Below the pieces are notes generated by a model. It did no database searches, was not told the origin of the DNA, and was given only the letters and a program-made list of their open reading frames with translations. Position numbers and translations under genes: made by a program. Positions 1-64,000 of a stretch of DNA of 64,000 nucleotides are shown one piece after another. The DNA is from an uncultured Opitutia bacterium (GTDB taxonomy: Bacteria; Verrucomicrobiota; Verrucomicrobiia; Opitutales; UBA953), in the NCBI GenBank assembly GCA_903855995.1, contig CAIOAN010000008.1, positions 1 to 64,000 on the forward strand, given 5' to 3'. The first letter of the stretch is position 1; each line of letters starts with the position of its first letter.

Positions 1-2
1 AC

Positions 3-143
3 CTCGCCGGGATGACTCACAAAGATGCCCGCAAGAATCTTGCTATCCTCGAAAAGAAGATATCGCGAGACGAGATCGCTTCTGGTCAACAGCGCACGAA
101 GCAGTTGCAGAAAGAGATCGAGGCGAAGCGGGCGGGCAAGTGA
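3..143 (+). CDS. C-terminal end of a Sel1-like repeat protein (partial)
   Basis: An open frame enters from the left edge and stops at 141-143, leaving 46 residues. The visible part has the shape of the last Sel1-like repeat unit: an Ala-Arg-Lys-Asn-Leu-Ala-x-Leu-Glu-Lys-Lys stretch, a helix resembling the usual T-P-E-Q-I-A-E-A-Q element (here SRDEIASGQQR), and a short basic tail. Sel1 repeats are alpha-helical protein-protein interaction scaffolds, often secreted or periplasmic. The start, any signal peptide and the number of repeats lie outside the window, so only the family is inferred. Confidence 0.55.
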   Translation, partial: LAGMTHKDARKNLAILEKKISRDEIASGQQRTKQLQKEIEAKRAGK

Positions 144-491
144 GGCGGTTCTGTGAGCCCCATTAGACCCCTCTGGCTTGCCCTCAGAGGCGAGATAAGT
201 GCGTGCGTGAGTTTGTCGCAACAGGGTGCTTTTGGAAAGTTGTCTCGTGATTTTCCACCGGGGTGACGTGCCTCGCCCTTGAATGGGGGGCTCAAAAAGA
301 TTCCTTCCGGGGTGCCTCCTGGAGTGGGACCTAAATCGGGACCTTAATAGGACCTTAATCCCGCAAGAAGGGTGCCGAAAGGTGTTCGGAATCCTTAGCA
401 AACTCGCAGATCGGAGGAAAAGCGGACTTAGGCCCCTATTATCAAGGGCTTTTCAATCCGTAAGTCCTTTACTATCAGAGGCAAAAAGGGG
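144..491. other. 348-base gap without a recognisable gene
   Basis: This is the only stretch over 300 bases without a convincing gene. Short open frames exist on both strands (86-295 minus, 283-510 plus), but they lack a family signature and one runs into the tRNA. The gap holds a three-copy 12-base tandem repeat at 326-361. Its right end next to the tRNA carries an A-rich run at 483-487, which reads as T5 downstream of the minus-strand tRNA and may serve as its terminator. I found no copy of the tRNA 3' end here, so no attachment-site duplication. Confidence 0.5.
326..361. repeat. Three-copy 12-base tandem repeat
   Basis: Three consecutive near-identical units can be read: GGGACCTAAATC, GGGACCTTAATA and GGACCTTAATCC. 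They differ by one or two bases. The array lies in the non-coding gap between the Sel1-repeat gene and the tRNA. A function is not evident; it could be a slippage product or a set of binding sites. Confidence 0.55.
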
Positions 492-564
492 TGGGCCCAC
501 CGGGATTTGAACCCAGAACCAAGGAATTATGAGTTCCGTGCTCTAACCGTTGAGCTATAGGCCC
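492..564 (-). tRNA. tRNA-Ile2 (anticodon CAU, lysidine type)
   Basis: A complete 73-nt cloverleaf folds on the minus strand: 7-bp acceptor stem starting GGGCCTA, D arm GCTC/GAGC, anticodon loop CTCATAA, variable loop TGGTT, T arm with TTCAAAT loop, discriminator A. CCA is not encoded. The CAU anticodon would suggest Met, but C4-G69 and C5-G68 in the acceptor stem are the pairs known to mark tRNA-Ile2 for lysidine modification by TilS. The sequence around the anticodon also resembles the E. coli Ile2 gene (ACTCATAAT followed by TTGGT). The top anticodon-stem pair is a C27-U43 mismatch. Elongator tRNA-Met is the alternative. Confidence 0.9.
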
Positions 565-611
565 GTGCGATAGAGATAGGGCGAAAACGGCCCCGAGGGA
601 AGGACGAACGT

Positions 612-2006
612 TTACTTGGCGACGACGTCGATCAGCTGGCTGCGCACGGGCGTGACAGTGGCGCGGTGCTTCTCGACGGCGGCGAGCACGCGGGCGACGT
701 TTTCCGGATGGGCGGCGGAAATCTCGTGGTTCTCCGAAGGGTCGACTTCCAAGTTATAGAGCAATGGTTTCTCGTGGGTGACGGGTTTCTCGCCGTAACC
801 CGCCTGGGTGATGAGGTGAATCTTCCAGGCGCCGAGGCGCGCGGCATAGAGCTGCTCGCCGCGATAGTAACAAAAGACTTCGCGCTCGATGGGTTCACCT
901 TTGAAGAGCAGGCCGGACAGGTCGACGCCGTCCATCGGACGGTCCTTGGGCGTCTCGCCGCCGGCCAACCGTATGAGGGTGGGGAAGAGGTCGAGGGTCG
1001 ACGCGACGTTGCGCTCGACGGTGGGCTTGATCTTGCCGGGCATCCAGAAGATGCCGGGTACACGCATGCCACCTTCCCAGGTGCTACCCTTGCCGTCGCG
1101 CAGCAGGCCGGCGCTGCCACCGGTCTCGGTGCCCATGAGCAGCCATGGGCCGTTATCGCTGGTAAAGACGACGAGCGTGTTGTCGGCCACACCCTGTTCC
1201 TTGAGTGTCTTGAAAATCTCGCCGACGCTCCAGTCAAGCTCTTCGACGACGTCGCCATAGATACCACGAGTACTCTTACCCTTAAAGCGATCCGAGGCGA
1301 ACAGGGGCGTGTGCGGGAAGGTGTGGGCGAAGTAGAGGAAGAAGGGTTTGGCCTTATTCGTACTGATGAATTTCTGGGCCTCCTCGGTGTAGCGGCGGGT
1401 CAGCTGGGTCTGGTCGGCCTTGGGGTCGATGAGTTCATAGCCGCGGAAGAGCGGGGCGTTCCACCAGGCGGCGTCTTGGTCGACGCGTGAGCCAGCCTTA
1501 ACGGGATTGCCCGGCGAGGGGTTCATGTCGTTGGAATGGGGCAGGCCGAAATGGAAATCGAAACCATGCTTTAAGGGATGGTGCTCGGGGTTGTTCGTCC
1601 AGACGCCAAGGTGCCACTTGCCGACCATGCCGGTGGCGTAGCCCTGAGCTTTGAGCGCTTGGGCGATGGTGATTTCCGAGGCCGGAAGACCGCCGGTTGA
1701 GATGCTCCGCAGCACGCGGAATTGATTGTGGGCCATGCCGCTACGGATTGGGTAGCGTCCCGTGAGAATCGAGGCACGGCTCGGGGTGCAGACTTCGGCG
1801 GCGACGTAGAACTGGGTGAAGCGGGCGCCTTCGGCGGCCATCTTGTCGAGGTTCGGGGTGCGAATGATCGGATGTCCGTAGCAACCCAGGTCACCGTAAC
1901 CCAGGTCATCGGCGAGGATGATGACGATATTGGGCTGGGCCGCGGTCGCGACCGTGAAGGCAAGCGGGCAGAGGATGGACAATAATCCAAGCAACAGGGG
2001 GCGCAT
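612..2006 (-). CDS. Secreted formylglycine-dependent sulfatase
   Basis: This 464-residue protein is an arylsulfatase-family (alkaline-phosphatase superfamily) enzyme that hydrolyses sulfate esters, probably of polysaccharides, outside the cytoplasm. A signal peptide covers about residues 1-23. The metal-binding ILADDLGYGD motif follows, then the formylglycine motif CTPSR with the modifiable Cys at about residue 73, KWHLG and the FTSDNGPW block. The start is placed at 2006 because residues 1-12 of the longer frame (to 2042) precede the hydrophobic leader and look like leader RNA. It diverges from the PVC dehydrogenase gene at 2115, which may share its substrate. The maturase that makes formylglycine is not in the window. 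Substrate unknown. Confidence 0.9.
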   Translation of the reverse strand: MRPLLLGLLSILCPLAFTVATAAQPNIVIILADDLGYGDLGCYGHPIIRTPNLDKMAAEGARFTQFYVAAEVCTPSRASILTGRYPIRSGMAHNQFRVLRSISTGGLPASEITIAQALKAQGYATGMVGKWHLGVWTNNPEHHPLKHGFDFHFGLPHSNDMNPSPGNPVKAGSRVDQDAAWWNAPLFRGYELIDPKADQTQLTRRYTEEAQKFISTNKAKPFFLYFAHTFPHTPLFASDRFKGKSTRGIYGDVVEELDWSVGEIFKTLKEQGVADNTLVVFTSDNGPWLLMGTETGGSAGLLRDGKGSTWEGGMRVPGIFWMPGKIKPTVERNVASTLDLFPTLIRLAGGETPKDRPMDGVDLSGLLFKGEPIEREVFCYYRGEQLYAARLGAWKIHLITQAGYGEKPVTHEKPLLYNLEVDPSENHEISAAHPENVARVLAAVEKHRATVTPVRSQLIDVVAK

Positions 2007-2114
2007 TGCCAAGAGAAAGGGGGCAGCGCCGAGGGTTGCCAAGCCGTTTTAGGGTTTTGGGTGCATACGGCTTGCAAGGTCTGAACATTCCTTGAAATTG
2101 GCGGTCTTACCCCC

Positions 2115-4706
2115 ATGCGAAACGCTGTCTTCCTGTCTGCCCTGACTTTTGTCGTGGCTTATGCTGCCGACGAGAAAGCCTATGAGCCCGACTTCACCCC
2201 TCAGCCTGCGGTCAAGGTCCTCTCCCCAGAGGAAGAGCTCAAGACCATCGAACTCCCGGCGGGCTACCGCCTGGAGCTCGTGCTCAGTGAACGCGACGGA
2301 ATTAAGGAGCCAGCCAACCTGACCTTCGACGGTAACGGCCGCATGTACATCGCCGAACTGCGCACTTACATGCAGGACATTGATGGCAACAATGAGCACG
2401 ATCCGATCGGCGTCGTCTCGCGCCACGAGAGCACCAAGCGTGACGGTAATTTCGACAAGCACATTATCTACCGCGACAAGATGCTCCTGCCGCGCATGGT
2501 CCTGCCCCTCGACGACCGCGTGCTCATTAATGAGACCGACACCATGGACATCTTCGTCTATCGCGACTCCAAGGGCGACGGCGTGGCGGACAGCAAGCAG
2601 CTCTGGTATCTCGGCGGCCCCAAGGGCGGTAATCTCGAACACCAGCAGAGCGGCCTGATCTGGACCATGGATAACTGGATCTACCAGACCTATAACGCCT
2701 ATCGCCTGCGCTGGAACGGCGCCAAGGACCCCACCAAAGAAACCATCCCCAACGGTGGCGGCCAGTGGGGCCTCGCCCAGGATGACCAAGGCAAGATTTG
2801 GTGGAGCAACGCCGGCGGCGAGAAAGGCCTCTGGCACTTCCAGACCCCAATCATCTATGGCGCCTATGATATCAAGAATCAGTTCCCGGAGGATTTCATC
2901 CAGGTCTGGCCGAAGCTCGGCATCGCCGACCACCAGGGTGGCGCTGGTCGCACCCGTCTCGATAAGACCCTGAATCACTTCACCGCTTCGTGTGGCCAGG
3001 AAGTCGTTCGCGGCGATCGTCTGCCGGCTGACTTGCGTGGCGATGTCCTAATCTCCGAGCCGGTGGGTCGCCTCATCCGTCGCGCCAAAGTGACGAATGA
3101 CGACGGCATCACGCGTATCACCAATCCGTATGACCACTCTGAGTTCATCCGCTCGAGCGATCCTAATTTCCGTATCGTCAATATGGTCAACGGCCCCGAT
3201 GGCTGCCTGTACCTCGTGGACATGTACCGCGGCATCATCCAGGAAGGCAACTGGGTCAAGGAAGGCAGCTACCTGCGTAAGGTCGTCCAGCAGTATGGCC
3301 TCGATAAGGTCTACGGCCATGGCCGCGTCTGGCGCCTCGTACACCAGGACTTCAAGCCCGGCCCTCAGCCGCGCATGCTGGAAGAAACCCCGGCCCAGCT
3401 CGTCGCGCACCTCTCGCACCCCAATGGCTGGTGGCGCGATACCGCGCAGAAGCTGCTCGTACTCAAAGGCGACAAGTCCGTCGTCCCGGCGCTCACCGAG
3501 CTCGCTCTCAATAGCCCAAATCCGCTCGCTCGCACGCACGCCCTTTGGACGCTCGAAGGCCTCGGCGCCCTCGACGCCAAGACTGTCCGTGCGTTCCTGA
3601 CGGATGCCAATCCTCAGCTCCGCCAGCAAGGTCTCCGCGCGGGAGAATCGCTCGTGCGCGCCGGGGACAAGTCTCTGATTGAAGATTTCGCCAAGCTCGG
3701 CGCCGACAAGGATTCCTCCGTCGTGCTCCAGACCATCATGACCGCCAAGTTGCTTGGCTCAAATGATATCAAGGCCTGGGCGGATAGCTCCAAGTTCATG
3801 CAGAAGACCCTGCTCACCTCGACTTCGAAGGGCGTGAAGGAACTCGGGGCCGTTATCCTCACCGGCAACGAACAAGCCGGCGGTAAGGATTATAGCGGCG
3901 ACGAGAACAAGCTCCTCGTCAAGGGGCAGGAAATCTACCGCGAACTTTGCTTCGCCTGCCACGGTTACGACGGCAAGGGCATGGCCATCGACGGCCCTAA
4001 GCCTGGCATGACCATCGCGCCTCCGCTGGGCGGCTCCAAGACCGTTCGCGGTCACCGTGATGGCGTCGTCCGCGCGCTGCTTAACGGCATGTCCGGCCCC
4101 ATTGGTGGCAAGACCTACGATGCGCAGATGGTGCCCATGGCCATGAACAGTGACGAGTGGATCGCCTCCGTGGCCTCCTACGTCCGTAATTCCTTCGGCA
4201 ACAAGGGAGCCGTCATCACCGCCAAGGATGTCGCTCGTATCCGCGAAGAAGTGAAGACCGTCACCGGTCCGTGGACGAATGAGACCCTCGAGGCGGCTCT
4301 GCCGAAACTGATTCCTGCCTCTAAGGAGTGGAAAGTCTCCGCCAGCGATCAGTCTGAAACTGCCCAGAACGGTTGCGACGCCGATGGTAAGACTCGCTGG
4401 GAAACCAAGTCCGATCAGAAGAAGGGTATGTGGTATCAGATCGAACTCCCGGTCGCCTCCAAGGTCGGCGGCATTCGTATGGATCTCTCCAGCCGCCCCA
4501 GCGCCTTCCCTAAGAACTTCAAGGTCGAGGGCTCGCTCGACGGCAAGAAGTGGTTCGCGCTCGGCAGCACGCACGGGCTCTACTCGGTCTCCGAGGCCTA
4601 CTTCAACGAAGCCAAGGTGACCAAGTTCCTCCGCATCACCCTGAATGACGCCACCAAAGGTCAGCCTTGGGCCATTCAGGAGTTCCAACTGATCGCGCTC
4701 AAGTAA
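2115..4706 (+). CDS. Secreted PVC-type dehydrogenase with cytochrome c and F5/8C domains
   Basis: This is an 863-residue secreted protein of the kind expanded in Planctomycetes and Verrucomicrobia. It has a signal peptide (about 1-18), then a beta-propeller of the membrane-bound-dehydrogenase/sorbosone-dehydrogenase type to about residue 420. HEAT-like helical repeats with many paired Leu/Ala follow to about 590. A class-I cytochrome c domain has haem motif CFACH at residues 612-616. A discoidin-like F5/8C carbohydrate-binding module covers about 725-863. A role in periplasmic or extracellular sugar oxidation with electron transfer to haem is inferred from family knowledge; substrate and partner are unknown. 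It is followed by a strong terminator, so it is probably monocistronic. Confidence 0.85.
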   Translation: MRNAVFLSALTFVVAYAADEKAYEPDFTPQPAVKVLSPEEELKTIELPAGYRLELVLSERDGIKEPANLTFDGNGRMYIAELRTYMQDIDGNNEHDPIGVVSRHESTKRDGNFDKHIIYRDKMLLPRMVLPLDDRVLINETDTMDIFVYRDSKGDGVADSKQLWYLGGPKGGNLEHQQSGLIWTMDNWIYQTYNAYRLRWNGAKDPTKETIPNGGGQWGLAQDDQGKIWWSNAGGEKGLWHFQTPIIYGAYDIKNQFPEDFIQVWPKLGIADHQGGAGRTRLDKTLNHFTASCGQEVVRGDRLPADLRGDVLISEPVGRLIRRAKVTNDDGITRITNPYDHSEFIRSSDPNFRIVNMVNGPDGCLYLVDMYRGIIQEGNWVKEGSYLRKVVQQYGLDKVYGHGRVWRLVHQDFKPGPQPRMLEETPAQLVAHLSHPNGWWRDTAQKLLVLKGDKSVVPALTELALNSPNPLARTHALWTLEGLGALDAKTVRAFLTDANPQLRQQGLRAGESLVRAGDKSLIEDFAKLGADKDSSVVLQTIMTAKLLGSNDIKAWADSSKFMQKTLLTSTSKGVKELGAVILTGNEQAGGKDYSGDENKLLVKGQEIYRELCFACHGYDGKGMAIDGPKPGMTIAPPLGGSKTVRGHRDGVVRALLNGMSGPIGGKTYDAQMVPMAMNSDEWIASVASYVRNSFGNKGAVITAKDVARIREEVKTVTGPWTNETLEAALPKLIPASKEWKVSASDQSETAQNGCDADGKTRWETKSDQKKGMWYQIELPVASKVGGIRMDLSSRPSAFPKNFKVEGSLDGKKWFALGSTHGLYSVSEAYFNEAKVTKFLRITLNDATKGQPWAIQEFQLIALK

Positions 4707-4726
4707 GCACGTCATAATCTCGATTC

Positions 4727-4758
4727 GACAGGGCGACTTCGGTCGCCCTGTCTTATTT
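4727..4758 (+). terminator. Rho-independent terminator after the PVC dehydrogenase gene
   Basis: A perfect 11-bp stem (GACAGGGCGAC, 4727-4737, with its complement at 4742-4752) closed by a TTCG tetraloop is followed by TTATTT. It begins 20 bases after the stop at 4706 and lies just before the next start. Confidence 0.9.
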
Positions 4759-4765
4759 GCAGAAC

Positions 4766-5155
4766 ATGGACCCCGTCCTTCGTACACAGTACAAGCAGGC
4801 CGTCTTTCGCTTCGAACCATTGCCGGTAGGCTGGCCCGCGGAGTTCGCGGTTATCACTGCTTATGATCCGGAGGGCAGGGTGACCGACCCGGCGGATAAT
4901 GAAATTGCCGACCAAGTGCTGGCCGCGGAACTCCGCGGGGCTGGCTACTGCCTGCATCGAATCGTTGGCCAATCTCCAGACGGCACCCACCAGGAGCCCG
5001 GCTGGGCGGTCACAGTGGGGTTGCCTGGAGCGATCGAGTTCGGGCGTCGCTTCGGTCAATTGGCCATCTTTTACATCCGGCAGGGCCGATTGACTCTGGT
5101 GGACTGTGACGATGGAGCGGCCGAAGACCTGGGGCGGGACTTACGTTCGGTCTGA
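4766..5155 (+). CDS. DUF3293 domain protein
   Basis: This 129-residue soluble protein matches the DUF3293 pattern: an N-terminal Arg/Phe-rich strand, an F-A-V-I-T-A-Y-D-P-E-G segment, D-N-E conserved in the next helix, a Gly-rich centre, and an E-P-G-W-A-V-T-V strand (around residues 75-82). No biochemical role is known for the family, and nothing here shows a catalytic centre. A TTG at 4757 is also in frame, but it overlaps the upstream terminator, so the ATG at 4766 is preferred. It stands alone between two larger secreted-protein genes on the same strand. Confidence 0.7.
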   Translation: MDPVLRTQYKQAVFRFEPLPVGWPAEFAVITAYDPEGRVTDPADNEIADQVLAAELRGAGYCLHRIVGQSPDGTHQEPGWAVTVGLPGAIEFGRRFGQLAIFYIRQGRLTLVDCDDGAAEDLGRDLRSV

Positions 5156-5213
5156 CCATTTTCGGGTTGGAACCGGGGGCGATTTCGGGACTCTAACCCC
5201 TAACCCTATCCCC

Positions 5214-6419
5214 ATGAAGCGAATCCTGTCTCTCCTCGCCGTCCTGGCCGCCACCTTCGGTGTCCGCGCAGCTGACGCCCCCGGCCTCGTCAACGGCAAC
5301 CCTCCCGACATCCATACTCTGAAAAGCGGCGATGCTGCTCCTGATTTCACGCTCATCGGCACCGACGGCAAGATGCACAAACTCGCCGAGTACACTGGCG
5401 GCGAAGCCCTCGTGGTGCTTTTTACCTCCAACCACTGCCCGACGTCCCACAGCATCGAGCGTCGACTCCAGAAATTCTACGAAGAATACAAGGCCAAGGG
5501 CGTCAAACTCGTCGCCATCAATCCTAATCACCCGGATGGCCTCAGTAAGGATGAGCTTGGTTACGGCGAATTTGGCGACTCCTACGAGGAGATGAAACCT
5601 TACGCTGAGAAGAATCACTGGACCTTCGACTACCTCTATGACGGCGACAAGCAGATCATCGCGCGCGCCTACGGCTGCCTCGCCACCCCGCACGTCTTCG
5701 TCTTCGATAAGAACCTGAAACTTCGCTACCAGGGCCGCTTTGACGACTCCCGTTTCTACGACGACAGCACCGTGAAATCCAAGGACTGCCAGAACGCCGT
5801 CGACGCCATCCTCGCCGGCAAGCCGGTCGCGCTTGAACTCACCAAACCCATGGGTTGCTCCACTAAGTGGCGCGAAAAGAAGGCCCTGCACGACGCCAAG
5901 CATGATGCGTGGGCCAAGACGCCGGTGGCCGTCGAGATGATCGATAAGGCCGGCATCGCCAAGTTGCGCGCCAACACCACCAACAAATACCGTATCATCA
6001 ATGTATGGGCCACCTGGTGCGCCCCGTGTGTGAAGGAATTCCCCGATCTTGTGGAGATTTCCCGCAAATTCGACATGCGTGATTTCGAATTCGTTTCCAT
6101 CAGCCTCGATAAGCCGGAAGACAAGGCCAAGGCCGAAGCCTTCCTCTTCAAACAGGCCGCTGGCCTGAGCAAAAAGGTGGAAGCCTCGCTTAAGAAGGAA
6201 GGCCGCACCACGAATAGTTACCTCTTCGCCGGCAGCAGTGATGACCTCGCGGCGGCCCTTGATAAGGACATGTCGGGCCCGATTCCTCACACCATCGTCG
6301 TGGCCCCTGGTGGCGAAATTGTCTACCGCCACACCGGCGTGATCGACCTCGCGGAGACCGAGAATGCCATCCTTGATAAGATGAACCGCTTCTACTCGCC
6401 GACGGCGGCGAAGAAGTAA
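5214..6419 (+). CDS. Secreted tandem thioredoxin-fold (redoxin plus TlpA-like) protein
   Basis: This 401-residue exported protein carries two thioredoxin folds. After a signal peptide (about 1-19), an AhpC/TSA-type redoxin covers about 30-200 with the active site NHCPTS (Cys75, CxxS form). A TlpA-like thioredoxin covers about 240-395 with WCAPC (Cys269, Cys272). The first domain could reduce peroxides or act as an isomerase with one Cys, the second as a dithiol reductant; acting as an internal pair is inference. The start at 5214 is chosen because the signal peptide begins there; the upstream extension to 5106 overlaps the previous gene. A terminator follows at 6435. Confidence 0.85.
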   Translation: MKRILSLLAVLAATFGVRAADAPGLVNGNPPDIHTLKSGDAAPDFTLIGTDGKMHKLAEYTGGEALVVLFTSNHCPTSHSIERRLQKFYEEYKAKGVKLVAINPNHPDGLSKDELGYGEFGDSYEEMKPYAEKNHWTFDYLYDGDKQIIARAYGCLATPHVFVFDKNLKLRYQGRFDDSRFYDDSTVKSKDCQNAVDAILAGKPVALELTKPMGCSTKWREKKALHDAKHDAWAKTPVAVEMIDKAGIAKLRANTTNKYRIINVWATWCAPCVKEFPDLVEISRKFDMRDFEFVSISLDKPEDKAKAEAFLFKQAAGLSKKVEASLKKEGRTTNSYLFAGSSDDLAAALDKDMSGPIPHTIVVAPGGEIVYRHTGVIDLAETENAILDKMNRFYSPTAAKK

Positions 6420-6434
6420 GGTTACCTCAAATAG

Positions 6435-6472
6435 AAAAGCCCCGGACGCAGTGATGCGGGCCGGGGCTTTTT
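6435..6472. terminator. Terminator between convergent genes
   Basis: An 11-bp stem AAAAGCCCCGG (6435-6445) pairs with CCGGGGCTTTT (6461-6471) around a 15-base loop, followed by T on the plus strand and A-rich sequence on the other side. It can end both the redoxin gene (plus) and the aspartic-protease-like gene (minus). Confidence 0.85.
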
Positions 6473-6489
6473 GTTATAAAGACCGTCAG

Positions 6490-7233
6490 TCAGGTTGACA
6501 GCCCGATGGTGCGTTCGACCGGATTAAGCCAAATCTTCACACGTGGCATCCACGAAGGGCCGATGATGGCGTCGATGTTCAGGAGGCTCAGGAAGGTATT
6601 CATCGGCACTGGGGCCAGGCCCGCTCCGTGCTGCGCAGGCGCCACCCCAAAACGTTCCACTAAACGGAAGTCCAGGAATTCGAACGGCAGATGGAATGAT
6701 TCAGGGATATCCATCTGACCGAACATCGGGCTGAAATCTTGGAACCCCGCGATCGAAGGTAAACCTGCGGCAAGTGTCCGCTCAGTAATGTAGCCATACT
6801 GCGCCCCCGTATCCCACATCACGCGGGATTTGCGGCCGTTGAGCGTGACCTCAAGCATCGGGATGTCGGACGTCGGTACGAGCGAGTAGGGGGCGACCTT
6901 GAGCCCGGCCGGAGCTTCGTCGCCGGCAGTGAGGCGCTGATTAGCGACATCGAAGAGCAGGGTCGTCTGGGCGAGGTGATCCATGCCAATGAGGGCATCG
7001 ACCTGCACACCGATTTCGGCTGAGAGCTTGTCGAAGGTGAAACCCATGTAGCCACCGCGATGCACCCCGTGGTTCTGGTTCTGCCAAGACAGCCGACCCG
7101 TCATCGAGGCGCTGAAAGGCGCGCCAGTGTCGATGAGGGCCCGCCCCTCGGGCAGGTCGATGAAGAGGTGGCGGTTCAGCAGATACAGGTGGTAAGTGCA
7201 GACCATGGAGCTGATGGAACGTTTATGGCTCAT
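6490..7233 (-). CDS. Retropepsin/pepsin-like aspartic protease homologue with two DTG motifs
   Basis: This 247-residue protein has two copies of the aspartic protease core in one chain. The first has DTGA at residues 35-38 with a LIG motif near 81-83; the second has WDTGA at 140-144 with an IIG motif near 218. In the pepsin/retropepsin fold each DTG supplies one catalytic Asp and each hydrophobic-hydrophobic-Gly supports the psi loop, so the chain could form a pseudo-dimeric active site alone. There is no signal peptide or membrane segment, which suggests the cytoplasm. It is isolated: convergent with the redoxin gene and behind its own AT-rich promoter region. Substrate unknown. Start context is good but no strong Shine-Dalgarno is visible. 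Confidence 0.7.
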   Translation of the reverse strand: MSHKRSISSMVCTYHLYLLNRHLFIDLPEGRALIDTGAPFSASMTGRLSWQNQNHGVHRGGYMGFTFDKLSAEIGVQVDALIGMDHLAQTTLLFDVANQRLTAGDEAPAGLKVAPYSLVPTSDIPMLEVTLNGRKSRVMWDTGAQYGYITERTLAAGLPSIAGFQDFSPMFGQMDIPESFHLPFEFLDFRLVERFGVAPAQHGAGLAPVPMNTFLSLLNIDAIIGPSWMPRVKIWLNPVERTIGLST

Positions 7234-7264
7234 ATTTATTGACAGTGGTGTTAGTAATTAAGGG

Positions 7265-7294
7265 ATAATGTATAAAAAGACAGTTAGGTGTCAA
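7265..7294 (-). promoter_or_regulatory. Putative sigma-70-type promoter of the aspartic-protease-like gene
   Basis: On the minus strand a perfect TTGACA -35 box (plus 7289-7294) is followed 16 bases later by TACATT (7267-7272), or 18 bases later by CATTAT (7265-7270). The start codon is about 35 bases further on. The stretch 7234-7310 is strikingly AT-rich compared with its surroundings. Confidence 0.5.
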
Positions 7295-7302
7295 TATATT
7301 GA
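7291..7302. promoter_or_regulatory. 12-bp perfect palindrome overlapping the -35 box
   Basis: TCAATATATTGA is fully self-complementary and overlaps four bases of the TTGACA box. The position is typical of a repressor operator, but no regulator is adjacent and the function is inferred only from location. Confidence 0.4.
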
Positions 7303-7441
7303 CTGATAGGGAGTCGCTGAGGGGGCTGGTGGGGTTGCCACGGGGTAAGGTGGCATGATACCACGCCCACGCCGGATGCGTGCATTGATAATTATGATGC
7401 TATGCATCGGGCGGCTTAGACCGCCTGGCAGCGATAACGAA

Positions 7442-7473
7442 AGAGGCCTCGGATCGGGTGATCCGAGGCCTCT
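7442..7473 (-). terminator. Hairpin terminator downstream of the carbohydrate gene run
   Basis: A perfect 13-bp stem (AGAGGCCTCGGAT, 7442-7454, complement 7461-7473) with loop CGGGTG lies 22 bases after the minus-strand stop at 7495. A short T-containing tail (TTTCGTT) follows on the minus strand. The T tract is weak but the stem is strong. Confidence 0.75.
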
Positions 7474-7494
7474 GGGAGGCTGCTGGAAGGGTGC

Positions 7495-8658
7495 TTAGGC
7501 CTTCTTAACCTTTACCCACTGCTTGGTCTTCGCGGACTCCAGGACGGCGTCGCAGACGTACTGAGTGCCGAGGGCGTGACGGAAGTCCGGGTAGGCCTTG
7601 GGGGCCTTGGGATCGTCGAGGCTCTTCAGGAACTCGGCGAGGGCGTGGGTGAACGAATGTTCGTAGCCAAGGCAAAGACCGGGGACCCACCAGTTGCCGG
7701 AATACGGGTGATCACCGTCCGACGTGTGGATGCTGGCCCAACCACGACGGTCTCCAGGGACGGAGTGATCGAAGTAGTTCAAGCGGTTGAGGTCATGCAG
7801 GTCCCACTGGAGGGACTTGTTTTCGCCGTTGATTTCGAACGTGTAGAGCGCCTTGTGGCCGCGGGCATAGCGGGTCGATTCGAACTGAGCGATCGAACCG
7901 TTCTCGAAGCGACACAGGAAGATCGCGGCGTCGTCGATGGTGACGGCCTGCTTCTTGCCCGTGGCGGTGTGGACGCGTTCCTTGATGAAAGTCTCGGTGA
8001 TTGCGGAGACTTCGGTGATGTCACCGTTGATCCAGCGTGCCGTGTCGATGCAATGCGCGAGCAAGTCGCCCGTCACGCCGGAACCAGCGGCCGCGGCGTC
8101 GAGGCGCCAGAGACCCGCGCCGCCCTGAGGTAGCTCGGTGGAGATCGTCCAATCCTGGAGGAAGTTGGCGCGGTAGTGGAACACGCGGCCCAGTTCGCCG
8201 GCGGCCACGATGTTCTTCGCGAGCGTGACGGCGGGGAGGAAGCGGTAGTTATACCAGACGAGATTCGGGAGGCCCGATTTCTCGACGGCGGCGACCATCT
8301 TCTCGCCTTGCTCGCCATTGAGTGCGAGGGGCTTTTCGCAGAGAATCATCTTGCCGTTCTTGATGCACTCGAGGGCGATCTCGGCGTGCGAGTCGTTCGG
8401 GGTGCAGATATCGATGGCGTCGATGTCGGAGCGGGTGACCAGCTTGCGCCAGTCGGTCTCGTAGGAGGCGTAGCCCCATTTCTCGGCGAAATCCTTCACC
8501 TTGGCTTCGTCGCGACCGCAGACGGCCTGGCGGACGATGTGATGACCGGAGGTCACCTTGTCCTTCGGGAAGAAGTGACCGACCTGCGAGTAGGCGTTGG
8601 AGTGGGTGCGGCCCATGAAGCCGTAACCGATGAGACCGATGCGAATGGCTTTAGACAT
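7495..8658 (-). CDS. Gfo/Idh/MocA family oxidoreductase
   Basis: This 387-residue NAD(P)-dependent sugar or inositol dehydrogenase-family protein has the N-terminal Rossmann motif [12 protein letters not shown] (about residues 8-19) and the conserved CEKPLAL segment near residue 109, whose Lys is catalytic in the family. A C-terminal alpha/beta substrate domain follows. There is no export signal, so it is cytoplasmic. It is the last gene of a four-gene minus-strand run with a TIM-barrel sugar isomerase, a cupin PMI-like protein and a mutarotase-like protein, pointing to catabolism of one sugar or polyol. The substrate cannot be read from sequence. A terminator follows at 7442. Confidence 0.88.
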
Positions 8659-8674
8659 AGTTCGAGGGGGGTGA

Positions 8675-8702
8675 GAGTATGGAGTATCGAGTATGGAGTG
8701 GA
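8675..8702. repeat. Heptamer tandem repeat (four units)
   Basis: Four consecutive 7-base units, GAGTATG GAGTATC GAGTATG GAGTGGA, lie in the 58-base gap between the isomerase and oxidoreductase genes. The heptad arrangement recalls short tandemly repeated sequences described in cyanobacteria and other genomes; whether it recurs elsewhere in this genome cannot be seen. Confidence 0.6.
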
Positions 8703-8716
8703 GGGAACGGAGGTCC

Positions 8717-9721
8717 TCAGAGGGCCTTCTTCACCTTGACCATTGCGGAAAGGATAGTGTTCCAGGTCTTGGGGTTCTCGAGGGTGGCGTTCGGGAACAT
8801 GCAACCATCCCAGCAGATATGTTTCATGCCGCGGTCGGCCGCGCCTTCGAGCCAGACCTTGGAGCAGGCCGTAATATCGAGTTTGCCGTTGGCATCATCG
8901 GCCTGGCAATGGCGCCCCGTCTTCTCGTGCGAGCCCGTGCCGTGCACGGTGCCGTCGTTCTGGGCCACGTGGAAGTCGAGGGTCCACGGGCGGAGTTTGC
9001 CGACCATCTCGCGATAGGCGGGCCAGAACTGTTCCTGGGTGTAGCCTTCCTGCAGCAGGGCGGCTTCGGGCTCATTGTAGCCCATCAGGTAGAGGTAAGT
9101 GTGCGCGAGATCGGCTTGGAAACCAAAGGTCTTCGGCTGGCCGACGCCTTCGAGGGTGTCGAGCATCGCCTTCCAGGAGTGCATGCCCGCCCAGCAGATT
9201 TCGCCTTCGGCGGCGATGCGCTCGCCGTGGTCAGCGGCGATCTTCGCGGCTTTCTTGAAAGTGTCGACGATGCGGGCCGTGTTGGCCTTCGGGTTCTCGC
9301 GCCACTTGGCGACGCCGAACTCGGCGGAGTCGACGCGGATGACGCCGTATTTGCGGACGCCATGCTGGTTCAACTGCTGTGCGATGCGGCAGGCCTTCTC
9401 AATCGCGAGGAGGAATTTCTGCTGCTGTTCATCGCTGCCCATCGCGGAATCACCGACCGTCCCACCCCAGACCGGCGCCACGAGGGAGCCGACGTTGAGA
9501 CCGTGGCCCGCGATCTGGTCGGCCATCTTCTTAAGCGCATCCGGAGCGATGTCGGGATCCGTATGCGGGTGGAAGAGGAACAGGTCGACGCCGTCGAACT
9601 TATGTCCGTCGACGTTGGCCGCCGCGGTCATGTCGAGCATACGCTCGAGGGCGATCGGAGGGTGGTCGGTGTTGGGCTCCTTGCCGACGAGGCCGGGCCA
9701 CATCGCGTTGTGCAGTTTCAT
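8717..9721 (-). CDS. Sugar phosphate isomerase/epimerase (xylose isomerase-like TIM barrel)
   Basis: This 334-residue protein has the AP-endonuclease-2/xylose-isomerase-like TIM-barrel pattern. Strand-end acidic and His residues fitting a divalent metal site include LFLFHPHTD near residues 47-55, AEGEICW near 170 and [11 protein letters not shown] near 246-256. Proteins of this family isomerise or epimerise keto- and aldo-sugars, and in PVC bacteria they commonly pair with Gfo/Idh dehydrogenases, as here. It is cytoplasmic. The C-terminus contains an unusual Cys-containing CWDGCMF segment. The exact reaction is unknown. Confidence 0.82.
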
Positions 9722-9760
9722 GAGGGTGGGGTGGGGTTTGGGGTTAAAGCAGGAGAGGAC

Positions 9761-11032
9761 TTACTTCTTCTTATTTTTCTTATGAGCTCCCATGGCCGGA
9801 GCCGAGGGATTCACTTCCGGCCCGAAGTAGCGGAGGCAGACCAGGGGCTCGGTGGTGGAGGTGTTGCGGAAGGTCACGCCCTTCTTGGCGCCAGCTTCGG
9901 TGCAGAAGTATTCATCTTCGGTGAGCTCGTTGAAGCGGATGAGTTTCGGACTGTTGAGGACCTGACCGTTGATCGTACCGGAGCCCTGGACGCAGATGAG
10001 GCCGTAGGCGCCGTTATCTGTGATGGTGCATTCGGCACCCGGCTCGACGGTCAGTTCCTTTGCGGTGAAGTACTGGAACTTGTCGACTTTGCCGTAGACG
10101 ATCCACTTGTCGGAGTAGCCCTTGCCTTCGACCGAGACGACCGGTTCGAGGTAGTGGTTGTCCTTGAAATTCGGGTCGACGTTCTTGTCCCAGTCGAGCT
10201 GGTCCACGATGAAGTCGACATCCTTGTGCTTGGACTTCGGCATGTCCTTGACGAGCAGGGCCCACGGTACTTCGCGGCCTTCGACGAGGTTCTGGTACAT
10301 GCCGAACACGTCGGAGCCCCACTGCGGCTCATAGGTGCAGAGTGAACCAGGGGCGTGCAGGATGCACGGGTCGATCAGCCAACCTGTGCCGGGCTCGAGC
10401 TTGTAAGCCTTGGAAAGGGCGAGGATCTTGTTGTCGCCCTTGTCCCAGTTGGCGATGCATTCGCGGACCTGGGCTTTCGTCGTGCCGGGCTCAAAGCCCA
10501 TGAACGTGTAGGGGAAGTTGTTGCCGACGTTGTTATGCTGAGGCGGGAAGTAGTAGGACTCCGGCTTGCCTTCGAGACCGAGCAGCTTGGCCTGCTTGGC
10601 GTTCTGATGCATGTGGTGCGGGATCGGACCCATGTTATCGAAGAACTTGGAGTAGACCGGCCACTTCTTATACTTGCTCCAGATCTTGGAACCGATGAGC
10701 GCGGCACCACATTCCTTGACGGCCTGCTTCAGGGTGAAACGCGTGTGACCGATGACGACGTAGGAGAGACCTTCGTCGGGGGTGCGATTGTCGTTGGCGG
10801 CTTCGGTGGTGGATGCGAACCAGCGTTCGTCGATGCCGCCGCGGCTCAGGCCGAAAGCGTAGAGATCATCCGGATGCAGCTTGAGGCGCTTACCGGGCTG
10901 GAGGAAGGAACGAGGCACCCAGCATGGAGCGAGGCGCAGCAAGCCGCCGGTCAGGGCGAGTTCCTTCTCCACGAGCGAGGCGACACCGCTCTGCTTGGTG
11001 GAGAGATCTTGGACAATCTTGGGGGAGGACAT
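9761..11032 (-). CDS. Cupin protein related to class I phosphomannose isomerase
   Basis: This 423-residue protein resembles type I mannose-6-phosphate isomerase-like cupins. A metal-binding HHMHQ motif sits near residue 139, a WLIDPCILHAPGS strand supplies a further cupin His near 222-234, and a second beta-rich cupin half has GLICVQGSGTING near 348-360. It ends in a basic tail (AHKKNKKK). The family interconverts aldose and ketose phosphates through a bound metal. It lies 39 bases upstream of the TIM-barrel isomerase on the same strand. Whether it acts on mannose-6-phosphate is not established; the sequence looks divergent. Confidence 0.68.
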   Translation of the reverse strand: MSSPKIVQDLSTKQSGVASLVEKELALTGGLLRLAPCWVPRSFLQPGKRLKLHPDDLYAFGLSRGGIDERWFASTTEAANDNRTPDEGLSYVVIGHTRFTLKQAVKECGAALIGSKIWSKYKKWPVYSKFFDNMGPIPHHMHQNAKQAKLLGLEGKPESYYFPPQHNNVGNNFPYTFMGFEPGTTKAQVRECIANWDKGDNKILALSKAYKLEPGTGWLIDPCILHAPGSLCTYEPQWGSDVFGMYQNLVEGREVPWALLVKDMPKSKHKDVDFIVDQLDWDKNVDPNFKDNHYLEPVVSVEGKGYSDKWIVYGKVDKFQYFTAKELTVEPGAECTITDNGAYGLICVQGSGTINGQVLNSPKLIRFNELTEDEYFCTEAGAKKGVTFRNTSTTEPLVCLRYFGPEVNPSAPAMGAHKKNKKK

Positions 11033-11109
11033 GGTAGGAAGAAAGACGTGAAGGGGAGGTCGGATTTAGGCGACTCCACGGACAGGGACAAGAATTGAGT
11101 ATAGCAGAC

Positions 11110-12225
11110 TTAAGACCTCAAAAACTGCCAATTAATCAGGCAGGTGAGGGTCTGGCCGTTTTCGCCCGTAATCCGGACGGAAGTCGGACCTTCGGGAACG
11201 ATGCTAAGCACTTGGCCGAAGCCCGACGATACCGCCAGGGCCCCCTGAATGATGGGCAGCCGGACGCTCTGGTCTTTGTGGAATTCTCGGCTCGTCGGAA
11301 TGCCCTTGGCGGATAGGCGGTCTTCACGGGCGACATCGACGCTATCGCTAAAATGGGAGCAGACCTCCTCGAGGCCCAGCCGACCGAGGTGGCGCTTTTC
11401 CCAGGGGTGCCCGGGGCGTCCGCCGTTGGATATCCAGAACAGCGTGGCAGGAAAATCAGCGACGTTCTTGAGTGAGAACCAAACGTAGCCAGGGAAAGTC
11501 ACCGCCGTCCAGGCGAACGGCTGGGCCTCGGTGGCGGGCGCGTTGACGAGCATGATCAGGTCATCGTTCCCGGGGCGGGCCGGGTAACGCGACAGGTCCG
11601 TCGTGGAACCATCCCTGAGCGCCACCGATTGTAACGTGGAGAATTCCGCCGAAGGCTTGAGGGCGCCAGATTCGCCGCTGGCGGGGTTAGAGAACTCGCC
11701 CGGATAAACGGAGCCGAAGCGGAATGCGCTCGTGGCGACCCGTGCGCCGCCCGCTGGAATCGCGGATAAATCGAGGACTGGATGATTTCCGTAATTCCAA
11801 CGGCCCTCGAGATTCGTGATCACATGCTCGCAGTAGACCGCATGGTGGCTAGGAACAATTGAAAGAGTCTTGGTCACGCTCGCGCCGGTGTCCGTCGTCT
11901 GCTGGGCGAGTTTGAGAGTGCGTTCGGTCTGCTCAATCAGCTTCCAATCCGCATTGGCTGGATCGCCATGGGGCGGGCCTTTCTGCTGGCCACCGAAGGG
12001 CAGGCAAAGGAAGTCGCCCCGGAGATAGGTCAGCAGGCGTGGGAGTGATTGATCCACCTGGGCCGGCATCCAGGGCGAGAGCGAGTAGGGGCGGGCCTCG
12101 GTTTGGCCGAGGTGGAAGGTGACGGGGGCCAGGTGCCCGGCGGTCTGTGTGACCGCGAGGTCTACTTCTGGGGTGCGCAGGGTGTAACTCGGGGCGCCGT
12201 GAATTGTTTCCATGAGGATGGCCAA
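11110..12225 (-). CDS. Aldose 1-epimerase/mutarotase-like protein
   Basis: This 371-residue beta-rich protein has the look of the galactose mutarotase-like superfamily, which binds carbohydrate in a beta-sandwich and, when catalytic, interconverts sugar anomers. Features include FLCLPFGGQ near residue 75, a central CEHVITNLEG strand pair, and a late FWISNGGRPGHPW segment. There is no signal peptide. It is first in the four-gene carbohydrate run, 77 bases upstream of the cupin gene. Met5 (12213) is an equally plausible start. It could alternatively be a non-catalytic sugar-binding relative. Confidence 0.6.
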   Translation of the reverse strand: MAILMETIHGAPSYTLRTPEVDLAVTQTAGHLAPVTFHLGQTEARPYSLSPWMPAQVDQSLPRLLTYLRGDFLCLPFGGQQKGPPHGDPANADWKLIEQTERTLKLAQQTTDTGASVTKTLSIVPSHHAVYCEHVITNLEGRWNYGNHPVLDLSAIPAGGARVATSAFRFGSVYPGEFSNPASGESGALKPSAEFSTLQSVALRDGSTTDLSRYPARPGNDDLIMLVNAPATEAQPFAWTAVTFPGYVWFSLKNVADFPATLFWISNGGRPGHPWEKRHLGRLGLEEVCSHFSDSVDVAREDRLSAKGIPTSREFHKDQSVRLPIIQGALAVSSGFGQVLSIVPEGPTSVRITGENGQTLTCLINWQFLRS

Positions 12226-12308
12226 TTTCCAGCAACTGAGGCCGAGGTGTCAACGCCTCGGCTTGCTCTCCGCTTGCTAACCGCCTCGTGGGTCGCTTGC
12301 TTTTGCCC

Positions 12309-12584
12309 ATGCCGCAGCCTTTGCCGATTCTTTATATCAAGCCTGGATGCCCTTGGTGCGTGCAGGCCGAGGAGTTCTTCGCCGCCCAAGGGGTGAAGCT
12401 CGACGTCCGTGACGTCATCGCCGACATGCATCAGATGCGCCAGATGGTGGCCCTGACGGGTCAGTCCAAATGCCCGTCTTTTCGCTACGGGGATTTCATC
12501 GTCGCAGACTTCGGGGTCGATGAGTTCATCAATAAAGCCAAGAAGCACCCAGTCGTCTGCGCCGACCTGGGTTTAAAAGTTTGA
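12309..12584 (+). CDS. Glutaredoxin-like protein
   Basis: This 91-residue thioredoxin-fold protein has a dithiol CPWC active site at residues 14-17. It also has the family's Lys before the motif, a K-C-P-S-F strand (cis-Pro, TVP-like position near 57) and a GDFIVADF segment. It would reduce disulfides or glutathionylated proteins in the cytoplasm. The ATG at 12309 is preferred because it starts directly before the first beta strand; an in-frame upstream Met at 12288 adds seven residues. It diverges from the mutarotase-like gene. Confidence 0.82.
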   Translation: MPQPLPILYIKPGCPWCVQAEEFFAAQGVKLDVRDVIADMHQMRQMVALTGQSKCPSFRYGDFIVADFGVDEFINKAKKHPVVCADLGLKV

Positions 12585-12653
12585 TTTTAGCCTTTGTCGT
12601 TTGGGGCCTAAATTAAGACTTGGTCAGTAGGGTAAAACCCCTAGTCTGTGGTC

Positions 12654-14042
12654 ATGAGGTTCTCCCCGACCTTGTGCTTGCTCCTGAGCGCATCCCTATT
12701 TGCCGCCCAGCCTAACGTCGTGTTGATCATGTCAGACGACATGGGTTGGGCTGACCCAGGCTGTTACGGTTCCAAAGTTAATCCGACGCCGAATATCGAC
12801 CGACTATCGACCGAAGGGCTTCGATTCACGAGTTTCTACGCGACGCAGGCCGTCTGCACCTCTTCCCGCACTGCGTTGATGACAGGGTGCTATCCTAATC
12901 GTCTCGGCTTGGGTGGAGCCGCTCTCGGCCCGGGTTCCAAAATCGGCCTGAGCAATGACGAACAGACGCTGGGCACGTTGCTCCGCAACTCAGGCTACCA
13001 CACCGGTGTCATCGGTAAATGGCACCTCGGCGACGCTCCGAAATTTCTCCCGCCGGCACATGGCTTCGATGATTCGATGGTCTTACCTTACTCCAATGAC
13101 ATGTGGCCGCTCGGCTATCTCATGGGCGATGAGACGCGACGGAAAATGTACCCGGAGCTGCCGCGTTATGTGAACGGTCATCAGCTTGGCTTCGTCAAAG
13201 ACTGGGTTGATATGGACGCCCTGACCTCCTCGCAGGGTCTTCGGGCCATAAAATTTATCCATGACAGCGCCGGTAAGGAAAAGCCGTTCTTCCTCTATCT
13301 CGCCACATCGATGCCGCACGTTCCCCTCGGTGCCTCTTCGGATTTCAAGGGCAAGCACGCGACCCCGTTCGCCGACACCATGGCGGATATAGACCGGGCC
13401 GTCGGCGCCGTCTTGAAGGCTCTCCGCGAAAAAGATGTCGAGAATAACACCATCGTGATCTTCACGAGCGACAATGGCCCGTGGCTTAATTTTGGCCGAC
13501 ACGCTGGCTCCGCCGGCCCGTTCCGCGAAGGCAAAGGCACGACCTTCGAAGGTGGCGTGCGCGTGCCTTGCATCATCAAATGGCCCGGCGTGGTGAAACC
13601 GGGCCGCACGACCGACGCACTCGCCGCCAACATCGACTTCGTCCCCACGCTACTCGAGGCCTGCGGCGGCACCAAGCCCAAGAACGCCATCGACGGTCAG
13701 TCATTCCTGCCGTTGCTCAAAGGAGACAAGGAATCCGCCCGTGAAGCATTTACTTATTTCTACGGAGACAAACTCGAAGCCATCCGCCAGGGGCGATGGA
13801 AACTCCACCTGCCCCATGCTTATCGGAGTTATGTCGACATGATTCCCGCCAAGCAAGACGGCCAGCCCGCCACGACGCATCAGCGCCAGATAGGTTTCGC
13901 GCTTTATGACCTGCAGGCTGACCCTGGTGAGCAGGTCGATGTACGGGAAGGGCATCCGGAAATCGTCGAGCAACTGAAAGCGCTCGCAGATTCTGAACGC
14001 AAGGCGCTCGACGCCGGCAAGCGCCCGGTGGGTCGCCTCTGA
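12654..14042 (+). CDS. Secreted sulfatase with a CTSSR formylglycine motif
   Basis: This 462-residue exported sulfatase has a signal peptide (about 1-18), the metal motif IMSDDMGWAD, the active-site Cys68 in CTSSR, KWHLG, and the FTSDNGPW block near residue 275. The third residue of the formylglycine motif is Ser instead of the usual Pro or Ala, a variant that needs checking for maturation. The ATG at 12654 is preferred over the in-frame GTG six bases upstream because it opens the signal peptide. It ends 5 bases from the convergent HupE gene. Substrate unknown. Confidence 0.88.
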   Translation: MRFSPTLCLLLSASLFAAQPNVVLIMSDDMGWADPGCYGSKVNPTPNIDRLSTEGLRFTSFYATQAVCTSSRTALMTGCYPNRLGLGGAALGPGSKIGLSNDEQTLGTLLRNSGYHTGVIGKWHLGDAPKFLPPAHGFDDSMVLPYSNDMWPLGYLMGDETRRKMYPELPRYVNGHQLGFVKDWVDMDALTSSQGLRAIKFIHDSAGKEKPFFLYLATSMPHVPLGASSDFKGKHATPFADTMADIDRAVGAVLKALREKDVENNTIVIFTSDNGPWLNFGRHAGSAGPFREGKGTTFEGGVRVPCIIKWPGVVKPGRTTDALAANIDFVPTLLEACGGTKPKNAIDGQSFLPLLKGDKESAREAFTYFYGDKLEAIRQGRWKLHLPHAYRSYVDMIPAKQDGQPATTHQRQIGFALYDLQADPGEQVDVREGHPEIVEQLKALADSERKALDAGKRPVGRL

Positions 14043-14047
14043 GGTGT

Positions 14048-15208
14048 TTAGCGTACTAGTTCGAGCACGCGCACGGCCATCACGGTAAAGCCGATTGCTG
14101 CGACCGTAAGGCACAGCGTTCGGCGGAGGCCTTGTTCCGGGATGCGCAGCTTGATTAACAGCCAGAGGAGCGCGGCGACTGAGGTGATCACGACGACTTG
14201 AGCGACTTCGACCCCGATATTGAAGCCGATGAGAATTTGTACGATCCGGGAACGATCCCAGTTGCCCAGCCGGTCAGACACCGCGGCGGCAAAGCCCAAC
14301 CCGTGAATAAGCCCGAAGGCGCAAGGCACGATTAACATCTGCCGATTGCTGGATCTGCCCCGATAGGCCATCCAGGCACCGACACCAATGGTCAACGCGA
14401 TGACCGGCTCAATCCAAGCACCGACACTGCCGACCAGCCCCAAGGCCACGACGGTTAAGGTGATGCTGTGACCAACGGTGAAAACAAGGGAACGTAGCAG
14501 GGCTTGGCGGAGAGACGTCGCGCCCAGAAACATCGCCGTCATGAATAGGCAGTGATCCCAACCTGCCGGAATCACATGTCCGAAGCCGTCGCCAAGTAAA
14601 GTGCGCAGGAAGCGAAGCGATGAAAGAAACCAGCCGGCCTCGTCGGTGACAGCTGGCTCATCACTGATCACAAACTCGCCCGGCTCGTTTTTTGAGACCG
14701 CCATGACCACCTGGTAATCCATCCCTTTGCGGAGATTGGTAAAAACCGTCCCAACAGTATCAGGGAAACGAATTCCCATCACATGTGTGCCTGCCGGAAT
14801 ATCTGCCGCGAACTTGGCATTGAGCAGGACGGGGTAGCGGTCGGCTTCGCCCTGTCGGGACGATTGCCGCAGGATGTCATCTGCGGAAGGAAAGGATAGC
14901 AGTCGCACGGCTAGCGGCTTGCCATCGGCCGTGACGGATATCGTGGTGCCGAAGCCAGCTTGCGCCTTCTCCGCGGCTGCGCGCAAGCGGCCCGGCGTGA
15001 ACATCAGGGTGTCGAGTTCCTTGACGGGAGCGTCCTTCGGCAGTTGGCCGATCAAATAGGAAGGGACATCGAATTTAAGCGTGCATGTGAAGAGCCCATT
15101 CTCATCCACCACGCCGATGCAATTGGCCTCCTTCCACTCCGGATGGGCCTGTGCGACCAATGCCAGCAGGAGAGTAGCACTCAGGATGATGTTACGCAGC
15201 ACGGACAC
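14048..15208 (-). CDS. HupE/UreJ-family membrane protein
   Basis: This 386-residue inner-membrane protein has an export signal, a roughly 190-residue extracytoplasmic region and then six or so transmembrane helices. These carry the HupE/UreJ_2 signature motifs GWDHCLFM, FTVGHSITL, LIHGLGFA and FNIGVEVAQ (residues about 210-340). Family members are linked to nickel or other metal uptake; the conserved His and Asp in the membrane motifs fit metal binding. No hydrogenase or urease gene is nearby. It follows the YHYH-sulfatase-PEBP run on the same strand with a 48-base gap and may be part of that unit. Confidence 0.8.
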   Translation of the reverse strand: MSVLRNIILSATLLLALVAQAHPEWKEANCIGVVDENGLFTCTLKFDVPSYLIGQLPKDAPVKELDTLMFTPGRLRAAAEKAQAGFGTTISVTADGKPLAVRLLSFPSADDILRQSSRQGEADRYPVLLNAKFAADIPAGTHVMGIRFPDTVGTVFTNLRKGMDYQVVMAVSKNEPGEFVISDEPAVTDEAGWFLSSLRFLRTLLGDGFGHVIPAGWDHCLFMTAMFLGATSLRQALLRSLVFTVGHSITLTVVALGLVGSVGAWIEPVIALTIGVGAWMAYRGRSSNRQMLIVPCAFGLIHGLGFAAAVSDRLGNWDRSRIVQILIGFNIGVEVAQVVVITSVAALLWLLIKLRIPEQGLRRTLCLTVAAIGFTVMAVRVLELVR

Positions 15209-15256
15209 GGGACAGGTCTAGGGTCACCCCCCAAGGCTGGCAATTCGCAATGAACT

Positions 15257-15949
15257 CTATTCGCCCCTTGCGGACGGCCCCTTGCGGGCGGGCTTCTTTT
15301 CTTCGTCATCCGATGCACCGGCCGGACGCGTGTAGATGACGGTGAGGTCGGCGGTCCCGAGGATCTTTCCCCTCATCGCAGGCAGCAACGACTCCGAGGT
15401 GATCGGCGCCGGGGCGTTCTTAAGGTCAAGTTTAGCGGAGAGCGCAAAGAGCGTGAGAACATATTTCTTGGCACCTGGCCCTTTTGAATGGGGCGGAGCG
15501 TATTCGACGCGATTGTGCACGGTGCTCATGCCCATCTTGCCGAAGTCGGCGGCGTTTTTGCCGACCGTGGTAACCTTCGGATCAATATCATACATCAGCC
15601 AGTAGATCTTGGTCTTACCTTCCGGGTCGAGATGGTGCATCACCAAGGCCAGCGACTGGGTGCCCTTGGGCAGATTGGACCAAGCGAGGGGCGGGCTGGC
15701 ACTATCGCCGTCGCCGGTAAATTCGGCGGGCAAATTGCCGCCCTCTTTGACCACCGGACTTGTCAGGGTGAAATTCGGGGCCGGATTCGGGGTGGGCTTA
15801 GCCGCCGCCACCTGGTCGATGGAGCCCTTCGGCGGTTCGCCGCCTTTACCGCCTTTGCCCCCCTTGCCTTTGCCTTCTTCGGGTGCGGCGGCGAGCAGGG
15901 CGCAGAAGCCGAGTGCGAGGGTGAGATAGGCAAGCAAGCGGGGTCGCAT
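15257..15949 (-). CDS. Secreted YbhB/YbcL-type PEBP protein with Gly/Lys linker
   Basis: This 230-residue protein has a signal peptide (about 1-22), a low-complexity segment of alternating Gly and Lys (about 25-43), then a phosphatidylethanolamine-binding-protein domain of the bacterial YbhB/YbcL kind. The domain shows PAEFTGDGDSASPPL, a Met-His-His-Leu-Asp-Pro ligand-site variant and the conserved A-P-P-H-S-K-G-P-G segment. Bacterial members have no settled function. The Gly/Lys segment resembles tails in the two upstream genes, suggesting a shared location or partner. It is encoded 56 bases after the sulfatase gene. Confidence 0.82.
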   Translation of the reverse strand: MRPRLLAYLTLALGFCALLAAAPEEGKGKGGKGGKGGEPPKGSIDQVAAAKPTPNPAPNFTLTSPVVKEGGNLPAEFTGDGDSASPPLAWSNLPKGTQSLALVMHHLDPEGKTKIYWLMYDIDPKVTTVGKNAADFGKMGMSTVHNRVEYAPPHSKGPGAKKYVLTLFALSAKLDLKNAPAPITSESLLPAMRGKILGTADLTVIYTRPAGASDDEEKKPARKGPSARGE

Positions 15950-16005
15950 CGAGGTGGGGGTATGCTAAATTCTACCAGATAATGGCTTAAGCGAAGGTTA
16001 AGGAA

Positions 16006-17322
16006 TTATTTTGCGGGAGGACCTTTGCCTTTTCCTCCCGGCGGGCCCTTGCCGCCGCCACCCGGACCGGCCCTCCGACCTGCGTCGGCTGGCAGGCCTT
16101 TTTTAAGGACATCCAGTTCCGCGCCTAATTTCGCGGCGACTTCAGGCTGCTTCGCCCACTCGTCCTTGGACTCCGAGATATCATTCTTAAGATTATAGAG
16201 GCTCCGCTGGCCATCGGCGGCTTCGATCAGCTTCCAGTCTCCGTCAAAAAGGGCGATCTCATGGGAGGCGACCAAGAATGGGGGGCGGTTCATCGGCTGC
16301 CCGGCGGCGATCGCGGGCCATTGGTTGCTGCCGTCGATCTTGAGTTCGGCGGGCAGGCTGAGCTTCAGCGCAGCGGCAATCGTGGGGTAGAGGTCTATCA
16401 TGGCGACCGCATGATTCAGCGAGACTCCGGCCGGAACGCGCCCAGGCCAACGCACAATGGCGGGGGTGCGGATGCCACCCTCGTAGACGGAGTCCTTGAA
16501 GCTGCGGAGCGGAAGGTTTGAGCCGGTGCGTCGCGGTGCGCCGTTATCCGAAACGAATATCACTAGGGTGTTGTTGCGCAGGCCTTGTTCGTCGAGGGCG
16601 TCAAGGATGCGCCCTACGCCGACATCGAGCCCTTCGATGACCGCACCGTAGAGGCCGTCGGCCTTATGTTTGGCGACCAAGTCCGCCGGAGCAGCCAGAT
16701 CGACGTGCGGTGCGTTGAAAGCGACCTCGAGGAAGAACGGCTTGGTCTTATCGCGGTTCTTGATCTGCCTCACGGCGTCATCGGCGAATAAATAAGTCGT
16801 ATAACCTTCCTCGGCGAGCTGTTTGCCGTCGCGCTGCCAATCGGGATTACCGCGCTTATCGGTATGCTTAAAGTAATCGAGCTCGGCGCTCATAAAGCCG
16901 TAGAAGTGGTCGAAGCCGTTACCAAGGGCGTTATTGGTACTCCCGAGGTGCCACTTGCCAATCAGCGAGGTTTGGTAGCCCGCCGCTTTCAGGCGCGCGG
17001 GTAGGGTGAGCGTCCCCTTGGGGATGCCCGCTTGACCGGGAGCGAGCACGTCAACGATGCCGTAGCGACGTGGCAACACACCGGTGAGCAAGGCAGCGCG
17101 GGCGGGACTGCAGACCGGGTAGGCGTAGAAGCGCTGCAGTTCGACTCCATCCTTCGCCAGTTTGTTGAGCACGGGCGTGGTCATCTTCGGATTGCGCGTG
17201 CCGATGTCATTCCAACCTTGGTCGTCGGCGACAATGATCAAGACGTTGGGTGGGGTGGGGGCATTCTGTGCGGACGCCCCGGGGGCCGCACAAAGTAATA
17301 ACAGACAGCAAAGAAACCTCAT
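16006..17322 (-). CDS. Secreted sulfatase with Gly/Pro/Lys-rich C-terminal tail
   Basis: This 438-residue exported sulfatase has a signal peptide (about 1-18), metal motif IVADDQGWND, canonical formylglycine motif CSPAR with Cys71, KWHLG, and FVSDNGAPR near residue 255. Unlike the other two sulfatases it ends in a low-complexity tail (about 420-438) made only of Gly, Pro, Lys and Ala. It starts 9 bases after the YHYH gene and precedes the PEBP gene, so the three are probably co-transcribed. Substrate unknown; the tail could anchor it to an acidic surface polymer, which is inference. Confidence 0.88.
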   Translation of the reverse strand: MRFLCCLLLLCAAPGASAQNAPTPPNVLIIVADDQGWNDIGTRNPKMTTPVLNKLAKDGVELQRFYAYPVCSPARAALLTGVLPRRYGIVDVLAPGQAGIPKGTLTLPARLKAAGYQTSLIGKWHLGSTNNALGNGFDHFYGFMSAELDYFKHTDKRGNPDWQRDGKQLAEEGYTTYLFADDAVRQIKNRDKTKPFFLEVAFNAPHVDLAAPADLVAKHKADGLYGAVIEGLDVGVGRILDALDEQGLRNNTLVIFVSDNGAPRRTGSNLPLRSFKDSVYEGGIRTPAIVRWPGRVPAGVSLNHAVAMIDLYPTIAAALKLSLPAELKIDGSNQWPAIAAGQPMNRPPFLVASHEIALFDGDWKLIEAADGQRSLYNLKNDISESKDEWAKQPEVAAKLGAELDVLKKGLPADAGRRAGPGGGGKGPPGGKGKGPPAK

Positions 17323-17331
17323 GAGGTTGGC

Positions 17332-18372
17332 TTACTTACCTTCGGGAGGACCGCCGCCGCCGGGAGGGCCTTTCTTGCCTTCTCCGCCCTTGCCGCCTTT
17401 AGGGCCCTTGCCGCCCTTGCCGCCGTCGCCACCAGTCTTGGTGGCATCACAGGTATCCACATCGCCAAGGGACGCTGTGCCGAGCGGCCCCTTGAAGCCA
17501 CCGAGGATATACGGCCAGACGTCGGTGACGTGGTAATGATAACCGAGACCGCCGTGATCGTGGCCGTGTATCGCATCCAGGTCCTTGGGCTTACTACCGT
17601 CGGGCTCCGTCGGGCCGCGGACCGGGAAGCCGTCGAGGGCGAAACCAACAACCTTGCCGGTCTGATCATTGTCCATGACCGAAGGTGCGCGGTGATAGTG
17701 GTATTCATGCCCGAAGCCCGTGTGCCCGCCTTTCGGGTCGAGCGGGGCGATATTATGGAAGGCGGTGATTCGGTCGACGGGTTCTGGCGGGAAGAAACGT
17801 ACGCCGTTGGTGCTAATCCCCAGACCCGAGCGAGGGGAGAAGCGTGCCTGACGCAACATCGTGGGTTTAGCCGAGGCCTGCGGATTCTTAGGCAGGAAGA
17901 TGGTCACGATTTGCTCGAGAGGCTGAAGTTCGATGACCGAATTCGTCACGCCAGCCTTGAGGGCTTCATCATAACTCCATCCGCCGAGTTCCTGGCGAGC
18001 GACCTTATCGAACTCGGTGCGGTCCTTGGTGTGGTGTACCGTGCCGTCGGCCTCAAACATGTTCCAGCCGCGCTTGTTCAGCAGCTTGAGATAGTCGGCA
18101 TCGACGCGGTGGAGTTTCTTGTCGACCGTGTCTTCCCAGTAGCCGCCTTTATCCTTCAAGGTGGCCGGCGCCCAAGGCCCCATGGTGTGATCAGTCGGCA
18201 GGGAGCGGACCACGACCTTGTAGACCGTGGACTTGCTGCCGTCGCTCAAGATGCCTTCGATCTCAGTAATCGGCTTCACCAAGGCGCGTTTGTCGAACAG
18301 GGAGATGACATCGGGCTGTGTGGCGGCGATAAGTCCGGTCGTGGCCCAGAGCAGGAATAACGGTTTCAGCAT
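17332..18372 (-). CDS. Secreted YHYH-domain protein with Gly/Lys/Pro-rich tail
   Basis: This protein of about 346 residues has a signal peptide and two copies of the diagnostic YHYH motif. One is in GHEYHYHRAP and one is in GLGYHYHVTD, followed by VWPYILGG; this matches the PF14240 type. His- and Asp-rich stretches (IHGHDHGG) suggest metal binding. The last 35 or so residues are almost only Gly, Lys and Pro. Family function is unknown. The start is placed at 18372, where the hydrophobic leader begins; the longer frame to 18408 adds twelve residues. It heads the run with the sulfatase (9-base gap) and PEBP genes. Confidence 0.8.
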   Translation of the reverse strand: MLKPLFLLWATTGLIAATQPDVISLFDKRALVKPITEIEGILSDGSKSTVYKVVVRSLPTDHTMGPWAPATLKDKGGYWEDTVDKKLHRVDADYLKLLNKRGWNMFEADGTVHHTKDRTEFDKVARQELGGWSYDEALKAGVTNSVIELQPLEQIVTIFLPKNPQASAKPTMLRQARFSPRSGLGISTNGVRFFPPEPVDRITAFHNIAPLDPKGGHTGFGHEYHYHRAPSVMDNDQTGKVVGFALDGFPVRGPTEPDGSKPKDLDAIHGHDHGGLGYHYHVTDVWPYILGGFKGPLGTASLGDVDTCDATKTGGDGGKGGKGPKGGKGGEGKKGPPGGGGPPEGK

Positions 18373-18446
18373 GGAAGCATTCATCAACCATTTGTAAACC
18401 ATCGCCACGAGATTGTTGCGGGGCTTTGAAAATAAAAACCCGAAAC

Positions 18447-19289
18447 TTAATCCGGGCTTAAGGTTTCCCGACCGTCGCGCTTCTTGGGGTGCAGGAAGTC
18501 GCGCGGATTGAAAAGGACCTTCTCCATGAAAAGGCCGCGGGCCGGCGCGGTCGGCACCTCGGACGTAATCTGTCGCTCCTTACGATAAGCGAGGAGCCGT
18601 TCCGGTGGAATCTTGCCTTCGCCGACGCGGAGTAGCCCGCCGACCAGCCGGCGCACCATCTTATAAAGAAAGCCACTGCCCTCGGCGGTGATTGTAATGC
18701 GCTTACCGCGGCGGCGGACATCTAGTCGGCGCAGTTCTTTCACCGGATTCTCCTGCTCCATGCCTTGGCCGTGGTTGGCCCCGAAGGCGTAGAAGTCGTG
18801 TTTGCCGAGCAGGAGTTTCGCAGCCTTGCGCATGCGTCTCACGTCGACGGTCTTGGTGCCGAGGCCGAGGCAATACCGGGCCTCCCAGGGCGGCGGATAA
18901 CCATCGCAGATTTCGTAACGGTAACGCTTGCCGATCGAATGCCAGCGGCAGTGGAAATCCGGCGCCACGCGGCGCAGGGTCGTCACGAGTAAGCCGTTCT
19001 GCTCGCAGGAATTAATGGCGTGCACGAGGTAGCTGCATGGGTGGGGCCAGAAAGCGTCGAAATGAAAGCGTTGCCCGACGCTGTGCACGCCGGAGTCCGT
19101 CCGCCCGCTGCCATGGATATCGATTGGAGTCTTAAGGATGCGGGAGAGCCGTCCTTCAAGTTCACCCTCGATCGAGACGCGGCCTTGCTGCACCTGCCAG
19201 CCAATATGATCCGTGCCGTCATAAGCGACCGTGGCCAGAAAACGCTCAAGCTTGGGAGCGAAGGGCTTCTTGCGCCTGGAGGGTGGCAT
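18447..19289 (-). CDS. truA: tRNA pseudouridine synthase A
   Basis: This 280-residue enzyme converts U38-40 in the tRNA anticodon stem to pseudouridine. The catalytic motif GSGRTDSGVH (about residues 60-69, Asp catalytic) and the N-terminal VAYDGTDHIGWQ are clear, as is the late GSGFLYKMVRRLVG block. Length is normal for the family. It is encoded 2 bases after ruvX on the same strand, so the two are likely co-transcribed. N- and C-terminal extensions are basic. Confidence 0.96.
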   Translation of the reverse strand: MPPSRRKKPFAPKLERFLATVAYDGTDHIGWQVQQGRVSIEGELEGRLSRILKTPIDIHGSGRTDSGVHSVGQRFHFDAFWPHPCSYLVHAINSCEQNGLLVTTLRRVAPDFHCRWHSIGKRYRYEICDGYPPPWEARYCLGLGTKTVDVRRMRKAAKLLLGKHDFYAFGANHGQGMEQENPVKELRRLDVRRRGKRITITAEGSGFLYKMVRRLVGGLLRVGEGKIPPERLLAYRKERQITSEVPTAPARGLFMEKVLFNPRDFLHPKKRDGRETLSPD

Positions 19290-19291
19290 AA

Positions 19292-19729
19292 TCAGGAACC
19301 GATACCTCGGCTGTTCAGGAAATCCTGAAGTAAGACCGCCGCCGCCCGGGAGTCGCGTTCACCTGAGCGCGCTTGATCTTGTCGTTCGCGAGCGGAACGG
19401 GGCTTACGTCCGCCGATGTCATCCGCGGCCTGGCTGGTCAGCGCTTCATCGATCTTTTCAACCGGGATTGAAAACCGGCGAGTTAGTTCTGCGGCAAACG
19501 CGTCGACCTCGTCGCAGCGCTTGGTGCGCTCGCCCTCCACGGAGAGGGGATAGCCCAGAACGAGCAGCGTCACCTTGAGCCGAGTGATTTCCTTCCCGAT
19601 TTGGAGGAAACGCGTTTCAGCATCCTCGGCCGTTGCCGCCGGAAGAGGGAAGGCAAAGCCAAGTTCATCCGCATGGCTGAGCCCGACTCGTCGGGAGCCA
19701 TAATCAATGCCGAGGAAGACCTGTGCCAC
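19292..19729 (-). CDS. ruvX: Putative pre-16S rRNA nuclease (YqgF/RuvX)
   Basis: This protein of about 145 residues has an RNase H-like fold of the YqgF family, implicated in 16S rRNA 5'-end maturation. It shows the opening LGIDYGSRRVGLS with catalytic Asp, GYPLSVEGERT, and EKIDEALTS with the second acidic residue. The longest frame reaches 19825 but would overlap the divergent MoeB gene and has an unrelated N-terminus. A GTG at 19729 lies just before the first conserved strand and gives the family's normal length, so it is chosen. Confidence 0.85.
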   Translation of the reverse strand: MAQVFLGIDYGSRRVGLSHADELGFAFPLPAATAEDAETRFLQIGKEITRLKVTLLVLGYPLSVEGERTKRCDEVDAFAAELTRRFSIPVEKIDEALTSQAADDIGGRKPRSARERQDQARSGERDSRAAAVLLQDFLNSRGIGS

Positions 19730-19823
19730 GGGGGGTAAGTTGGGGGAGCTTGGACTATAATTCAATCCGACACCGTGGGTGGGGCAGGTTTGACACTGAA
19801 AGATAGGGCGGTTCCACTGCCTC

Positions 19824-20966
19824 ATGTCTCCGAAATCGCGCCTCAGCGACCATGAGCGAGCTTTGTTTGCTCGCCAGATGCGCCTGCCTGGGGTGGGGGA
19901 GGCTGGTCAGCTTCGACTGCGGGATGCCAAGGTCCTGATTCTCGGCGCAGGCGGACTGGGTTCGCCGGTCGGACTTTATCTCGCGGCGGCCGGCATCAGC
20001 CAGCTCGGCATCGCCGACCCGGATAAGGTCGAGATTTCTAACCTTCACCGCCAAATCATTCACGGATTTGATACACTGGGGATGCCTAAGACGGTTTCGG
20101 CCGCAGAGGCCTTGGGGGAAATCAATCCAGGAGCGCGAATCGCACTGCATCCGGAAGGTTTTAAGCCTGACAACGCTGCGGAGCTGATTTCGCGCTACGA
20201 CTTGGTCGTGGACTGTACGGATAATTTCGCGACCCGCTATCTCGCCGCTGACGCTTGCGTCCTTGGTCGTCGTCCCTTGGTCCACGGCAGCGTCCTGCGT
20301 CAAGAAGGCCAAGTGGCGTCTTTTCTTCCTGGGTGCGGCTGCTACCGTTGCGTCTACCCCGTGATGCCGGATGCCAGTTCCGTACCGACTTGTGCCGATG
20401 CCGGTGTTTTTGGAGCGACCTGCGGCGTCATCGGCTCATGGATGGCAGCGGAGGTGATCGCGGTTCTGCTCGGCCAACGCACCCAATCCCGAATGCAGGT
20501 CATCGACGTGGAGGCAGGGACTTCGAAGGTTCTGAGATTGTCCGCTGACCCGAGCTGCCCGCTCTGCGCCCACGCAGGCTCCATCCGTGACCTCGATGCC
20601 GCCCGCTATCAGGCCTCGTCTTGCCCGGCTCCCTCTATGTCTGAATACCCGCTTGAGATTACCGTTGAAGAGGCCTGCCGCCTGCTGACGGGTGTGAACC
20701 CCCCCATTCTGATCGACGTCCGCGAGCCTGATGAGCACGCCGTTTGTCGCATCGCGGTGGCCCGGCTTATTCCGATGAACACTGTGCCGGCTAGACTGGC
20801 GGAAATCCCCCAGAACGTCCCCATTCTGGTCCATTGCCACCATGGCGGCCGCAGTATGAAAGTCACTCAGTTCCTGCGCTCCAAGGGGTTCCCACAGGTG
20901 GCCAACGTCAAGGGGGGCATCGAGGCCTGGTCGGTCAAAATTGACCCGCAGGTGCCGCGTTACTGA
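19824..20966 (+). CDS. moeB: MoeB/ThiF-type adenylyltransferase fused to rhodanese
   Basis: This 380-residue E1-like enzyme activates the C-terminus of a sulfur-carrier protein (MoaD/ThiS type) by adenylation. The nucleotide-binding LILGAGGLGSP is near residues 37-47, the interface sequence EISNLHRQ near 72, and zinc-ligand CxxC pairs near 172-175 and 244-247. The C-terminal rhodanese domain (about 270-378) has Cys338 in VHCHHGGRS and can supply persulfide sulfur. This MoeZ/MoeBR-like fusion can serve molybdopterin, thiamine or cysteine sulfur transfer; the pathway is not shown by neighbours. Confidence 0.88.
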   Translation: MSPKSRLSDHERALFARQMRLPGVGEAGQLRLRDAKVLILGAGGLGSPVGLYLAAAGISQLGIADPDKVEISNLHRQIIHGFDTLGMPKTVSAAEALGEINPGARIALHPEGFKPDNAAELISRYDLVVDCTDNFATRYLAADACVLGRRPLVHGSVLRQEGQVASFLPGCGCYRCVYPVMPDASSVPTCADAGVFGATCGVIGSWMAAEVIAVLLGQRTQSRMQVIDVEAGTSKVLRLSADPSCPLCAHAGSIRDLDAARYQASSCPAPSMSEYPLEITVEEACRLLTGVNPPILIDVREPDEHAVCRIAVARLIPMNTVPARLAEIPQNVPILVHCHHGGRSMKVTQFLRSKGFPQVANVKGGIEAWSVKIDPQVPRY

Positions 20967-21018
20967 ACGAGACAAGGCTTGCCGACTTCACCCCCCGTCT
21001 TATTTATTCCCATCAGCC

Positions 21019-21630
21019 ATGAAGCGCCTCTCCTTACTCCTTTCCCTGTCTGCTCTCCTCGTCGGTTGCGGACCTTCCCGTCTTCCTTCCGACTTCTCCA
21101 GCGGCTCCTCGTCAGACGCGGGCACCCGGGGCATGAATGACCGGGGACACGAATACGACAATATGGCCCAAGCGATTCGTGATGGCGTAGTCCCGGCCGA
21201 AGCCATCCTCGCGACGATCTATTTTGATTTCGACCGTTACACGGTCGAAGCGAAGGAGCGTCCGAAACTTGACGCCATCGCGCCCCGCGCCAAGGCCACC
21301 AAGATTATCATTGCTGGCTACACTGACCATTTCGGTACCGATGAATATAACCTCGGTCTCTCTGATCGTCGTGCTCAATCCGCCCGTGATTACCTCGTGA
21401 AGCTCGGTTGTAACCAGGGCAGCACTGAGGTCATGGCCATCGGTTCTCAGCAGGCCGACAAGTCCGCCGGTGGACGTCAGTCCGGCGCCAAGGATCGCAA
21501 AGCCATCATCGTCGACGCCAACTACCGCGGCCCGATCACTTCTGGTGCAAGCAAAGCCTCCGCACCCGCTGCAGGTGCTGGCAAGTCGGCGCCTTCCTCG
21601 GCACCCGCTCCGGTTCCGACCGCGCTCTGA
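21019..21630 (+). CDS. Pal-like OmpA-family outer-membrane lipoprotein
   Basis: This 203-residue protein has a lipoprotein signal peptide with lipobox LLVGC (Cys about residue 17) and a peptidoglycan-binding OmpA domain (about 70-175). The domain shows YFDFDRYTV, IAGYTDHFGTDEYNLGLSDRRA and the conserved Arg near AKDRKAI. It probably tethers the outer membrane to peptidoglycan. An Ala/Pro/Ser-rich tail closes the protein. The start at 21019 opens the signal peptide; the upstream frame to 20941 overlaps the MoeB gene. No TolA or TolB lies next to it, so true Pal orthology is uncertain. Confidence 0.85.
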   Translation: MKRLSLLLSLSALLVGCGPSRLPSDFSSGSSSDAGTRGMNDRGHEYDNMAQAIRDGVVPAEAILATIYFDFDRYTVEAKERPKLDAIAPRAKATKIIIAGYTDHFGTDEYNLGLSDRRAQSARDYLVKLGCNQGSTEVMAIGSQQADKSAGGRQSGAKDRKAIIVDANYRGPITSGASKASAPAAGAGKSAPSSAPAPVPTAL

Positions 21631-21649
21631 GTTCAACACTGCGATGTGC

Positions 21650-21683
21650 AAAAGAAGGCCCGCCAAATGGCGGGCCTTCTTTT
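21650..21683. terminator. Bidirectional terminator
   Basis: A perfect 16-bp inverted repeat (21650-21665 with 21668-21683) ends in AAAA on one arm and TTTT on the other. It lies between the convergent Pal-like and DsbD-like genes and would work for both strands. Confidence 0.92.
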
Positions 21684-21699
21684 GGTCGATACGGACGAA

Positions 21700-23736
21700 T
21701 CAGTTAAGACCGACGTATAGGTGCGCGAGCGTCAGGATGAACAGAATGATCGCGACAGACTTGCCGATCAGGCGTTCACGATTCGTGCGATGCGGCGCAC
21801 CCCAGCGACCCCAGATCCAGCAAGCGGTGGCGATCACTGCCATGCCCAGCCCGGCATCGCGCACCCAAGCTGCGTCCTCCACGAGGGCGCTGAGAACCCA
21901 AAGAAGATACAGCGCGTAGGCGAAGAGGGGAAAGGCCATCGCCTGCTTCAAGGTCTCCATCCATTCGCCCGGCTTGGGCAGAAGCGCAGCCAGACGAGGG
22001 AAGATGGAAAGGAATAAGTAAGGCAACGCCATGCCCAGGCCGATCACCGTGAAGAAAAGCAGGGTTTCGGCCGTGCTGCGTTCCTTGTCGAGCGCGAAAC
22101 CTAATGCGGCGCCGAGGCCGGGGGCGGTGCAAGGCGTGGCCACAGCTGTGGCCAAGATGCCAGAAAGGAAAGCGCCCCAAGAGCCGCCTTTATCGCCGGC
22201 TTCTGCCGCTGTCCCCGCCAGGCCCGTGCCAATTTCAAACATGCCAGTCAGGCTGAGTCCAAGGACGACCATCAGCACGCAGGTACCAAGCACAAACCCA
22301 GGGGATTGCATCTGAAAGCCCCAGCCAACAGAACTGCCACCAGATTTAAGAGCAATGATCAGAGCCGCGAGGGCGAGGAAACTGAGAATCACGCCCGCGG
22401 AATAAAGGAGGCCATGCATGATCACGGTGCGGCGATCCGACCCAGCTTCACGCGCAAACCCGAGAACCTTGAGGCCGATCATCGGGAACACGCAGGGCAT
22501 GAGATTCAGCAAGATGCCACCGCCGAAAGCCAGGAGAAGCCAGACCGCAAACGGATGCGTAGTGGCGGCGGTTTGATAAGGCTGGCCGGAGCTGACTGCT
22601 TTCAGGGCGGCAACGACTTCGGTGCCCGTGAGAGCTTCGGAGAGGATGGCCGGAGGCTGGCCCGACTTGAGAAAGACATTCAGCGGAATCCCTGTGCGGC
22701 CGTATTTCAGCAATTCAGCGGCGATGATGTCATCCTTCTTAGTCCAGTCGGCTTTGAGGCGAACAACGCCTTTGTCGGCGAAAGCTTTGATGACGTCGTC
22801 CTGGGTGTAGACGCGCTTGTTGACCTGGCAGGTCGCGCACCAGCGGGCGGTAAAATCGATGTAGACGATTTTGCCCTCGGCCAACGCTGCGGTTTGAGCC
22901 TGGGGCGACCAAGGCAACCAGCCGACCGACGCCCCTGCATGGCTCTCGCCCTTGGCGGGGCTGGCTCCAGCGGCCCCGTTCTGAAGGTCGACATGGAGGT
23001 TAAGGAAACTGCCGTCTTCGGCGCGGGTCGTGAAGTTTAGCGGACCGGACGCCAGGGTCTCTGTCGCGTCGCGCAGTTCAAAGACCAGGCCCTCGCCAAC
23101 CATCTTCTGCTTGGAGGTCGCGTTAGGGGTGACGAAATTGCGTTCTGGAAACCAGATGTCATTCAGCTTTCGGCCGGCGGGTAATTGGACTGTGAGCATC
23201 TTGCCATCACTTGTTCCCGTGGTCTTCAGCGCCTCGCGGAGGTCCGGATAAAGTTTAGGCTCATATTTATAAGCCGAATTAAGGGCCCCGAGGGTGAGCG
23301 TCAGTTCCACGAGTTTATCGTGCGGCCAGCAGCCTTTGTCGTCGCACTCGAGCCACTCGGCCTTGCCTTTAAGGGTCACCTTTCCGGTGTGAACAGCCGG
23401 CACGGAGACTTCCATGAGGATGAGCGTCTCGTCTTCGTAGACGAAGTTCATGACGCCCGACTGATCGAGCAGCCGGGGGCCCGGCCAGATAAAACCGCTG
23501 ATGGCTGTTCCGGATTTCTCCGACCACTCCACCGTGGGAGAGGCGCCGGCGTCGCCGGGGTTCTTCCAGTAGATATGGAAGTGCGGGTCGCAGCGGTAGC
23601 GTAACGCAATGAGCGCTTTGCCCCCCGCCTTGATCTCCGGACTCAGGTTGACGAGGTCGACTTTCGTGCGGACTTGGGCACCCAGAGGGGAGGCCAGGGT
23701 GAGCAGCGAAAGCAATCCGAGGGCGAGGAGTCGCAT
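21700..23736 (-). CDS. DsbD-like thiol:disulfide transporter with internal thioredoxin domain
   Basis: This 678-residue membrane protein carries reducing power across the inner membrane. After a signal peptide (1-20) comes a DsbD-alpha-like beta domain (about 25-260, with the ECDDKGCW Cys pair). Next is a thioredoxin domain with WCATC (Cys300, Cys303). The transmembrane beta domain (about 395-678, eight helices) has Cys415 in MPCVFP and Cys536 in TPCTAPG. In E. coli DsbD the thioredoxin (gamma) domain is C-terminal; here it lies between alpha and beta. Clients could be the thioredoxin-like proteins or cytochromes c encoded in this window (inference). Confidence 0.9.
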   Translation of the reverse strand: MRLLALGLLSLLTLASPLGAQVRTKVDLVNLSPEIKAGGKALIALRYRCDPHFHIYWKNPGDAGASPTVEWSEKSGTAISGFIWPGPRLLDQSGVMNFVYEDETLILMEVSVPAVHTGKVTLKGKAEWLECDDKGCWPHDKLVELTLTLGALNSAYKYEPKLYPDLREALKTTGTSDGKMLTVQLPAGRKLNDIWFPERNFVTPNATSKQKMVGEGLVFELRDATETLASGPLNFTTRAEDGSFLNLHVDLQNGAAGASPAKGESHAGASVGWLPWSPQAQTAALAEGKIVYIDFTARWCATCQVNKRVYTQDDVIKAFADKGVVRLKADWTKKDDIIAAELLKYGRTGIPLNVFLKSGQPPAILSEALTGTEVVAALKAVSSGQPYQTAATTHPFAVWLLLAFGGGILLNLMPCVFPMIGLKVLGFAREAGSDRRTVIMHGLLYSAGVILSFLALAALIIALKSGGSSVGWGFQMQSPGFVLGTCVLMVVLGLSLTGMFEIGTGLAGTAAEAGDKGGSWGAFLSGILATAVATPCTAPGLGAALGFALDKERSTAETLLFFTVIGLGMALPYLFLSIFPRLAALLPKPGEWMETLKQAMAFPLFAYALYLLWVLSALVEDAAWVRDAGLGMAVIATACWIWGRWGAPHRTNRERLIGKSVAIILFILTLAHLYVGLN

Positions 23737-23785
23737 AGGACCACCTTGGACCCTAAATCGAACGGAAGCAAGGCGTGCCGAGGGC

Positions 23786-25174
23786 TTAGGGTACCAGATG
23801 GCAGGGCAGCAGGGCCGCGTCGCTCATGCCGTGGATGATCTTCTTATCCGCCGGGCAGAACGTGGAAAGGATGCCAGAGAGTTCCACCGTGTCGCCATCG
23901 ACGAAGAAATAGGGGCAAAGACGAACGCGGCCTTCCGCGGGGACGATCGAGCCGTCGTCGGCGTAGACCGGATGGGTCAGCCGGGAGGGCTTGTGGTATT
24001 CCTGCATCACGTGGAAGGTTTCGTTGTCAGGGCTGAGCGCATTCTCAATGGCCTCGAGCCACTCGTCGCGGGAGACATCGCTGCCCAGCGTGACACTACG
24101 CGCGCCCCAAGCGGTCTCATGGAAGCCGCTCGCTTTGATGATCAGGTTGCGTTCTCGTTGCGTGGCTTCGGCGAGCTCGTTCCATTCGCGGATCGGGCGG
24201 CCGTTCACGCCGGGAGCGTGGAGGACTGCCGTCGGCGGAAGTTCGGTCTTCTCCATGATCCAAGTCTTGGGAATGATCCGGTTGAGCGCCTCGTAATGAT
24301 CTTCAGGAAGATTCTCCTTCCAGAATTCGGCGAGCTGCGGGTGGTGGAGCAGGGCGAGGCCAAGTTTCTCTTCCTGGAAGGCCTTCATCGGAGGCGTCAA
24401 TATCAGCGTACCCGCTTCGACCGCGTTAAAGATACCGTCAGCTCCCTTCACGTTGGCGAGGTCAAAGAGCTCGAAGAAACGGTAAAGGATGTCCACGCGT
24501 CGCGGTGCCCCGTCGACCGGAATGTAAGTGCCATCCCCCATCTGCATGATCTGCGCGGGGGGCACGAGGTGTACGTCATGCCCGAGCGAGCGAAGTTTCT
24601 CCCCCAGCCATTCAAACTCCGGACGGTAGGTGGCGGCCTCGTCGCTGACGACAATCGCGACCAGGGGAAACTTCTCCTTGGGCGTGAGCCGGGCCAGGGA
24701 GGCCATGAAACGGTCGGGCATTGCCGCCGAGCCGATGACGCGCGGGAAATCCTCTGCATACACCTCGTTGAGATAAGCAGTCAGGCCGACGCCGCCCGGC
24801 ACACTGTCGAGTTCGGTCATGGTGAAACCTTGTGCGGTGATTAGCAAATCGGGACGAAGCACGACCGGGCACTGGCCTTTGACGGCCCGGTGACGTCCGT
24901 GGGCGATAAGCCCGGCGGGCTTATATCGGTCGAGATATTCGGCGACCCAAGGGGCGTAGACCTCGCGGTTACGGAGAATCTTCTTACCCGTGAAGGACCG
25001 CACATAGAGGCGCTCTAGTGCACGGTGATAGCTTAGGCAGGCTGCGCCGATGCGCTTCAGGTCGCGCAGCTGGGTTTCCGTGATGGGCCAGGGTTCCGGT
25101 GAGAGTTTCCAGATTTTCTCCGCGAACAGCGGGGTATCGAGGAGCTTCTTGCTGAGGGTATCCCGGGAGGGCAT
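23786..25174 (-). CDS. Conserved protein of unknown function, possibly ATP-grasp-like
   Basis: This 462-residue soluble protein does not match a family I can name. A central RPDLLITAQGFTMTELDS segment (about 107-124) and a later NLIIKASGFHETAWGAR segment resemble the acidic and Lys/Gly-rich nucleotide-binding pieces of circularly permuted ATP-grasp enzymes such as glutathionylspermidine-synthase-like proteins. The end (LCPYFFVDGDTVEL) has the alternating pattern of a final beta sheet. There is no signal peptide or membrane helix. It lies 11 bases after prfB on the same strand and is probably co-transcribed. Peptide or amide ligation is a guess. Confidence 0.5.
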   Translation of the reverse strand: MPSRDTLSKKLLDTPLFAEKIWKLSPEPWPITETQLRDLKRIGAACLSYHRALERLYVRSFTGKKILRNREVYAPWVAEYLDRYKPAGLIAHGRHRAVKGQCPVVLRPDLLITAQGFTMTELDSVPGGVGLTAYLNEVYAEDFPRVIGSAAMPDRFMASLARLTPKEKFPLVAIVVSDEAATYRPEFEWLGEKLRSLGHDVHLVPPAQIMQMGDGTYIPVDGAPRRVDILYRFFELFDLANVKGADGIFNAVEAGTLILTPPMKAFQEEKLGLALLHHPQLAEFWKENLPEDHYEALNRIIPKTWIMEKTELPPTAVLHAPGVNGRPIREWNELAEATQRERNLIIKASGFHETAWGARSVTLGSDVSRDEWLEAIENALSPDNETFHVMQEYHKPSRLTHPVYADDGSIVPAEGRVRLCPYFFVDGDTVELSGILSTFCPADKKIIHGMSDAALLPCHLVP

Positions 25175-25185
25175 GACGGTAGTGA

Positions 25186-26331
25186 TCAGTCCTCGATCTT
25201 AATATCCTTGTTGCGCGTGCGCGGGCCGCCAGCCCGGAGCCAGCCGTTAATGAACGAGTCGATATCGCCGTCCATGACCGCTTGGATATTACCGGTCTCA
25301 ACGCCGGTGCGGAGATCTTTGACCATCTGGTAGGGCTGGAAGACGTAGGAGCGGATTTGGTTGCCCCAGCCGATATCACCCTTTTCACCGTAATATTTCT
25401 CCATTTCGGCACGCTTATCGTCGATGGTCTTTTCGTAGATGCGGGCGCGCAGGATCTTCATGGCCAGGGCGCGGTTCTTCACCTGCGAGCGTTCACGCTG
25501 ACACGCGACGACCAGCCCGGTCGGGATGTGCGTGAGGCGTACCGCGGATTCGGTCTTATTGACGTGCTGGCCGCCCTTGCCGCTGGAGCGGTAGACATCG
25601 ACCCGGAGGTCGGCTTCGTTGATCTCGATGTCGACGTCGTCGTCGATTTCGGCGACGACGTCGACCGAAGCAAAGGAAGTGTGACGACGCGCATTAGCGT
25701 CGAAGGGGGAGATGCGGACCAGACGATGCACGCCGCGCTCGGCCTTGACGTAGCCGTAGGCATTGGGACCTTCGAGTCGGAAGGTGGCTTGGCTGATGCC
25801 GGCGCCATCGCCTTCGGCGATGTCTTCGACTTCCACCTTGAACCCGCGGCGTTCGGCCCAGCGGGTATACATCCGGAAGAGGAGGTCGGCCCAATCGTTG
25901 GATTCAGTGCCACCGGCTCCCGCTTTGACCGTGACGATCGCATTGGACTTGTCGTGAGGGCCGGAAAGGAAGGAAGCGATTTCGAGGTCGGCCACGCCGA
26001 CGAGCAGGTCAGTACCGAGCTTACGGAGTTCTTCGACTTCAGCATCGGCGGTGCCATCCGGAGATTCGGCAATCAGCTCCGCCAAAGTCTTGGCGTCTTC
26101 GATCTGACGGCGAAACGCGACCTGCGGTCCGATGATGACTTTATAGCCGTTGCACTCGCCGATAACTTTCTGCGCTGCCTTCTGGCTATCCCAGAAGTTC
26201 TGTGCGCCCATCTGCTCTTCCAGCTTGGCGATCAAGACCTGCTTTCCTGGCACATCTAGGAATTTCCAGAGATGTCCAGCCCGGCGCTCGACTTCCTCGA
26301 GTTGGGCACGGATTTCAGGAGGGATATACAT
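25186..26331 (-). CDS. prfB: Peptide chain release factor 2
   Basis: This 381-residue factor terminates translation at UGA and UAA. It has the GGQ motif in [13 protein letters not shown] (about residue 250), the SPF stop-codon recognition tripeptide in [13 protein letters not shown], and the [12 protein letters not shown] block. The coding sequence is one continuous frame from MYIPPEIR, and the region where many bacteria carry the CUUUGA programmed +1 frameshift reads KFLDVPGK without a stop. Autoregulation by frameshifting is therefore absent here. It is followed by the unknown gene at 23786-25174. Confidence 0.96.
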
Positions 26332-26477
26332 GGAGGAAGCGTGAAAAGGGTGCGGACCTTCGGAAACGATCGAAGGGAAGGTTGGGCATACGGTGCCCCG
26401 AGGCCGTTTTCAATGTCAGATTATGCATCAAATTAGGGCTGATTTGCCACAGCGTGGATTGTGGTCATATTGGTCCG

Positions 26478-26963
26478 ATGTCCTCTTCGCGTCCGGCAGT
26501 TCGTCTGAGCATCGGTCATGTCCACCTCAAGGTCTCAGACCTCTCCCGTGCGACGGCCTTCTATCATGATGTCCTCGGGCTTGAGGTCACCCAGCGCTAC
26601 GGCTCACAAGCGGTGTTCCTTTCGTCTGATGGCTACCATCATCACATCGGTTTGAACACCTGGGAGAGTCGTGACGGACCGCCTTCGCCGGCTGGCTGCG
26701 CAGGTTTATATCACGTCGCTTTCGTCTATCCCACTCAGGGCGAACTTGCCCAAGCCGTGCGACGGGTGCTCGCCGCCGGGGTCGCGCTTGAAGGTGCCGC
26801 GGACCATGGTGTGAGTCTCGCCGTCTACTTGCGCGACCCTGATCAGAACGGCGTCGAACTTTATTGGGACCGGCCGCGGGCAGAGTGGCCGAAGGATCCG
26901 CAAGGGGGGCTGGAGATGGGGACTGACCCGCTGGACTTGGCCGCCTTACTGCAAGAGGGGTAG
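26478..26963 (+). CDS. VOC/glyoxalase-superfamily metalloprotein
   Basis: This 161-residue protein contains a vicinal-oxygen-chelate domain pair. IGHVHLKVSDLSRATAFYHDVLGLE opens the first beta-alpha-beta unit, followed by H-H-I-G-L-N near 54-59, YHVAFVYP near 77 and DPDQNGVELYWDRP near 123-136. His and Glu fit the metal site. This looks closest to catechol-2,3-dioxygenase-like or CatE-type proteins. The ATG at 26478 begins directly before the conserved domain; upstream in-frame codons overlap prfB's start region. It lies 50 bases upstream of the M16 peptidase gene. Confidence 0.82.
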   Translation: MSSSRPAVRLSIGHVHLKVSDLSRATAFYHDVLGLEVTQRYGSQAVFLSSDGYHHHIGLNTWESRDGPPSPAGCAGLYHVAFVYPTQGELAQAVRRVLAAGVALEGAADHGVSLAVYLRDPDQNGVELYWDRPRAEWPKDPQGGLEMGTDPLDLAALLQEG

Positions 26964-27013
26964 GACAGGGTCGCACTTGCACCCCGGGCCGGGAGTGGCA
27001 TAGATGCTGACTT

Positions 27014-29566
27014 ATGTCATACCTCGAAGGATTGAGTTTCGCCCAGATTTCCGGCCCCTTGCCGGAACGCCGGGTCCTCGCCAACGGCCTCGAGGTTATT
27101 TACTCCCAGCGACCCGGCATCGGCCTCTGCACTGTGCAGGCATGGGTGCGCACCGGGAGCATGCATGAAGGTCGCTGGGAAGGCTCGGGCATCTCGCACT
27201 ACCTGGAGCACATGGTCTTCAAGGGCACCGGTCGATTCACCAACCGTGAGCTCACGACCGCCGTGCATCGTTGCGGCGGCAACTCCAATGCTTACACGAC
27301 GTTCGATCGCACGGTTTACTATATCGACGCCCCGCAGGAAGGCTTCGAAACCGCGATGGAGGCCATCGCCGACATGGTCTTTGATCCGCTGATCACGGAT
27401 GCCGATGCGAAGATGGAACGTGAAGTCATCCTTCGTGAGATCGCGATGTGTGATGACGAGCATGATCAGGTTCTCGCCAACTGCGTGCTGCAGGAGGCCA
27501 TCCGGGCGCATCCTTTTCGCCACCCAATCATTGGGCATCGCGAACTCTTTGTTCGGATCAGCCCCGATGACCTCAGAGCCTATCACGCCGGCCGCTACGT
27601 TCCTGATAATGTCGTCCTGGCCGTCGGCGGCTCGATGCCCGCGGAAGAAGTTTTCGCCTCGGCGGAAAGATGGTTCGGACGTTTCAGCCGTCGGCCGCTA
27701 ATTGAATCGACCTCTGCCCTGGAGCCACCCCAGGGCGGCGTTCGTCGTGCCGATCTGACTCGAGAGGTTAACACCTCCAAGGGCGTCACCTGCTGGCGCG
27801 TACCAGGCTTATTCGATGAAGGCCGCACGGCGGTGGATCTTTTTCTCGGCGTACTCGGAGCGGGCAACAGCTCGCTGCTTTGGAACGAGCTCCGGGAGAA
27901 GCAGAAGCTTGTGCATACCATCGACGCTTCGGCCTTTGGCGTCCGTGAATTCGGTCTCGCGTGGTGTAGTTGGTCTGGTGAAGCCGCCACCGTCGCACCT
28001 GTCGTCGAGAAAGCTATCGGAGAAGTCGTCGAAGCGCTGCTCCTGAAAGGCGTCACGCCTGCTCAATTTGAAAAAGTCCGCCGCCAATCCGTAGTTGGAA
28101 TGGTCAATGGCCAGAAGAACATCCACGGCATCACTTCCCGTTATGCCTATGCCGCTGCTGTCGGGCATGATGTCAGGTGGCCGCAGCGGGGCGTGGAGCA
28201 TCTCGCCAACCTTACCGCCGAGGATCTTACCCGTGAAGCCCGGCGCTGGTTCAAGCCAGATGCCGTGACCTATGGCTCGATGAAAGGGAAGCGGGACGCC
28301 TCCTCTCTGACCGAGGCCCCCAAGGTCGAGTTGCCGGAACGATTTGAGACCCTGACACTCGACAACGGCGTGCGGGTGGTCCTTCAACAGGACAACACCA
28401 TTCCCAAGGCCGGTGTCGGCGTATTCCTCTCCGCTGGTGCGGCCTACGAGGTCGCTGAGCTCCGCGGCACGACTGGACTGCTCTCGACGCTTTTTGCTCG
28501 CGACACTGTCCACCGCTCCAAAGAAGAGATTGCGCAACTGGTCGATGGTATGGGGGCTACCTTCGCTGACCACGGTTCGCAGGTGTCCTGCGGCCTCTGG
28601 GGAGAAGCGCTGAGTTCTGACTTCAACCGCATCTCCGAACTTGTCGCCGATGGCGTCCTGTGTCCGAGCATGCTGCCAGATACCTTCGCCCTGGAGCGTG
28701 CGGCGACCATCAACGCCTGCCGTGAAGCGGAGGATGATATTGTCGAAAAAGCCCGTCTGCAGTTGCAACGACAGTTCTTCGGTGAACACCCCCTGTCCGT
28801 CGATCCCTGCGGGACGCCGTTGACTTTGGAGCGCATCAAGGTCTCGGACCTCGGCGAACTACATCGATCCCTTGTCGTGGCGGACAACATCGTCGTCGGT
28901 ATCAGCGGAGCGTTTGATCGCCCGGCTGCGATGGAGTTCATCCACCGACGATTCGGCTCCCTGCCGAAGGTCAGCCTCGAACGACAGTCTTTGCCTCAGC
29001 ATAAATTCCTACCAGCACATCAGGCCTCCGCCCAGGCCAAGGGCGAACAGGCCGTCGTGGCGATTGCCTTCCCCCATTGTGGCTTCGGGCCCGACGAAGT
29101 CGTCGCCGCCAACGTCACCGAAGAGCTCCTCAGTGGCATGGCCAGTGGCTTGTTCCGTCGGGTTCGCGAAGAGAAGGGCATGGCTTACTTCGTTGGGGCG
29201 ACCCGTGTGGAAGTCGTCGACCAAGGCATGTTCTATCTTTATGCTGGCACCGCTCCAGCGTCGGCCCAAGAGGTGGTCAAAGAGATGCGGATGGAACTTG
29301 AGCGCATCCGTAAAGGTCATTTCGGGGACGAGGAGATCGAAGACGCCAAGCGTCGCATGCGCGTGGCCCGCCGCCAAGGCCGCCAATCCGCCGGAGCCCG
29401 CATCCAGGGTGCGCTTGTGCGGGAGGCTGCCGGCTTAGGCGCCAACTTTGACGCCGAGTGGGAAAGGCGCATGAACCTGACTGACGGCAAAGCCGTCCAG
29501 GCGTTCGCGAAGCGCTTCCTCGACCCGAAATTTGAACAGGAATTGATCGTCCTCCCGAAGGACTAA
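27014..29566 (+). CDS. M16 family zinc metallopeptidase, two-repeat form
   Basis: This 850-residue pitrilysin-type peptidase carries both halves in one chain. The N-terminal half has the inverted zinc motif HYLEH (His62, Glu65, His66) in SGISHYLEHMVFKGT, with the distal Glu in the MEREVILREIAM helix about 75 residues later. The C-terminal half from about 445 repeats the fold without the motif (it has a TTGLLSTLF helix instead) and contains the substrate Arg/Tyr-type segment. No signal peptide is visible, so it is probably cytoplasmic. Its stop overlaps by 4 bases the stop of the convergent MFS gene. Confidence 0.92.
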   Translation: MSYLEGLSFAQISGPLPERRVLANGLEVIYSQRPGIGLCTVQAWVRTGSMHEGRWEGSGISHYLEHMVFKGTGRFTNRELTTAVHRCGGNSNAYTTFDRTVYYIDAPQEGFETAMEAIADMVFDPLITDADAKMEREVILREIAMCDDEHDQVLANCVLQEAIRAHPFRHPIIGHRELFVRISPDDLRAYHAGRYVPDNVVLAVGGSMPAEEVFASAERWFGRFSRRPLIESTSALEPPQGGVRRADLTREVNTSKGVTCWRVPGLFDEGRTAVDLFLGVLGAGNSSLLWNELREKQKLVHTIDASAFGVREFGLAWCSWSGEAATVAPVVEKAIGEVVEALLLKGVTPAQFEKVRRQSVVGMVNGQKNIHGITSRYAYAAAVGHDVRWPQRGVEHLANLTAEDLTREARRWFKPDAVTYGSMKGKRDASSLTEAPKVELPERFETLTLDNGVRVVLQQDNTIPKAGVGVFLSAGAAYEVAELRGTTGLLSTLFARDTVHRSKEEIAQLVDGMGATFADHGSQVSCGLWGEALSSDFNRISELVADGVLCPSMLPDTFALERAATINACREAEDDIVEKARLQLQRQFFGEHPLSVDPCGTPLTLERIKVSDLGELHRSLVVADNIVVGISGAFDRPAAMEFIHRRFGSLPKVSLERQSLPQHKFLPAHQASAQAKGEQAVVAIAFPHCGFGPDEVVAANVTEELLSGMASGLFRRVREEKGMAYFVGATRVEVVDQGMFYLYAGTAPASAQEVVKEMRMELERIRKGHFGDEEIEDAKRRMRVARRQGRQSAGARIQGALVREAAGLGANFDAEWERRMNLTDGKAVQAFAKRFLDPKFEQELIVLPKD

Positions 29567-30828
29567 CCGTGAGCGAATTGTTTCCGCGCAAAGATAGCCG
29601 CCCCAATTCCAGGAATCGCAAGCAAGAGCGCGAACAGGAAATACTGCGCATACCCGAGCTTCTCAGCGAGGTGCCCAGCCCATAGCCCGGGAAGATAATT
29701 AGCCAGCAAGGCGCAGGTAGACAGGGCGGCGTAACGAACACCGGCGCCAGGTCCAGACGCCACCTTCATCATCGCGAGGAGTAAGGCGCAGAGCCCGGCG
29801 CCATAGGCAAGGTACTCAATAAAGAAGACCGTGCAGATTTGAGCGGAACTGTGGTGATCCGTCCCGGCCAGCCAGGCTACAGCGATAAGAGGTGCGTGCA
29901 TCCCGATTCCCAGCGGCACAAGTGAACGGGCTAATCCCAGCCGGGCGACTACCTGTGAGCCGACGATGCCACCGAGGGCCAAGCCCGCGACGGCGGTGGC
30001 AATGCGCATGATGGCATAGGTCTTATTATCCAGGGCCAGCCCTCCATGGATGCTGTCGGTCGCGAAGAGCGGCAGAATCCGGGCCATATGAATCTCGCTC
30101 GCTCGATAAAAGAATATCAAACCGAGCACCGCAGGCACGCGGACATCCTGAGCGAGCGCGAGCAGTCCTCGGCGCATCTCCGCATAACGCTCCGGGAGGG
30201 TATGGGCATCGCTCTCGACAGCCCTTTCTCGGCGAAGGCCAAGGTAGTTGAAGAAGGCCGCCATGAGGGCCAAGACCGCGGCCGATGCCAGCGCCCAGGC
30301 CCAGGCATCGGCGACCTGTGGGCCGAACTCCATGATCCGGCCAGCCAGCCAGACAAGCCCGGGCCCGGCGAGCACCAGTCCGAGCTTGGATGCAAAGTTC
30401 AACAGACCTGAGTGCGTGGCGCGCGTGCGATCGTCCAAGGAGGCGACAAAGTAACCATCGAGGGCGAAGTCGTGTGCGGCGGCGACGAATGAAAGTATCA
30501 CCAGAAGAACGATGATCTGGGTGGAGGAGGGCTGATCACTGCCAACCTGGAAAGCAAGGGCACCCAGAAGCCCGGATATCATGACTTCCGCAGAGAGAAT
30601 AAAACCGAGCGGACGGAAAGCGGCTACCAGCGGCGCCAGTAGAATTTTGAATCCAAAAATCAAACCCAACAACGAGACGGCGGTTGTAATGGAAGCGTCA
30701 CCATAACCGCCATTCTTCAAGGCTACCGGCAGGGCCTCATCGCGGACAGCGGCCGGGATGGATTGAAACAGGTAAGCGGCCGAGACCCACAGCCATGCTC
30801 GACGGGGTGGGGCCGCATCGTTGCGCAT
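29563..30828 (-). CDS. MFS transporter, AmpG-like
   Basis: This 421-residue inner-membrane protein has about twelve predicted helices. Its general layout is that of AmpG-type major-facilitator permeases, which import anhydromuropeptides for wall recycling, including AAHDFALDGYFVASLDD and the C-terminal helices around RYAALSTCALLANYLPG. AmpG function is not proven, as specificity residues cannot be judged. It is the last gene of the eight-gene minus run that begins with mlaE, 3 bases after the unknown gene, and it overlaps the M16 gene tail to tail. Confidence 0.75.
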   Translation of the reverse strand: MRNDAAPPRRAWLWVSAAYLFQSIPAAVRDEALPVALKNGGYGDASITTAVSLLGLIFGFKILLAPLVAAFRPLGFILSAEVMISGLLGALAFQVGSDQPSSTQIIVLLVILSFVAAAHDFALDGYFVASLDDRTRATHSGLLNFASKLGLVLAGPGLVWLAGRIMEFGPQVADAWAWALASAAVLALMAAFFNYLGLRRERAVESDAHTLPERYAEMRRGLLALAQDVRVPAVLGLIFFYRASEIHMARILPLFATDSIHGGLALDNKTYAIMRIATAVAGLALGGIVGSQVVARLGLARSLVPLGIGMHAPLIAVAWLAGTDHHSSAQICTVFFIEYLAYGAGLCALLLAMMKVASGPGAGVRYAALSTCALLANYLPGLWAGHLAEKLGYAQYFLFALLLAIPGIGAAIFARKQFAHG

Positions 30829-30831
30829 GGC

Positions 30832-31671
30832 TTAGGCGCCTTCTCCGAGCTGGGCGCGGCCGAACGAATCCACCGAGCGAAGCAACCCATCGACGAATTT
30901 AGCGACCGTGATATTCAATCCGAGTAATTCGTTGTCAGTGAGGTCGAGCATTTCGCCAGGGCGGAAGGTGCGCTGCGTGTCGGTGAGTTTAGAGACGGTC
31001 TTGGACTTAGCCTCTTGAGGTACGCCATGCTTGATCACGCCGGGAGGGGCTTCGTCGGCAGTAAGTTCGGGGGCGGTGCTGGTCTCTGCGGGAACTTCGA
31101 AATCCTTCATCGCCTTGAATTCGAGCGTCAAGGCGCCGTCAGGGGTGATGTCGTCGTTGGTGACAAGTCCGCCGCGGGTCAAGACGCGCAAAGCGGCGGC
31201 CAGGCTGAAGATGCCATCCTCGAGTTCGCAGACGATGCCGAAAGATTCCTCTAACTCCGTGAAACGGTCCTGCAAAGTCATACGGGCGAAGGCCTGCTGC
31301 TTGTCGCCGATGTTCTTTTCGATGATCGGATTGCGCTCACGTTTGTGGCCCTGCTCGCGGATGAACAGGCAGAGCAGGTGGCACTGCACCATGCATTCAG
31401 CGGAGAGCGTCAACAGGTCATTGATGGTCGTGCGCAACATCAGGCTGCGAGCATAAGCCAGCATCTGGTCGGCTGGCAGGTGGGCCTGCGGGACCGGCAT
31501 CACGCGCGAAACCGAAGAGAAGTGGTCGTAGGCTTTCGGGTCAGCCGTGTGCATACCCGCGATGCTGAAAGCCAGCATATCATGTTGGCGCTGCAGTGCG
31601 GTGAAGAAGTTGCGGCTGATGCTCTGGAGTGAGATGACATTCTCACCCGGACCTGGTTCAGGCTGGGACAT
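30832..31671 (-). CDS. Conserved hypothetical helical protein
   Basis: This 279-residue soluble protein has no family I recognise. Residues 1-165 look alpha-helical, with several Cys and His in MVQCHLLCLF. Residues 185-230 are Pro/Thr/Lys-rich and probably disordered. The end (EMLDLTDNELLGLNITVAKFVDGLL) is amphipathic. There is no signal peptide. It lies 8 bases after the degenerate SpoU gene and 3 bases before the MFS gene in the Mla run, so a cell-envelope link is possible but only by position. Confidence 0.5.
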   Translation of the reverse strand: MSQPEPGPGENVISLQSISRNFFTALQRQHDMLAFSIAGMHTADPKAYDHFSSVSRVMPVPQAHLPADQMLAYARSLMLRTTINDLLTLSAECMVQCHLLCLFIREQGHKRERNPIIEKNIGDKQQAFARMTLQDRFTELEESFGIVCELEDGIFSLAAALRVLTRGGLVTNDDITPDGALTLEFKAMKDFEVPAETSTAPELTADEAPPGVIKHGVPQEAKSKTVSKLTDTQRTFRPGEMLDLTDNELLGLNITVAKFVDGLLRSVDSFGRAQLGEGA

Positions 31672-31679
31672 GGCGAAGG

Positions 31680-32507
31680 TTAAGTAGTGGGATTGGAATC
31701 GTTATCCTTGACGTGACGAGCCCTTTTGCGGGCCAGGAAGCCGTCTGCCCGGGGCATCGGGGTGGAGGCGAACCACGCGATCGCCAAGGGAGCGATTTCG
31801 GCGAGGGTCAGGGCAGGCTGACCTACGAGGCCAGGGAACCGATAACAGTGTTCGACGCGGGGCTGGATGTCAGGGTCAAGTTTACCGCCGGGGATAAGTA
31901 GGGCCAGATGGCGGGCAGGGACTCGCACGGGAGTGCCGAGGTCAATTTTTCGTCCCATGGAGGGGGAGAGGGCGACGACACAGCAACGGTCTTCGACAAG
32001 ACGGAGCAAGCCGCCAAGGGCGGCTGCACGCATCAGACGAAGCTGTTCCATGGTGCCACGAGAGAGGTGCCAGGCTTCGGGATCGAAGGCGAGTTTTTCG
32101 GTGCCGCCAGAAAGCAGGAGACGCTTCAGACCGAAGGCCGCCATCGAACGGGCGATGGATGCGAGATCCGCAGGGGCAGTGATACCGTCAGCAATCACGA
32201 TGCTCTCCCGGGATTCGCGCCAGTCGGTAAAGTCTGAAATTCGGGCGAGGCCGAAATCCGGCCGCATCGTCAGGGCGCACACGTCCTCGCAGGGGCCTTC
32301 GGCCGTATTGGCCAGCTCGATGGGCCCGACAATCCGCGTCTGGACGCCGAGTTCAGCGAAGACCGCATCATGTTCGGCCAGATTCGGGGCGAAGGCGGCT
32401 GTGGCCACCACTTCTCGCAGGGCCTTGGGGTGATGCTTGAGGCAGGCGAGCAGAGCGTCGATTCCTCGGATAACCAAGCGGTTGGGATGGGGGTCAGGAG
32501 TGTTCAC
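31680..32507 (-). CDS. SpoU/TrmH-fold RNA methyltransferase-like protein, degenerate motifs
   Basis: This 275-residue protein has an N-terminal substrate-domain-like segment (VIRGIDALLACL) and a TrmH/SpoU-like catalytic half from residue 103. The motif-1 region reads VIADGITAPADLASIAR where active enzymes have D-G-I-x-D-P-x-N-x-G, and the motif-2 region reads LLIPGGKL where G-x-E is usual. The final motif lacks the S-L-N-V Asn. Loss of these residues suggests weak or absent 2'-O-methylation. Its start overlaps the DUF5069 stop by 4 bases. A purely structural or RNA-binding role is possible. Confidence 0.6.
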   Translation of the reverse strand: MNTPDPHPNRLVIRGIDALLACLKHHPKALREVVATAAFAPNLAEHDAVFAELGVQTRIVGPIELANTAEGPCEDVCALTMRPDFGLARISDFTDWRESRESIVIADGITAPADLASIARSMAAFGLKRLLLSGGTEKLAFDPEAWHLSRGTMEQLRLMRAAALGGLLRLVEDRCCVVALSPSMGRKIDLGTPVRVPARHLALLIPGGKLDPDIQPRVEHCYRFPGLVGQPALTLAEIAPLAIAWFASTPMPRADGFLARKRARHVKDNDSNPTT

Positions 32508-32977
32508 GAAAGTCGGCCTTCATCGAAATCGATCATGTCGGCGAAAGTAATGATGTCGGTGCGCTGTTCGGCGCCCATCTTGCGTTTGGCTTCCTCGAGG
32601 ACCCCTCGGCCCATCTCGCTCAAGCCTTTCTGCACCACTTCACGATTCCAAACATGGACCCGAAGGTCGGAGGGAAAGATTGCCAGCAAGCGGGCGTCGA
32701 GATCCCGCTCGTCGGCCGCCAGGCGCACGCATTCGATGACCTGCTCGGGATTCACGCCGAGATGCAGGCAGAGGAAGCGATCGAATCCTTTGCAGAAGTT
32801 GCGCTGATAGGACTTGGGCAGCTCGCCCTTAATGTGTTTGCGAGCCTTGGCGATGAAGCGCGGCAGATGCAGCAAGCCCGTGGCCTGGTGCGGGATATAG
32901 GCGGACGGCAGGTCGTAGCAGATTTCGCCGGTGACTTCCGAAAAGCCATTCGGGCGAGGGGCGGGGGTGGAACTCAT
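32504..32977 (-). CDS. DUF5069 domain protein
   Basis: This 157-residue protein matches DUF5069, a family largely of Verrucomicrobia and Planctomycetes with no known function. Pattern elements are GLLHLPRFIAKARKHIKGELP, a CKGFDRFLCLHLG helix, then a downstream acidic C-terminal segment (DMIDFDEGR). It is soluble, without an export signal. It overlaps by 4 bases both the PqiC-like gene upstream and the SpoU-like gene downstream, which fixes its start and stop and supports co-translation. Confidence 0.75.
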   Translation of the reverse strand: MSSTPAPRPNGFSEVTGEICYDLPSAYIPHQATGLLHLPRFIAKARKHIKGELPKSYQRNFCKGFDRFLCLHLGVNPEQVIECVRLAADERDLDARLLAIFPSDLRVHVWNREVVQKGLSEMGRGVLEEAKRKMGAEQRTDIITFADMIDFDEGRLS

Positions 32978-33537
32978 CGAAGGGGGATGGTCTGGGCGAT
33001 CTGCGCAGCTGCCGTCGCCAGATTGGCTGATTGAGCGCGAACGTATTGTTCCGGCGTGGTGTCACTCAGCGGGGTCGACTGGTGGAGCGAGCGTTCAATC
33101 AGAAGGGTGCCGTCCGATTTCTCCAAACGATAGCGAAGGTCGAGAACGGCCTGCTTGGCCGCCGTGACGCTCATGTGTTCGATATCGATGAGGAGCACCA
33201 GATGGTCTCCCGAAGGGGTCTGTGCGGCGGTCGGCAGGCCGGTGAGCTTCGTCAGGTGGTGTGCAATATTCTCTGCGACGGCTCGATCGAGGGGGCTGAT
33301 CCAGCGATGGGCATCCTCAACGCGTACCCAACCCGACTCGTCCAGCATCACGATGTTGGCCCGTCTCAATGCGGAAGGAATGACGGCGCGGGGAACATAG
33401 ATTTCGGGACCGGGCCGGGTGGCGGCGGACTGAGGTGCGCTCAGTTGATGAAAACTGACCGCTTCGCTTTTCTTATCGAAAATAATGCAGCCACCCAGAA
33501 GCAGGGCGACGAGCAGACTCATCGGGCGAAGCATCAT
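32974..33537 (-). CDS. PqiC/YmbA-type ABC transport auxiliary lipoprotein
   Basis: This 187-residue lipoprotein has lipobox LLGGC (Cys about residue 17) and the ABC-type transport auxiliary component pattern: a strand-rich core with IYVPRAVIPSALRRANIVM and RWISPLDRAVAENI. In the Mla/Pqi/Let systems this subunit sits at the outer membrane and partners the MCE protein in lipid transport. It overlaps by 4 bases the MCE gene upstream and the DUF5069 gene downstream. Confidence 0.85.
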   Translation of the reverse strand: MMLRPMSLLVALLLGGCIIFDKKSEAVSFHQLSAPQSAATRPGPEIYVPRAVIPSALRRANIVMLDESGWVRVEDAHRWISPLDRAVAENIAHHLTKLTGLPTAAQTPSGDHLVLLIDIEHMSVTAAKQAVLDLRYRLEKSDGTLLIERSLHQSTPLSDTTPEQYVRAQSANLATAAAQIAQTIPLR

Positions 33538-34568
33538 TTGGTCGTCGGCTCCCCCGAGGGCTTGGTCTCCTTGGTCTGATTCTTGCTGCGCCCCTGGATG
33601 ATGGTCTCCGGATTGCGCTCAATGAAGTCGGCGAGGGAACGAATGGCCTGGGCGGCCTCGGAGACATCAGCCAACGCCTGATCTAAATCACGGCGCGCGG
33701 GAGAACCAGGCTTCGTCAAGGTACGCAAGTTATCCGAGGTCTCATTGAGGCGTTCGAGCGCCTTGCGGCCGGCGGCGGCCATGCCCTGGATGTCTTCGGT
33801 CACTGGATCCACCTTGCCGCTGAGCCGCTTCACGAGCCCGTCGATACCCTGCATGGCGGCGGAAAAGTCACCGACGGCCTTGGTGATGGCCGGATCGCCG
33901 GTGATTTTAGAGATGTTCGCCGAGGCCTGGACGAGGTTGCCGTTGATTTTATCGAACTCGATTTTCGAAGCACCCTGGTCGATGCGCCCTAGGATGGAAT
34001 CGACCTTCTTCGTGATGGAGACGAAATCGATGCGACTGAGTTGATCAAGGGTCTGCGAAACCGCTTTCGTCAGCGCACCGAGATTCGAGGGCAGGGTGGG
34101 GATCTCCGCGACCTCACCCTTGGCTTCGTGCAGTTTGAACGCCGTGTCCGGAAAGTAATCCAGTTCGACGTACAGCACGCCGGTCACGACCGATTGCTGC
34201 TGTAGTTTGGCCCGCAGACCTTTGTCCACCGACCCGCGGAGACCTTGTTTCTGGAGCAAAGCCTGATCTAGCCCGCGACGGGTCAGGAGATCGGGGGCGA
34301 ACTCCATCACCACCGGCACCGAGTAATCTGAAGCCGCTTGGTTGGCGGTGCGAAGCAGAACCTGGGAAACCTTACCGATACTCACGCCGCGGAATTTGAC
34401 GGGGGCGCCGATGTCGAGACCGCTGACGGAATCATCAAAATAGGCGATCGCCGTGGGCTTCGAACCCGAGAAGCTACCCCCGCCGAGGAGAATGACGGCC
34501 GTGATGAACAGCACGATGCCACCGACGACGAAAGCGCCGATAAGGGTCATGTTGGCGGATCTGCGCAT
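33534..34568 (-). CDS. mlaD: MlaD-family MCE protein
   Basis: This 344-residue single-pass inner-membrane protein has one N-terminal helix (about 9-30) and one MCE domain (about 38-115, with DSVSGLDIGAPVKFRGVSIGKV). A long alpha-helical region to about 320 could form a needle-like tube across the periplasm, ending in a charged tail. MCE proteins shuttle phospholipids between membranes with the MlaE permease and MlaF ATPase, both encoded just upstream. It lies 3 bases after mlaF. It is longer than E. coli MlaD (183 residues), more like the LetB/Mce type. Confidence 0.9.
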   Translation of the reverse strand: MRRSANMTLIGAFVVGGIVLFITAVILLGGGSFSGSKPTAIAYFDDSVSGLDIGAPVKFRGVSIGKVSQVLLRTANQAASDYSVPVVMEFAPDLLTRRGLDQALLQKQGLRGSVDKGLRAKLQQQSVVTGVLYVELDYFPDTAFKLHEAKGEVAEIPTLPSNLGALTKAVSQTLDQLSRIDFVSITKKVDSILGRIDQGASKIEFDKINGNLVQASANISKITGDPAITKAVGDFSAAMQGIDGLVKRLSGKVDPVTEDIQGMAAAGRKALERLNETSDNLRTLTKPGSPARRDLDQALADVSEAAQAIRSLADFIERNPETIIQGRSKNQTKETKPSGEPTTK

Positions 34569-34571
34569 GGT

Positions 34572-35333
34572 TCAGTCGAAACGAGCTTGGGTGAAGAAGG
34601 CGTGGGCTTTGACGTGTTGACCAGCCTGAAGTAATGTCTTCGGGGGCGCGTAGGCCCCCATGGTGCCAGTATCTGGGTCCAAATACACGCAATAGTCAGC
34701 CGTCCGCAGGATACTAGGGACCTCATGGCTGACGAGGATGACCGTGGTGCCATAGGCCTCACGAATCCGCAGAATCAGCTCATCGAGGCGACCCGAGCTG
34801 ACGGGGTCGAGGCCGGCGCTGGGTTCATCGAGAAAAATCACCGAAGGGTCGAGCGCCATGGCCCGGGCGATACCGGCTCGCTTCGCCATGCCGCCGCTGA
34901 TCTCTGAGGGCAGCTTATCCATGGCGTCAGCCAGACCGACGAGGGCGAGTTTATATTCCGCCAGCTGATGAATCTCACGTCGAGGCGCCTTCAGGAACTC
35001 CCGCATCGGCATTTCGATATTCTCGCGCAGGGTGAGTGAAGAGAACAAGGCTGAGCCTTGAAAAAGAAAACCCGTGCGGCGGAGAATGGACTCCCGCTCT
35101 TTTGTGTCGGCGGTGGCGAGGTCGACCCCCATCAGCGTGGTTTTGCCTCCCAGCGGTTCATCGAGACCGCCCAGGACGCGCATTAGCGTGCTTTTGCCGC
35201 AACCGCTCGGTCCAACGATAGCGAGGATTTTGCCCGGGGCTAGGCGGAACGAGAGTCGATCCATAATGACGCGTTCACCGTGTCCGACAGACAGGTTATC
35301 ACAGGTAAGAATATCGGCGACGATTTCGCTCAC
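34572..35333 (-). CDS. mlaF: MlaF-like ABC transporter ATPase
   Basis: This 253-residue ATPase powers phospholipid transport by the MlaE permease. It has Walker A GPSGCGKST (residues 41-49), the MlaF-type signature SEISGGMAKR, Walker B with FLDEPSAGLDP, and the H-loop His in LVSHEVP. Its start overlaps the mlaE stop by 4 bases and mlaD follows after 3 bases, which fixes the unit as mlaEFD-pqiC. Confidence 0.93.
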   Translation of the reverse strand: MSEIVADILTCDNLSVGHGERVIMDRLSFRLAPGKILAIVGPSGCGKSTLMRVLGGLDEPLGGKTTLMGVDLATADTKERESILRRTGFLFQGSALFSSLTLRENIEMPMREFLKAPRREIHQLAEYKLALVGLADAMDKLPSEISGGMAKRAGIARAMALDPSVIFLDEPSAGLDPVSSGRLDELILRIREAYGTTVILVSHEVPSILRTADYCVYLDPDTGTMGAYAPPKTLLQAGQHVKAHAFFTQARFD

Positions 35334-36460
35334 AGATCAAACAGATTGAAGATCACCGCGAACAAGGCGTCGGAGATCACAATGAAAGTTATGCCCAGGA
35401 CGGCGGCGGAGGTGGCAGCCTCGCCCACCCCCAGCGCCGAACGTTTTGCCACGGAGCCACGGTAGCATCCCGCCCAGGCGGCGATGAAGCCGAAGGCGAT
35501 GGACTTGATAAAGCCAACCAGGAAACTCTTGAAGGCAATGGCCTTGATAGCCTGGGTCAGGTATTGCTCAACCGAGAGATCGCCGGCGCAGGCGACGATC
35601 ATGCCGCCGAAGATACCGATGAACGTCGCGAAAATCGCCAACAGCGGAACCATCAGGGTGACCGCAAGGATGCGGGGCACGGCCAGATATTCGATGGGAT
35701 TGATGCCCAGCGCCCGAAGCGCGTCCGTCTCCTGGCTGACATTCATGCTGCCGAGTTGTGAGGCGAAGGCTGTCGCGGTGCGACCGCAGGCAATCACCCC
35801 GGTCATCAGGGCGCCCATCTCGCGGGTCATGGCCAGGGAGACAAGATTGGCGACATAGACCGTCGCGCCGACCTGGCGAAGTTGAATCAAGCCGACATAA
35901 GCCATGATCAGACCGGTCAGGAAGCCGAGCAGGGCGACAATCGGGAGCGCATCCACGCCTGCGGTCTGCAACTGAAGCATGAAGTCCGACCAGTTAACCT
36001 TCGAGCGGCCGACCAACGTGCGCATGAAGCCGAGAAAGGTATTCCCAATATGATCAAAGGCCCGGGCCCATGAAGATGAACTCTCGACGCCCCAGGTGCC
36101 GAACTTTACAAGAAACCCCGGAGGGACGGTGGGGCCATCATGAATGGCGGCTTTCTCCGCCATCTGCACCAACGACTGAAGCCGCTGAGGTAATCCCGAG
36201 AGGTCCAACTGTCGCACATTGCGGAAATTGGCATGGAGCCAGGCGGGCAGGGAGGAGTCGAATTCACCTAGGTGCTCGACGACAACCATCACTCGATCAC
36301 CTTTGACCACGATGACCGGAAGGGGGTCATCAAGCCTCCAGACACCGCCGATTACCACGCGTGCCGCACCGTCGGACTGGACTTCCGTCCGGGCGATTGG
36401 CGAACTGGCGGAGCTTTGCGACATCCTGACAGTCAAATACTTCGGCAGCGGGTTATTCAC
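35330..36460 (-). CDS. mlaE: MlaE-like permease with N-terminal STAS-like domain
   Basis: This 376-residue inner-membrane permease has a soluble N-terminal domain of about 120 residues that looks STAS-like (GGVWRLDDPLP and LDLSGLPQRLQSL). The five- to six-helix MlaE core follows, with GLIMAYVGLIQLRQVGA and REMGALMTGVIACGRTA. It forms the membrane channel of the lipid transporter. In E. coli the STAS part is the separate MlaB; here it is fused. Met13 (36424) is a plausible alternative start. It heads the eight-gene run and diverges from the lpxR-like gene. Confidence 0.9.
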   Translation of the reverse strand: MNNPLPKYLTVRMSQSSASSPIARTEVQSDGAARVVIGGVWRLDDPLPVIVVKGDRVMVVVEHLGEFDSSLPAWLHANFRNVRQLDLSGLPQRLQSLVQMAEKAAIHDGPTVPPGFLVKFGTWGVESSSSWARAFDHIGNTFLGFMRTLVGRSKVNWSDFMLQLQTAGVDALPIVALLGFLTGLIMAYVGLIQLRQVGATVYVANLVSLAMTREMGALMTGVIACGRTATAFASQLGSMNVSQETDALRALGINPIEYLAVPRILAVTLMVPLLAIFATFIGIFGGMIVACAGDLSVEQYLTQAIKAIAFKSFLVGFIKSIAFGFIAAWAGCYRGSVAKRSALGVGEAATSAAVLGITFIVISDALFAVIFNLFDL

Positions 36461-36515
36461 AAGTCAGAAAGGCGTTGTCCCTCTCGTCGAAGCGGGCTTT
36501 GCTGACCCTCCGTAG

Positions 36516-37475
36516 ATGCTCTCGTTGCGCCTTATTGCTCTCCTTTTCCTAACCGCCGCCGCCCGTGCTGGTGACACCTCTCCGTCGCCATCTGCTTCAC
36601 ATCCTTGGGTCATCGACCTGACCGAAGAAAACGACAAGTTCGGCCCGAAGAACCGAGACCGTTATTACACGCAGGGGCTGAAGCTCGCCATCAACACCGA
36701 CGAACACACGTTCTTCTCCCTGACACAGGAAATTAACACGCCTTCAGACACGACTTCGCCTGATCCGCCCAAGACCGACCTGCCATATTCCGGCGCTTTA
36801 TATCTGGGCTGGGGTTACGGCAGGGTTTTTGACCGCGGAGGAAAGAAGGACTGTATGTTTTCCGTCGAATTCAAATTAGGGGTCATCGGACCTTCATCCG
36901 GCGCGGAAACCATTCAGAACAAATTCCACTCGTTGATCGGCCAGCCGCAGACGGCTGGTTGGGGCACACAGGTGCCTGACGAGCCTATCTTCAACATCGA
37001 CACAGAATTCAGACGCCGCTTCGACCTCGATTCGACCGGCCGTGGCTATCGCGACCTGATCGCACGCATGGCCATGGAGCTCGGCACCATGCGCACCGAA
37101 GCGCTGATTGGCGCGCAGCTCCGCTGGGGTCTTAATCTGGATAAATCCTGGGGCCATTCATACATCCGCCACTCCAACGGGTATGACCCTGTCTCTGCGC
37201 TCAGCCCGCAGGAGAATCGTGCGAACTTCGCCTACTGGGCATTCGTCGACTCTCAACTTGAAGTCGTCGCACATAACTACGCCACCGACGGCGCGAATTT
37301 CCGCGAGTCACCATCTGTCGCCCGCCGTGCAATCGTCATGCAGCTTGCCCTCGGCACTACTTTCCAAATTCACCAATGGTCCACCACTTACTTCATCGCC
37401 ATGCGCACCAAAGAGTTTGAGACGCAGGATGGCATGCACTTCTTCGGCGGCGTCAAAGGGGCCCTCCTATTCTGA
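36516..37475 (+). CDS. lpxR: LpxR-family outer-membrane lipid A 3'-O-deacylase
   Basis: This 319-residue exported beta-barrel protein has a signal peptide (about 1-18) and the LpxR (DUF2219) hallmarks: EENDKFG with Asn39-Asp40, RYYTQGLK with Thr52, and FHSLIGQP with His138 followed by GWGTQ and EP. These correspond to active-site positions in Salmonella LpxR, which removes the 3'-acyloxyacyl group of lipid A. It ends in aromatic Phe, as barrels do. It diverges from mlaE by 55 bases and is followed 2 bases later by the Ppx-like gene. Confidence 0.8.
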   Translation: MLSLRLIALLFLTAAARAGDTSPSPSASHPWVIDLTEENDKFGPKNRDRYYTQGLKLAINTDEHTFFSLTQEINTPSDTTSPDPPKTDLPYSGALYLGWGYGRVFDRGGKKDCMFSVEFKLGVIGPSSGAETIQNKFHSLIGQPQTAGWGTQVPDEPIFNIDTEFRRRFDLDSTGRGYRDLIARMAMELGTMRTEALIGAQLRWGLNLDKSWGHSYIRHSNGYDPVSALSPQENRANFAYWAFVDSQLEVVAHNYATDGANFRESPSVARRAIVMQLALGTTFQIHQWSTTYFIAMRTKEFETQDGMHFFGGVKGALLF

Positions 37476-37477
37476 GT

Positions 37478-38401
37478 ATGTCCGCCGTTGCCGTTATTGA
37501 TGTTGGTTCCAACTCCATCAAGGTCGCGGTGGTGGATGCGACCACGAAAGCGGAGCTCGCTCGCAGCAGCGAACCCGTGCGCCTGCAGCCGGTCGATCAG
37601 GACAGCACCTTAATTCCCTCGGAGATTCAAGAAGAAGCAGTCCAGGCCATCTCCCGGCTGGTTTCGTTTGCCCGCTCAAAAGGGGCAGACCGAATCGTCA
37701 TTCTCGCCACGAGCGCCATCCGTGAATCAGACAGTCGCCTAATCTTCGCGGAGCGAGTCAAGTCAATCACGGGCATCCCGCTGACCGTCGTGTCGGGCGA
37801 GGTCGAAGCCCGCTTGGCCGCGTCGGCGGTGCGCTCAGACCCCAATTACAAGGCATATAGCAACATCCTGGCGTTCGACCTTGGCGGCGGCAGCCTCGAG
37901 GTGATGGCCCTTCGCCATCACCACTGTGTCTTGGCCCGCAGTTTTCGCCTGGGCTCTGTGCGTCTTACCCATGGCTATCTCCGCGGGGGGCTCGGCCTTG
38001 TGGACGAACTGGATCAAGGGTCAATTCGCACACACCTGCTCGGCGTGCTGACGCCCATCATCCCTGCCAAGGCCGCCGAAGACTTTCTTATCGTAGGGGC
38101 AGGGGGCGCCTTCGCCGTCGTTGCTTTGCACCTTGAGGCCATCGGCGAACCTCCGGTCGGAGGTCGCCTGCCGGTCCTCCGCATCCGTGAACTTAAAGAT
38201 CGCGCCTGTGCTGCATCGCTCGAGGAGCGAAAAAAGATTCCGGGGATTCCGACTGACCGTGCGGACATCATGCCCGCCGCCCTCATCACGTTATGCGCGC
38301 TCGCCGACCTCACGGGCGCGGAAGCGTTTCATCTTACACATCGCGGTGTTCGTCACGGCATGATCGAGCTGATGTTGAGCCAATCGGGAGAAACCCTTTA
38401 A
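37478..38401 (+). CDS. Ppx/GppA-family phosphatase
   Basis: This 307-residue ASKHA-fold enzyme acts on polyphosphate or pppGpp. It has the opening IDVGSNSIKVAV, the DLGGGSLEVM phosphate-binding loop near residue 130, and the GAGGAF segment near 207. At about 300 residues it is the short form without the HD-like C-terminal domain. It lies 2 bases after the lpxR-like stop and 3 bases before the SCO-like gene, forming a four-gene plus-strand unit. Confidence 0.87.
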   Translation: MSAVAVIDVGSNSIKVAVVDATTKAELARSSEPVRLQPVDQDSTLIPSEIQEEAVQAISRLVSFARSKGADRIVILATSAIRESDSRLIFAERVKSITGIPLTVVSGEVEARLAASAVRSDPNYKAYSNILAFDLGGGSLEVMALRHHHCVLARSFRLGSVRLTHGYLRGGLGLVDELDQGSIRTHLLGVLTPIIPAKAAEDFLIVGAGGAFAVVALHLEAIGEPPVGGRLPVLRIRELKDRACAASLEERKKIPGIPTDRADIMPAALITLCALADLTGAEAFHLTHRGVRHGMIELMLSQSGETL

Positions 38402-38404
38402 AAC

Positions 38405-39229
38405 ATGCGTACACTATATTGGGCGTGTCTGTGGTCTTTGTCCGCCTATGGCATGACCACGGAAGGGTTGGTGATATCTCGGAATGTTTCGGACAAGTCC
38501 GCCGTGCTCCGCACCAAGGACGACCAGAATCTCACCGTCTCGCTGGGCAGCGGTGATGTCCAGATTGCCTGGGAAGGGCGGCCTATTCGTGGAATCTTGG
38601 CTTCGGGTAATGTCCGCCCGGCGCTTCGTTCAATATTCCCGAACGACAGCGAAGAATTGCGACGCGTGGCGGAAGTATCCGAAGCCCTCCATCGTGAAAC
38701 TTTAGATAAGGGGCGCTTGGTCATGCGTATGCCTAACGACCTCATGCCGAATATGGCGCTCTGGGATCAGTCGGCTCGCCTCGTGATGAAGAAAGATTTT
38801 CTGGGTTCGCCGCTGGCCTTGAATTTCATTTTCACGAGCTGTCGTTCCGCCCGCATGTGCCCGGCCTCCACCGCCTGCATGAAGCAACTCGGCGATCTTC
38901 TGGCTAAGCAGCCATCGGCTTCCAAGGTGAGACTAATCACCATTACGTTTGATCCAGAGACAGATTCCCCAGGGGTGCTCCGCGCCTACGCTGAAGGCTA
39001 TGGTATCGATTTTGCGCGCCATAGCCTGTTGACGGGCGACCCTGCGCAGATCAAGGATTTGATGCGCCATTATGGCATCCAAACCCTGCGTGACGACGGG
39101 ACCATCGTCCATAACGCCGCCCTCATTCTGATCAGCGCCGAAGGACGGCTCATCCAGCGGCGCGAAGGCGCCTCCTTCGATGCCGAAGACGTCGCCCAGG
39201 TGCTGGCCCGTGAAGCCGCCGGCAAATGA
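38405..39229 (+). CDS. SCO1/SenC-like copper/thioredoxin protein with CX5C site
   Basis: This 274-residue protein has a short hydrophobic start, an N-terminal copper-chaperone-accessory beta domain (about 20-80) and a SCO-type thioredoxin fold. The Cys pair is Cys146 and Cys152 (TSCRSARMC), with five residues between instead of the usual three. A late His236 in VHNAALILI completes the copper-ligand set of SCO proteins, which insert copper into cytochrome oxidase CuA. It overlaps the next gene by 4 bases. No oxidase subunit is in the window. Confidence 0.78.
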   Translation: MRTLYWACLWSLSAYGMTTEGLVISRNVSDKSAVLRTKDDQNLTVSLGSGDVQIAWEGRPIRGILASGNVRPALRSIFPNDSEELRRVAEVSEALHRETLDKGRLVMRMPNDLMPNMALWDQSARLVMKKDFLGSPLALNFIFTSCRSARMCPASTACMKQLGDLLAKQPSASKVRLITITFDPETDSPGVLRAYAEGYGIDFARHSLLTGDPAQIKDLMRHYGIQTLRDDGTIVHNAALILISAEGRLIQRREGASFDAEDVAQVLAREAAGK

Positions 39230-40089
39230 GTTTCCCCAAGCAGGCTTGGATCATCACGGCCATCGCGCTGGGGGCTTACTTTATGCTGCGCTCCCTGCCG
39301 GACACCCAGTGCGCGTTTCTTCATGCCGACCATCAACCCGTCGTCGTGGACGGCCTGGAATTCTGTGGTGTCAATGAAGAGGCTAATTTCTATTCTCCGA
39401 AAGAACTCCGGTTCCCGGTGACCCTTAAGATCAAGCGAATCGGCGAAGGTTCGGCTGCGGAACTTCTCTTGATCAAAGAGGAGGGCCTGCCTTTTTATGG
39501 TCATGAAGTCGGGGTGTCGCACACCAAACAAGTGCACCTTCATTTGCTCCAGGCAGGAGGAGAACGCAGGTATGCGCACTTGCACCCCATGCCCAGCGAA
39601 GACGGCACCTGGCATTTTGACTTCCCGGCCCAACTTTACGGCGACACCCCGGTCCGAGCCTATGTCGACTTCGCCGACGCCCGCACGGGAAGAGTCATGC
39701 TCGCCGAGACAATCGTAGAGAATGTTCCTCCGATCCGCCATCCACAGTCCCCCACCTCACCACGGAATCAAATCGTGAGTACGATTGCTAGTTCGACCCG
39801 CGCGGGCACGTCAGCCCAACTGCGCCTCCTGCTCGCTGGCCCTGGGGGAGCTGCCCTGAAATTAAAACCTGTTATGGGTTCGTTGGGGCATGCCGTGATC
39901 TTTTCCACTGAAGCCGGTCGTACCGGGTATGCGCATATGCATCCGACGCTCGAAGGAGGTGAGTATGCGGAAACCCCCACCCTTACTTTCCGACTACGCC
40001 TTCCCCCTGCTGGTCAATATGACCTTTGGCTCCATATTAATGACGGGCAGGAAGAACTCCTGCGGACCACCTTGGTTGTTACGCCGTAG
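39226..40089 (+). CDS. His-rich exported protein, possibly copper-related
   Basis: This 287-residue protein begins with a transmembrane or signal anchor (about 8-22). It then has two beta-sandwich-like halves, each containing a His cluster: VHLHLLQ with YAHLHPM near 107-125, and GHAVIFS with YAHMHPT near 223-245. Each is followed by the F-x-L-P-P-A-G-x-Y-x-L-W pattern of FixH/YtkA-like domains. The family is not one I can name firmly. Translational coupling (4-base overlap) to the SCO-like gene suggests a copper or oxidase-assembly role. Its stop overlaps the convergent epimerase gene by 11 bases. Confidence 0.6.
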   Translation: MSFPKQAWIITAIALGAYFMLRSLPDTQCAFLHADHQPVVVDGLEFCGVNEEANFYSPKELRFPVTLKIKRIGEGSAAELLLIKEEGLPFYGHEVGVSHTKQVHLHLLQAGGERRYAHLHPMPSEDGTWHFDFPAQLYGDTPVRAYVDFADARTGRVMLAETIVENVPPIRHPQSPTSPRNQIVSTIASSTRAGTSAQLRLLLAGPGGAALKLKPVMGSLGHAVIFSTEAGRTGYAHMHPTLEGGEYAETPTLTFRLRLPPAGQYDLWLHINDGQEELLRTTLVVTP

Positions 40090-41005
40090 GGCGTCGATAG
40101 CCTGCGATGGTAGCCGCAAGGCCGCTTGATACGCTAAAATTGGGGACCCATCCCGCTGTCATAAGACGATTGGCTGAGGCGACAGAATGCTTCACGTCGC
40201 CGGCCCTACCTGGAAGAAACTCAAGGGACGAACGAGAATGGGTGAGGCGGATAATCTCTTCGGCGAGGGCCCGGATCGACAAAGATTGGCCGTAGCCGAC
40301 ATTAAAGGTACCGTGCATGTCGGGATGACCGGCTGCATAGATTAGGGCTCCCACGACATCCTTCACGAAGATGAAATCGCGCGTCTGCTCTCCGTCGCCA
40401 TGGATACTAATCGTCTGATGGTTCAGAGCCCGATCAAGGAAAGTGGGGACGGCGGCGGCGTAGGCCGAACGAGGGTCCTGACGCGGGCCGAAGACATTGA
40501 AAAACCTGAGGCTGGCTGTGCTTAGATGCTGGTTGATTCGAAACGATTCCAGCAATTGCTCACCAGCGAGCTTGGTGAAAGCGTAGGGAGATTTCGGCTC
40601 GGGCGTCATCGATTCGAGCTTAGGTACGATCGGGTTATCACCGTAAATAGCAGCCGAAGAAGCCAGGAGAGCACGCTGGGCGCCGGCATGTACGGCTGCT
40701 TCAAGCACCCGACGAGTTCCTTCAATATTCAAACGCGCACACTCGTCGGGCATTTGCACGGATTCCGGGACGGAGATCATCGCCGCCAGGTGAAAGACGT
40801 GCGTCACGCCCTTCATGGCGTCGGCCAAGCAGGTCGCATCAAGAATCGACCCTTCCACAATCCGGCAGTCGAGCCCCTGGAGATTAGCACGGTAACCGCT
40901 CCGGAAATCATCCAGCACCACGACTTCTGCCTTGGTCTGGTAATGTTCGACAATGTGGGAGCCAATGAAGCCGGCTCCGCCCGTTACGAGCACGCGTGGG
41001 GTCAT
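40079..41005 (-). CDS. NAD-dependent sugar-nucleotide epimerase (GalE/WbpP-like)
   Basis: This 308-residue short-chain dehydrogenase-type epimerase has the NAD motif TGGAGFIGSH (about residues 8-17), Ser-Ser-Ala-Ala-Ile-Tyr at the catalytic Ser, YAFTK with the catalytic Tyr and Lys, and RFFNVFGPRQDP. The small-residue pattern is compatible with UDP-GlcNAc/GalNAc 4-epimerases, but specificity is inferred. The start at 41005 forms an ATGA overlap with the NahK-like gene stop; the longer frame to 41020 is less likely. It is the last gene of the amino-sugar run. Confidence 0.85.
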   Translation of the reverse strand: MTPRVLVTGGAGFIGSHIVEHYQTKAEVVVLDDFRSGYRANLQGLDCRIVEGSILDATCLADAMKGVTHVFHLAAMISVPESVQMPDECARLNIEGTRRVLEAAVHAGAQRALLASSAAIYGDNPIVPKLESMTPEPKSPYAFTKLAGEQLLESFRINQHLSTASLRFFNVFGPRQDPRSAYAAAVPTFLDRALNHQTISIHGDGEQTRDFIFVKDVVGALIYAAGHPDMHGTFNVGYGQSLSIRALAEEIIRLTHSRSSLEFLPGRAGDVKHSVASANRLMTAGWVPNFSVSSGLAATIAGYRRPTA

Positions 41006-42111
41006 TGTTGGTCGACGCACTCCTGCATGCGGATCATCTGTTGTTCGATCGAGGCGACCAACTTGAACTGCGTCCGCAAGCGGTCGAGATTGTGGGCGGG
41101 ACGCTTGATCTTAAAATAAACATCGCCTTCCAGCCAATCGGTCAAGAAGCGCAGTCCGATTTCAAATGTGATAAGCTTACCGGCAAAAGGGAGGAGGGAC
41201 TTCTCTCGCTTGGTCAGGAAGCCGCCGGCCGTGCTCAAGTAACCACGGACGAGCGCCTCGAACATCGGGAGCTGCAGGTGGACGCGCGACAGATCCGTCT
41301 CATCTTCTGCCACCGGGGAGGTCGAAGTACGCACAAGGTCTCCGAAATCATACAGAACCGAACCGGGCATGACCGTGTCGAGGTCGATGACGCACAGTCC
41401 TTCCTGCGTTATATTATCGAGCAACACGTTATTGAGCTTCGTGTCATTATGCGTGACGCGTTCCGGCAGTTCACCCGTGCGCAAGGCTTCGGCGACCAGA
41501 GTGACGTCGGCCTGGCGGGCCAAGGCGAAAGATATCTCAGTTTGCACCGACTGGGCCCGACCATGGGCATCCTTCGCCAGCGCCGCGAGAAACCGCGCAA
41601 AGCGACTCGGGGTGTTGTGAAAGTCAGGGATAGTTTCGTGGAGGCGCTCTCCGGGGAGGTCGGCCAGCAGCGATTGGAAAGCCCCAAAAGCTCGCGCAGC
41701 CTGGTAGGCTTGATCGGGTTCACGCACCACATCATGGCCGGTAGCGTTCTCGATGAAGTCGTAGCAGCGCCAGCGATTGCCAGCGGCATCCACGTGCCAA
41801 GACTTCCCCCTTGTGGTCGGGATGAGGCGTAGCGCGCGGCGATGAGCATCCGTCGCACCTGATGCTTCGAGCCGGCGACGAGTATGGGCACAGACTCGCT
41901 CCACGTTCTCCATGAGTTCGTCCGGACGCTTGAAGACGTTGTGGTTAATGCGTTGCAGGACGTAGCGCGTCTGACCCTGGGGAGAATCCATAACGACGGC
42001 ATAAGTGTCGTTAATATGCCCGCTGCCATACGGAGAGGCTGTCAGGAATGAGCCTGTCAGACGGAATTCCCGGGCAATGCCGGCCACGTCATATGAAACA
42101 GGCGTGGTCAT
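41002..42111 (-). CDS. NahK-like N-acetylhexosamine 1-kinase (APH family)
   Basis: This 369-residue aminoglycoside-phosphotransferase-fold kinase resembles bifidobacterial NahK, which makes GlcNAc-1-P and GalNAc-1-P. Matching parts are PYGSGHINDTY (glycine loop, about 28-38), YVLQRINHNVF, THNDTKLNNVLLD with catalytic Asp near residue 222, and VIDLDTVMPGS with the metal Asp. It lies 3 bases after the nucleotidyltransferase and overlaps the epimerase by 4 bases, so sugar-1-phosphate, sugar nucleotide and epimerised sugar nucleotide follow in order. Substrate is inferred from context and similarity. Confidence 0.78.
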   Translation of the reverse strand: MTTPVSYDVAGIAREFRLTGSFLTASPYGSGHINDTYAVVMDSPQGQTRYVLQRINHNVFKRPDELMENVERVCAHTRRRLEASGATDAHRRALRLIPTTRGKSWHVDAAGNRWRCYDFIENATGHDVVREPDQAYQAARAFGAFQSLLADLPGERLHETIPDFHNTPSRFARFLAALAKDAHGRAQSVQTEISFALARQADVTLVAEALRTGELPERVTHNDTKLNNVLLDNITQEGLCVIDLDTVMPGSVLYDFGDLVRTSTSPVAEDETDLSRVHLQLPMFEALVRGYLSTAGGFLTKREKSLLPFAGKLITFEIGLRFLTDWLEGDVYFKIKRPAHNLDRLRTQFKLVASIEQQMIRMQECVDQQ

Positions 42112-42114
42112 TAT

Positions 42115-43020
42115 TCAGGACCAGAGCGAGGGAGGGTAGTTTCCGGAGGCGACCTGCTTTTGGATGCTTTCCTGCACGATCGGCTTATCTTCCCGATAGG
42201 TCACGCCGAACCAGGTGGAGTTAGTACGGAGCACCTGGCACGTGGCGGTGCGGGCCTTGACCAGATTACCGACCGACATCGGAATGTAGGATTCGCTCTT
42301 CATTTCCCGCCCTTGAATAGACAAGAAAGCGCGAAAATCCGCATCTAGCTGGGGGAAGATCGCGGGAGTGAAGCCCCACATGTTCATCGAAACGGGTTCC
42401 TCTCCGGTCAGGGGAGTTACCGGTCCTTCGGTTGGACGATTTTCCGCACCGCTTGGTATGCGGGCAATCTTGGTGAGTTCCTGAATATCGGTAAGCCTCC
42501 CAGATGCGTCCGTCTGGCAAACACCCCGGGCCACCGTGCCATGTTCGGATAAAGTATTCTTTAGTGTAAACCCCACCATGGAGTAGGCCGTGGAGTCATT
42601 GCCAAGCGCCGCGAGATGACGGGCAAGCGAGGCGTAGGAGTCCTGGCCGTAAAAGTCGTCGGCATTAATCACGGCAAAAGGTGCGTTCACGACCTCACGG
42701 GCGCAGAGAATCGCATGGGTCGTCCCCCATGGCTTCTCGCGTCCGGCGGGCACCGAGAAACCCGAAGGAAGCTTATCAATGGTCTGAAATGCGAAGCCGA
42801 CTTCAATACGACCGGAGAATTTGGCGGCGATACGTTCGCGGAAATCTTTCTCGAAGTCAGGACGAATGATAAATACAACCCGATCAAAACCAGCGCGAAT
42901 GGCATCAAAAACCGAGTAGTCCAAGATGGTCTCGCCAGAAGGACCCATGGGGTCAATCTGCTTGAGGCCGCCATAGCGACTGCCCATGCCGGCAGCCAAG
43001 ACGAGAAGGGTAGGTTTCAT
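42115..43020 (-). CDS. Sugar-1-phosphate nucleotidyltransferase-like protein
   Basis: This 301-residue Rossmann-type nucleotidyltransferase opens with LAAGMGSRYGGLKQ (residues 8-21), a variant of the G-x-G-T-R-x-x-P-x-T NTP loop. It continues with an INADDFYG metal motif near 119 and a VSMNMWGF segment near 206. Such proteins couple NTP with a sugar-1-phosphate. In this operon the likely substrate is the product of the NahK-like kinase next door (3-base gap), giving UDP-HexNAc; the nucleotide used cannot be told from sequence. Confidence 0.78.
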   Translation of the reverse strand: MKPTLLVLAAGMGSRYGGLKQIDPMGPSGETILDYSVFDAIRAGFDRVVFIIRPDFEKDFRERIAAKFSGRIEVGFAFQTIDKLPSGFSVPAGREKPWGTTHAILCAREVVNAPFAVINADDFYGQDSYASLARHLAALGNDSTAYSMVGFTLKNTLSEHGTVARGVCQTDASGRLTDIQELTKIARIPSGAENRPTEGPVTPLTGEEPVSMNMWGFTPAIFPQLDADFRAFLSIQGREMKSESYIPMSVGNLVKARTATCQVLRTNSTWFGVTYREDKPIVQESIQKQVASGNYPPSLWS

Positions 43021-43023
43021 GAA

Positions 43024-43872
43024 TCAAAGAGATTTGCGCAGTCGGGCGGCGACGTCGAGTTTGAGACGATCGATGAATCCCAGCGTATATTCAGTGGGAT
43101 CAAGAGTGTCATCGCGGATAAGGGGGGTGAGATCCATGGCCCACTGTATCGAAGTCTCCCGGTCGGTCTGATGGGGATTGCCGAAGGTCGCATTTGCCGC
43201 CCGGCGTCCGAGTACGGCGAGGTCATAGCGCTTACCTCCGGCGATCTGGGTGGCAAAGACGGCGTTGATCTTCTGGGCTAATTCAGGATGCCCCGACACG
43301 GGCATGGGGGTCTTCTCGTCGTCGACGAGCCAATCTAAATCGCGCCAGACCTCACAGCCGTAGACTTGTATCGGGCGCTCAGCCATAGGCATGAGCCGAA
43401 TTGCTTCGATCGCGCGAAGAGCGCAACCGACATGGGTGTCATGCTTATCCGCGAGATTGTGGAGGTAGACGACCTGCGGACGGGTGGCATCGAGAATCCG
43501 GTGCAGTTCGGTGCGTACCGCGATCTGTTGAGAGTCGCGGACGGCAGCGCTCGGATACCCCAGCTGAGCGACAAAGGAATACTCTCCGAGGACCGCGGCG
43601 GCTTCCTGTTCCCTGACACGTTCAGCGGCGATTTGATCGTCTGTCCATTCTTTGAATTGTCCGGCCCGGGAGCTTCCGCGGCCATCGGTGATGGTGACGC
43701 CTCCGAACCAGAGGTCGGAGCGGTCGTAACAGGCCAGGATGCCGTGAAAAGCCATGAACTCTAAATCATCCTGGTGGGCACCGATACCGAGATGGGTCGT
43801 GCGGGCCAGCGCCTGGGAGCCAGCCACGGCATCCGGAATCATGAGCTTCGCAAGAGGATTGAGGGACATCAT
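43024..43872 (-). CDS. PIG-L/LmbE-family N-acetylglucosamine deacetylase-like protein
   Basis: This 282-residue zinc deacetylase has the family motif A-H-Q-D-D-L-E (about residues 33-39, zinc His and Asp) and a distal KHDTHVG with the third zinc His near 150. PIG-L enzymes remove N-acetyl groups from GlcNAc-containing substrates. It overlaps the ROK-like kinase by 4 bases and lies in a run with nagB while no nagA gene is present, so it may deacetylate GlcNAc or GlcNAc-6-P (inference). There is no signal peptide, consistent with a cytoplasmic small-molecule substrate. Confidence 0.82.
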   Translation of the reverse strand: MMSLNPLAKLMIPDAVAGSQALARTTHLGIGAHQDDLEFMAFHGILACYDRSDLWFGGVTITDGRGSSRAGQFKEWTDDQIAAERVREQEAAAVLGEYSFVAQLGYPSAAVRDSQQIAVRTELHRILDATRPQVVYLHNLADKHDTHVGCALRAIEAIRLMPMAERPIQVYGCEVWRDLDWLVDDEKTPMPVSGHPELAQKINAVFATQIAGGKRYDLAVLGRRAANATFGNPHQTDRETSIQWAMDLTPLIRDDTLDPTEYTLGFIDRLKLDVAARLRKSL

Positions 43873-45254
43873 GGGCGCAGAGGGGGCAGGGAGGCGGCCG
43901 CAATGGCCTGACCATGGCGTTTATCTTTCTCAGGCGGGGCCATGAGGTCGATGCGAAGTTCCGGAAACTCATCGCGAAGCACTGCCTGGGCTCGTTCGAT
44001 GATAACCGCGCCGCCCGGACCGGAAGTCACTCGCCCCATGATGAGCAAGCTGCTCATTTCGTAAAAATTGGCAAAATGCGCAATGGCGTAGCCGAACGCG
44101 ATGCCGATGGCGTCATAGACCTGCATGGCACGTTCATCGCCGGCAAGCATGAGACGCTGGAGCTCTTCAAGTTGCTCGGGAAGCCTCAACGCGGGGGGTA
44201 GCGTGATCCCGGCCAATGGCATGAGGCGACCCACGCCTTGTTGGCTGAAATATTGTACGGCACACCCAGCATCGCCGGACCATTCATCGACCGGGCCGGC
44301 CTCACGATAATCCACTGGCACGAAGGCCAGTTCGCTGAGCCAGTTGGTGAGGTTGCCACCATTGTCGACATAGCCTGCTGCCACGCTGGTGCCCATGGCG
44401 ACCCCAAGGACCGCGTTACGCCCCAAAGACATCGAAGCGGCCAGGGCGGTGACATCCCCGTCATTGAGGACCTCGAAGGGCACCTGATACTCGGCGGCGA
44501 GATCAACGAAGAGATTGCGCACCTTGGTTTCAAAAACCGCCGGATCCGTGATACCCCTGAAGAGAGAGCCAACGCATACCTTATTGTTAATGTAGACGCC
44601 GGCCGATGAGCCGCCAACTGCATCTACCCGGGGGAGATGTCTCGCCGCCAGTGCGAGTGAATCGCGGATGCCATCAAGATGGTATTGCGGATTGGCCTGG
44701 AAGTAGGGATCCCATTTCACTTCTTCGGAGTAAACCACTTTGCCGTCGATCAGGGCAGCGCATTTGCGATCGGACCCTCCCAGGTCAAAGCCGATGCGAC
44801 ACCCATCAAGATGGCGCCCAAGGGGGAGGTGGGCGGCGGAAGGAGCCGGGAGGGCGGATGGCTCGACGGCACGGAAGCGAAGGGGTTTTTGAAAAATACG
44901 GAAAAAGAAGTCCGCATCAAAAGCTCTGGAGCCGGCAGGTGAATAAGCTACCTGTAAACTTTCGGCGAGGCTGGTCGCCAACGGGCCACACATGAGTACC
45001 TCGGGTGCGCCGCGCGACCAAAGAAGAAATTTAACCGTCCGTTCAGCATGCAGATAATTGGCCGCGTCATCCGTTCCCGCCGGCAGCAGCTTGGTCCGGA
45101 AAAGGGAAGCGGTACCGTCATCTCGCTTGAGGGCAATGGTCAGCGCCGTCGATCCGGCTAGCGCATCACAACGTCGTAGGTGGTCCCGAGTCCATAAGGA
45201 GGCCGGCACCAGGTGCGGATCAATCTTTGAAAGATAGCGGGGGAGGGCGGCCAT
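43869..45254 (-). CDS. ROK/hexokinase-like sugar kinase with N-terminal extension
   Basis: This protein of about 461 residues ends in an ASKHA kinase domain (about 155-455). It has the phosphate loop IGFDLGGSDRKCAALI, a catalytic-base candidate in VLNDGDVTALA, and GVAMGTSVAAGY. The usual ROK zinc motif (C-x-C-G-x-x-G-C) is absent, so it is a divergent member. About 150 residues precede the domain and look alpha/beta but are unrecognised. The start is placed at 45254, 8 bases after nagB; the longer frame to 45338 would overlap nagB by 76 bases. A GlcNAc or glucosamine kinase role is inferred from context. Confidence 0.72.
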   Translation of the reverse strand: MAALPRYLSKIDPHLVPASLWTRDHLRRCDALAGSTALTIALKRDDGTASLFRTKLLPAGTDDAANYLHAERTVKFLLWSRGAPEVLMCGPLATSLAESLQVAYSPAGSRAFDADFFFRIFQKPLRFRAVEPSALPAPSAAHLPLGRHLDGCRIGFDLGGSDRKCAALIDGKVVYSEEVKWDPYFQANPQYHLDGIRDSLALAARHLPRVDAVGGSSAGVYINNKVCVGSLFRGITDPAVFETKVRNLFVDLAAEYQVPFEVLNDGDVTALAASMSLGRNAVLGVAMGTSVAAGYVDNGGNLTNWLSELAFVPVDYREAGPVDEWSGDAGCAVQYFSQQGVGRLMPLAGITLPPALRLPEQLEELQRLMLAGDERAMQVYDAIGIAFGYAIAHFANFYEMSSLLIMGRVTSGPGGAVIIERAQAVLRDEFPELRIDLMAPPEKDKRHGQAIAAASLPPLRP

Positions 45255-45262
45255 CGGGGGGC

Positions 45263-46003
45263 TTAGAGTTGCATGGCCGAGCTGTAATCTAGATGAAAGG
45301 TGCAGCGTGGATGATGCTGAAGCCAGGTCGCCGGACATGCTGCCGACGGCGTCTCCTGCATGGCGCGGCGAACGATGGCTGATTTTCCTTCGCCGAAAGC
45401 GAGCAACTCCACTCGGCGCGCCTCCATGATGGTCGCAACCCCCATGGTCAGGGCGGCGTGAGGCACCAGGGCAAGGTCACCAAAGAAGGTCGAATTATCC
45501 TGGCGGGTCATCTCATCCAGATGCACCCAGCGGGTGCGCGTGTTGTCCGCGGACGGCGGTTCGTTGAAGCCAATGTGTCCCGTACGACCGAGGCCGAGTA
45601 TCTGAAGATCAATCCCGCCTGCCTGGTGAATGGCCTCTTCGTAGGCGACACAATGCCGCGCGGGCTCCCGGCTCAACCCGTCGGGAATATGAATATGGGA
45701 GGCAGGTACGTCCACATGTCGGAACAAGTGCTCCTCCATGAAGTGCCGGTAGGACTGCGGGTGGGTCGGCCCCAGACCGGCGTATTCATCGAGATTGAAG
45801 GTGATCACTGAACGGAAGCTCAGGCCTTCGTCGCGGTGCAGACGAATCAGCTCGGCATAAAGCGGCAGAGGGGTGGAACCCGTGGCCAGACCAAGCACAG
45901 TCGACTTGCCCGATTTCGAGCGTATCTGAATCAGGTCGGCTATCTCCCGGGCAACCGCTTGAGCGGCGATGTGTTTATCGGGGTGCAGCCGGGTGGCGAT
46001 CAT
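45263..46003 (-). CDS. nagB: Glucosamine-6-phosphate deaminase
   Basis: This 246-residue enzyme converts glucosamine-6-phosphate to fructose-6-phosphate and ammonia. It has GLATGSTPLPLY at the phosphate site, FNLDEYAGL with the catalytic Asp near residue 72, and LGLGRTGHIGFNEP with the catalytic His near 138. It starts 3 bases after the valS stop, so expression is probably coupled to valS. It opens the amino-sugar genes that follow, feeding their product into glycolysis. Confidence 0.93.
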   Translation of the reverse strand: MIATRLHPDKHIAAQAVAREIADLIQIRSKSGKSTVLGLATGSTPLPLYAELIRLHRDEGLSFRSVITFNLDEYAGLGPTHPQSYRHFMEEHLFRHVDVPASHIHIPDGLSREPARHCVAYEEAIHQAGGIDLQILGLGRTGHIGFNEPPSADNTRTRWVHLDEMTRQDNSTFFGDLALVPHAALTMGVATIMEARRVELLAFGEGKSAIVRRAMQETPSAACPATWLQHHPRCTFHLDYSSAMQL

Positions 46004-46006
46004 AGG

Positions 46007-48730
46007 TCAGCCCAGGGAGGCAATCATGCGTGCAATCTCATCACGCTTGGCTTTGACTTCTTCGAGTTGTTTACGGGCGCCTTCCAGAATGTTTGGCGGA
46101 GCCTTGGAGACAAACGCCTCATTGGTGAGTTTAGCTTCACCAGCCGAAACACCCTTCTCCAATTTTTCGAGTTCCTTCGTGAGCCGCATTTTTTCGGCGG
46201 CTACGTCGATGTTGCCGGAAAGCTCGAGCATCACTGTTCCCATCGGAGTCACGGCTCCGGTGCGACCTCCGGCGTCGGCAGCAAAGTTGATCTCGGCCAA
46301 GCCAGCCATGCGGGTTAATTTGTCGCGGTTGTTTTCCACCAGTAACTTGGCGGCGGCATCTTTGACGACGATGGTCACCACAGAATCCCGGCGGGTTGCC
46401 TGGTTGGCCTGAGACTTAAGACCGCGGATCGAAGCCACCAGTTCACGAAGCAAGGCCACATCGGCTACCTTAGCTGCGCTGAGTTTCACGCCGTTCTCGC
46501 GGAGAACGCGTAAGAGATCTCCGCCGGATCCGGTATGATGGTTCTGAATGAAATCATTTTCATTACCATAGCCCAGCAGGTGCCAGAGTTCCTCTGAGAT
46601 GAACGGGGCAACAGGGTGGAGCAGCAGGAGAAACTGGCGGAGGACCAGGTCCTGCACGGCCAGGCAGGTGTCGCGCAGAGCCGGATCGGCCAGGCGCGCC
46701 TTGGACGCTTCGACATACCAATCACAGAAATCGCCCCAGAAGAAGGCGTAGAGTCCCTGGGCGTAGGCAGTGAACTCATGGTCATCCAAGTTCTTGGTGG
46801 TGCTGTCGGTCAGTTCAGCGAGGCCCTGCAGAATGGCGAAGTCATCATCATCCAGCAAAGACGCCTGGATCCGGGAGGCGACGGCGACCAGTGAAGAGTT
46901 ATCAGACATCGGGCCGGACATCTGGCGGAAGCGCGCCGCATTCCAGAGCTTATTGCAGAAATTACGGCCCTGAGAAACCCGATCCTCATCAAAGAGAATA
47001 TCCTGCCCCTTCGGAGCGATTGAGAGCAGACCGAAACGCAGGCCGTCGGCGCCGAACTTGGCGATCAGATCGAGAGGTTCAGGCGAGTTGCCCAGCGACT
47101 TGGACATTTTCCGCCCCAGCTTATCGCGAATAATACCATTGAAATAGACACGCTTGAATGGAACACGTTGCCGAATCTCGTCATCCGTCAAAGTCTTCTT
47201 CTCCGGGCCATAGAGTTCAAGGCCGGCGATGATCATACGGGCAACCCAGAGGAAGATAATATCTGGTCCGGTGGCGAGGGCACCCGTCGGATACCAGTGC
47301 TTGAGCTCCTCGGTGGTTTCTCCGGGCTTACGCCAACCCAGCGTAGCCAAGCACCATAGCCAGGAAGAAGCCCAAGTGTCGAGGACATCGGGGTCTTGTT
47401 CCCAATTCTGGGGATCAGCGGGAGGATTTAAAGACACGTGGCAATGAGCGGGATCATTACGATCGGCTCCCTTGCGGTACCAGACGGGGATACGATGCCC
47501 CCACCAAAGTTGGCGGCTCACGCACCAGTCCTGGATGTTCTCCAGCCAGTGAAGGTAGGTCTTCGTCCATCGTTCCGGGTGAAACTTGATGATACCCGAG
47601 GTGACGGCACGTTTGGCTTCCTCGATCTTGGGATAACGGATGAACCACTGTTCGCTAAGACGAGGCTCGATCGGCACATCAGCGCGCTCGGAATACCCGA
47701 CGGTGTTTTCGTAAGGCTCGGTTTTCACCAGCGCACCGAGTTCCTCGAGAAGCTTTTCGGCGGCGGTCCGTGCCTTAAAACGCTCCATACCAGCCAAGGG
47801 GCCGGCGTCGGCGTTCATCGTGCCATCGGGATTCATCACATCGATGACCGGCAGCTTGTGACGCTTGCCGATATCGAAGTCCGTACGATCGTGGGCCGGG
47901 GTGACCTTCAGTACACCCGTGCCGAAAGCTCGTTCGACGGCCTCATCGCCGACGATCGGAATTTGGGCGCGTGGGAAGGGGCGCCAGACATGCTTGCCGA
48001 TGAGATGCCTGTAACGCTCATCCTCAGGATGGACGGCGACGGCGGCGTCACCGGGGATCGTCTCCGGTCGGGTGGTAGAAATCTCCAGGAACGTCCCGGG
48101 CAATTCCGCGACTTCGTAGCGCATCCGATACAGCGAGCCCTTAGAAGGCTTCATGATCACCTCTTCATCGGAGAGACCTGTCTGGGAAACCGGACACCAA
48201 TTCACCATCCGTTTTCCGCGATAGACATAGCCACGCTCATAGAGCGTGACGAAAGTCTGCAGGACCGCCTGCGAGTAGCCCGCATCGAGCGTATGCACCG
48301 TGCGATCCCAGTCGCAGGAAGCGCCCAGTTTGCGGAGCTGGCCGAGGATGATGCCGCCGTGCTTGTCGCGCCACTCGCTGGCGGTTTCGATGAATTTCTC
48401 CCGCCCCAGGTCATGGCGGGTTTTTCCCTGCTTCTGGCGAAGTTCTTTTTCAACGCGCGATTGGGTGGCGATGCCGGCGTGATCGGTGCCAGGCAGCCAG
48501 AGTGCGGACTTACCTTCTTGGCGGGCCCGGCGCACCATGATATCCTGCAACGTGTTATTCAGCAGGTGGCCCATGTGGAGAACACCCGTTACATTGGGCG
48601 GCGGAATCATCACCGCAAAGGATTCGCGGCTATGGTCTACCTTGCCCTTGAAGCATCCGGCGGCGACCCATCGGTCGTACCACTGCTGTTCGACCCCTTG
48701 AGGTTCATAAGATTTAGGTATTTCAGCCAT
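46007..48730 (-). CDS. valS: Valyl-tRNA synthetase
   Basis: This 907-residue class I synthetase charges tRNA-Val. It has the HIGH-type motif HMGH near residue 52, an editing domain with TTRPETIPGDAAV near 222, KMSKSLGNSPEP near 539 and the C-terminal coiled-coil arm (LTKELEKLEKGV region). Length and architecture are normal. It is the first gene of a tight minus-strand run continuing directly into nagB. The SRP RNA gene lies divergently just upstream. Confidence 0.97.
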   Translation of the reverse strand: MAEIPKSYEPQGVEQQWYDRWVAAGCFKGKVDHSRESFAVMIPPPNVTGVLHMGHLLNNTLQDIMVRRARQEGKSALWLPGTDHAGIATQSRVEKELRQKQGKTRHDLGREKFIETASEWRDKHGGIILGQLRKLGASCDWDRTVHTLDAGYSQAVLQTFVTLYERGYVYRGKRMVNWCPVSQTGLSDEEVIMKPSKGSLYRMRYEVAELPGTFLEISTTRPETIPGDAAVAVHPEDERYRHLIGKHVWRPFPRAQIPIVGDEAVERAFGTGVLKVTPAHDRTDFDIGKRHKLPVIDVMNPDGTMNADAGPLAGMERFKARTAAEKLLEELGALVKTEPYENTVGYSERADVPIEPRLSEQWFIRYPKIEEAKRAVTSGIIKFHPERWTKTYLHWLENIQDWCVSRQLWWGHRIPVWYRKGADRNDPAHCHVSLNPPADPQNWEQDPDVLDTWASSWLWCLATLGWRKPGETTEELKHWYPTGALATGPDIIFLWVARMIIAGLELYGPEKKTLTDDEIRQRVPFKRVYFNGIIRDKLGRKMSKSLGNSPEPLDLIAKFGADGLRFGLLSIAPKGQDILFDEDRVSQGRNFCNKLWNAARFRQMSGPMSDNSSLVAVASRIQASLLDDDDFAILQGLAELTDSTTKNLDDHEFTAYAQGLYAFFWGDFCDWYVEASKARLADPALRDTCLAVQDLVLRQFLLLLHPVAPFISEELWHLLGYGNENDFIQNHHTGSGGDLLRVLRENGVKLSAAKVADVALLRELVASIRGLKSQANQATRRDSVVTIVVKDAAAKLLVENNRDKLTRMAGLAEINFAADAGGRTGAVTPMGTVMLELSGNIDVAAEKMRLTKELEKLEKGVSAGEAKLTNEAFVSKAPPNILEGARKQLEEVKAKRDEIARMIASLG

Positions 48731-48783
48731 CGGGAAGGGGAATGATTAGGGGTTAAGTTGGGGATTGAAAAGAGCGTATTAGG

Positions 48784-48920
48784 ATGGCATCAACTTAACC
48801 AAGCCAGGCCCCATGCAACGGGTGACTGACGAACCCCGCCAGATCCGGAAGGAAGCAACGGCAGTCAGATTACTCGTGTGCCGTGGCAAGCCTGGCCCCT
48901 GTTAATTTTCACGATGCCAT
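48784..48920. repeat. Inverted repeat flanking the SRP RNA gene
   Basis: ATGGCATC at 48784-48791 is exactly complementary to GATGCCAT at 48913-48920. Inside it TTAAC (48795-48799) pairs with GTTAA (48901-48905). Together with the mature RNA's terminal stem this would form one long interrupted helix in a precursor transcript, a plausible RNase III processing stalk. Confidence 0.6.
48803..48897 (+). ncRNA. ffs: Signal recognition particle RNA (4.5S type)
   Basis: This is a short bacterial SRP RNA of about 95 nt that partners Ffh to target membrane proteins. The conserved apical domain is clear: ATCCGGAAGGAAGCAACGG near 48843-48861 carries the symmetric-loop and GGAA-type tetraloop consensus, followed by GTGTGCCG as in E. 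coli 4.5S RNA. The ends pair as GCCAGGC (48803-48809) with GCCTGGC (48890-48896). Exact 5' and 3' ends are estimates from the terminal stem. It lies between the divergent valS and the convergent lpd gene. Confidence 0.93.
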
Positions 48921-48952
48921 GCGGTCGTTTGGTGTCGTTTTGCACCCACGCA

Positions 48953-48977
48953 GAAAGGGTGCTAAACGCACCCTTTC
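48953..48977. terminator. Hairpin terminator between SRP RNA and lpd
   Basis: A 10-bp stem GAAAGGGTGC (48953-48962) pairs with GCACCCTTTC (48968-48977) around loop TAAAC. It lies 22 bases after the lpd stop (minus strand) and downstream of the SRP RNA (plus strand). T-richness is mainly within the stem, so strength is uncertain. Confidence 0.65.
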
Positions 48978-48998
48978 GTTCAAAACCGAAGTCACCCC

Positions 48999-50399
48999 TT
49001 AGAGGGAGTGAATGCTCGATTTGCTGACCGCCATCGCAGCTTCCTTGAAGGATTCACTGACCGTCGGGTGAGCGAAGCAAGTACGGGCCACATCTTCGGC
49101 GCTACCTCCGTATTCCATGTGCGCACAAGCCGCGGCGATCATCTCGGACGCTCCCTTGGCGACCATCTGAACGCCCAGAAGCTTGTCGGTCTTCGCACAA
49201 GCGATGACTTTCACGAAACCCGCGGTGCCGTCGGAGGCAATTGCGCGACCGTTGCCGGCGAGTTGGAATTTGCCGATGGCGACTTCGATATTCTTGGCCT
49301 TGGCGTCGGCCTCGGAGAGACCCACCGAAGCCACTTCCGGGTCGGTGTAGATTACGCCGGGAATGATGCCGTAGTTCACGTGGCCGTGCTTGCCGGCCAG
49401 ATTTTCCGCGACCGCGACACCTTCTTCTTCGGCCTTGTGTGCGAGCATTGGGCCGACGACGACGTCGCCGATGGCGTAAACGCCAGCGAGATTGGTCTGG
49501 AAATGAGCGTCGATCACGATGCGGCCGCGTTCATCGAGTTTGAGGCCGGCTTCGGCGGCGCCCAGGCCGCTCGTGTTGGCCTTGCGACCGACCGCGACGA
49601 GAATCTTATCGGCGGGGAAATCGAGGGCCTTGCCGTCGCGATCTGCCGTGAGCGCCGAACCGCCGTCGCTCTTCTTCACTCCGGTGACCTTCGCACCCAT
49701 CTCAAACTTGATGCCTTGCTTCTCAAAAGCGTTTTGGGCGGCCTTGGCGACATCGGCATCATAACTTGGTCCGCCGATGGAAGGCAGCATCTCGACGACC
49801 GTCACCTGGGCACCAAGTCGGGACCAGACGGAGCCGAGTTCGAGGCCGATGGCGCCAGCACCAACGACCACCATCTTGGCCGGGACGGACTTCAGCGAGA
49901 TACCATGATCGGAAGAGATCACCGTCTCGCCATCGAACTTCAGGAAGGGCAGTTCGATCGGCACCGAACCGGTGGCGATGAGGATATTCTTGGTCTCGAG
50001 CGTACGATCACCGGACGTGCTGCGCACCAGTACCTCGCCGGTCTTGGCAAGGCGGCCGAGGCCGCGGACGACTTCCACGTTGCGCTTCTTGAGGAGGGCA
50101 CCGACACCCATGTTGAGCTGGGCGACGACCTTATCCTTGTTGGCCATCATAGTCGCCACGTCGAAGGTGATCTTTTCCGCGCCCACCAAGCCGTGCTTCT
50201 TGCCGTGCAAAGCGTGCTGGTAGACTTCGGTGGAATGCAGGAGAGCCTTGGATGGAATGCAGCCGACATTCAAGCACGTGCCGCCGAGAGAATTATCCTT
50301 CTCCACCAAGGCCACCTTAAGTCCAAGCTGGCCGGCCTTGATGGCGGCGACATAGCCACCGGGGCCGGAGCCGATTACGACGAGATCGAATTGAGACAT
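48999..50399 (-). CDS. lpdA: Dihydrolipoyl dehydrogenase
   Basis: This 466-residue FAD-dependent E3 component reoxidises dihydrolipoamide with NAD+. It has an FAD motif IGSGPGGYVAA near residue 9, the redox disulfide GGTCLNVGC (Cys42, Cys47), an NAD motif VVGAGAIGLELG near 177, and the catalytic AHPT-x-S-E near 445. It is the last gene of the sucA-sucB-lpd unit, 23 bases after sucB, so it probably serves 2-oxoglutarate dehydrogenase. Confidence 0.96.
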   Translation of the reverse strand: MSQFDLVVIGSGPGGYVAAIKAGQLGLKVALVEKDNSLGGTCLNVGCIPSKALLHSTEVYQHALHGKKHGLVGAEKITFDVATMMANKDKVVAQLNMGVGALLKKRNVEVVRGLGRLAKTGEVLVRSTSGDRTLETKNILIATGSVPIELPFLKFDGETVISSDHGISLKSVPAKMVVVGAGAIGLELGSVWSRLGAQVTVVEMLPSIGGPSYDADVAKAAQNAFEKQGIKFEMGAKVTGVKKSDGGSALTADRDGKALDFPADKILVAVGRKANTSGLGAAEAGLKLDERGRIVIDAHFQTNLAGVYAIGDVVVGPMLAHKAEEEGVAVAENLAGKHGHVNYGIIPGVIYTDPEVASVGLSEADAKAKNIEVAIGKFQLAGNGRAIASDGTAGFVKVIACAKTDKLLGVQMVAKGASEMIAAACAHMEYGGSAEDVARTCFAHPTVSESFKEAAMAVSKSSIHSL

Positions 50400-50422
50400 G
50401 TTTTTAGGTAAGTGGATCGGGA

Positions 50423-51694
50423 TTAGACGCCAAAAAGAAGACGTTGCGGATCCTCGATGAGCTGGCGGACCTTCACCAGGAAGGTCACGGCCTCCTTGCC
50501 GTCGATGATGCGATGATCATACGAGAGGGCCAAGTACATGATCGGACGAATGACCACCTGGCCGTTTTCGGCGACAGGACGTTCGACAATATTATGCAGA
50601 CCCATGATCGCCGCCTGAGGGTGATTGAGGATAGGGGTCGAAAGCATCGAACCGTAGATGCCGCCGTTGGAGATGGTAAAGATACCACCTTGGAGTTCAG
50701 GCAGCTGAATCTTTCCGTCGCGGGCGCGCTTACCGAAATCACCAATAGCTTTCTCGATGCCGGCGAAATTCAGCTGATCACAGTCGCGGACGACGGGAAC
50801 CATGAGCCCTTTGTCCGTGCCCACGGCCACGCCGATATCATAGAAATTATTTTCGACGATATCTTCACCATCGAGTTGAGCGTTCACGGCCCGAACCTCC
50901 ATAAGTGCCTGAACCGCGGCCTTTACGAAGAAGGACATGAAGCCTAGTTTGACCCCGTATTTCTTGAGAAATTCTTCGCCGTGTCGTTTGCGCAACTCCA
51001 TCACCGGGGCCATATTGACCTCGTTGAAAGTAGTGAGCATGGCGGTCTCGGATTTGGCCTGCACTAGGCGCTCGGCGATCTTGCGGCGCAACGGCGACAT
51101 GCGCTTACGGGTGGTGCGTCCCTCGCGCGAAGGGATGACCACGGCAGTCGGAGCAGAAGAGGGCAAGGCGGCCGGACTCGGGGCAACAACAGCCGGAGCC
51201 GCCGCGAGAATGGGAGACTGTCCTGATAGGGCTGCGAGCATGTCGCCCTTGGTCACGCGACCAGCCTTGCCGGACCCCTCGACACCGGCGGGATCAAGAC
51301 CGGTCTCAGCCGAGAGACGACGGACAGCAGGGGAGACTTCAGCGGCCGCACCAGACTTGGCGGTGACGACTTTGGGAGCGGGGGCAGGAGCTAAGACTTG
51401 GACTGCCTTGGCGGGCACCTGCGGGGCCGGTGCAGAGACTGCAGGCGCATTACCCGACACACCGGCTTCGATGGAGGCGACGACTTGTCCGACAAGCACT
51501 TCCGTGCCGGCGGCGACAGCGATGGTGATTTTTCCATCAACTTCAGCGGTGCCCTCTGAGGTCACCTTATCTGTCTCGTATGAAAAAAGAGCCTGGCCCT
51601 TGCGGACGGCATCTCCGGTTTGCACCAGCCAGGTAGCCAGCAGGCCCCCGGTGATAGATTCGCCCATGGGAGGGATTTTGACTTCGACGGCCAT
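50423..51694 (-). CDS. sucB: Dihydrolipoamide succinyltransferase (E2 of 2-oxoglutarate dehydrogenase)
   Basis: This 423-residue E2 has one lipoyl domain (about 1-76) with the lipoylated Lys43 in ETDKVTSE and an Ala/Pro-rich linker. An E3/E1-binding domain lies at about 118-155 ([15 protein letters not shown]), and the catalytic acyltransferase core starts near 190 with the terminal SYDHRIIDG His-Asp motif. It transfers succinyl groups to CoA in the TCA cycle. It follows sucA after a 137-base structured gap and precedes lpd. Confidence 0.95.
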
Positions 51695-51765
51695 GAAATT
51701 AGGTAGGTTTAACCTTGGAACCCCTTCTGGTCTGTTTCAACGGGGAAATGACCCTTTAATCGACC

Positions 51766-51830
51766 TTAGGCAGCCGATTAGGGGGTAGTAGTCTGACTGC
51801 CTAAACGGAGAATATCGCCTACTGACCCCC
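51766..51830 (-). promoter_or_regulatory. Pseudoknot-capable RNA structure between sucA and sucB
   Basis: On the transcript, two stems interleave. Stem A pairs 51830-51819 with 51791-51781 (11 bp with one bulged C; GGGGGT plus AGTAG). Stem B pairs 51804-51797 with 51773-51766 (8 bp; TTAGGCAG with CTGCCTAA). The order A5'-B5'-A3'-B3' is that of an H-type pseudoknot with connecting segments of 14, 5 and 7 nt; alternatively only one stem forms at a time. It starts just after the sucA stop and ends about 70 bases before the sucB start, so it could act on sucB translation, processing or readthrough. Confidence 0.5.
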
Positions 51831-51831
51831 A

Positions 51832-54552
51832 TTAGGCCGAAAAGGCCTGCCGAATAAGGTCAGCCTGTTCGATCTTATGAACGGCCAGTGAGCCGACTGC
51901 AGGGGAGGCGGCCGCATCACGACCGGCAAAGGCAGGGCGAATACCTACCGCGTCTTGAATCAATTCAGAGACGAAAGACCATCCCCCCATATTGCGGGGT
52001 TCATCCTGGACCCAGACGATTTTGGCGGGGGCGCCGAGGTCGACATGGAGCTTCTTGAGAGTGTCGGCGTCGAAAGGATAGAACTGCTCGATGCGCACAA
52101 TCGTGGTCGTGTCGTCCTTCCGGGCGATGCGCTCGGCATCCAGTTCGTAGAAGACCTTGCCCGAGCAAAGCAACAGGCGTTCGGTTTTAGCCGCTGGAGT
52201 GGCATCGGCGAGAATCGCATGGAAACTTCCGTCGGTAAGTTCGGCCAATTTGCTGACGCAGGACTTATGACGTAGCAGACTCTTGGGCGTCATGACAACC
52301 AGTGGCTTGCGATAATCGGATTTAACCTGACGGCGAAGGACGTGGAAGAGCTGGGCGGGCGTCGAGGGCTGCACCACCTGCAGGTTGTTCTCCGCACAAA
52401 GCTGCAGGAAACGCTCAAGGCGGGCGGAAGAATGCTCCGGGCCCTGGCCTTCGTAGCCGTGCGGAAGCAACATGACCAAGCCGCTGTCCTGTCCCCACTT
52501 GGATTCCGCGGAAGCGAGGAATTGGTCGATCATGATCTGCGCGCCGTTGGCGAAGTCGCCGAACTGGGCTTCCCAGATGACCAGCGAATCCTTGGCTTCG
52601 AGCGAGTAACCATAATCAAAACCAAGCACGGCGTATTCCGAGAGAGAAGAGTTAACCAGCTCGATTTCGGCGCCGGCAATCGAGCCGAGCGGGCAATATT
52701 CAGCGTCGTTGGAAGGGTCATGCAGCACAGCATGACGGTGTGAGAAAGTGCCACGCTCGCAGTCCTGGCCTGAGATGCGGACCGGATAGCCTTCCGCGAG
52801 GAGCGAGGCGAAAGCCAGGCCTTCGCCCAAGCTCCAATCGAAATTAGCTCCGGACTTGAAGGCTTCGGCTTTGATGTCGAGTAATCGCTTAATCTTCGGA
52901 TTTGGCGAGAAATCTGGAGGCATCTGCCAGAGCACCGGGGCAACCTTAGCGAGAAGTTCGGCCGGCACCGTCGTGTCGACTACGTGCTGATAAGGCGACT
53001 TAAAAGGGCGCACGCCCGGAGGATTCTTCTTATGCTCCTCGATCTCGACGGCGAGGCTGGCCTGGGCGCGCTCTTGGGCGGCGTTCAGCAAAACATCGAA
53101 CTCCGTACGGAGTGTGATCAATTCGCCGTCGGGGGCGGAGCCTGATTCCGTCAGACGCGAGGCATAGAGCTCTGACACGCTCGGATGCGCGGTAATATTG
53201 CGATAGAGCACCGGCTGCGTGAACGCCGGCTCATCAGTCTCATTATGGCCGTAACGGCGGTAGCAAACAATATCTACGACCGTATCCGCTCCGAATTTCT
53301 TGCGATAATCCAAGGCAATTTCCGTTGCGAGAATCACCGCATCCGGATCATCCCCGTTGGCGTGCAGAATCGGCGCTTCGGTGAACTTCGCGATCTCGGT
53401 GCAATGACGGCCGGTGCGGGCCTCGTCGGGATTGGTCGTGAATCCTACCTGGTTATTGCTCACGAGATGCAGCGTGCCGCCCACGGAGTATCCCTTGAGG
53501 CCGGCAAGATTAAGGGTCTCCATGACGATACCCTGACCGGCAAAAGCAGCATCGCCGTGAATGAGCACAGGGAGAGCCTTCGATCGATCGGAACCGCCCT
53601 GCAGGTCAATGAGCGCCCGGGTGCGGCCAAGCACCACGGGATTGACGGCTTCCAGGTGGCTGGGGTTGTAGGCCAAGGTGATGCTGACCTCCTTACCATC
53701 GACCACGCGGGCACCGGCGTAGCCGAGGTGATACTTGACGTCGCCGTCGCCGTGAGAGGTATCCGGAATATGATTTTCGGAAAAGGCGCCAAACAGGGCT
53801 TCCGCCTTTTTACCGCAGATATTGACAAGCACATTCAGGCGACCGCGGTGGGCCATGCCGATGACCACATCGGCCACGCCGTCACTGGGTGCCCGATCGA
53901 TCACTTTGTCGAGAGCGGCCAACAGAACCTCGCCACCCTCGACGGAGAAGCGCTTGGCGCCGACGAAAGTCTTGTGAAGGAAGCGCTCGAATTGCTCGGC
54001 CTGGACGATGGAACGGAGGAAACGGCGGCGGGCCGGGGCATCGTAGGCCGGGCGGAGGCCGCAGGATTCGATGCGCTCTTGGAGCCAGCGGCGGCGCTCG
54101 CCATCCTGAATGTGAGTGAACTCCACGCCAATGGGGCCGCAATAAATGGACTTCAACTTAGCAAGGATCTCGGACAGGGGCATGACCTTGCCGCCGAGGA
54201 AATCGCCCGTATGAAAAGACTGTGTCAAAGGAATCGCATCAAGCCCGAGCGATTTGTCTGACAGTTCAAAGTGCGGGACCGGATCAAAGAGGGGATTGAT
54301 GCGTGACTGCAGGTGCCCCAGCACACGATAGGCTTGGATGGCCGCGAGGACCTTCCATTGCGCCGAGGCATCGGCACCGGAAGGGGCGACTGAACCTTTC
54401 GCTGCCTTGGGCGGAAGACTCACGCCGAGTTCGAAGCCCTCGAAGAAGGCACGCCATTCGGCGTCCACTGAAGAAGAGTCCTTGGACCATTGTTCGTGAT
54501 AGGCGGCGACTAGGTCCGCATTCCAGCGTGTTCCGACACTAAGATGTTTCAT
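51832..54552 (-). CDS. sucA: 2-oxoglutarate dehydrogenase E1 component
   Basis: This 906-residue thiamine-diphosphate enzyme decarboxylates 2-oxoglutarate. It has the short N-terminal E2-binding segment (WRAFFEGFELG), FSVEGGE, the ThDP region GMAHRGRLNVL near residue 230 and HGDAAFAGQG near 338, plus the C-terminal transketolase-like YGYSLEAKDSL and LLPHGYEGQGPEHSSAR. The start at 54552 (MKHLSVGTRWN) gives the normal N-terminus; an upstream in-frame frame reaches 54654 and crosses the divergent helicase promoter region. It is first in sucA-sucB-lpd. Confidence 0.96.
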   Translation of the reverse strand: MKHLSVGTRWNADLVAAYHEQWSKDSSSVDAEWRAFFEGFELGVSLPPKAAKGSVAPSGADASAQWKVLAAIQAYRVLGHLQSRINPLFDPVPHFELSDKSLGLDAIPLTQSFHTGDFLGGKVMPLSEILAKLKSIYCGPIGVEFTHIQDGERRRWLQERIESCGLRPAYDAPARRRFLRSIVQAEQFERFLHKTFVGAKRFSVEGGEVLLAALDKVIDRAPSDGVADVVIGMAHRGRLNVLVNICGKKAEALFGAFSENHIPDTSHGDGDVKYHLGYAGARVVDGKEVSITLAYNPSHLEAVNPVVLGRTRALIDLQGGSDRSKALPVLIHGDAAFAGQGIVMETLNLAGLKGYSVGGTLHLVSNNQVGFTTNPDEARTGRHCTEIAKFTEAPILHANGDDPDAVILATEIALDYRKKFGADTVVDIVCYRRYGHNETDEPAFTQPVLYRNITAHPSVSELYASRLTESGSAPDGELITLRTEFDVLLNAAQERAQASLAVEIEEHKKNPPGVRPFKSPYQHVVDTTVPAELLAKVAPVLWQMPPDFSPNPKIKRLLDIKAEAFKSGANFDWSLGEGLAFASLLAEGYPVRISGQDCERGTFSHRHAVLHDPSNDAEYCPLGSIAGAEIELVNSSLSEYAVLGFDYGYSLEAKDSLVIWEAQFGDFANGAQIMIDQFLASAESKWGQDSGLVMLLPHGYEGQGPEHSSARLERFLQLCAENNLQVVQPSTPAQLFHVLRRQVKSDYRKPLVVMTPKSLLRHKSCVSKLAELTDGSFHAILADATPAAKTERLLLCSGKVFYELDAERIARKDDTTTIVRIEQFYPFDADTLKKLHVDLGAPAKIVWVQDEPRNMGGWSFVSELIQDAVGIRPAFAGRDAAASPAVGSLAVHKIEQADLIRQAFSA

Positions 54553-54641
54553 TTCAGTACCTGTAAAAGGGACGTAAACCATGGACACTTTGAGCGCTAT
54601 TAACAAGCCCAGACCCTGCCCAAAAAAGCCAGACTTTGGGT

Positions 54642-54670
54642 ATTGTAAGGACAAAATCGGGGAAGTTTAA
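54642..54670 (-). promoter_or_regulatory. Possible promoter of the sucA operon
   Basis: On the minus strand TACAAT (plus 54642-54647) matches five of six bases of a -10 box. TTAAAC (54665-54670) 17 bases upstream is a weak -35. The predicted leader to the sucA start is about 85 bases. This is a motif match only. Confidence 0.35.
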
Positions 54671-54683
54671 TGCGGGTCCGTCG

Positions 54684-57203
54684 ATGTCGTCCCCACGTCC
54701 GGCCAATAGATCCTACTCCACGGAAGCGTTGGAGAGGTGGTTTGCGTGCCTGCCAGAGGAGTGGGAGGATGCATTTAAGGAAGTAGACCTAGTGGAAGGT
54801 CGGCGACTCTACACGGAAGGCCTCGTCCGTCAGATTGAACTTAAACCCGAGAACGCCGAAGCGCTGACCAAGACGGACACGCAGTCGGTCCGGGCGGTGA
54901 TTGAAATCAATGCCGGCAAGCTCGAGTGGCGCACCTCGCTACCTGAAGAGGAAAACGGGGCGCCTTTCGCTGTCGCCGCCATGTATGAAGTGGAGGAGTT
55001 GCTCGCGGATGAGATACCAGCCATCGACGATTCAGCCTCTTCGGGTGAAACCGCCGCTCCCAAGGAACCTGAACGCAAAGAGAACGGCGGACGCACCGCG
55101 CTCAAACTGCAGATCACTTTTGATCTAACCTCTGACGGCTTGAAATCCTCCGCAGCCTGGGGCGGCCGAGGAGGGCACGCCTGGAACTGTTTCGGGCCAG
55201 GCGCCATCCCCGGCGATGAATTGTCCGACGAACAGCGCCAGACGCTTTTTCGTTTCAGCACCGTCGCCCATCGCGCCGGCTTCGTTTACAGCAAGACGGC
55301 GGGCACCTGGGCCATGGATAACATCGGGCGCATCGAGCGTTTCGTCCGGGAGGAGCTCAATGAGTGGCGCAAGCGCTTCAAACTCATCGGCGAAGAATCC
55401 CTGAACATATTCCGCAACGAACAGCTCCAGGTGGCGGTCGACGCGGATGCAGAGTCCGCGGCGGATGGTAAATCCTTTAAACTCAACTGGCGGCTCAAGG
55501 CCGGCGGGCATCGGCTATTGGCCGATGAGCAGAAACTACTCCTCAAAGCCGGCGGACGCCCAGTGATCCTCCCGGGCAAAGGCGTCGTCGCCTATAATGC
55601 GGCGGTGGCCGACTTCTCCGAGGACTGGCGTGCTAAGGACGGGGAAGTGCCGCGCTACTTGCTCCTTTCCCTCTTTGACCATGCCGCCGTGGGGGCGCTT
55701 AAACTCAATGACGACCTCAAAGCCTGGAAAGATAAGCTCCTCCATGAGCCCGCGCCGCCCGATCATCTGCCCGCCCATCTCCGCCCGTATCAGGCTAAGG
55801 GCGTGGCCTGGCTAGGGCGCCTCTGCGATTTAGGCTCCCATCCACTGCTCGCCGATGAGATGGGCCTCGGCAAGACCGTCCAGGTTCTCGCGCTCCTGGC
55901 ATCTCGCCCCGCCGGTGAACGTTCCCTGATCGTCTGCCCCGCTAGCGTCATCCCTGTCTGGCTCGGAGAAATCAAACGTTTCCATCCAGAGCTAAGCGCT
56001 GGCACCGCCGTACTCACGGCGGACGATGATTTCGCCAAGAACCCCGGGGCTAAACTCTGGATCTCGAGCTACACCCAGCTGCGCCGACACGCCGATCTGC
56101 TCACAAAATATCGCTTCGGCTACGCAGTCCTCGATGAAGCACAGGCGATCAAGAATCCTGAGTCTAAGACAACCCAGACCTGCATATCCGTGCAAGCCGA
56201 CCATCGCATCGCGATCACCGGCACGCCTTTGGAAAATCGCCCTACCGACCTTTGGACGATCTTCCGCTTCCTGATGCCAGGCCTCCTTGGCAAGAGGGCA
56301 AACTTCGAACGTATGATGCTGCGCGACCCCTCCGTCGCGCTAGGCAAGGTCCGACGACAGGTCTCCCCGTTTATCCTCCGTCGACTCAAGCGACATGTCG
56401 CCTCCGACATCCCCCCGAAGATGGAAGTGGTGCTACCTTGCCCGCTGACCCACGAACAGCGCTCGCTCTACCAGCACCTGACGCAAGGCAGCGGCCTTTC
56501 CGGCGAACTCGCCAGTCTACTATCCAAGGATGCCACTTCGGTACTCACGCTGCTGATGCGGCTACGACAGGTCTGTTGCGATCCTGGCCTGCTCCCCGAG
56601 AACTCCCATTGTCCCTCGAGCCACTCTGGCAAGGTGACGCTACTGGTTTCAAAACTTTCTGAAATCGCCGCCAATGGCTCCAAGGCCGTCGTCTTCTCGC
56701 AGTTCGTCTCGTTGATCGAGCGCGTGAAATCTGCCCTGGCGCGCGACTTGCCGTCGCTTCCGATTTATGAACTGACCGGTGAGACCAAGGACCGCTCCGC
56801 CCCGGTCGAACAGTTCAAAGAAACCAAGGGCCCGGCGCTTTTCCTTGCCTCATTGAAGGCGGGCGGCACGGGCATCACCCTGAACACCGCCGAGTACGTG
56901 TTCCTCATGGACCCGTGGTGGAATCCCGCCGTTGAGGCGCAGGCCGTCGACCGCGTCCATCGTATCGGCCAGAAGAACCCCGTGCTGATTTATCGAATGA
57001 TCGCTCCAGGCACAGTTGAAGAACGCATCGAAGAATTGAAACAGGAGAAACGAGAACTGTTTTCCACGGTCGTGGGCGACATCCCTGACATGACCGACTG
57101 GACGCGGCACTTCTCATCCCTGGACGCCCTGATCAGGCTCAGCGACTCGCCAGCGGCCGCGGCATCGGCAGAGACGGCCCCGGATCGCGACGCCGAGGCC
57201 TAG
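54684..57203 (+). CDS. SNF2-family DEAD/DEAH helicase-like ATPase
   Basis: This 839-residue Swi2/Snf2 ATPase remodels protein-nucleic-acid complexes or translocates on DNA. The N-terminal 300 residues resemble the bacterial SNF2 pre-domain, but a SWIM zinc finger cannot be seen because the required Cys/His set is missing. The motor has Walker A DEMGLGKT, LDEAQAIKNPES (DEAQ box), TGTPLENR, and motifs V-VI in GGTGITLNTAEYV and QAVDRVHRIGQ. The ATG at 54684 is used; an in-frame TTG lies at 54636. It is divergent from sucA and convergent with rimO. Target unknown; no defence genes adjoin it. Confidence 0.9.
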   Translation: MSSPRPANRSYSTEALERWFACLPEEWEDAFKEVDLVEGRRLYTEGLVRQIELKPENAEALTKTDTQSVRAVIEINAGKLEWRTSLPEEENGAPFAVAAMYEVEELLADEIPAIDDSASSGETAAPKEPERKENGGRTALKLQITFDLTSDGLKSSAAWGGRGGHAWNCFGPGAIPGDELSDEQRQTLFRFSTVAHRAGFVYSKTAGTWAMDNIGRIERFVREELNEWRKRFKLIGEESLNIFRNEQLQVAVDADAESAADGKSFKLNWRLKAGGHRLLADEQKLLLKAGGRPVILPGKGVVAYNAAVADFSEDWRAKDGEVPRYLLLSLFDHAAVGALKLNDDLKAWKDKLLHEPAPPDHLPAHLRPYQAKGVAWLGRLCDLGSHPLLADEMGLGKTVQVLALLASRPAGERSLIVCPASVIPVWLGEIKRFHPELSAGTAVLTADDDFAKNPGAKLWISSYTQLRRHADLLTKYRFGYAVLDEAQAIKNPESKTTQTCISVQADHRIAITGTPLENRPTDLWTIFRFLMPGLLGKRANFERMMLRDPSVALGKVRRQVSPFILRRLKRHVASDIPPKMEVVLPCPLTHEQRSLYQHLTQGSGLSGELASLLSKDATSVLTLLMRLRQVCCDPGLLPENSHCPSSHSGKVTLLVSKLSEIAANGSKAVVFSQFVSLIERVKSALARDLPSLPIYELTGETKDRSAPVEQFKETKGPALFLASLKAGGTGITLNTAEYVFLMDPWWNPAVEAQAVDRVHRIGQKNPVLIYRMIAPGTVEERIEELKQEKRELFSTVVGDIPDMTDWTRHFSSLDALIRLSDSPAAAASAETAPDRDAEA

Positions 57204-57209
57204 GGGCGC

Positions 57210-58589
57210 CTACTTGGCAATCAGGTCGTATTCTTCGGCGCCAGTCACGGTCACCAGCGCGAACTCACCGATCGCAAGTTTCTTCGGCACCTTGACGATG
57301 CCGTCGATTTCCATGGCATCGCCAGTGCTGCGGGCGACCCCAGGGCTTTCGACAAGCACGCGGAGCTGCTTGCCGACAAAGTTTTCGCCGCGCTCCCTGG
57401 AGAGACGCTGCAAGAGTAACATGGCGCGGGCGTGGCGCTCGGCCTTGATCGCGTCCGTCAGATGGCCCTCCATCTTCGCACCACGGGTACCTTCTTCTTT
57501 CGAGTACTTGAAGACGCCGACGCGATCAAAGCGCGTTTCCTCCAGGAAGGCCAGAAGCTCCGTGAAGTCTTCCTCGGTCTCGCCGGGGAAACCGACGATG
57601 AAGGTGGTACGGATGACCAAATCAGGGACGCCGGCGCGCATGCGCTTGATCAGGTCGCGAATATAAGCGCCATCCGTCTCGCGCTGCATCGCGCCGAGCA
57701 TGCGGTCGGAAATATGTTGCAGCGGGATGTCCACATAGCGGACCACATGCTTTGACTGCGCGATGGTCTCAATCAGTTCATCGCTCCAGTGGGCAGGGTG
57801 GGTGTAGAGCAGTCGCACCCAGAAATCTCCTTCGATCTTATCAAGTTCACGAAGCAGGGAGGCGAGCGATTCGCCCTTGGACGAATCCACCTTGCTGCGC
57901 GGATTAGGCCGGCCATCCGTCCATCGGTCCATGCCGAAGTAAGTGGTATCCTGGGAGATCAGGTTGATTTCCTTGACCCCCTCGGCAACGAGCTGGCGAG
58001 CTTCCTTGACGACGGATTCGACCGTCCGGCTGCGATGGCGGCCGCGGATGCGGGGAATAATACAGAACGTGCAAGGGTGATTACAGCCTTCGGCGATCTT
58101 GATGTAAGCCGAGTGCTTAGGCGTCAGACGGAAACGCGGCGTATCGAAATCGGGGATGAAGGTGGTGGTCTTGGCGAGGAACTCCGTCATGCCGGCTTCG
58201 CCCCCCATCACCTTATGAATGACGGGGACAATGTTGGTCACCTGGTCTAATCCAATGAAAGCATCGACATTCGGCAGTTCAATCCGCCCCTTCGCGCCTT
58301 CGACGACCGGCAACGCACCTTGGTAGCGCTGGGACATGCAACCTGCGACGATGAGCTTCTGGCCCTTCTTGCGTGCCGTGGCCTTGCCGTCGCTCATTTC
58401 ATAGATGGCTTCGAGAGCCTCATGCTTTGAGGCGTCGATGAACGAGCAGGTGTTAACGATGACCACATCGGCATCGGCGGCATCGGCGGTCATGGACATG
58501 CCGGCTTTGGCCAGGTGGCCGATCATGATTTCTGAATCAATCAGGTTCTTGGCGCAGCCAAGGGAAACGAGGCCTACTTTGACGGACAT
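57210..58589 (-). CDS. rimO: Ribosomal protein S12 methylthiotransferase
   Basis: This 459-residue radical-SAM enzyme methylthiolates an Asp of ribosomal protein S12. The N-terminal UPF0004 domain starts GLVSLGCAKNLIDSE with the first cluster Cys. The radical-SAM motif CNHPCTFC is near residue 169, followed by IPRIRGRHRSR, and a C-terminal TRAM domain ends the protein. The CAKNL(I)DSE form distinguishes RimO from MiaB. It follows rsmA on the same strand after a 44-base gap. Confidence 0.94.
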   Translation of the reverse strand: MSVKVGLVSLGCAKNLIDSEIMIGHLAKAGMSMTADAADADVVIVNTCSFIDASKHEALEAIYEMSDGKATARKKGQKLIVAGCMSQRYQGALPVVEGAKGRIELPNVDAFIGLDQVTNIVPVIHKVMGGEAGMTEFLAKTTTFIPDFDTPRFRLTPKHSAYIKIAEGCNHPCTFCIIPRIRGRHRSRTVESVVKEARQLVAEGVKEINLISQDTTYFGMDRWTDGRPNPRSKVDSSKGESLASLLRELDKIEGDFWVRLLYTHPAHWSDELIETIAQSKHVVRYVDIPLQHISDRMLGAMQRETDGAYIRDLIKRMRAGVPDLVIRTTFIVGFPGETEEDFTELLAFLEETRFDRVGVFKYSKEEGTRGAKMEGHLTDAIKAERHARAMLLLQRLSRERGENFVGKQLRVLVESPGVARSTGDAMEIDGIVKVPKKLAIGEFALVTVTGAEEYDLIAK

Positions 58590-58633
58590 GGCGGGATAAG
58601 GAGCGGAGAAAGGTCGAAATGCAATCCCAGCCG

Positions 58634-59467
58634 TCAGAGAGTCAGCCAGGCTTCCGCAGGGATAGTCTCAGGCCGCGCCAGGCTCGTTAGGCCATATTTG
58701 GGCAAATCAGCCAGCCAAGCCGCTACATCGGGGGCGTCCGGGAAGAGATTCTTGGCGGAAGAACCCACCTGTTTGCGACGCTGTGTGAAGAACATCCGGG
58801 CGACTTCCCGGGCCCGGGGCGAGAGACGACGCGCATCCTGGCGGCGGCGCAGGACCAGCAGACAAGAATCTACCTTGGGGGGCGGATTGAATGACTGAGC
58901 TGGCACCGGGTGCACCTTAATCTTATCGAAGGCGAGATGCACCTGGGCGGTCACGGCCGACCAGTGTCCCGTGCCAACTTCTGCCGTGAGACGCTCAGCG
59001 GCTTCACGCTGCAGCATGAGCACCATCATCGAAGGATGGGGGCCGGCGCAGATGGCGTCCATCCATGGGGTGGAAATGGCGTAAGGGAGGTTGGCGACGA
59101 CCTTGAAAGATCCATCAACAGCGTCGACCAAGCCAGCGCGCGGTAAATCGACGGCGTCACCCTCCGTCAGATGGAAGGTGCGAGGAAACCGCGGTATCAG
59201 TGATTCGGTAAGATGGAAGTGCATCGTGCGATCAGCTTCGACCGCATAGAGATCGACGCCGGCGCAAAGCAAAGTGCGGGTAAGGGTGCCCAAGCCCGGG
59301 CCCACTTCGACCACCTTGTCGCCGGCCTTCACCTCACCGAGTTCCAACGATTTCCTGACGATATTTCCGTCAATTAGGAAATTCTGCCCCAGCCACTTCT
59401 TCGGCATATGGGAAAGACGAGCGAGCAGATCGCGCGTCTCATTAGGCGATAACGGACCGTCGTTCAT
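58634..59467 (-). CDS. rsmA: 16S rRNA dimethyladenosine transferase
   Basis: This 277-residue SAM-dependent enzyme dimethylates two adjacent adenosines near the 3' end of 16S rRNA. It shows KKWLGQNFLID, the SAM motif VVEVGPGLGTLT near residue 53, and the catalytic NLPYAIS near 126. The C-terminal RNA-binding lobe contains FFTQRRKQVGSS. Its start overlaps the trpC stop by 4 bases, indicating co-transcription with trpC and probably rimO. Confidence 0.95.
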   Translation of the reverse strand: MNDGPLSPNETRDLLARLSHMPKKWLGQNFLIDGNIVRKSLELGEVKAGDKVVEVGPGLGTLTRTLLCAGVDLYAVEADRTMHFHLTESLIPRFPRTFHLTEGDAVDLPRAGLVDAVDGSFKVVANLPYAISTPWMDAICAGPHPSMMVLMLQREAAERLTAEVGTGHWSAVTAQVHLAFDKIKVHPVPAQSFNPPPKVDSCLLVLRRRQDARRLSPRAREVARMFFTQRRKQVGSSAKNLFPDAPDVAAWLADLPKYGLTSLARPETIPAEAWLTL

Positions 59468-60255
59468 GCTGATTGCAGGGCCCGCATGAGTACCGCCGGA
59501 TCAGCGCAGCGCATCAGGGATTCCCCGACCAACAGAGCCTGCGCTCCGGCTGCGCGCATACGCGCGGCATCTTCGGCGCACTTTAAACCGCTCTCGGCCA
59601 CCTTGAGCACGGAGGTCGGCATCTGTGGCATCACGCGTTCCGCGAAAGATAGGTCGATTTGGAAGGTGGAAAGATTGCGATTATTGACCCCGACCATGTC
59701 AGGCGAGTGACGTAGGGCACGCTCAAGTTCGGCCTCGTCGTGCACCTCGAACAAAGTATCCAGCCCCGCCAATTTGGCCGCCCGGTGAATGGGCACGATT
59801 TCGGGATCGGTCAGCCCACGCACGATGATCAGAATGCAGCGGGCGCCAGCTTGGGCGGCCTCCAGCACCTGATAGGGGTGCACCATGAAATCCTTGCGAA
59901 TACAGGGCAGGGGGCGAGCCGAGCCGCCTTGATCGCACGCCACCTCGACCAAATCACTCAGCTTGCCTTTAAAGTATTGGGATTCGGTCAGAACGGAGAG
60001 ACCGTCAGCTCCGGCGGAAGCATATAGCCGGGCTTGGGTGACGGCATCGACGTCTGCCCGAATCTGCCCGACGCTCGGCGAGGCACGCTTGACCTCCGCA
60101 ATGACGCTCAGGCGGCCCGGGGTGAGCAGTGACTGACGAAACCCGGGGGATTTATGGCTACCCGCAAAAGCGACCAGTTCTGCGTCCGTAACTGACCTGA
60201 CGAACGGGGCAATCTCCCGGCGCTTGGCGTCCATGATTTCGGTCAGTTTATCCAC
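59464..60255 (-). CDS. trpC: Indole-3-glycerol phosphate synthase
   Basis: This TIM-barrel enzyme of about 263 residues makes indole-3-glycerol phosphate in tryptophan synthesis. It has the opening DKLTEIMDAKRREI, VIAEVKRASPSVGQI with catalytic Glu and Lys, IRKDFMVHPYQV with a further Lys, and the VGVNNRNLSTF and VAESGL strands. The start is set at a GTG (60255) just before the conserved first helix; the longer frame to 60363 overlaps the divergent mazG start. No other trp gene is nearby, so the pathway is split in this genome. Confidence 0.92.
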   Translation of the reverse strand: MDKLTEIMDAKRREIAPFVRSVTDAELVAFAGSHKSPGFRQSLLTPGRLSVIAEVKRASPSVGQIRADVDAVTQARLYASAGADGLSVLTESQYFKGKLSDLVEVACDQGGSARPLPCIRKDFMVHPYQVLEAAQAGARCILIIVRGLTDPEIVPIHRAAKLAGLDTLFEVHDEAELERALRHSPDMVGVNNRNLSTFQIDLSFAERVMPQMPTSVLKVAESGLKCAEDAARMRAAGAQALLVGESLMRCADPAVLMRALQSA

Positions 60256-60331
60256 TGCCACCAACGGAACCGTTCGGAGGCCTTCTGGCAATCGTTTTGA
60301 CTCCCCCGCCACGGGTCTTCTCCATCGTGGT

Positions 60332-60988
60332 ATGCCCGGCATCGACCTTCTGATTGAAACCACCGCCAGACTCCGCGCACCCGATGGCTGCCCCTGGGAT
60401 CGTGAGCAGAATCACCAGACCATCTGTGACTGCCTGATTGAAGAAGTGGCGGAGCTCATCCAGGCGATTGATCGCCATGATGACGCCAACCTGCGAGAGG
60501 AACTCGGGGACCTGCTTTTTCACGTCGTCATGCACGCGCAGATGGCCGCTGAAGCTGGGAAGTTCAATTTTGACGATGTCGCCCGGGAAGTGAACGCCAA
60601 GATGGTCCGCCGTCATCCGCACGTTTTTGGCGATGGTGTCAAGTTGGGCAGCTCTGAAGCGGTCGTGACACAGTGGGAGCAAATCAAACTTCAAGAGAAA
60701 GGGGCGCGCCCTGTTTCCGTCTTCAAGGAACTGCCCCCCTCGCTCAACGCTATCCTCACCGCCCGAGAAGTCTGGAAGCAGGTAAGGAAAAAAAAGCTCA
60801 ATGTCGGCACGACAGTTGATGTCGCTGAGATTGACGCACTCGCACCAACCATCACCGAGGAATCAGCCGGCCGCCAATTATTTGCACTGATCGCCGCTTG
60901 CCGTGACGCCGGTATCGACCCTGATTCAGCCCTGCGCAGACAAACCGCCAAGGTAGTCGCCGAGGCCGAGAAAAACGCCGCACCCTGA
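60332..60988 (+). CDS. mazG: Nucleoside triphosphate pyrophosphohydrolase
   Basis: This 218-residue MazG-family house-cleaning enzyme hydrolyses (d)NTPs to NMP and PPi. The N-terminal half shows the diagnostic APDGCPWDREQNHQT and LIEEVAELIQAI with the metal Glu pair, then REELGDLLFHVV with E-x-x-D. The C-terminal half has KMVRRHPHVF. The ATG at 60332 gives the canonical N-terminus; upstream in-frame codons are unrelated. It is divergent from trpC and 2 bases upstream of the YgjP-like gene. Confidence 0.94.
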   Translation: MPGIDLLIETTARLRAPDGCPWDREQNHQTICDCLIEEVAELIQAIDRHDDANLREELGDLLFHVVMHAQMAAEAGKFNFDDVAREVNAKMVRRHPHVFGDGVKLGSSEAVVTQWEQIKLQEKGARPVSVFKELPPSLNAILTAREVWKQVRKKKLNVGTTVDVAEIDALAPTITEESAGRQLFALIAACRDAGIDPDSALRRQTAKVVAEAEKNAAP

Positions 60989-60990
60989 GC

Positions 60991-61716
60991 ATGGATCTGG
61001 CTGCACAGCCCATCATCATCCATGTTGCCGGCCGCCCCGTATCGGTCTGGCCACGCGTCTCGGCACGCACAACGCGGGTGCGACTATCCGTCCGCCCCGG
61101 ACCCAAGGTCCTCCTGACATACCCCGAACATACCTCGCACGCCTCCGCCCTGGCTTTCCTGAAAGACAACCTGCCATGGCTGGAAAAGGTCCTCACCAAG
61201 ACCCGCCCAGTACAGCCTTCGCTTACCTCCCACCTGACGAAGTTCCCTTGGCTGACAATGGACGACCGACTGCTCGCCGTCGAACTGGAGACTGGCAAGC
61301 GAGCAGCGGCGCGGGTGTCACCTCATGATGATAAAGTCGCCATTCTCCTTCCGGGGGAGAATCGCGAAGAAGGGGCCCTGCGCGTCATTCGACGACTTGC
61401 TGAGACTGGACTGGGTCTCGCGGTCGATCGACTCAGCCGACGCGTGGGGGTGACGGTCAGTCAAGTCAGCGTACGCGATCAAACCACGCGCTGGGGCTCC
61501 TGCTCGATGGTCGGGACTCTTTCGCTCAACTGGCGGCTGATCCTGCTTCCGCCGATGCTGCACGACCACGTGATCCTGCACGAACTTTCACATCGCAAAC
61601 ACATGGATCATTCCGACCGCTTCTGGAATCAACTGGCGGCCTGGGATCCGGAATGGAAAAAGCACGACCGCGAACTTACCAAGCGCTGGAGTGTCATCAT
61701 GGATCTCGGACGATGA
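60991..61716 (+). CDS. YgjP-like (DUF45/M48-type) metallopeptidase-fold protein
   Basis: This 241-residue protein has the zinc motif HELSHRKHMDH near residues 192-202 (H-E-x-x-H, then a third His) followed by SDRFWNQLAAWDPEW, the YgjP/SprT-like signature. The first half contains TTRWGSCS near 165-172, another family hallmark. A role as a protease or nucleic-acid-associated metalloprotein is not established. It starts 2 bases after mazG and its stop overlaps the Nudix gene start (ATGA), so the three are one translational unit. Confidence 0.85.
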   Translation: MDLAAQPIIIHVAGRPVSVWPRVSARTTRVRLSVRPGPKVLLTYPEHTSHASALAFLKDNLPWLEKVLTKTRPVQPSLTSHLTKFPWLTMDDRLLAVELETGKRAAARVSPHDDKVAILLPGENREEGALRVIRRLAETGLGLAVDRLSRRVGVTVSQVSVRDQTTRWGSCSMVGTLSLNWRLILLPPMLHDHVILHELSHRKHMDHSDRFWNQLAAWDPEWKKHDRELTKRWSVIMDLGR

Positions 61717-62261
61717 CGCGACAGGAAGTCGGCCAATCTCCTGACGAGGTTTTTGACGTGGTCGACAGCCAGGACCAGGTTATCGGATCGGCCTATCGAC
61801 GCGACATCCATCGACAGCGCTTGCTCCATCGCGCGGTCCACATCTTCTGGCTTCGGGCCGACGGCCAACTTTGCCTGCAACGTCGCTCCTTCGCTAAAGA
61901 TAACTGTCCAGGATTATTGAGCTCCTCGTGTGCAGGACACGTTGACACCGGCGAAGACTACCTGACCGCCGCCATCAGGGAGTTACGAGAAGAACTGGGT
62001 GCTCATTCCAAACCTGTCGGCTTACAAGAAATCGACTATGCCCCGCAGCACGCCGAACTCGGACATGAATTCGTTCGTTCGTATCTTCTCCGCGGAGATT
62101 ACTCGGTGGCGCTTGCCCATGATGAGGTCGATTCGCTCCTCTGGCGGACTCCCGCGGAAGTGCTGGATTGGTCCGAACGGTCGCCGGCGATTTTCGCCAT
62201 GCCGCTGATACACCTCCTGCGACGTAAGGGTGTTCGCCTCGCCCTAGGCCTACCCGCATAA
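61713..62261 (+). CDS. Nudix hydrolase (YfcD-like)
   Basis: This 182-residue enzyme has a complete Nudix box, G-H-V-D-T-G-E-D followed by AAIRELREELGA (about residues 90-111), which binds the metal and cleaves X-linked nucleoside diphosphates. The flanking VFDVVDSQDQVIG and HRAVHIFWL pieces match the YfcD/IPP-isomerase-like Nudix subgroup. The substrate is unknown. The start at 61713 overlaps the YgjP stop as ATGA; the longer frame to 61653 is less likely. Confidence 0.87.
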   Translation: MTRQEVGQSPDEVFDVVDSQDQVIGSAYRRDIHRQRLLHRAVHIFWLRADGQLCLQRRSFAKDNCPGLLSSSCAGHVDTGEDYLTAAIRELREELGAHSKPVGLQEIDYAPQHAELGHEFVRSYLLRGDYSVALAHDEVDSLLWRTPAEVLDWSERSPAIFAMPLIHLLRRKGVRLALGLPA

Positions 62262-62300
62262 GTATTGAACTAAGGGCTGGGGGGTGCGATACAGGGAACC

Positions 62301-62951
62301 GTGCCGGACGACCCCAAAGCATTCCCTGAAGCCCCCGCTGAGGTGCCCTGGTACCACTGGGTCTGGGTCGTACCCGTTGCCCTCGGCCTTCGGCTCTGGC
62401 TCGCAACCCTCAGGGTAAGCACGAATATTCCCAAGGCTGATGACTCCGATGGCCCTGTGGTTATTCTCCTTTGGCACGACAAGCTATTCGTCTCTTCACT
62501 GATCGCCAACCGACACTTCAGTCGGCCCATCACCGCCTTGATTAGCACCAGCAAAGACGGCGCCTGGCTAGTCGCTTTCTTCCGCGTCATGGGGCTGACC
62601 GCTGTGCGCGGATCCTCCAATCGACGCGGGGCCGCCGCCCTCATCGCCCTTACCCGACGCATGCGAGCCGGGAGTCATGCCGGCATCACCCCCGACGGAC
62701 CGAAAGGCCCCGCTCGCAAATTCAAAACCGGGGCGATCTCATTAGCCCGGCTGACTGGCCGGCCCTTCGTCACCATGGGCTTACGCTATCACCATTGCTG
62801 GCGACTTCGGAGCTGGGATCAATTTGCTTTGCCACTGCCTTTTTCGAGGGTGGACGCGATTTTCACAACGGAAGCCACGCCGGCAGAAAACGAAAGCGAC
62901 GAGGCGATTGCGGCCAGGCTGGAAGAACGCCTCAACGCTGGCTCGGTCTGA
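62301..62951 (+). CDS. DUF374 lysophospholipid acyltransferase-like protein
   Basis: This 216-residue protein has an N-terminal hydrophobic helix (about 17-36) and the DUF374 pattern. It shows LLWHDKLF in place of the acyltransferase H-x-x-x-x-D, ISTSKDGAWLVAFF near 81, VRGSSNRRGA near 100 and TPDGPKGPARKFKTG near 128. Family members resemble lipid A biosynthesis and glycerophosphate acyltransferases and are placed at the inner membrane. The start is a GTG at 62301. It is 39 bases after the Nudix gene and convergent with riboflavin synthase. Confidence 0.82.
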   Translation: MPDDPKAFPEAPAEVPWYHWVWVVPVALGLRLWLATLRVSTNIPKADDSDGPVVILLWHDKLFVSSLIANRHFSRPITALISTSKDGAWLVAFFRVMGLTAVRGSSNRRGAAALIALTRRMRAGSHAGITPDGPKGPARKFKTGAISLARLTGRPFVTMGLRYHHCWRLRSWDQFALPLPFSRVDAIFTTEATPAENESDEAIAARLEERLNAGSV

Positions 62952-62954
62952 ACG

Positions 62955-63545
62955 TCAGGATCGGGCGAGCAGTTTTTCGGCGTACTTGGCCAGCAAATCG
63001 GACTCCAGATTGATTCGATCGCCTGGCTTACGCTCCTTTAAATTAGTGACCGCGAGGGTGTGGGGGATGATCCAAATCCGGAAACCGCCGGGAATTAAGT
63101 CAGCTACCGTCAGCGACATGCCATCGACAGTCACGCAGCCCTTGCGAACGACATAACGGAGAAACGCTGGCGCGGCAGAAATATCCAGCCGCCAATCCGC
63201 CCCATCTTGAGCGAAGAAGAGCAGGGTGCCGCAGCCGTCAATATGACCCGTCACAAAGTGCCCGCCCAGACGGTCGGTAGGGAGTAAACTCGGCTCGACG
63301 TTAACCAATGCACCAGGGCCGAGGTCGCCAAGATTTGTCTGACGAAGGGTCTCTTCCAGCAGATCAAAGCTGGCCGATTCCCCAGCCGGATCCACGACCG
63401 TCAGGCAGCACCCGTTGGTGGCGATGCTATCGCCTGGGCGCGCGGTTAGGAAAAGGGGATGGGATAGGGTCAAACGAGCACCGCCTTGAGGGCGTGGCGA
63501 CAAGCCTACCACCTGAGCGGCACCATGGACAAGTCCCGTGAACAT
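62955..63545 (-). CDS. ribE: Riboflavin synthase, alpha subunit
   Basis: This 196-residue enzyme converts two 6,7-dimethyl-8-ribityllumazine molecules into riboflavin. It has the invariant MFTGLV start and two lumazine-binding repeats; the first contains NGCCLTV near residue 45 and GGHFVTGHIDG near 94, and the second VTVDGMSLTV near 137. Length is normal. No other rib genes are adjacent, and no FMN riboswitch is visible in the short gap upstream; the terminator of tatA lies there instead. Confidence 0.95.
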   Translation of the reverse strand: MFTGLVHGAAQVVGLSPRPQGGARLTLSHPLFLTARPGDSIATNGCCLTVVDPAGESASFDLLEETLRQTNLGDLGPGALVNVEPSLLPTDRLGGHFVTGHIDGCGTLLFFAQDGADWRLDISAAPAFLRYVVRKGCVTVDGMSLTVADLIPGGFRIWIIPHTLAVTNLKERKPGDRINLESDLLAKYAEKLLARS

Positions 63546-63551
63546 GTGACA

Positions 63552-63576
63552 ATAAAAAGGGGCCTTTTCAGGCCCC
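63552..63576 (-). terminator. Rho-independent terminator after tatA
   Basis: On the minus strand GGGGCCT (plus 63570-63576) pairs with AGGCCCC (63559-63565) around a GAAA loop, followed by TTTTTATT. This is a textbook terminator 8 bases after the tatA stop, separating it from ribE. Confidence 0.93.
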
Positions 63577-63583
63577 GAAGGTT

Positions 63584-63880
63584 TTAGTTCTGTTTGCCGT
63601 CCTGGGCGCGCTTAGCGCGTTCTTCGGCCTCAATCTTGGCCCGAACCGCAGCACGTTCTTCTTCTTCAATTTGCTTCTTTCGATACTGCTTACGCTCATC
63701 TTCCTCGGCAGCGGAACGAATCTCGGTTTCGACCTCTTCCGAGGCCTTTTTGAATTCGCGCTTAGCCCTACCGAGGCCGCGGGCGAGCTCGGGGATCTTC
63801 GAGCCACCGAACAAAAGGAGAGCTACGGCGAGGATAGCCCAGAAAACTGGGCCGTCGAGCATGGCAAGGGGGAGGTTCAT
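63584..63880 (-). CDS. tatA: Twin-arginine translocase subunit TatA/E-like
   Basis: This 98-residue protein has one N-terminal transmembrane helix (about 9-25), the hinge F-G-G-S-K-I-P-E-L and an amphipathic helix ([14 protein letters not shown]), the canonical TatA layout. A long charged Glu/Lys/Arg tail (about 50-98) is probably helical. It would form the protein-conducting element of the Tat pathway. The start at 63880 opens the helix; the longer frame to 63976 adds an unrelated hydrophilic stretch. TatC is not in the window. A strong terminator follows. Confidence 0.9.
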
Positions 63881-64000
63881 AGTCGGATTGCGGTTGCTGG
63901 GATTGGCTGAGTAGTGAACATTTCCAGAAGTTTCGGCTATGTCAACCCATGTCTCCCATCGCGATGTTTGGTACACTGGACACGTCCAAGGGGTCGGTTT

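Follow-up and report, generated by a model that had tools for sequence, protein, structure and literature searches.

A PIG-L/LmbE deacetylase as a candidate replacement for NagA in an amino-sugar gene run of an uncultured Opitutia bacterium

The 64,000-nt stretch of DNA analysed here (the window) carries a tight run of three genes, for the glucosamine-6-phosphate deaminase NagB, a ROK-fold sugar kinase and a PIG-L/LmbE deacetylase. It is fairly probable, judging from sequence and predicted structure, that this run is an amino-sugar operon, and probable to the same degree that the PIG-L protein, together with ROK and NagB, carries out the deacetylation that is done elsewhere by NagA. The kinase and the PIG-L protein would between them convert GlcNAc to GlcN-6-P, which NagB would deaminate to fructose-6-P. 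Since GlcNAc-6-P should be required in relatives that have NagA in the PIG-L position, the order tentatively favoured has the kinase form GlcNAc-6-P from GlcNAc and the PIG-L protein act on that product. Nearly as likely, though somewhat more doubtful, is an order resembling the archaeal chitin route, in which PIG-L would act first on GlcNAc and the kinase then on GlcN. Among the matches listed from the open-access PMC literature, none concerned a replacement of NagA by PIG-L.

Composition of the gene run

An earlier note had described the three genes as adjacent and overlapping, with no nagA in the run. The genes lie where it placed them, all on the minus strand, and no nagA occurs among the open reading frames (ORFs) around the run, the only clear match of a whole-genome search lying outside the 64-kb window. 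The overlaps hold in part: the ROK and PIG-L genes overlap by 4 nt, whereas the overlap of nagB and ROK is apparent only and was rejected, the ROK start codon lying further in. Homology to relatives mostly starts at codon 24-39 of the listed ORF (43869-45338), and the two homologues that start earlier, in genomes G102 and G086, are both reported with an in-frame stop inside. Given this homology start and the spacing to the nagB stop, the ATG at 45254, 8 nt past that stop, is the likely start, which would confine the gene to 43869..45254; the kinase it encodes has an N-terminal extension.

The nagB product (45263..46003, 246 aa) matches PF01182 (6.5e-24) and TIGR00502 (248.2 bits, over the 236.9 cut-off), and its nearest solved structure is 2bkv (E 1.4e-53). 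Its best model is PRK02122/NF002557, matched over the NagB part only at 304.2 bits, under the 384-bit cut-off; the protein is unfused, corresponding to the NagB half of a PRK02122-type protein with the PIG-L half missing, and falls outside the NF002557 fusion family. The Asp, His, Glu and Lys that we take, by name and numbering, to be the catalytic positions of NagB are all present. Among 39 ROK-linked NagB proteins, Asp, His and Lys occur in all 39 and Glu in 32, Asp replacing it in 7. The position of the presumed phosphate-binding Arg (E. coli Arg172) is Thr in the run protein when aligned to 2bkv and Arg in 15 of these 39; a reading of this loss as a hint at an unphosphorylated substrate was dropped, since the position varies widely among them. 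The reading of a third NagB-fold gene (C7:305768) as one more deaminase was likewise rejected: Trp stands at the aligned position of the Glu, and the gene product looks like a 6-phosphogluconolactonase.

The kinase matches PF00480 weakly, at 28.8 bits, yet over the gathering cut-off of 22.9, and a sequence search of solved structures returned none at E 0.1. Its predicted model (pLDDT 93.7) matches the folds of a glucokinase (2qm1, Z 25.8), a GlcNAc kinase (7p9l, Z 25.6) and a ROK repressor (5f7r, Z 25.4). The DLGG stretch (D160, L161, G162) and N267-D268, which we take to be the expected phosphate and catalytic positions of ROK, are invariant in 42 sequences. Inspection of the translation by eye did not reveal the zinc-binding Cys/His motif typical of ROK proteins.

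The PIG-L protein (43024..43872, 282 aa), the proposed NagA replacement, matches PF02585 at 49 bits against a gathering score of 28.2. It carries an HQDD metal and general-base motif at residues 33-36 (43765..43776) and a DKHDTH stretch at residues 142-147 (43432..43449) with the presumed third metal ligand, H147; H33-Q34-D35-D36, H144 and H147 are invariant in 56 sequences. Between D36 and H147 lie 110 residues, which places the protein within the HXD1D2 + H motif of the LmbE superfamily, in which ligands 2 and 3 are separated by 97-148 residues, as set out in an extract of PMC4101496. The predicted model (pLDDT 95.1) has the LmbE Rossmann-like fold, with BshB (2ixd) at Z 24.2 and rmsd 2.2 over 204 residues, followed by GalB (Z 22.8), diacetylchitobiose deacetylase (8bgn, Z 21.7) and MshB (1q74, Z 18.4). 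This fold is not proof of a deacetylase, since GalB, which shares it, is a hydratase. BshB itself was rejected as an assignment, the protein scoring 25.1 and 22.9 bits against BshB1 and BshB2 cut-offs of 182.5 and 195.25.

Beyond PIG-L the run continues on the minus strand. Three nucleotides on is a nucleotidyltransferase gene (42115..43020; PF00483, 30 bits) whose product is closest to 3pnn (E 1.3e-100, a 'conserved domain protein') and then to UTP-glucose-1-P uridylyltransferases (E 3.8e-6 and weaker), and which is likely to be a sugar-1-phosphate uridylyltransferase. It is followed by a gene for a NahK-type N-acetylhexosamine 1-kinase (41002..42111; PF01636), matching solved NahK 4wh1 at E 5.2e-95 over residues 9-360 of 369, and by one for a GalE-like NAD-dependent sugar epimerase (40079..41020; PF01370, 4.9e-56) with 6dnt as best structure match and WbgU, WbpP and UDP-glucose 4-epimerases among the others. 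Together, these three enzymes would send GlcNAc or GalNAc into UDP-sugars. This arrangement is not a product of chance: all six genes, from nagB through ROK, PIG-L, the nucleotidyltransferase and NahK to the epimerase, follow one another in the same order in the congener G102 and in 12 of the 80 loci retrieved by similarity to PIG-L (the 80 best of 592 matches). Directly upstream of nagB, with 3 nt between, is valS (46007..48730, minus strand), placed likewise in a congener locus; it is probably co-transcribed with the run and is outside the pathway.

Alternation of PIG-L and NagA beside the kinase

A ROK homologue occurs in 97 of the 145 genomes of the phylum, and 99 of the 101 matches were surveyed, leaving out the window's own and a 122-residue fragment (G058:C14:15751). 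A PIG-L match lies near ROK on the same strand in 28 of the 99 loci: directly after it in 25, one gene away in two, and as a remnant of about 58 residues in one (genome G075). Two PIG-L subfamilies, A1 and A2, occupy the slot after ROK, with 14% identity between their profiles, and in 11 of the 99 loci the same slot is filled by NagA, with -11 to 75 nt between the two genes. At 31 of the 99 loci the search for neighbours found none of those looked for, and at 13 ROK is accompanied by the nucleotidyltransferase or NahK only; the neighbour labels, here and in the PIG-L-fetched loci, derive from ORFs taken from the first start codon and profiles built here, by which genes can be missed, and some loci are cut by contig ends.

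The two deacetylases also differ in their distribution across genomes. Of the 28 genomes in which ROK has PIG-L near it, 3 (G114, G120 and G132) encode NagA above the cut-off, against 56 of the 69 others, G075 with its remnant being left out of this comparison; above-cut-off NagA is also missing from 12 of 68 ROK genomes that have no such neighbour. At E 1e-10, where genomes with a match are counted in full and numbers of individual matches are at least values, NagA is found in 14 of 29 with the neighbour (the G075 remnant counted as one) against 64 of 68 without. Eleven of the 28 PIG-L genomes carry at this threshold a NagA-like type under the cut-off, which may work as NagA. In 14 of the 28, the congener included, NagA gives no match at 1e-10 and, at E 0.1, either none or partial ones not above 25.3 bits. 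In a second set, 39 of the 80 PIG-L-fetched loci (the 80 best of 592 matches), NagA is above the cut-off in 2 of 39 genomes and found at 1e-10 in 20; this set is not independent of the first, with which it shares at least one genome (in G012, contig C44 is as long as that of locus L178, at 142,833 nt, and NagA lies at C22:9083-10009 in both genomes). Opitutae bacterium BS10 (locus L150, genome G153) is among the members of this set that give no NagA match at 1e-10. The difference between genomes with and without the neighbour is clustered by lineage, resting on few of them: over a quick ROK tree it was not significant in 7 independent pairs (sign test, median p 0.5), NagA differing in only 2 to 3 of the 7.

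A further PIG-L domain appears upstream of the same ROK, fused to NagB, in nine same-order loci. All nine long NagB ORFs tested are fused: they carry both PF01182 and PF02585 and score 825 to 903 bits against PRK02122. In 7 of the 9, however, Glu replaces the first metal histidine of the PIG-L half, so that linkage to NagB does not always imply that a PIG-L domain is an enzyme. A search of the fused halves with the window-type PIG-L profile gave no match, and the run PIG-L looks to belong to another subfamily.

NagA in the host genome and competing explanations

The earlier note had spoken of a NagA-less route; an absence of nagA from the genome does not hold for the host. About 390 kb from the run, beside a second nagB-like gene, lies a NagA homologue (G000:C8:434706-435683) that scores 195.8 bits, under the NCBI cut-off of 225.65 bits (TIGR00221), and carries HxEGP, GHT and THLGN stretches. 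Given that its nearest structures are solved NagA proteins (3egj, E 2.1e-37; all ten listed are NagA), it may work as NagA. It stands for 14 other genomes, among them the congener G102, of the same genus and 99% complete, in which the operon is present and a NagA search gave no match at 1e-10 and, at E 0.1, only two partial ones, of 17.1 and 14.8 bits. In all 14, ROK lies beside a full-length PIG-L gene; the absence of nagA is meant here at these thresholds. The substitution of PIG-L for NagA, as the note had proposed it, is thus borne out in part: it is consistent with the alternation beside ROK, the NagB-PIG-L fusions, the NagA counts and the retained HxDD + H residues, but the host encodes a NagA homologue and is not established as NagA-less. 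Several relatives have the cluster and no recognisable NagA; the replacement idea fits the gene family better than the host genome.

It could be argued that this distant pair is the organism's GlcNAc route, and that PIG-L serves another N-acetylated sugar or a biosynthetic intermediate. The adjoining nagB-like gene, the conserved stretches and the solved relatives all speak for this explanation; nevertheless it is unlikely, given the alternation of PIG-L with NagA at this kinase and a congener that keeps the operon while giving no match to the host's NagA-like protein at E 10, in a search run without a positive control. Somewhat more unlikely still is a ROK-fold protein that acts as a sugar-sensing regulator or pseudo-kinase, such that the route is not closed within the operon: the weak Pfam score, the repressor among the closest folds and the typical zinc motif not seen in the translation are in keeping with it, and the invariance of DLGG and N267-D268 argues against it. 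Finally, the placement of the nucleotidyltransferase, NahK and epimerase genes right after PIG-L, and the 13 loci where ROK keeps company with the nucleotidyltransferase or NahK only, would suit an operon for UDP-amino-sugar salvage or remodelling rather than catabolism, with PIG-L acting on GlcNAc-1-P (the NahK product) or a nucleotide sugar. This is very improbable, given that NagB directly follows PIG-L in 29 of 80 related loci (the 80 best of 592) and that NagB-PIG-L fusions exist. A cell-wall role forced by a missing glmS was rejected, glmS being present in both the host and G102.

The proposed replacement of NagA by PIG-L may reach further. It is possible, as a tentative suggestion, that in Verrucomicrobiota and neighbours a single ROK family works with deacetylases that can stand in for one another, be it NagA, either of two PIG-L subfamilies or a third, fused one, and that in the PIG-L lineages an LmbE enzyme hydrolyses GlcNAc-6-phosphate itself, so that NagA is dispensable across whole families. 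GlcNAc-6-phosphate would be a kind of substrate that, to our knowledge, is not known for LmbE enzymes. Predictions of GlcNAc use commonly start from nagA; an extract of PMC5583593 describes prediction from nagB as signature, nagA being called afterwards. If PIG-L replaces NagA, amino-sugar use may be overlooked in members of the phylum, a set of PIG-L genes without an assigned role would gain a function, and non-orthologous replacement would have occurred repeatedly beside one conserved kinase. Against the replacement speaks an extract of PMC5127042, which describes a predicted NagA alongside four nagB-like genes in Flavobacterium johnsoniae.

Relation to known systems

The run shares with the canonical NagA-NagB systems of the E. 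coli and B. subtilis type a NagB, a sugar kinase and, by inference here, the path from GlcNAc to fructose-6-P; NagA even fills the same slot after ROK in some loci, as described above. It differs in that the amidohydrolase NagA is replaced in the run by an unrelated PIG-L/LmbE protein. Its NagB is closest to the PRK02122/NF002557 fusions but is unfused, with PIG-L as a separate gene. BshB and MshB have a close fold and the same metal motif, but are enzymes of thiol biosynthesis, and the run protein falls far under the BshB models.

The gene context of the archaeal diacetylchitobiose deacetylase of Thermococcus and Pyrococcus (TkDAC) is otherwise different from that of the run. The enzyme has the LmbE fold in common with the run PIG-L, with about 16% identity to it, and acts on GlcNAc2. 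TkDAC is an LmbE family member that deacetylates GlcNAc units in chitin breakdown, according to an extract of PMC4101496.

The downstream genes recall the lacto-N-biose/galacto-N-biose pathway of Bifidobacterium in combining NahK, a sugar nucleotidyltransferase and an epimerase. Unlike that pathway, the run has no phosphorylase among its named genes, is joined to NagB, ROK and PIG-L, and has a PF00483 transferase where Bifidobacterium has GalT.

Operon organization and encoded proteins

The operon (40079-46003, minus strand) follows directly after valS and has the order nagB, ROK, PIG-L, nucleotidyltransferase, NahK and epimerase. Consecutive genes from valS through NahK are separated by -4 to 8 nt; the start of the epimerase is unsure. 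The nagB-ROK-PIG-L run is a real and widely conserved amino-sugar operon, and the operon is a new variant within GlcNAc catabolism rather than a separate kind of system, for which we infer all enzyme activities and the order of substrates in the route.

The predicted model of the PIG-L protein (pLDDT 95.1) has the LmbE fold: it matches BshB (2ixd) at Z 24.2, and Z reaches 21.7 for diacetylchitobiose deacetylases of archaea. Its HQDD, D142, H144 and H147 are invariant across 56 sequences. Given that the hydratase GalB also matches the model (Z 22.8), the fold alone does not settle the activity. One review states that the LmbE-like enzymes identified by its time have substrates containing N-acetylglucosamine (PMC4101496).

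Structure comparison of the ROK model (pLDDT 93.7) matched residues 153-464 to glucokinase (Z 25.8) and GlcNAc kinase (Z 25.6). The protein (43872-45263) carries an N-terminal extension of about 150 residues, the listed ROK kinases aligning only from residue 150-155 onwards; for three hexokinases from eukaryotes the alignment spans 12-464 or 13-464 (Z about 17.5), nearly the whole chain. The window NagB retains the Asp, His, Glu and Lys positions and has Thr at the Arg172 position. GlcN-6-P deaminase activity was measured for the NagB of A. muciniphila, of the same phylum (PMC5902328).

NagA in the genome and its congener

The earlier note proposed a NagA-less amino-sugar route in which PIG-L may replace NagA in deacetylation. 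That PIG-L does this chemistry is likely right, but taking the genome to be without NagA is wrong. The assembly (13 contigs, 2.66 Mb, 97.36% complete) encodes a NagA homologue at C8:434706-435683, the single clear TIGR00221 match in a profile search, which at 195.8 bits stays below the cut-off of 225.65. Its HxEGP, GHT and THLGN stretches are present, its solved-structure relatives are NagA enzymes, and it directly adjoins a second NagB-like gene. In 8/21 loci inspected, this locus counted, a gene of this NagA-like type is adjoined by a NagB-like one carrying GIGEN(G/S)H(L/I)AFNDPP. The NagA-like and NagB-like genes at L005:6647-8620 (C8:434646-436619), both of a distinct type (THLGN; GIGENSHLAFNDPP), form a putative second amino-sugar pair. 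Contig C13 (L006:7709-12640) carries another PIG-L gene and, some 3 kb away, a 312-aa ORF; by eye this ORF is NagB-fold-like, but no Pfam match and no solved relative were found for it at 0.1.

In the congener G102, an assembly of 8 contigs that is 99% complete, the operon is present in full. This genome encodes two PIG-L proteins, one from within the operon, and a second-type NagB-like gene without a NagA-like neighbour. No NagA was found in G102 at 1e-10, and at E 0.1 there were two partial matches only (17.1 and 14.8 bits).

PIG-L and NagA across the phylum

Among 145 genomes drawn from Verrucomicrobiota, the ROK protein was matched at 1e-20 in 97 and NagA at 1e-10 in 100, 68 being above the curated cut-off. 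Ninety-nine further ROK loci were fetched, one fragment left out, and neighbours were labelled with profiles built in this analysis. Three kinds of gene occur in the catabolic position after ROK: window-type PIG-L (A1), a second PIG-L subfamily (A2; 14% identity to A1 by profile comparison) or NagA. PIG-L was near ROK in 28/99 loci (25 directly after, two one gene off, one remnant); the remainder had NagA (11), NagB without a deacetylase (16), only nucleotidyltransferase or NahK (13) or none of these (31).

Once the window's genome is included, above-cut-off NagA occurs in 3/29 genomes with a PIG-L neighbour versus 56/68 without (Fisher p 2e-11, a test that ignores kinship), and NagA at 1e-10 in 14/29 versus 64/68. 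If the remnant genome is not counted as having the neighbour, the former becomes 3/28 versus 56/69 (p 1e-10). A quick ROK tree shows 13 changes in PIG-L adjacency and 7 in above-cut-off NagA. Its well-supported branches give seven independent pairs, and NagA differs in two to three, nearly all in the expected direction; the contrast in these pairs is not significant, given that too few differ in NagA. A second set partly overlaps this one (39 genomes of completeness not given, behind 39 of the best 80 of 592 PIG-L-related loci, which are from Opitutae and other Verrucomicrobia, mostly MAGs); there, above-cut-off NagA occurs in 2/39 and any match at 1e-10 in 20/39.

The row closest to the window's genus on the ROK tree, G086, has NagA barely above the cut-off (226 bits) and a ROK with none of the sought neighbours. 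The remnant, of about 58 residues and window-type, follows a second ROK gene in G075 (L085:5207-5386), a genome with no NagA match at 1e-10. Three genomes belonging to a single genus have NagA-like matches (G037:C9:93339, G043:C3:108087, G049:C40:115819) that each hold one internal TGA, which reflects either decay or a match extending beyond the gene.

NagB-PIG-L fusions

In nine same-order loci the NagB ORF near ROK is 635-753 aa long. Each of the nine scores between 825 and 903 bits as a PRK02122 NagB-PIG-L fusion and contains both PF01182 and PF02585. In seven (L049, L050, L053, L061, L063, L065 and L105) Glu replaces the first metal histidine, and the PIG-L half is therefore probably inactive; L055 and L064 retain this histidine. 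The NagB part stands alone, unfused, in the window and in G102. One reading, in which the direction is our own deduction, is functional overlap followed by decay and loss of the fused PIG-L domain.
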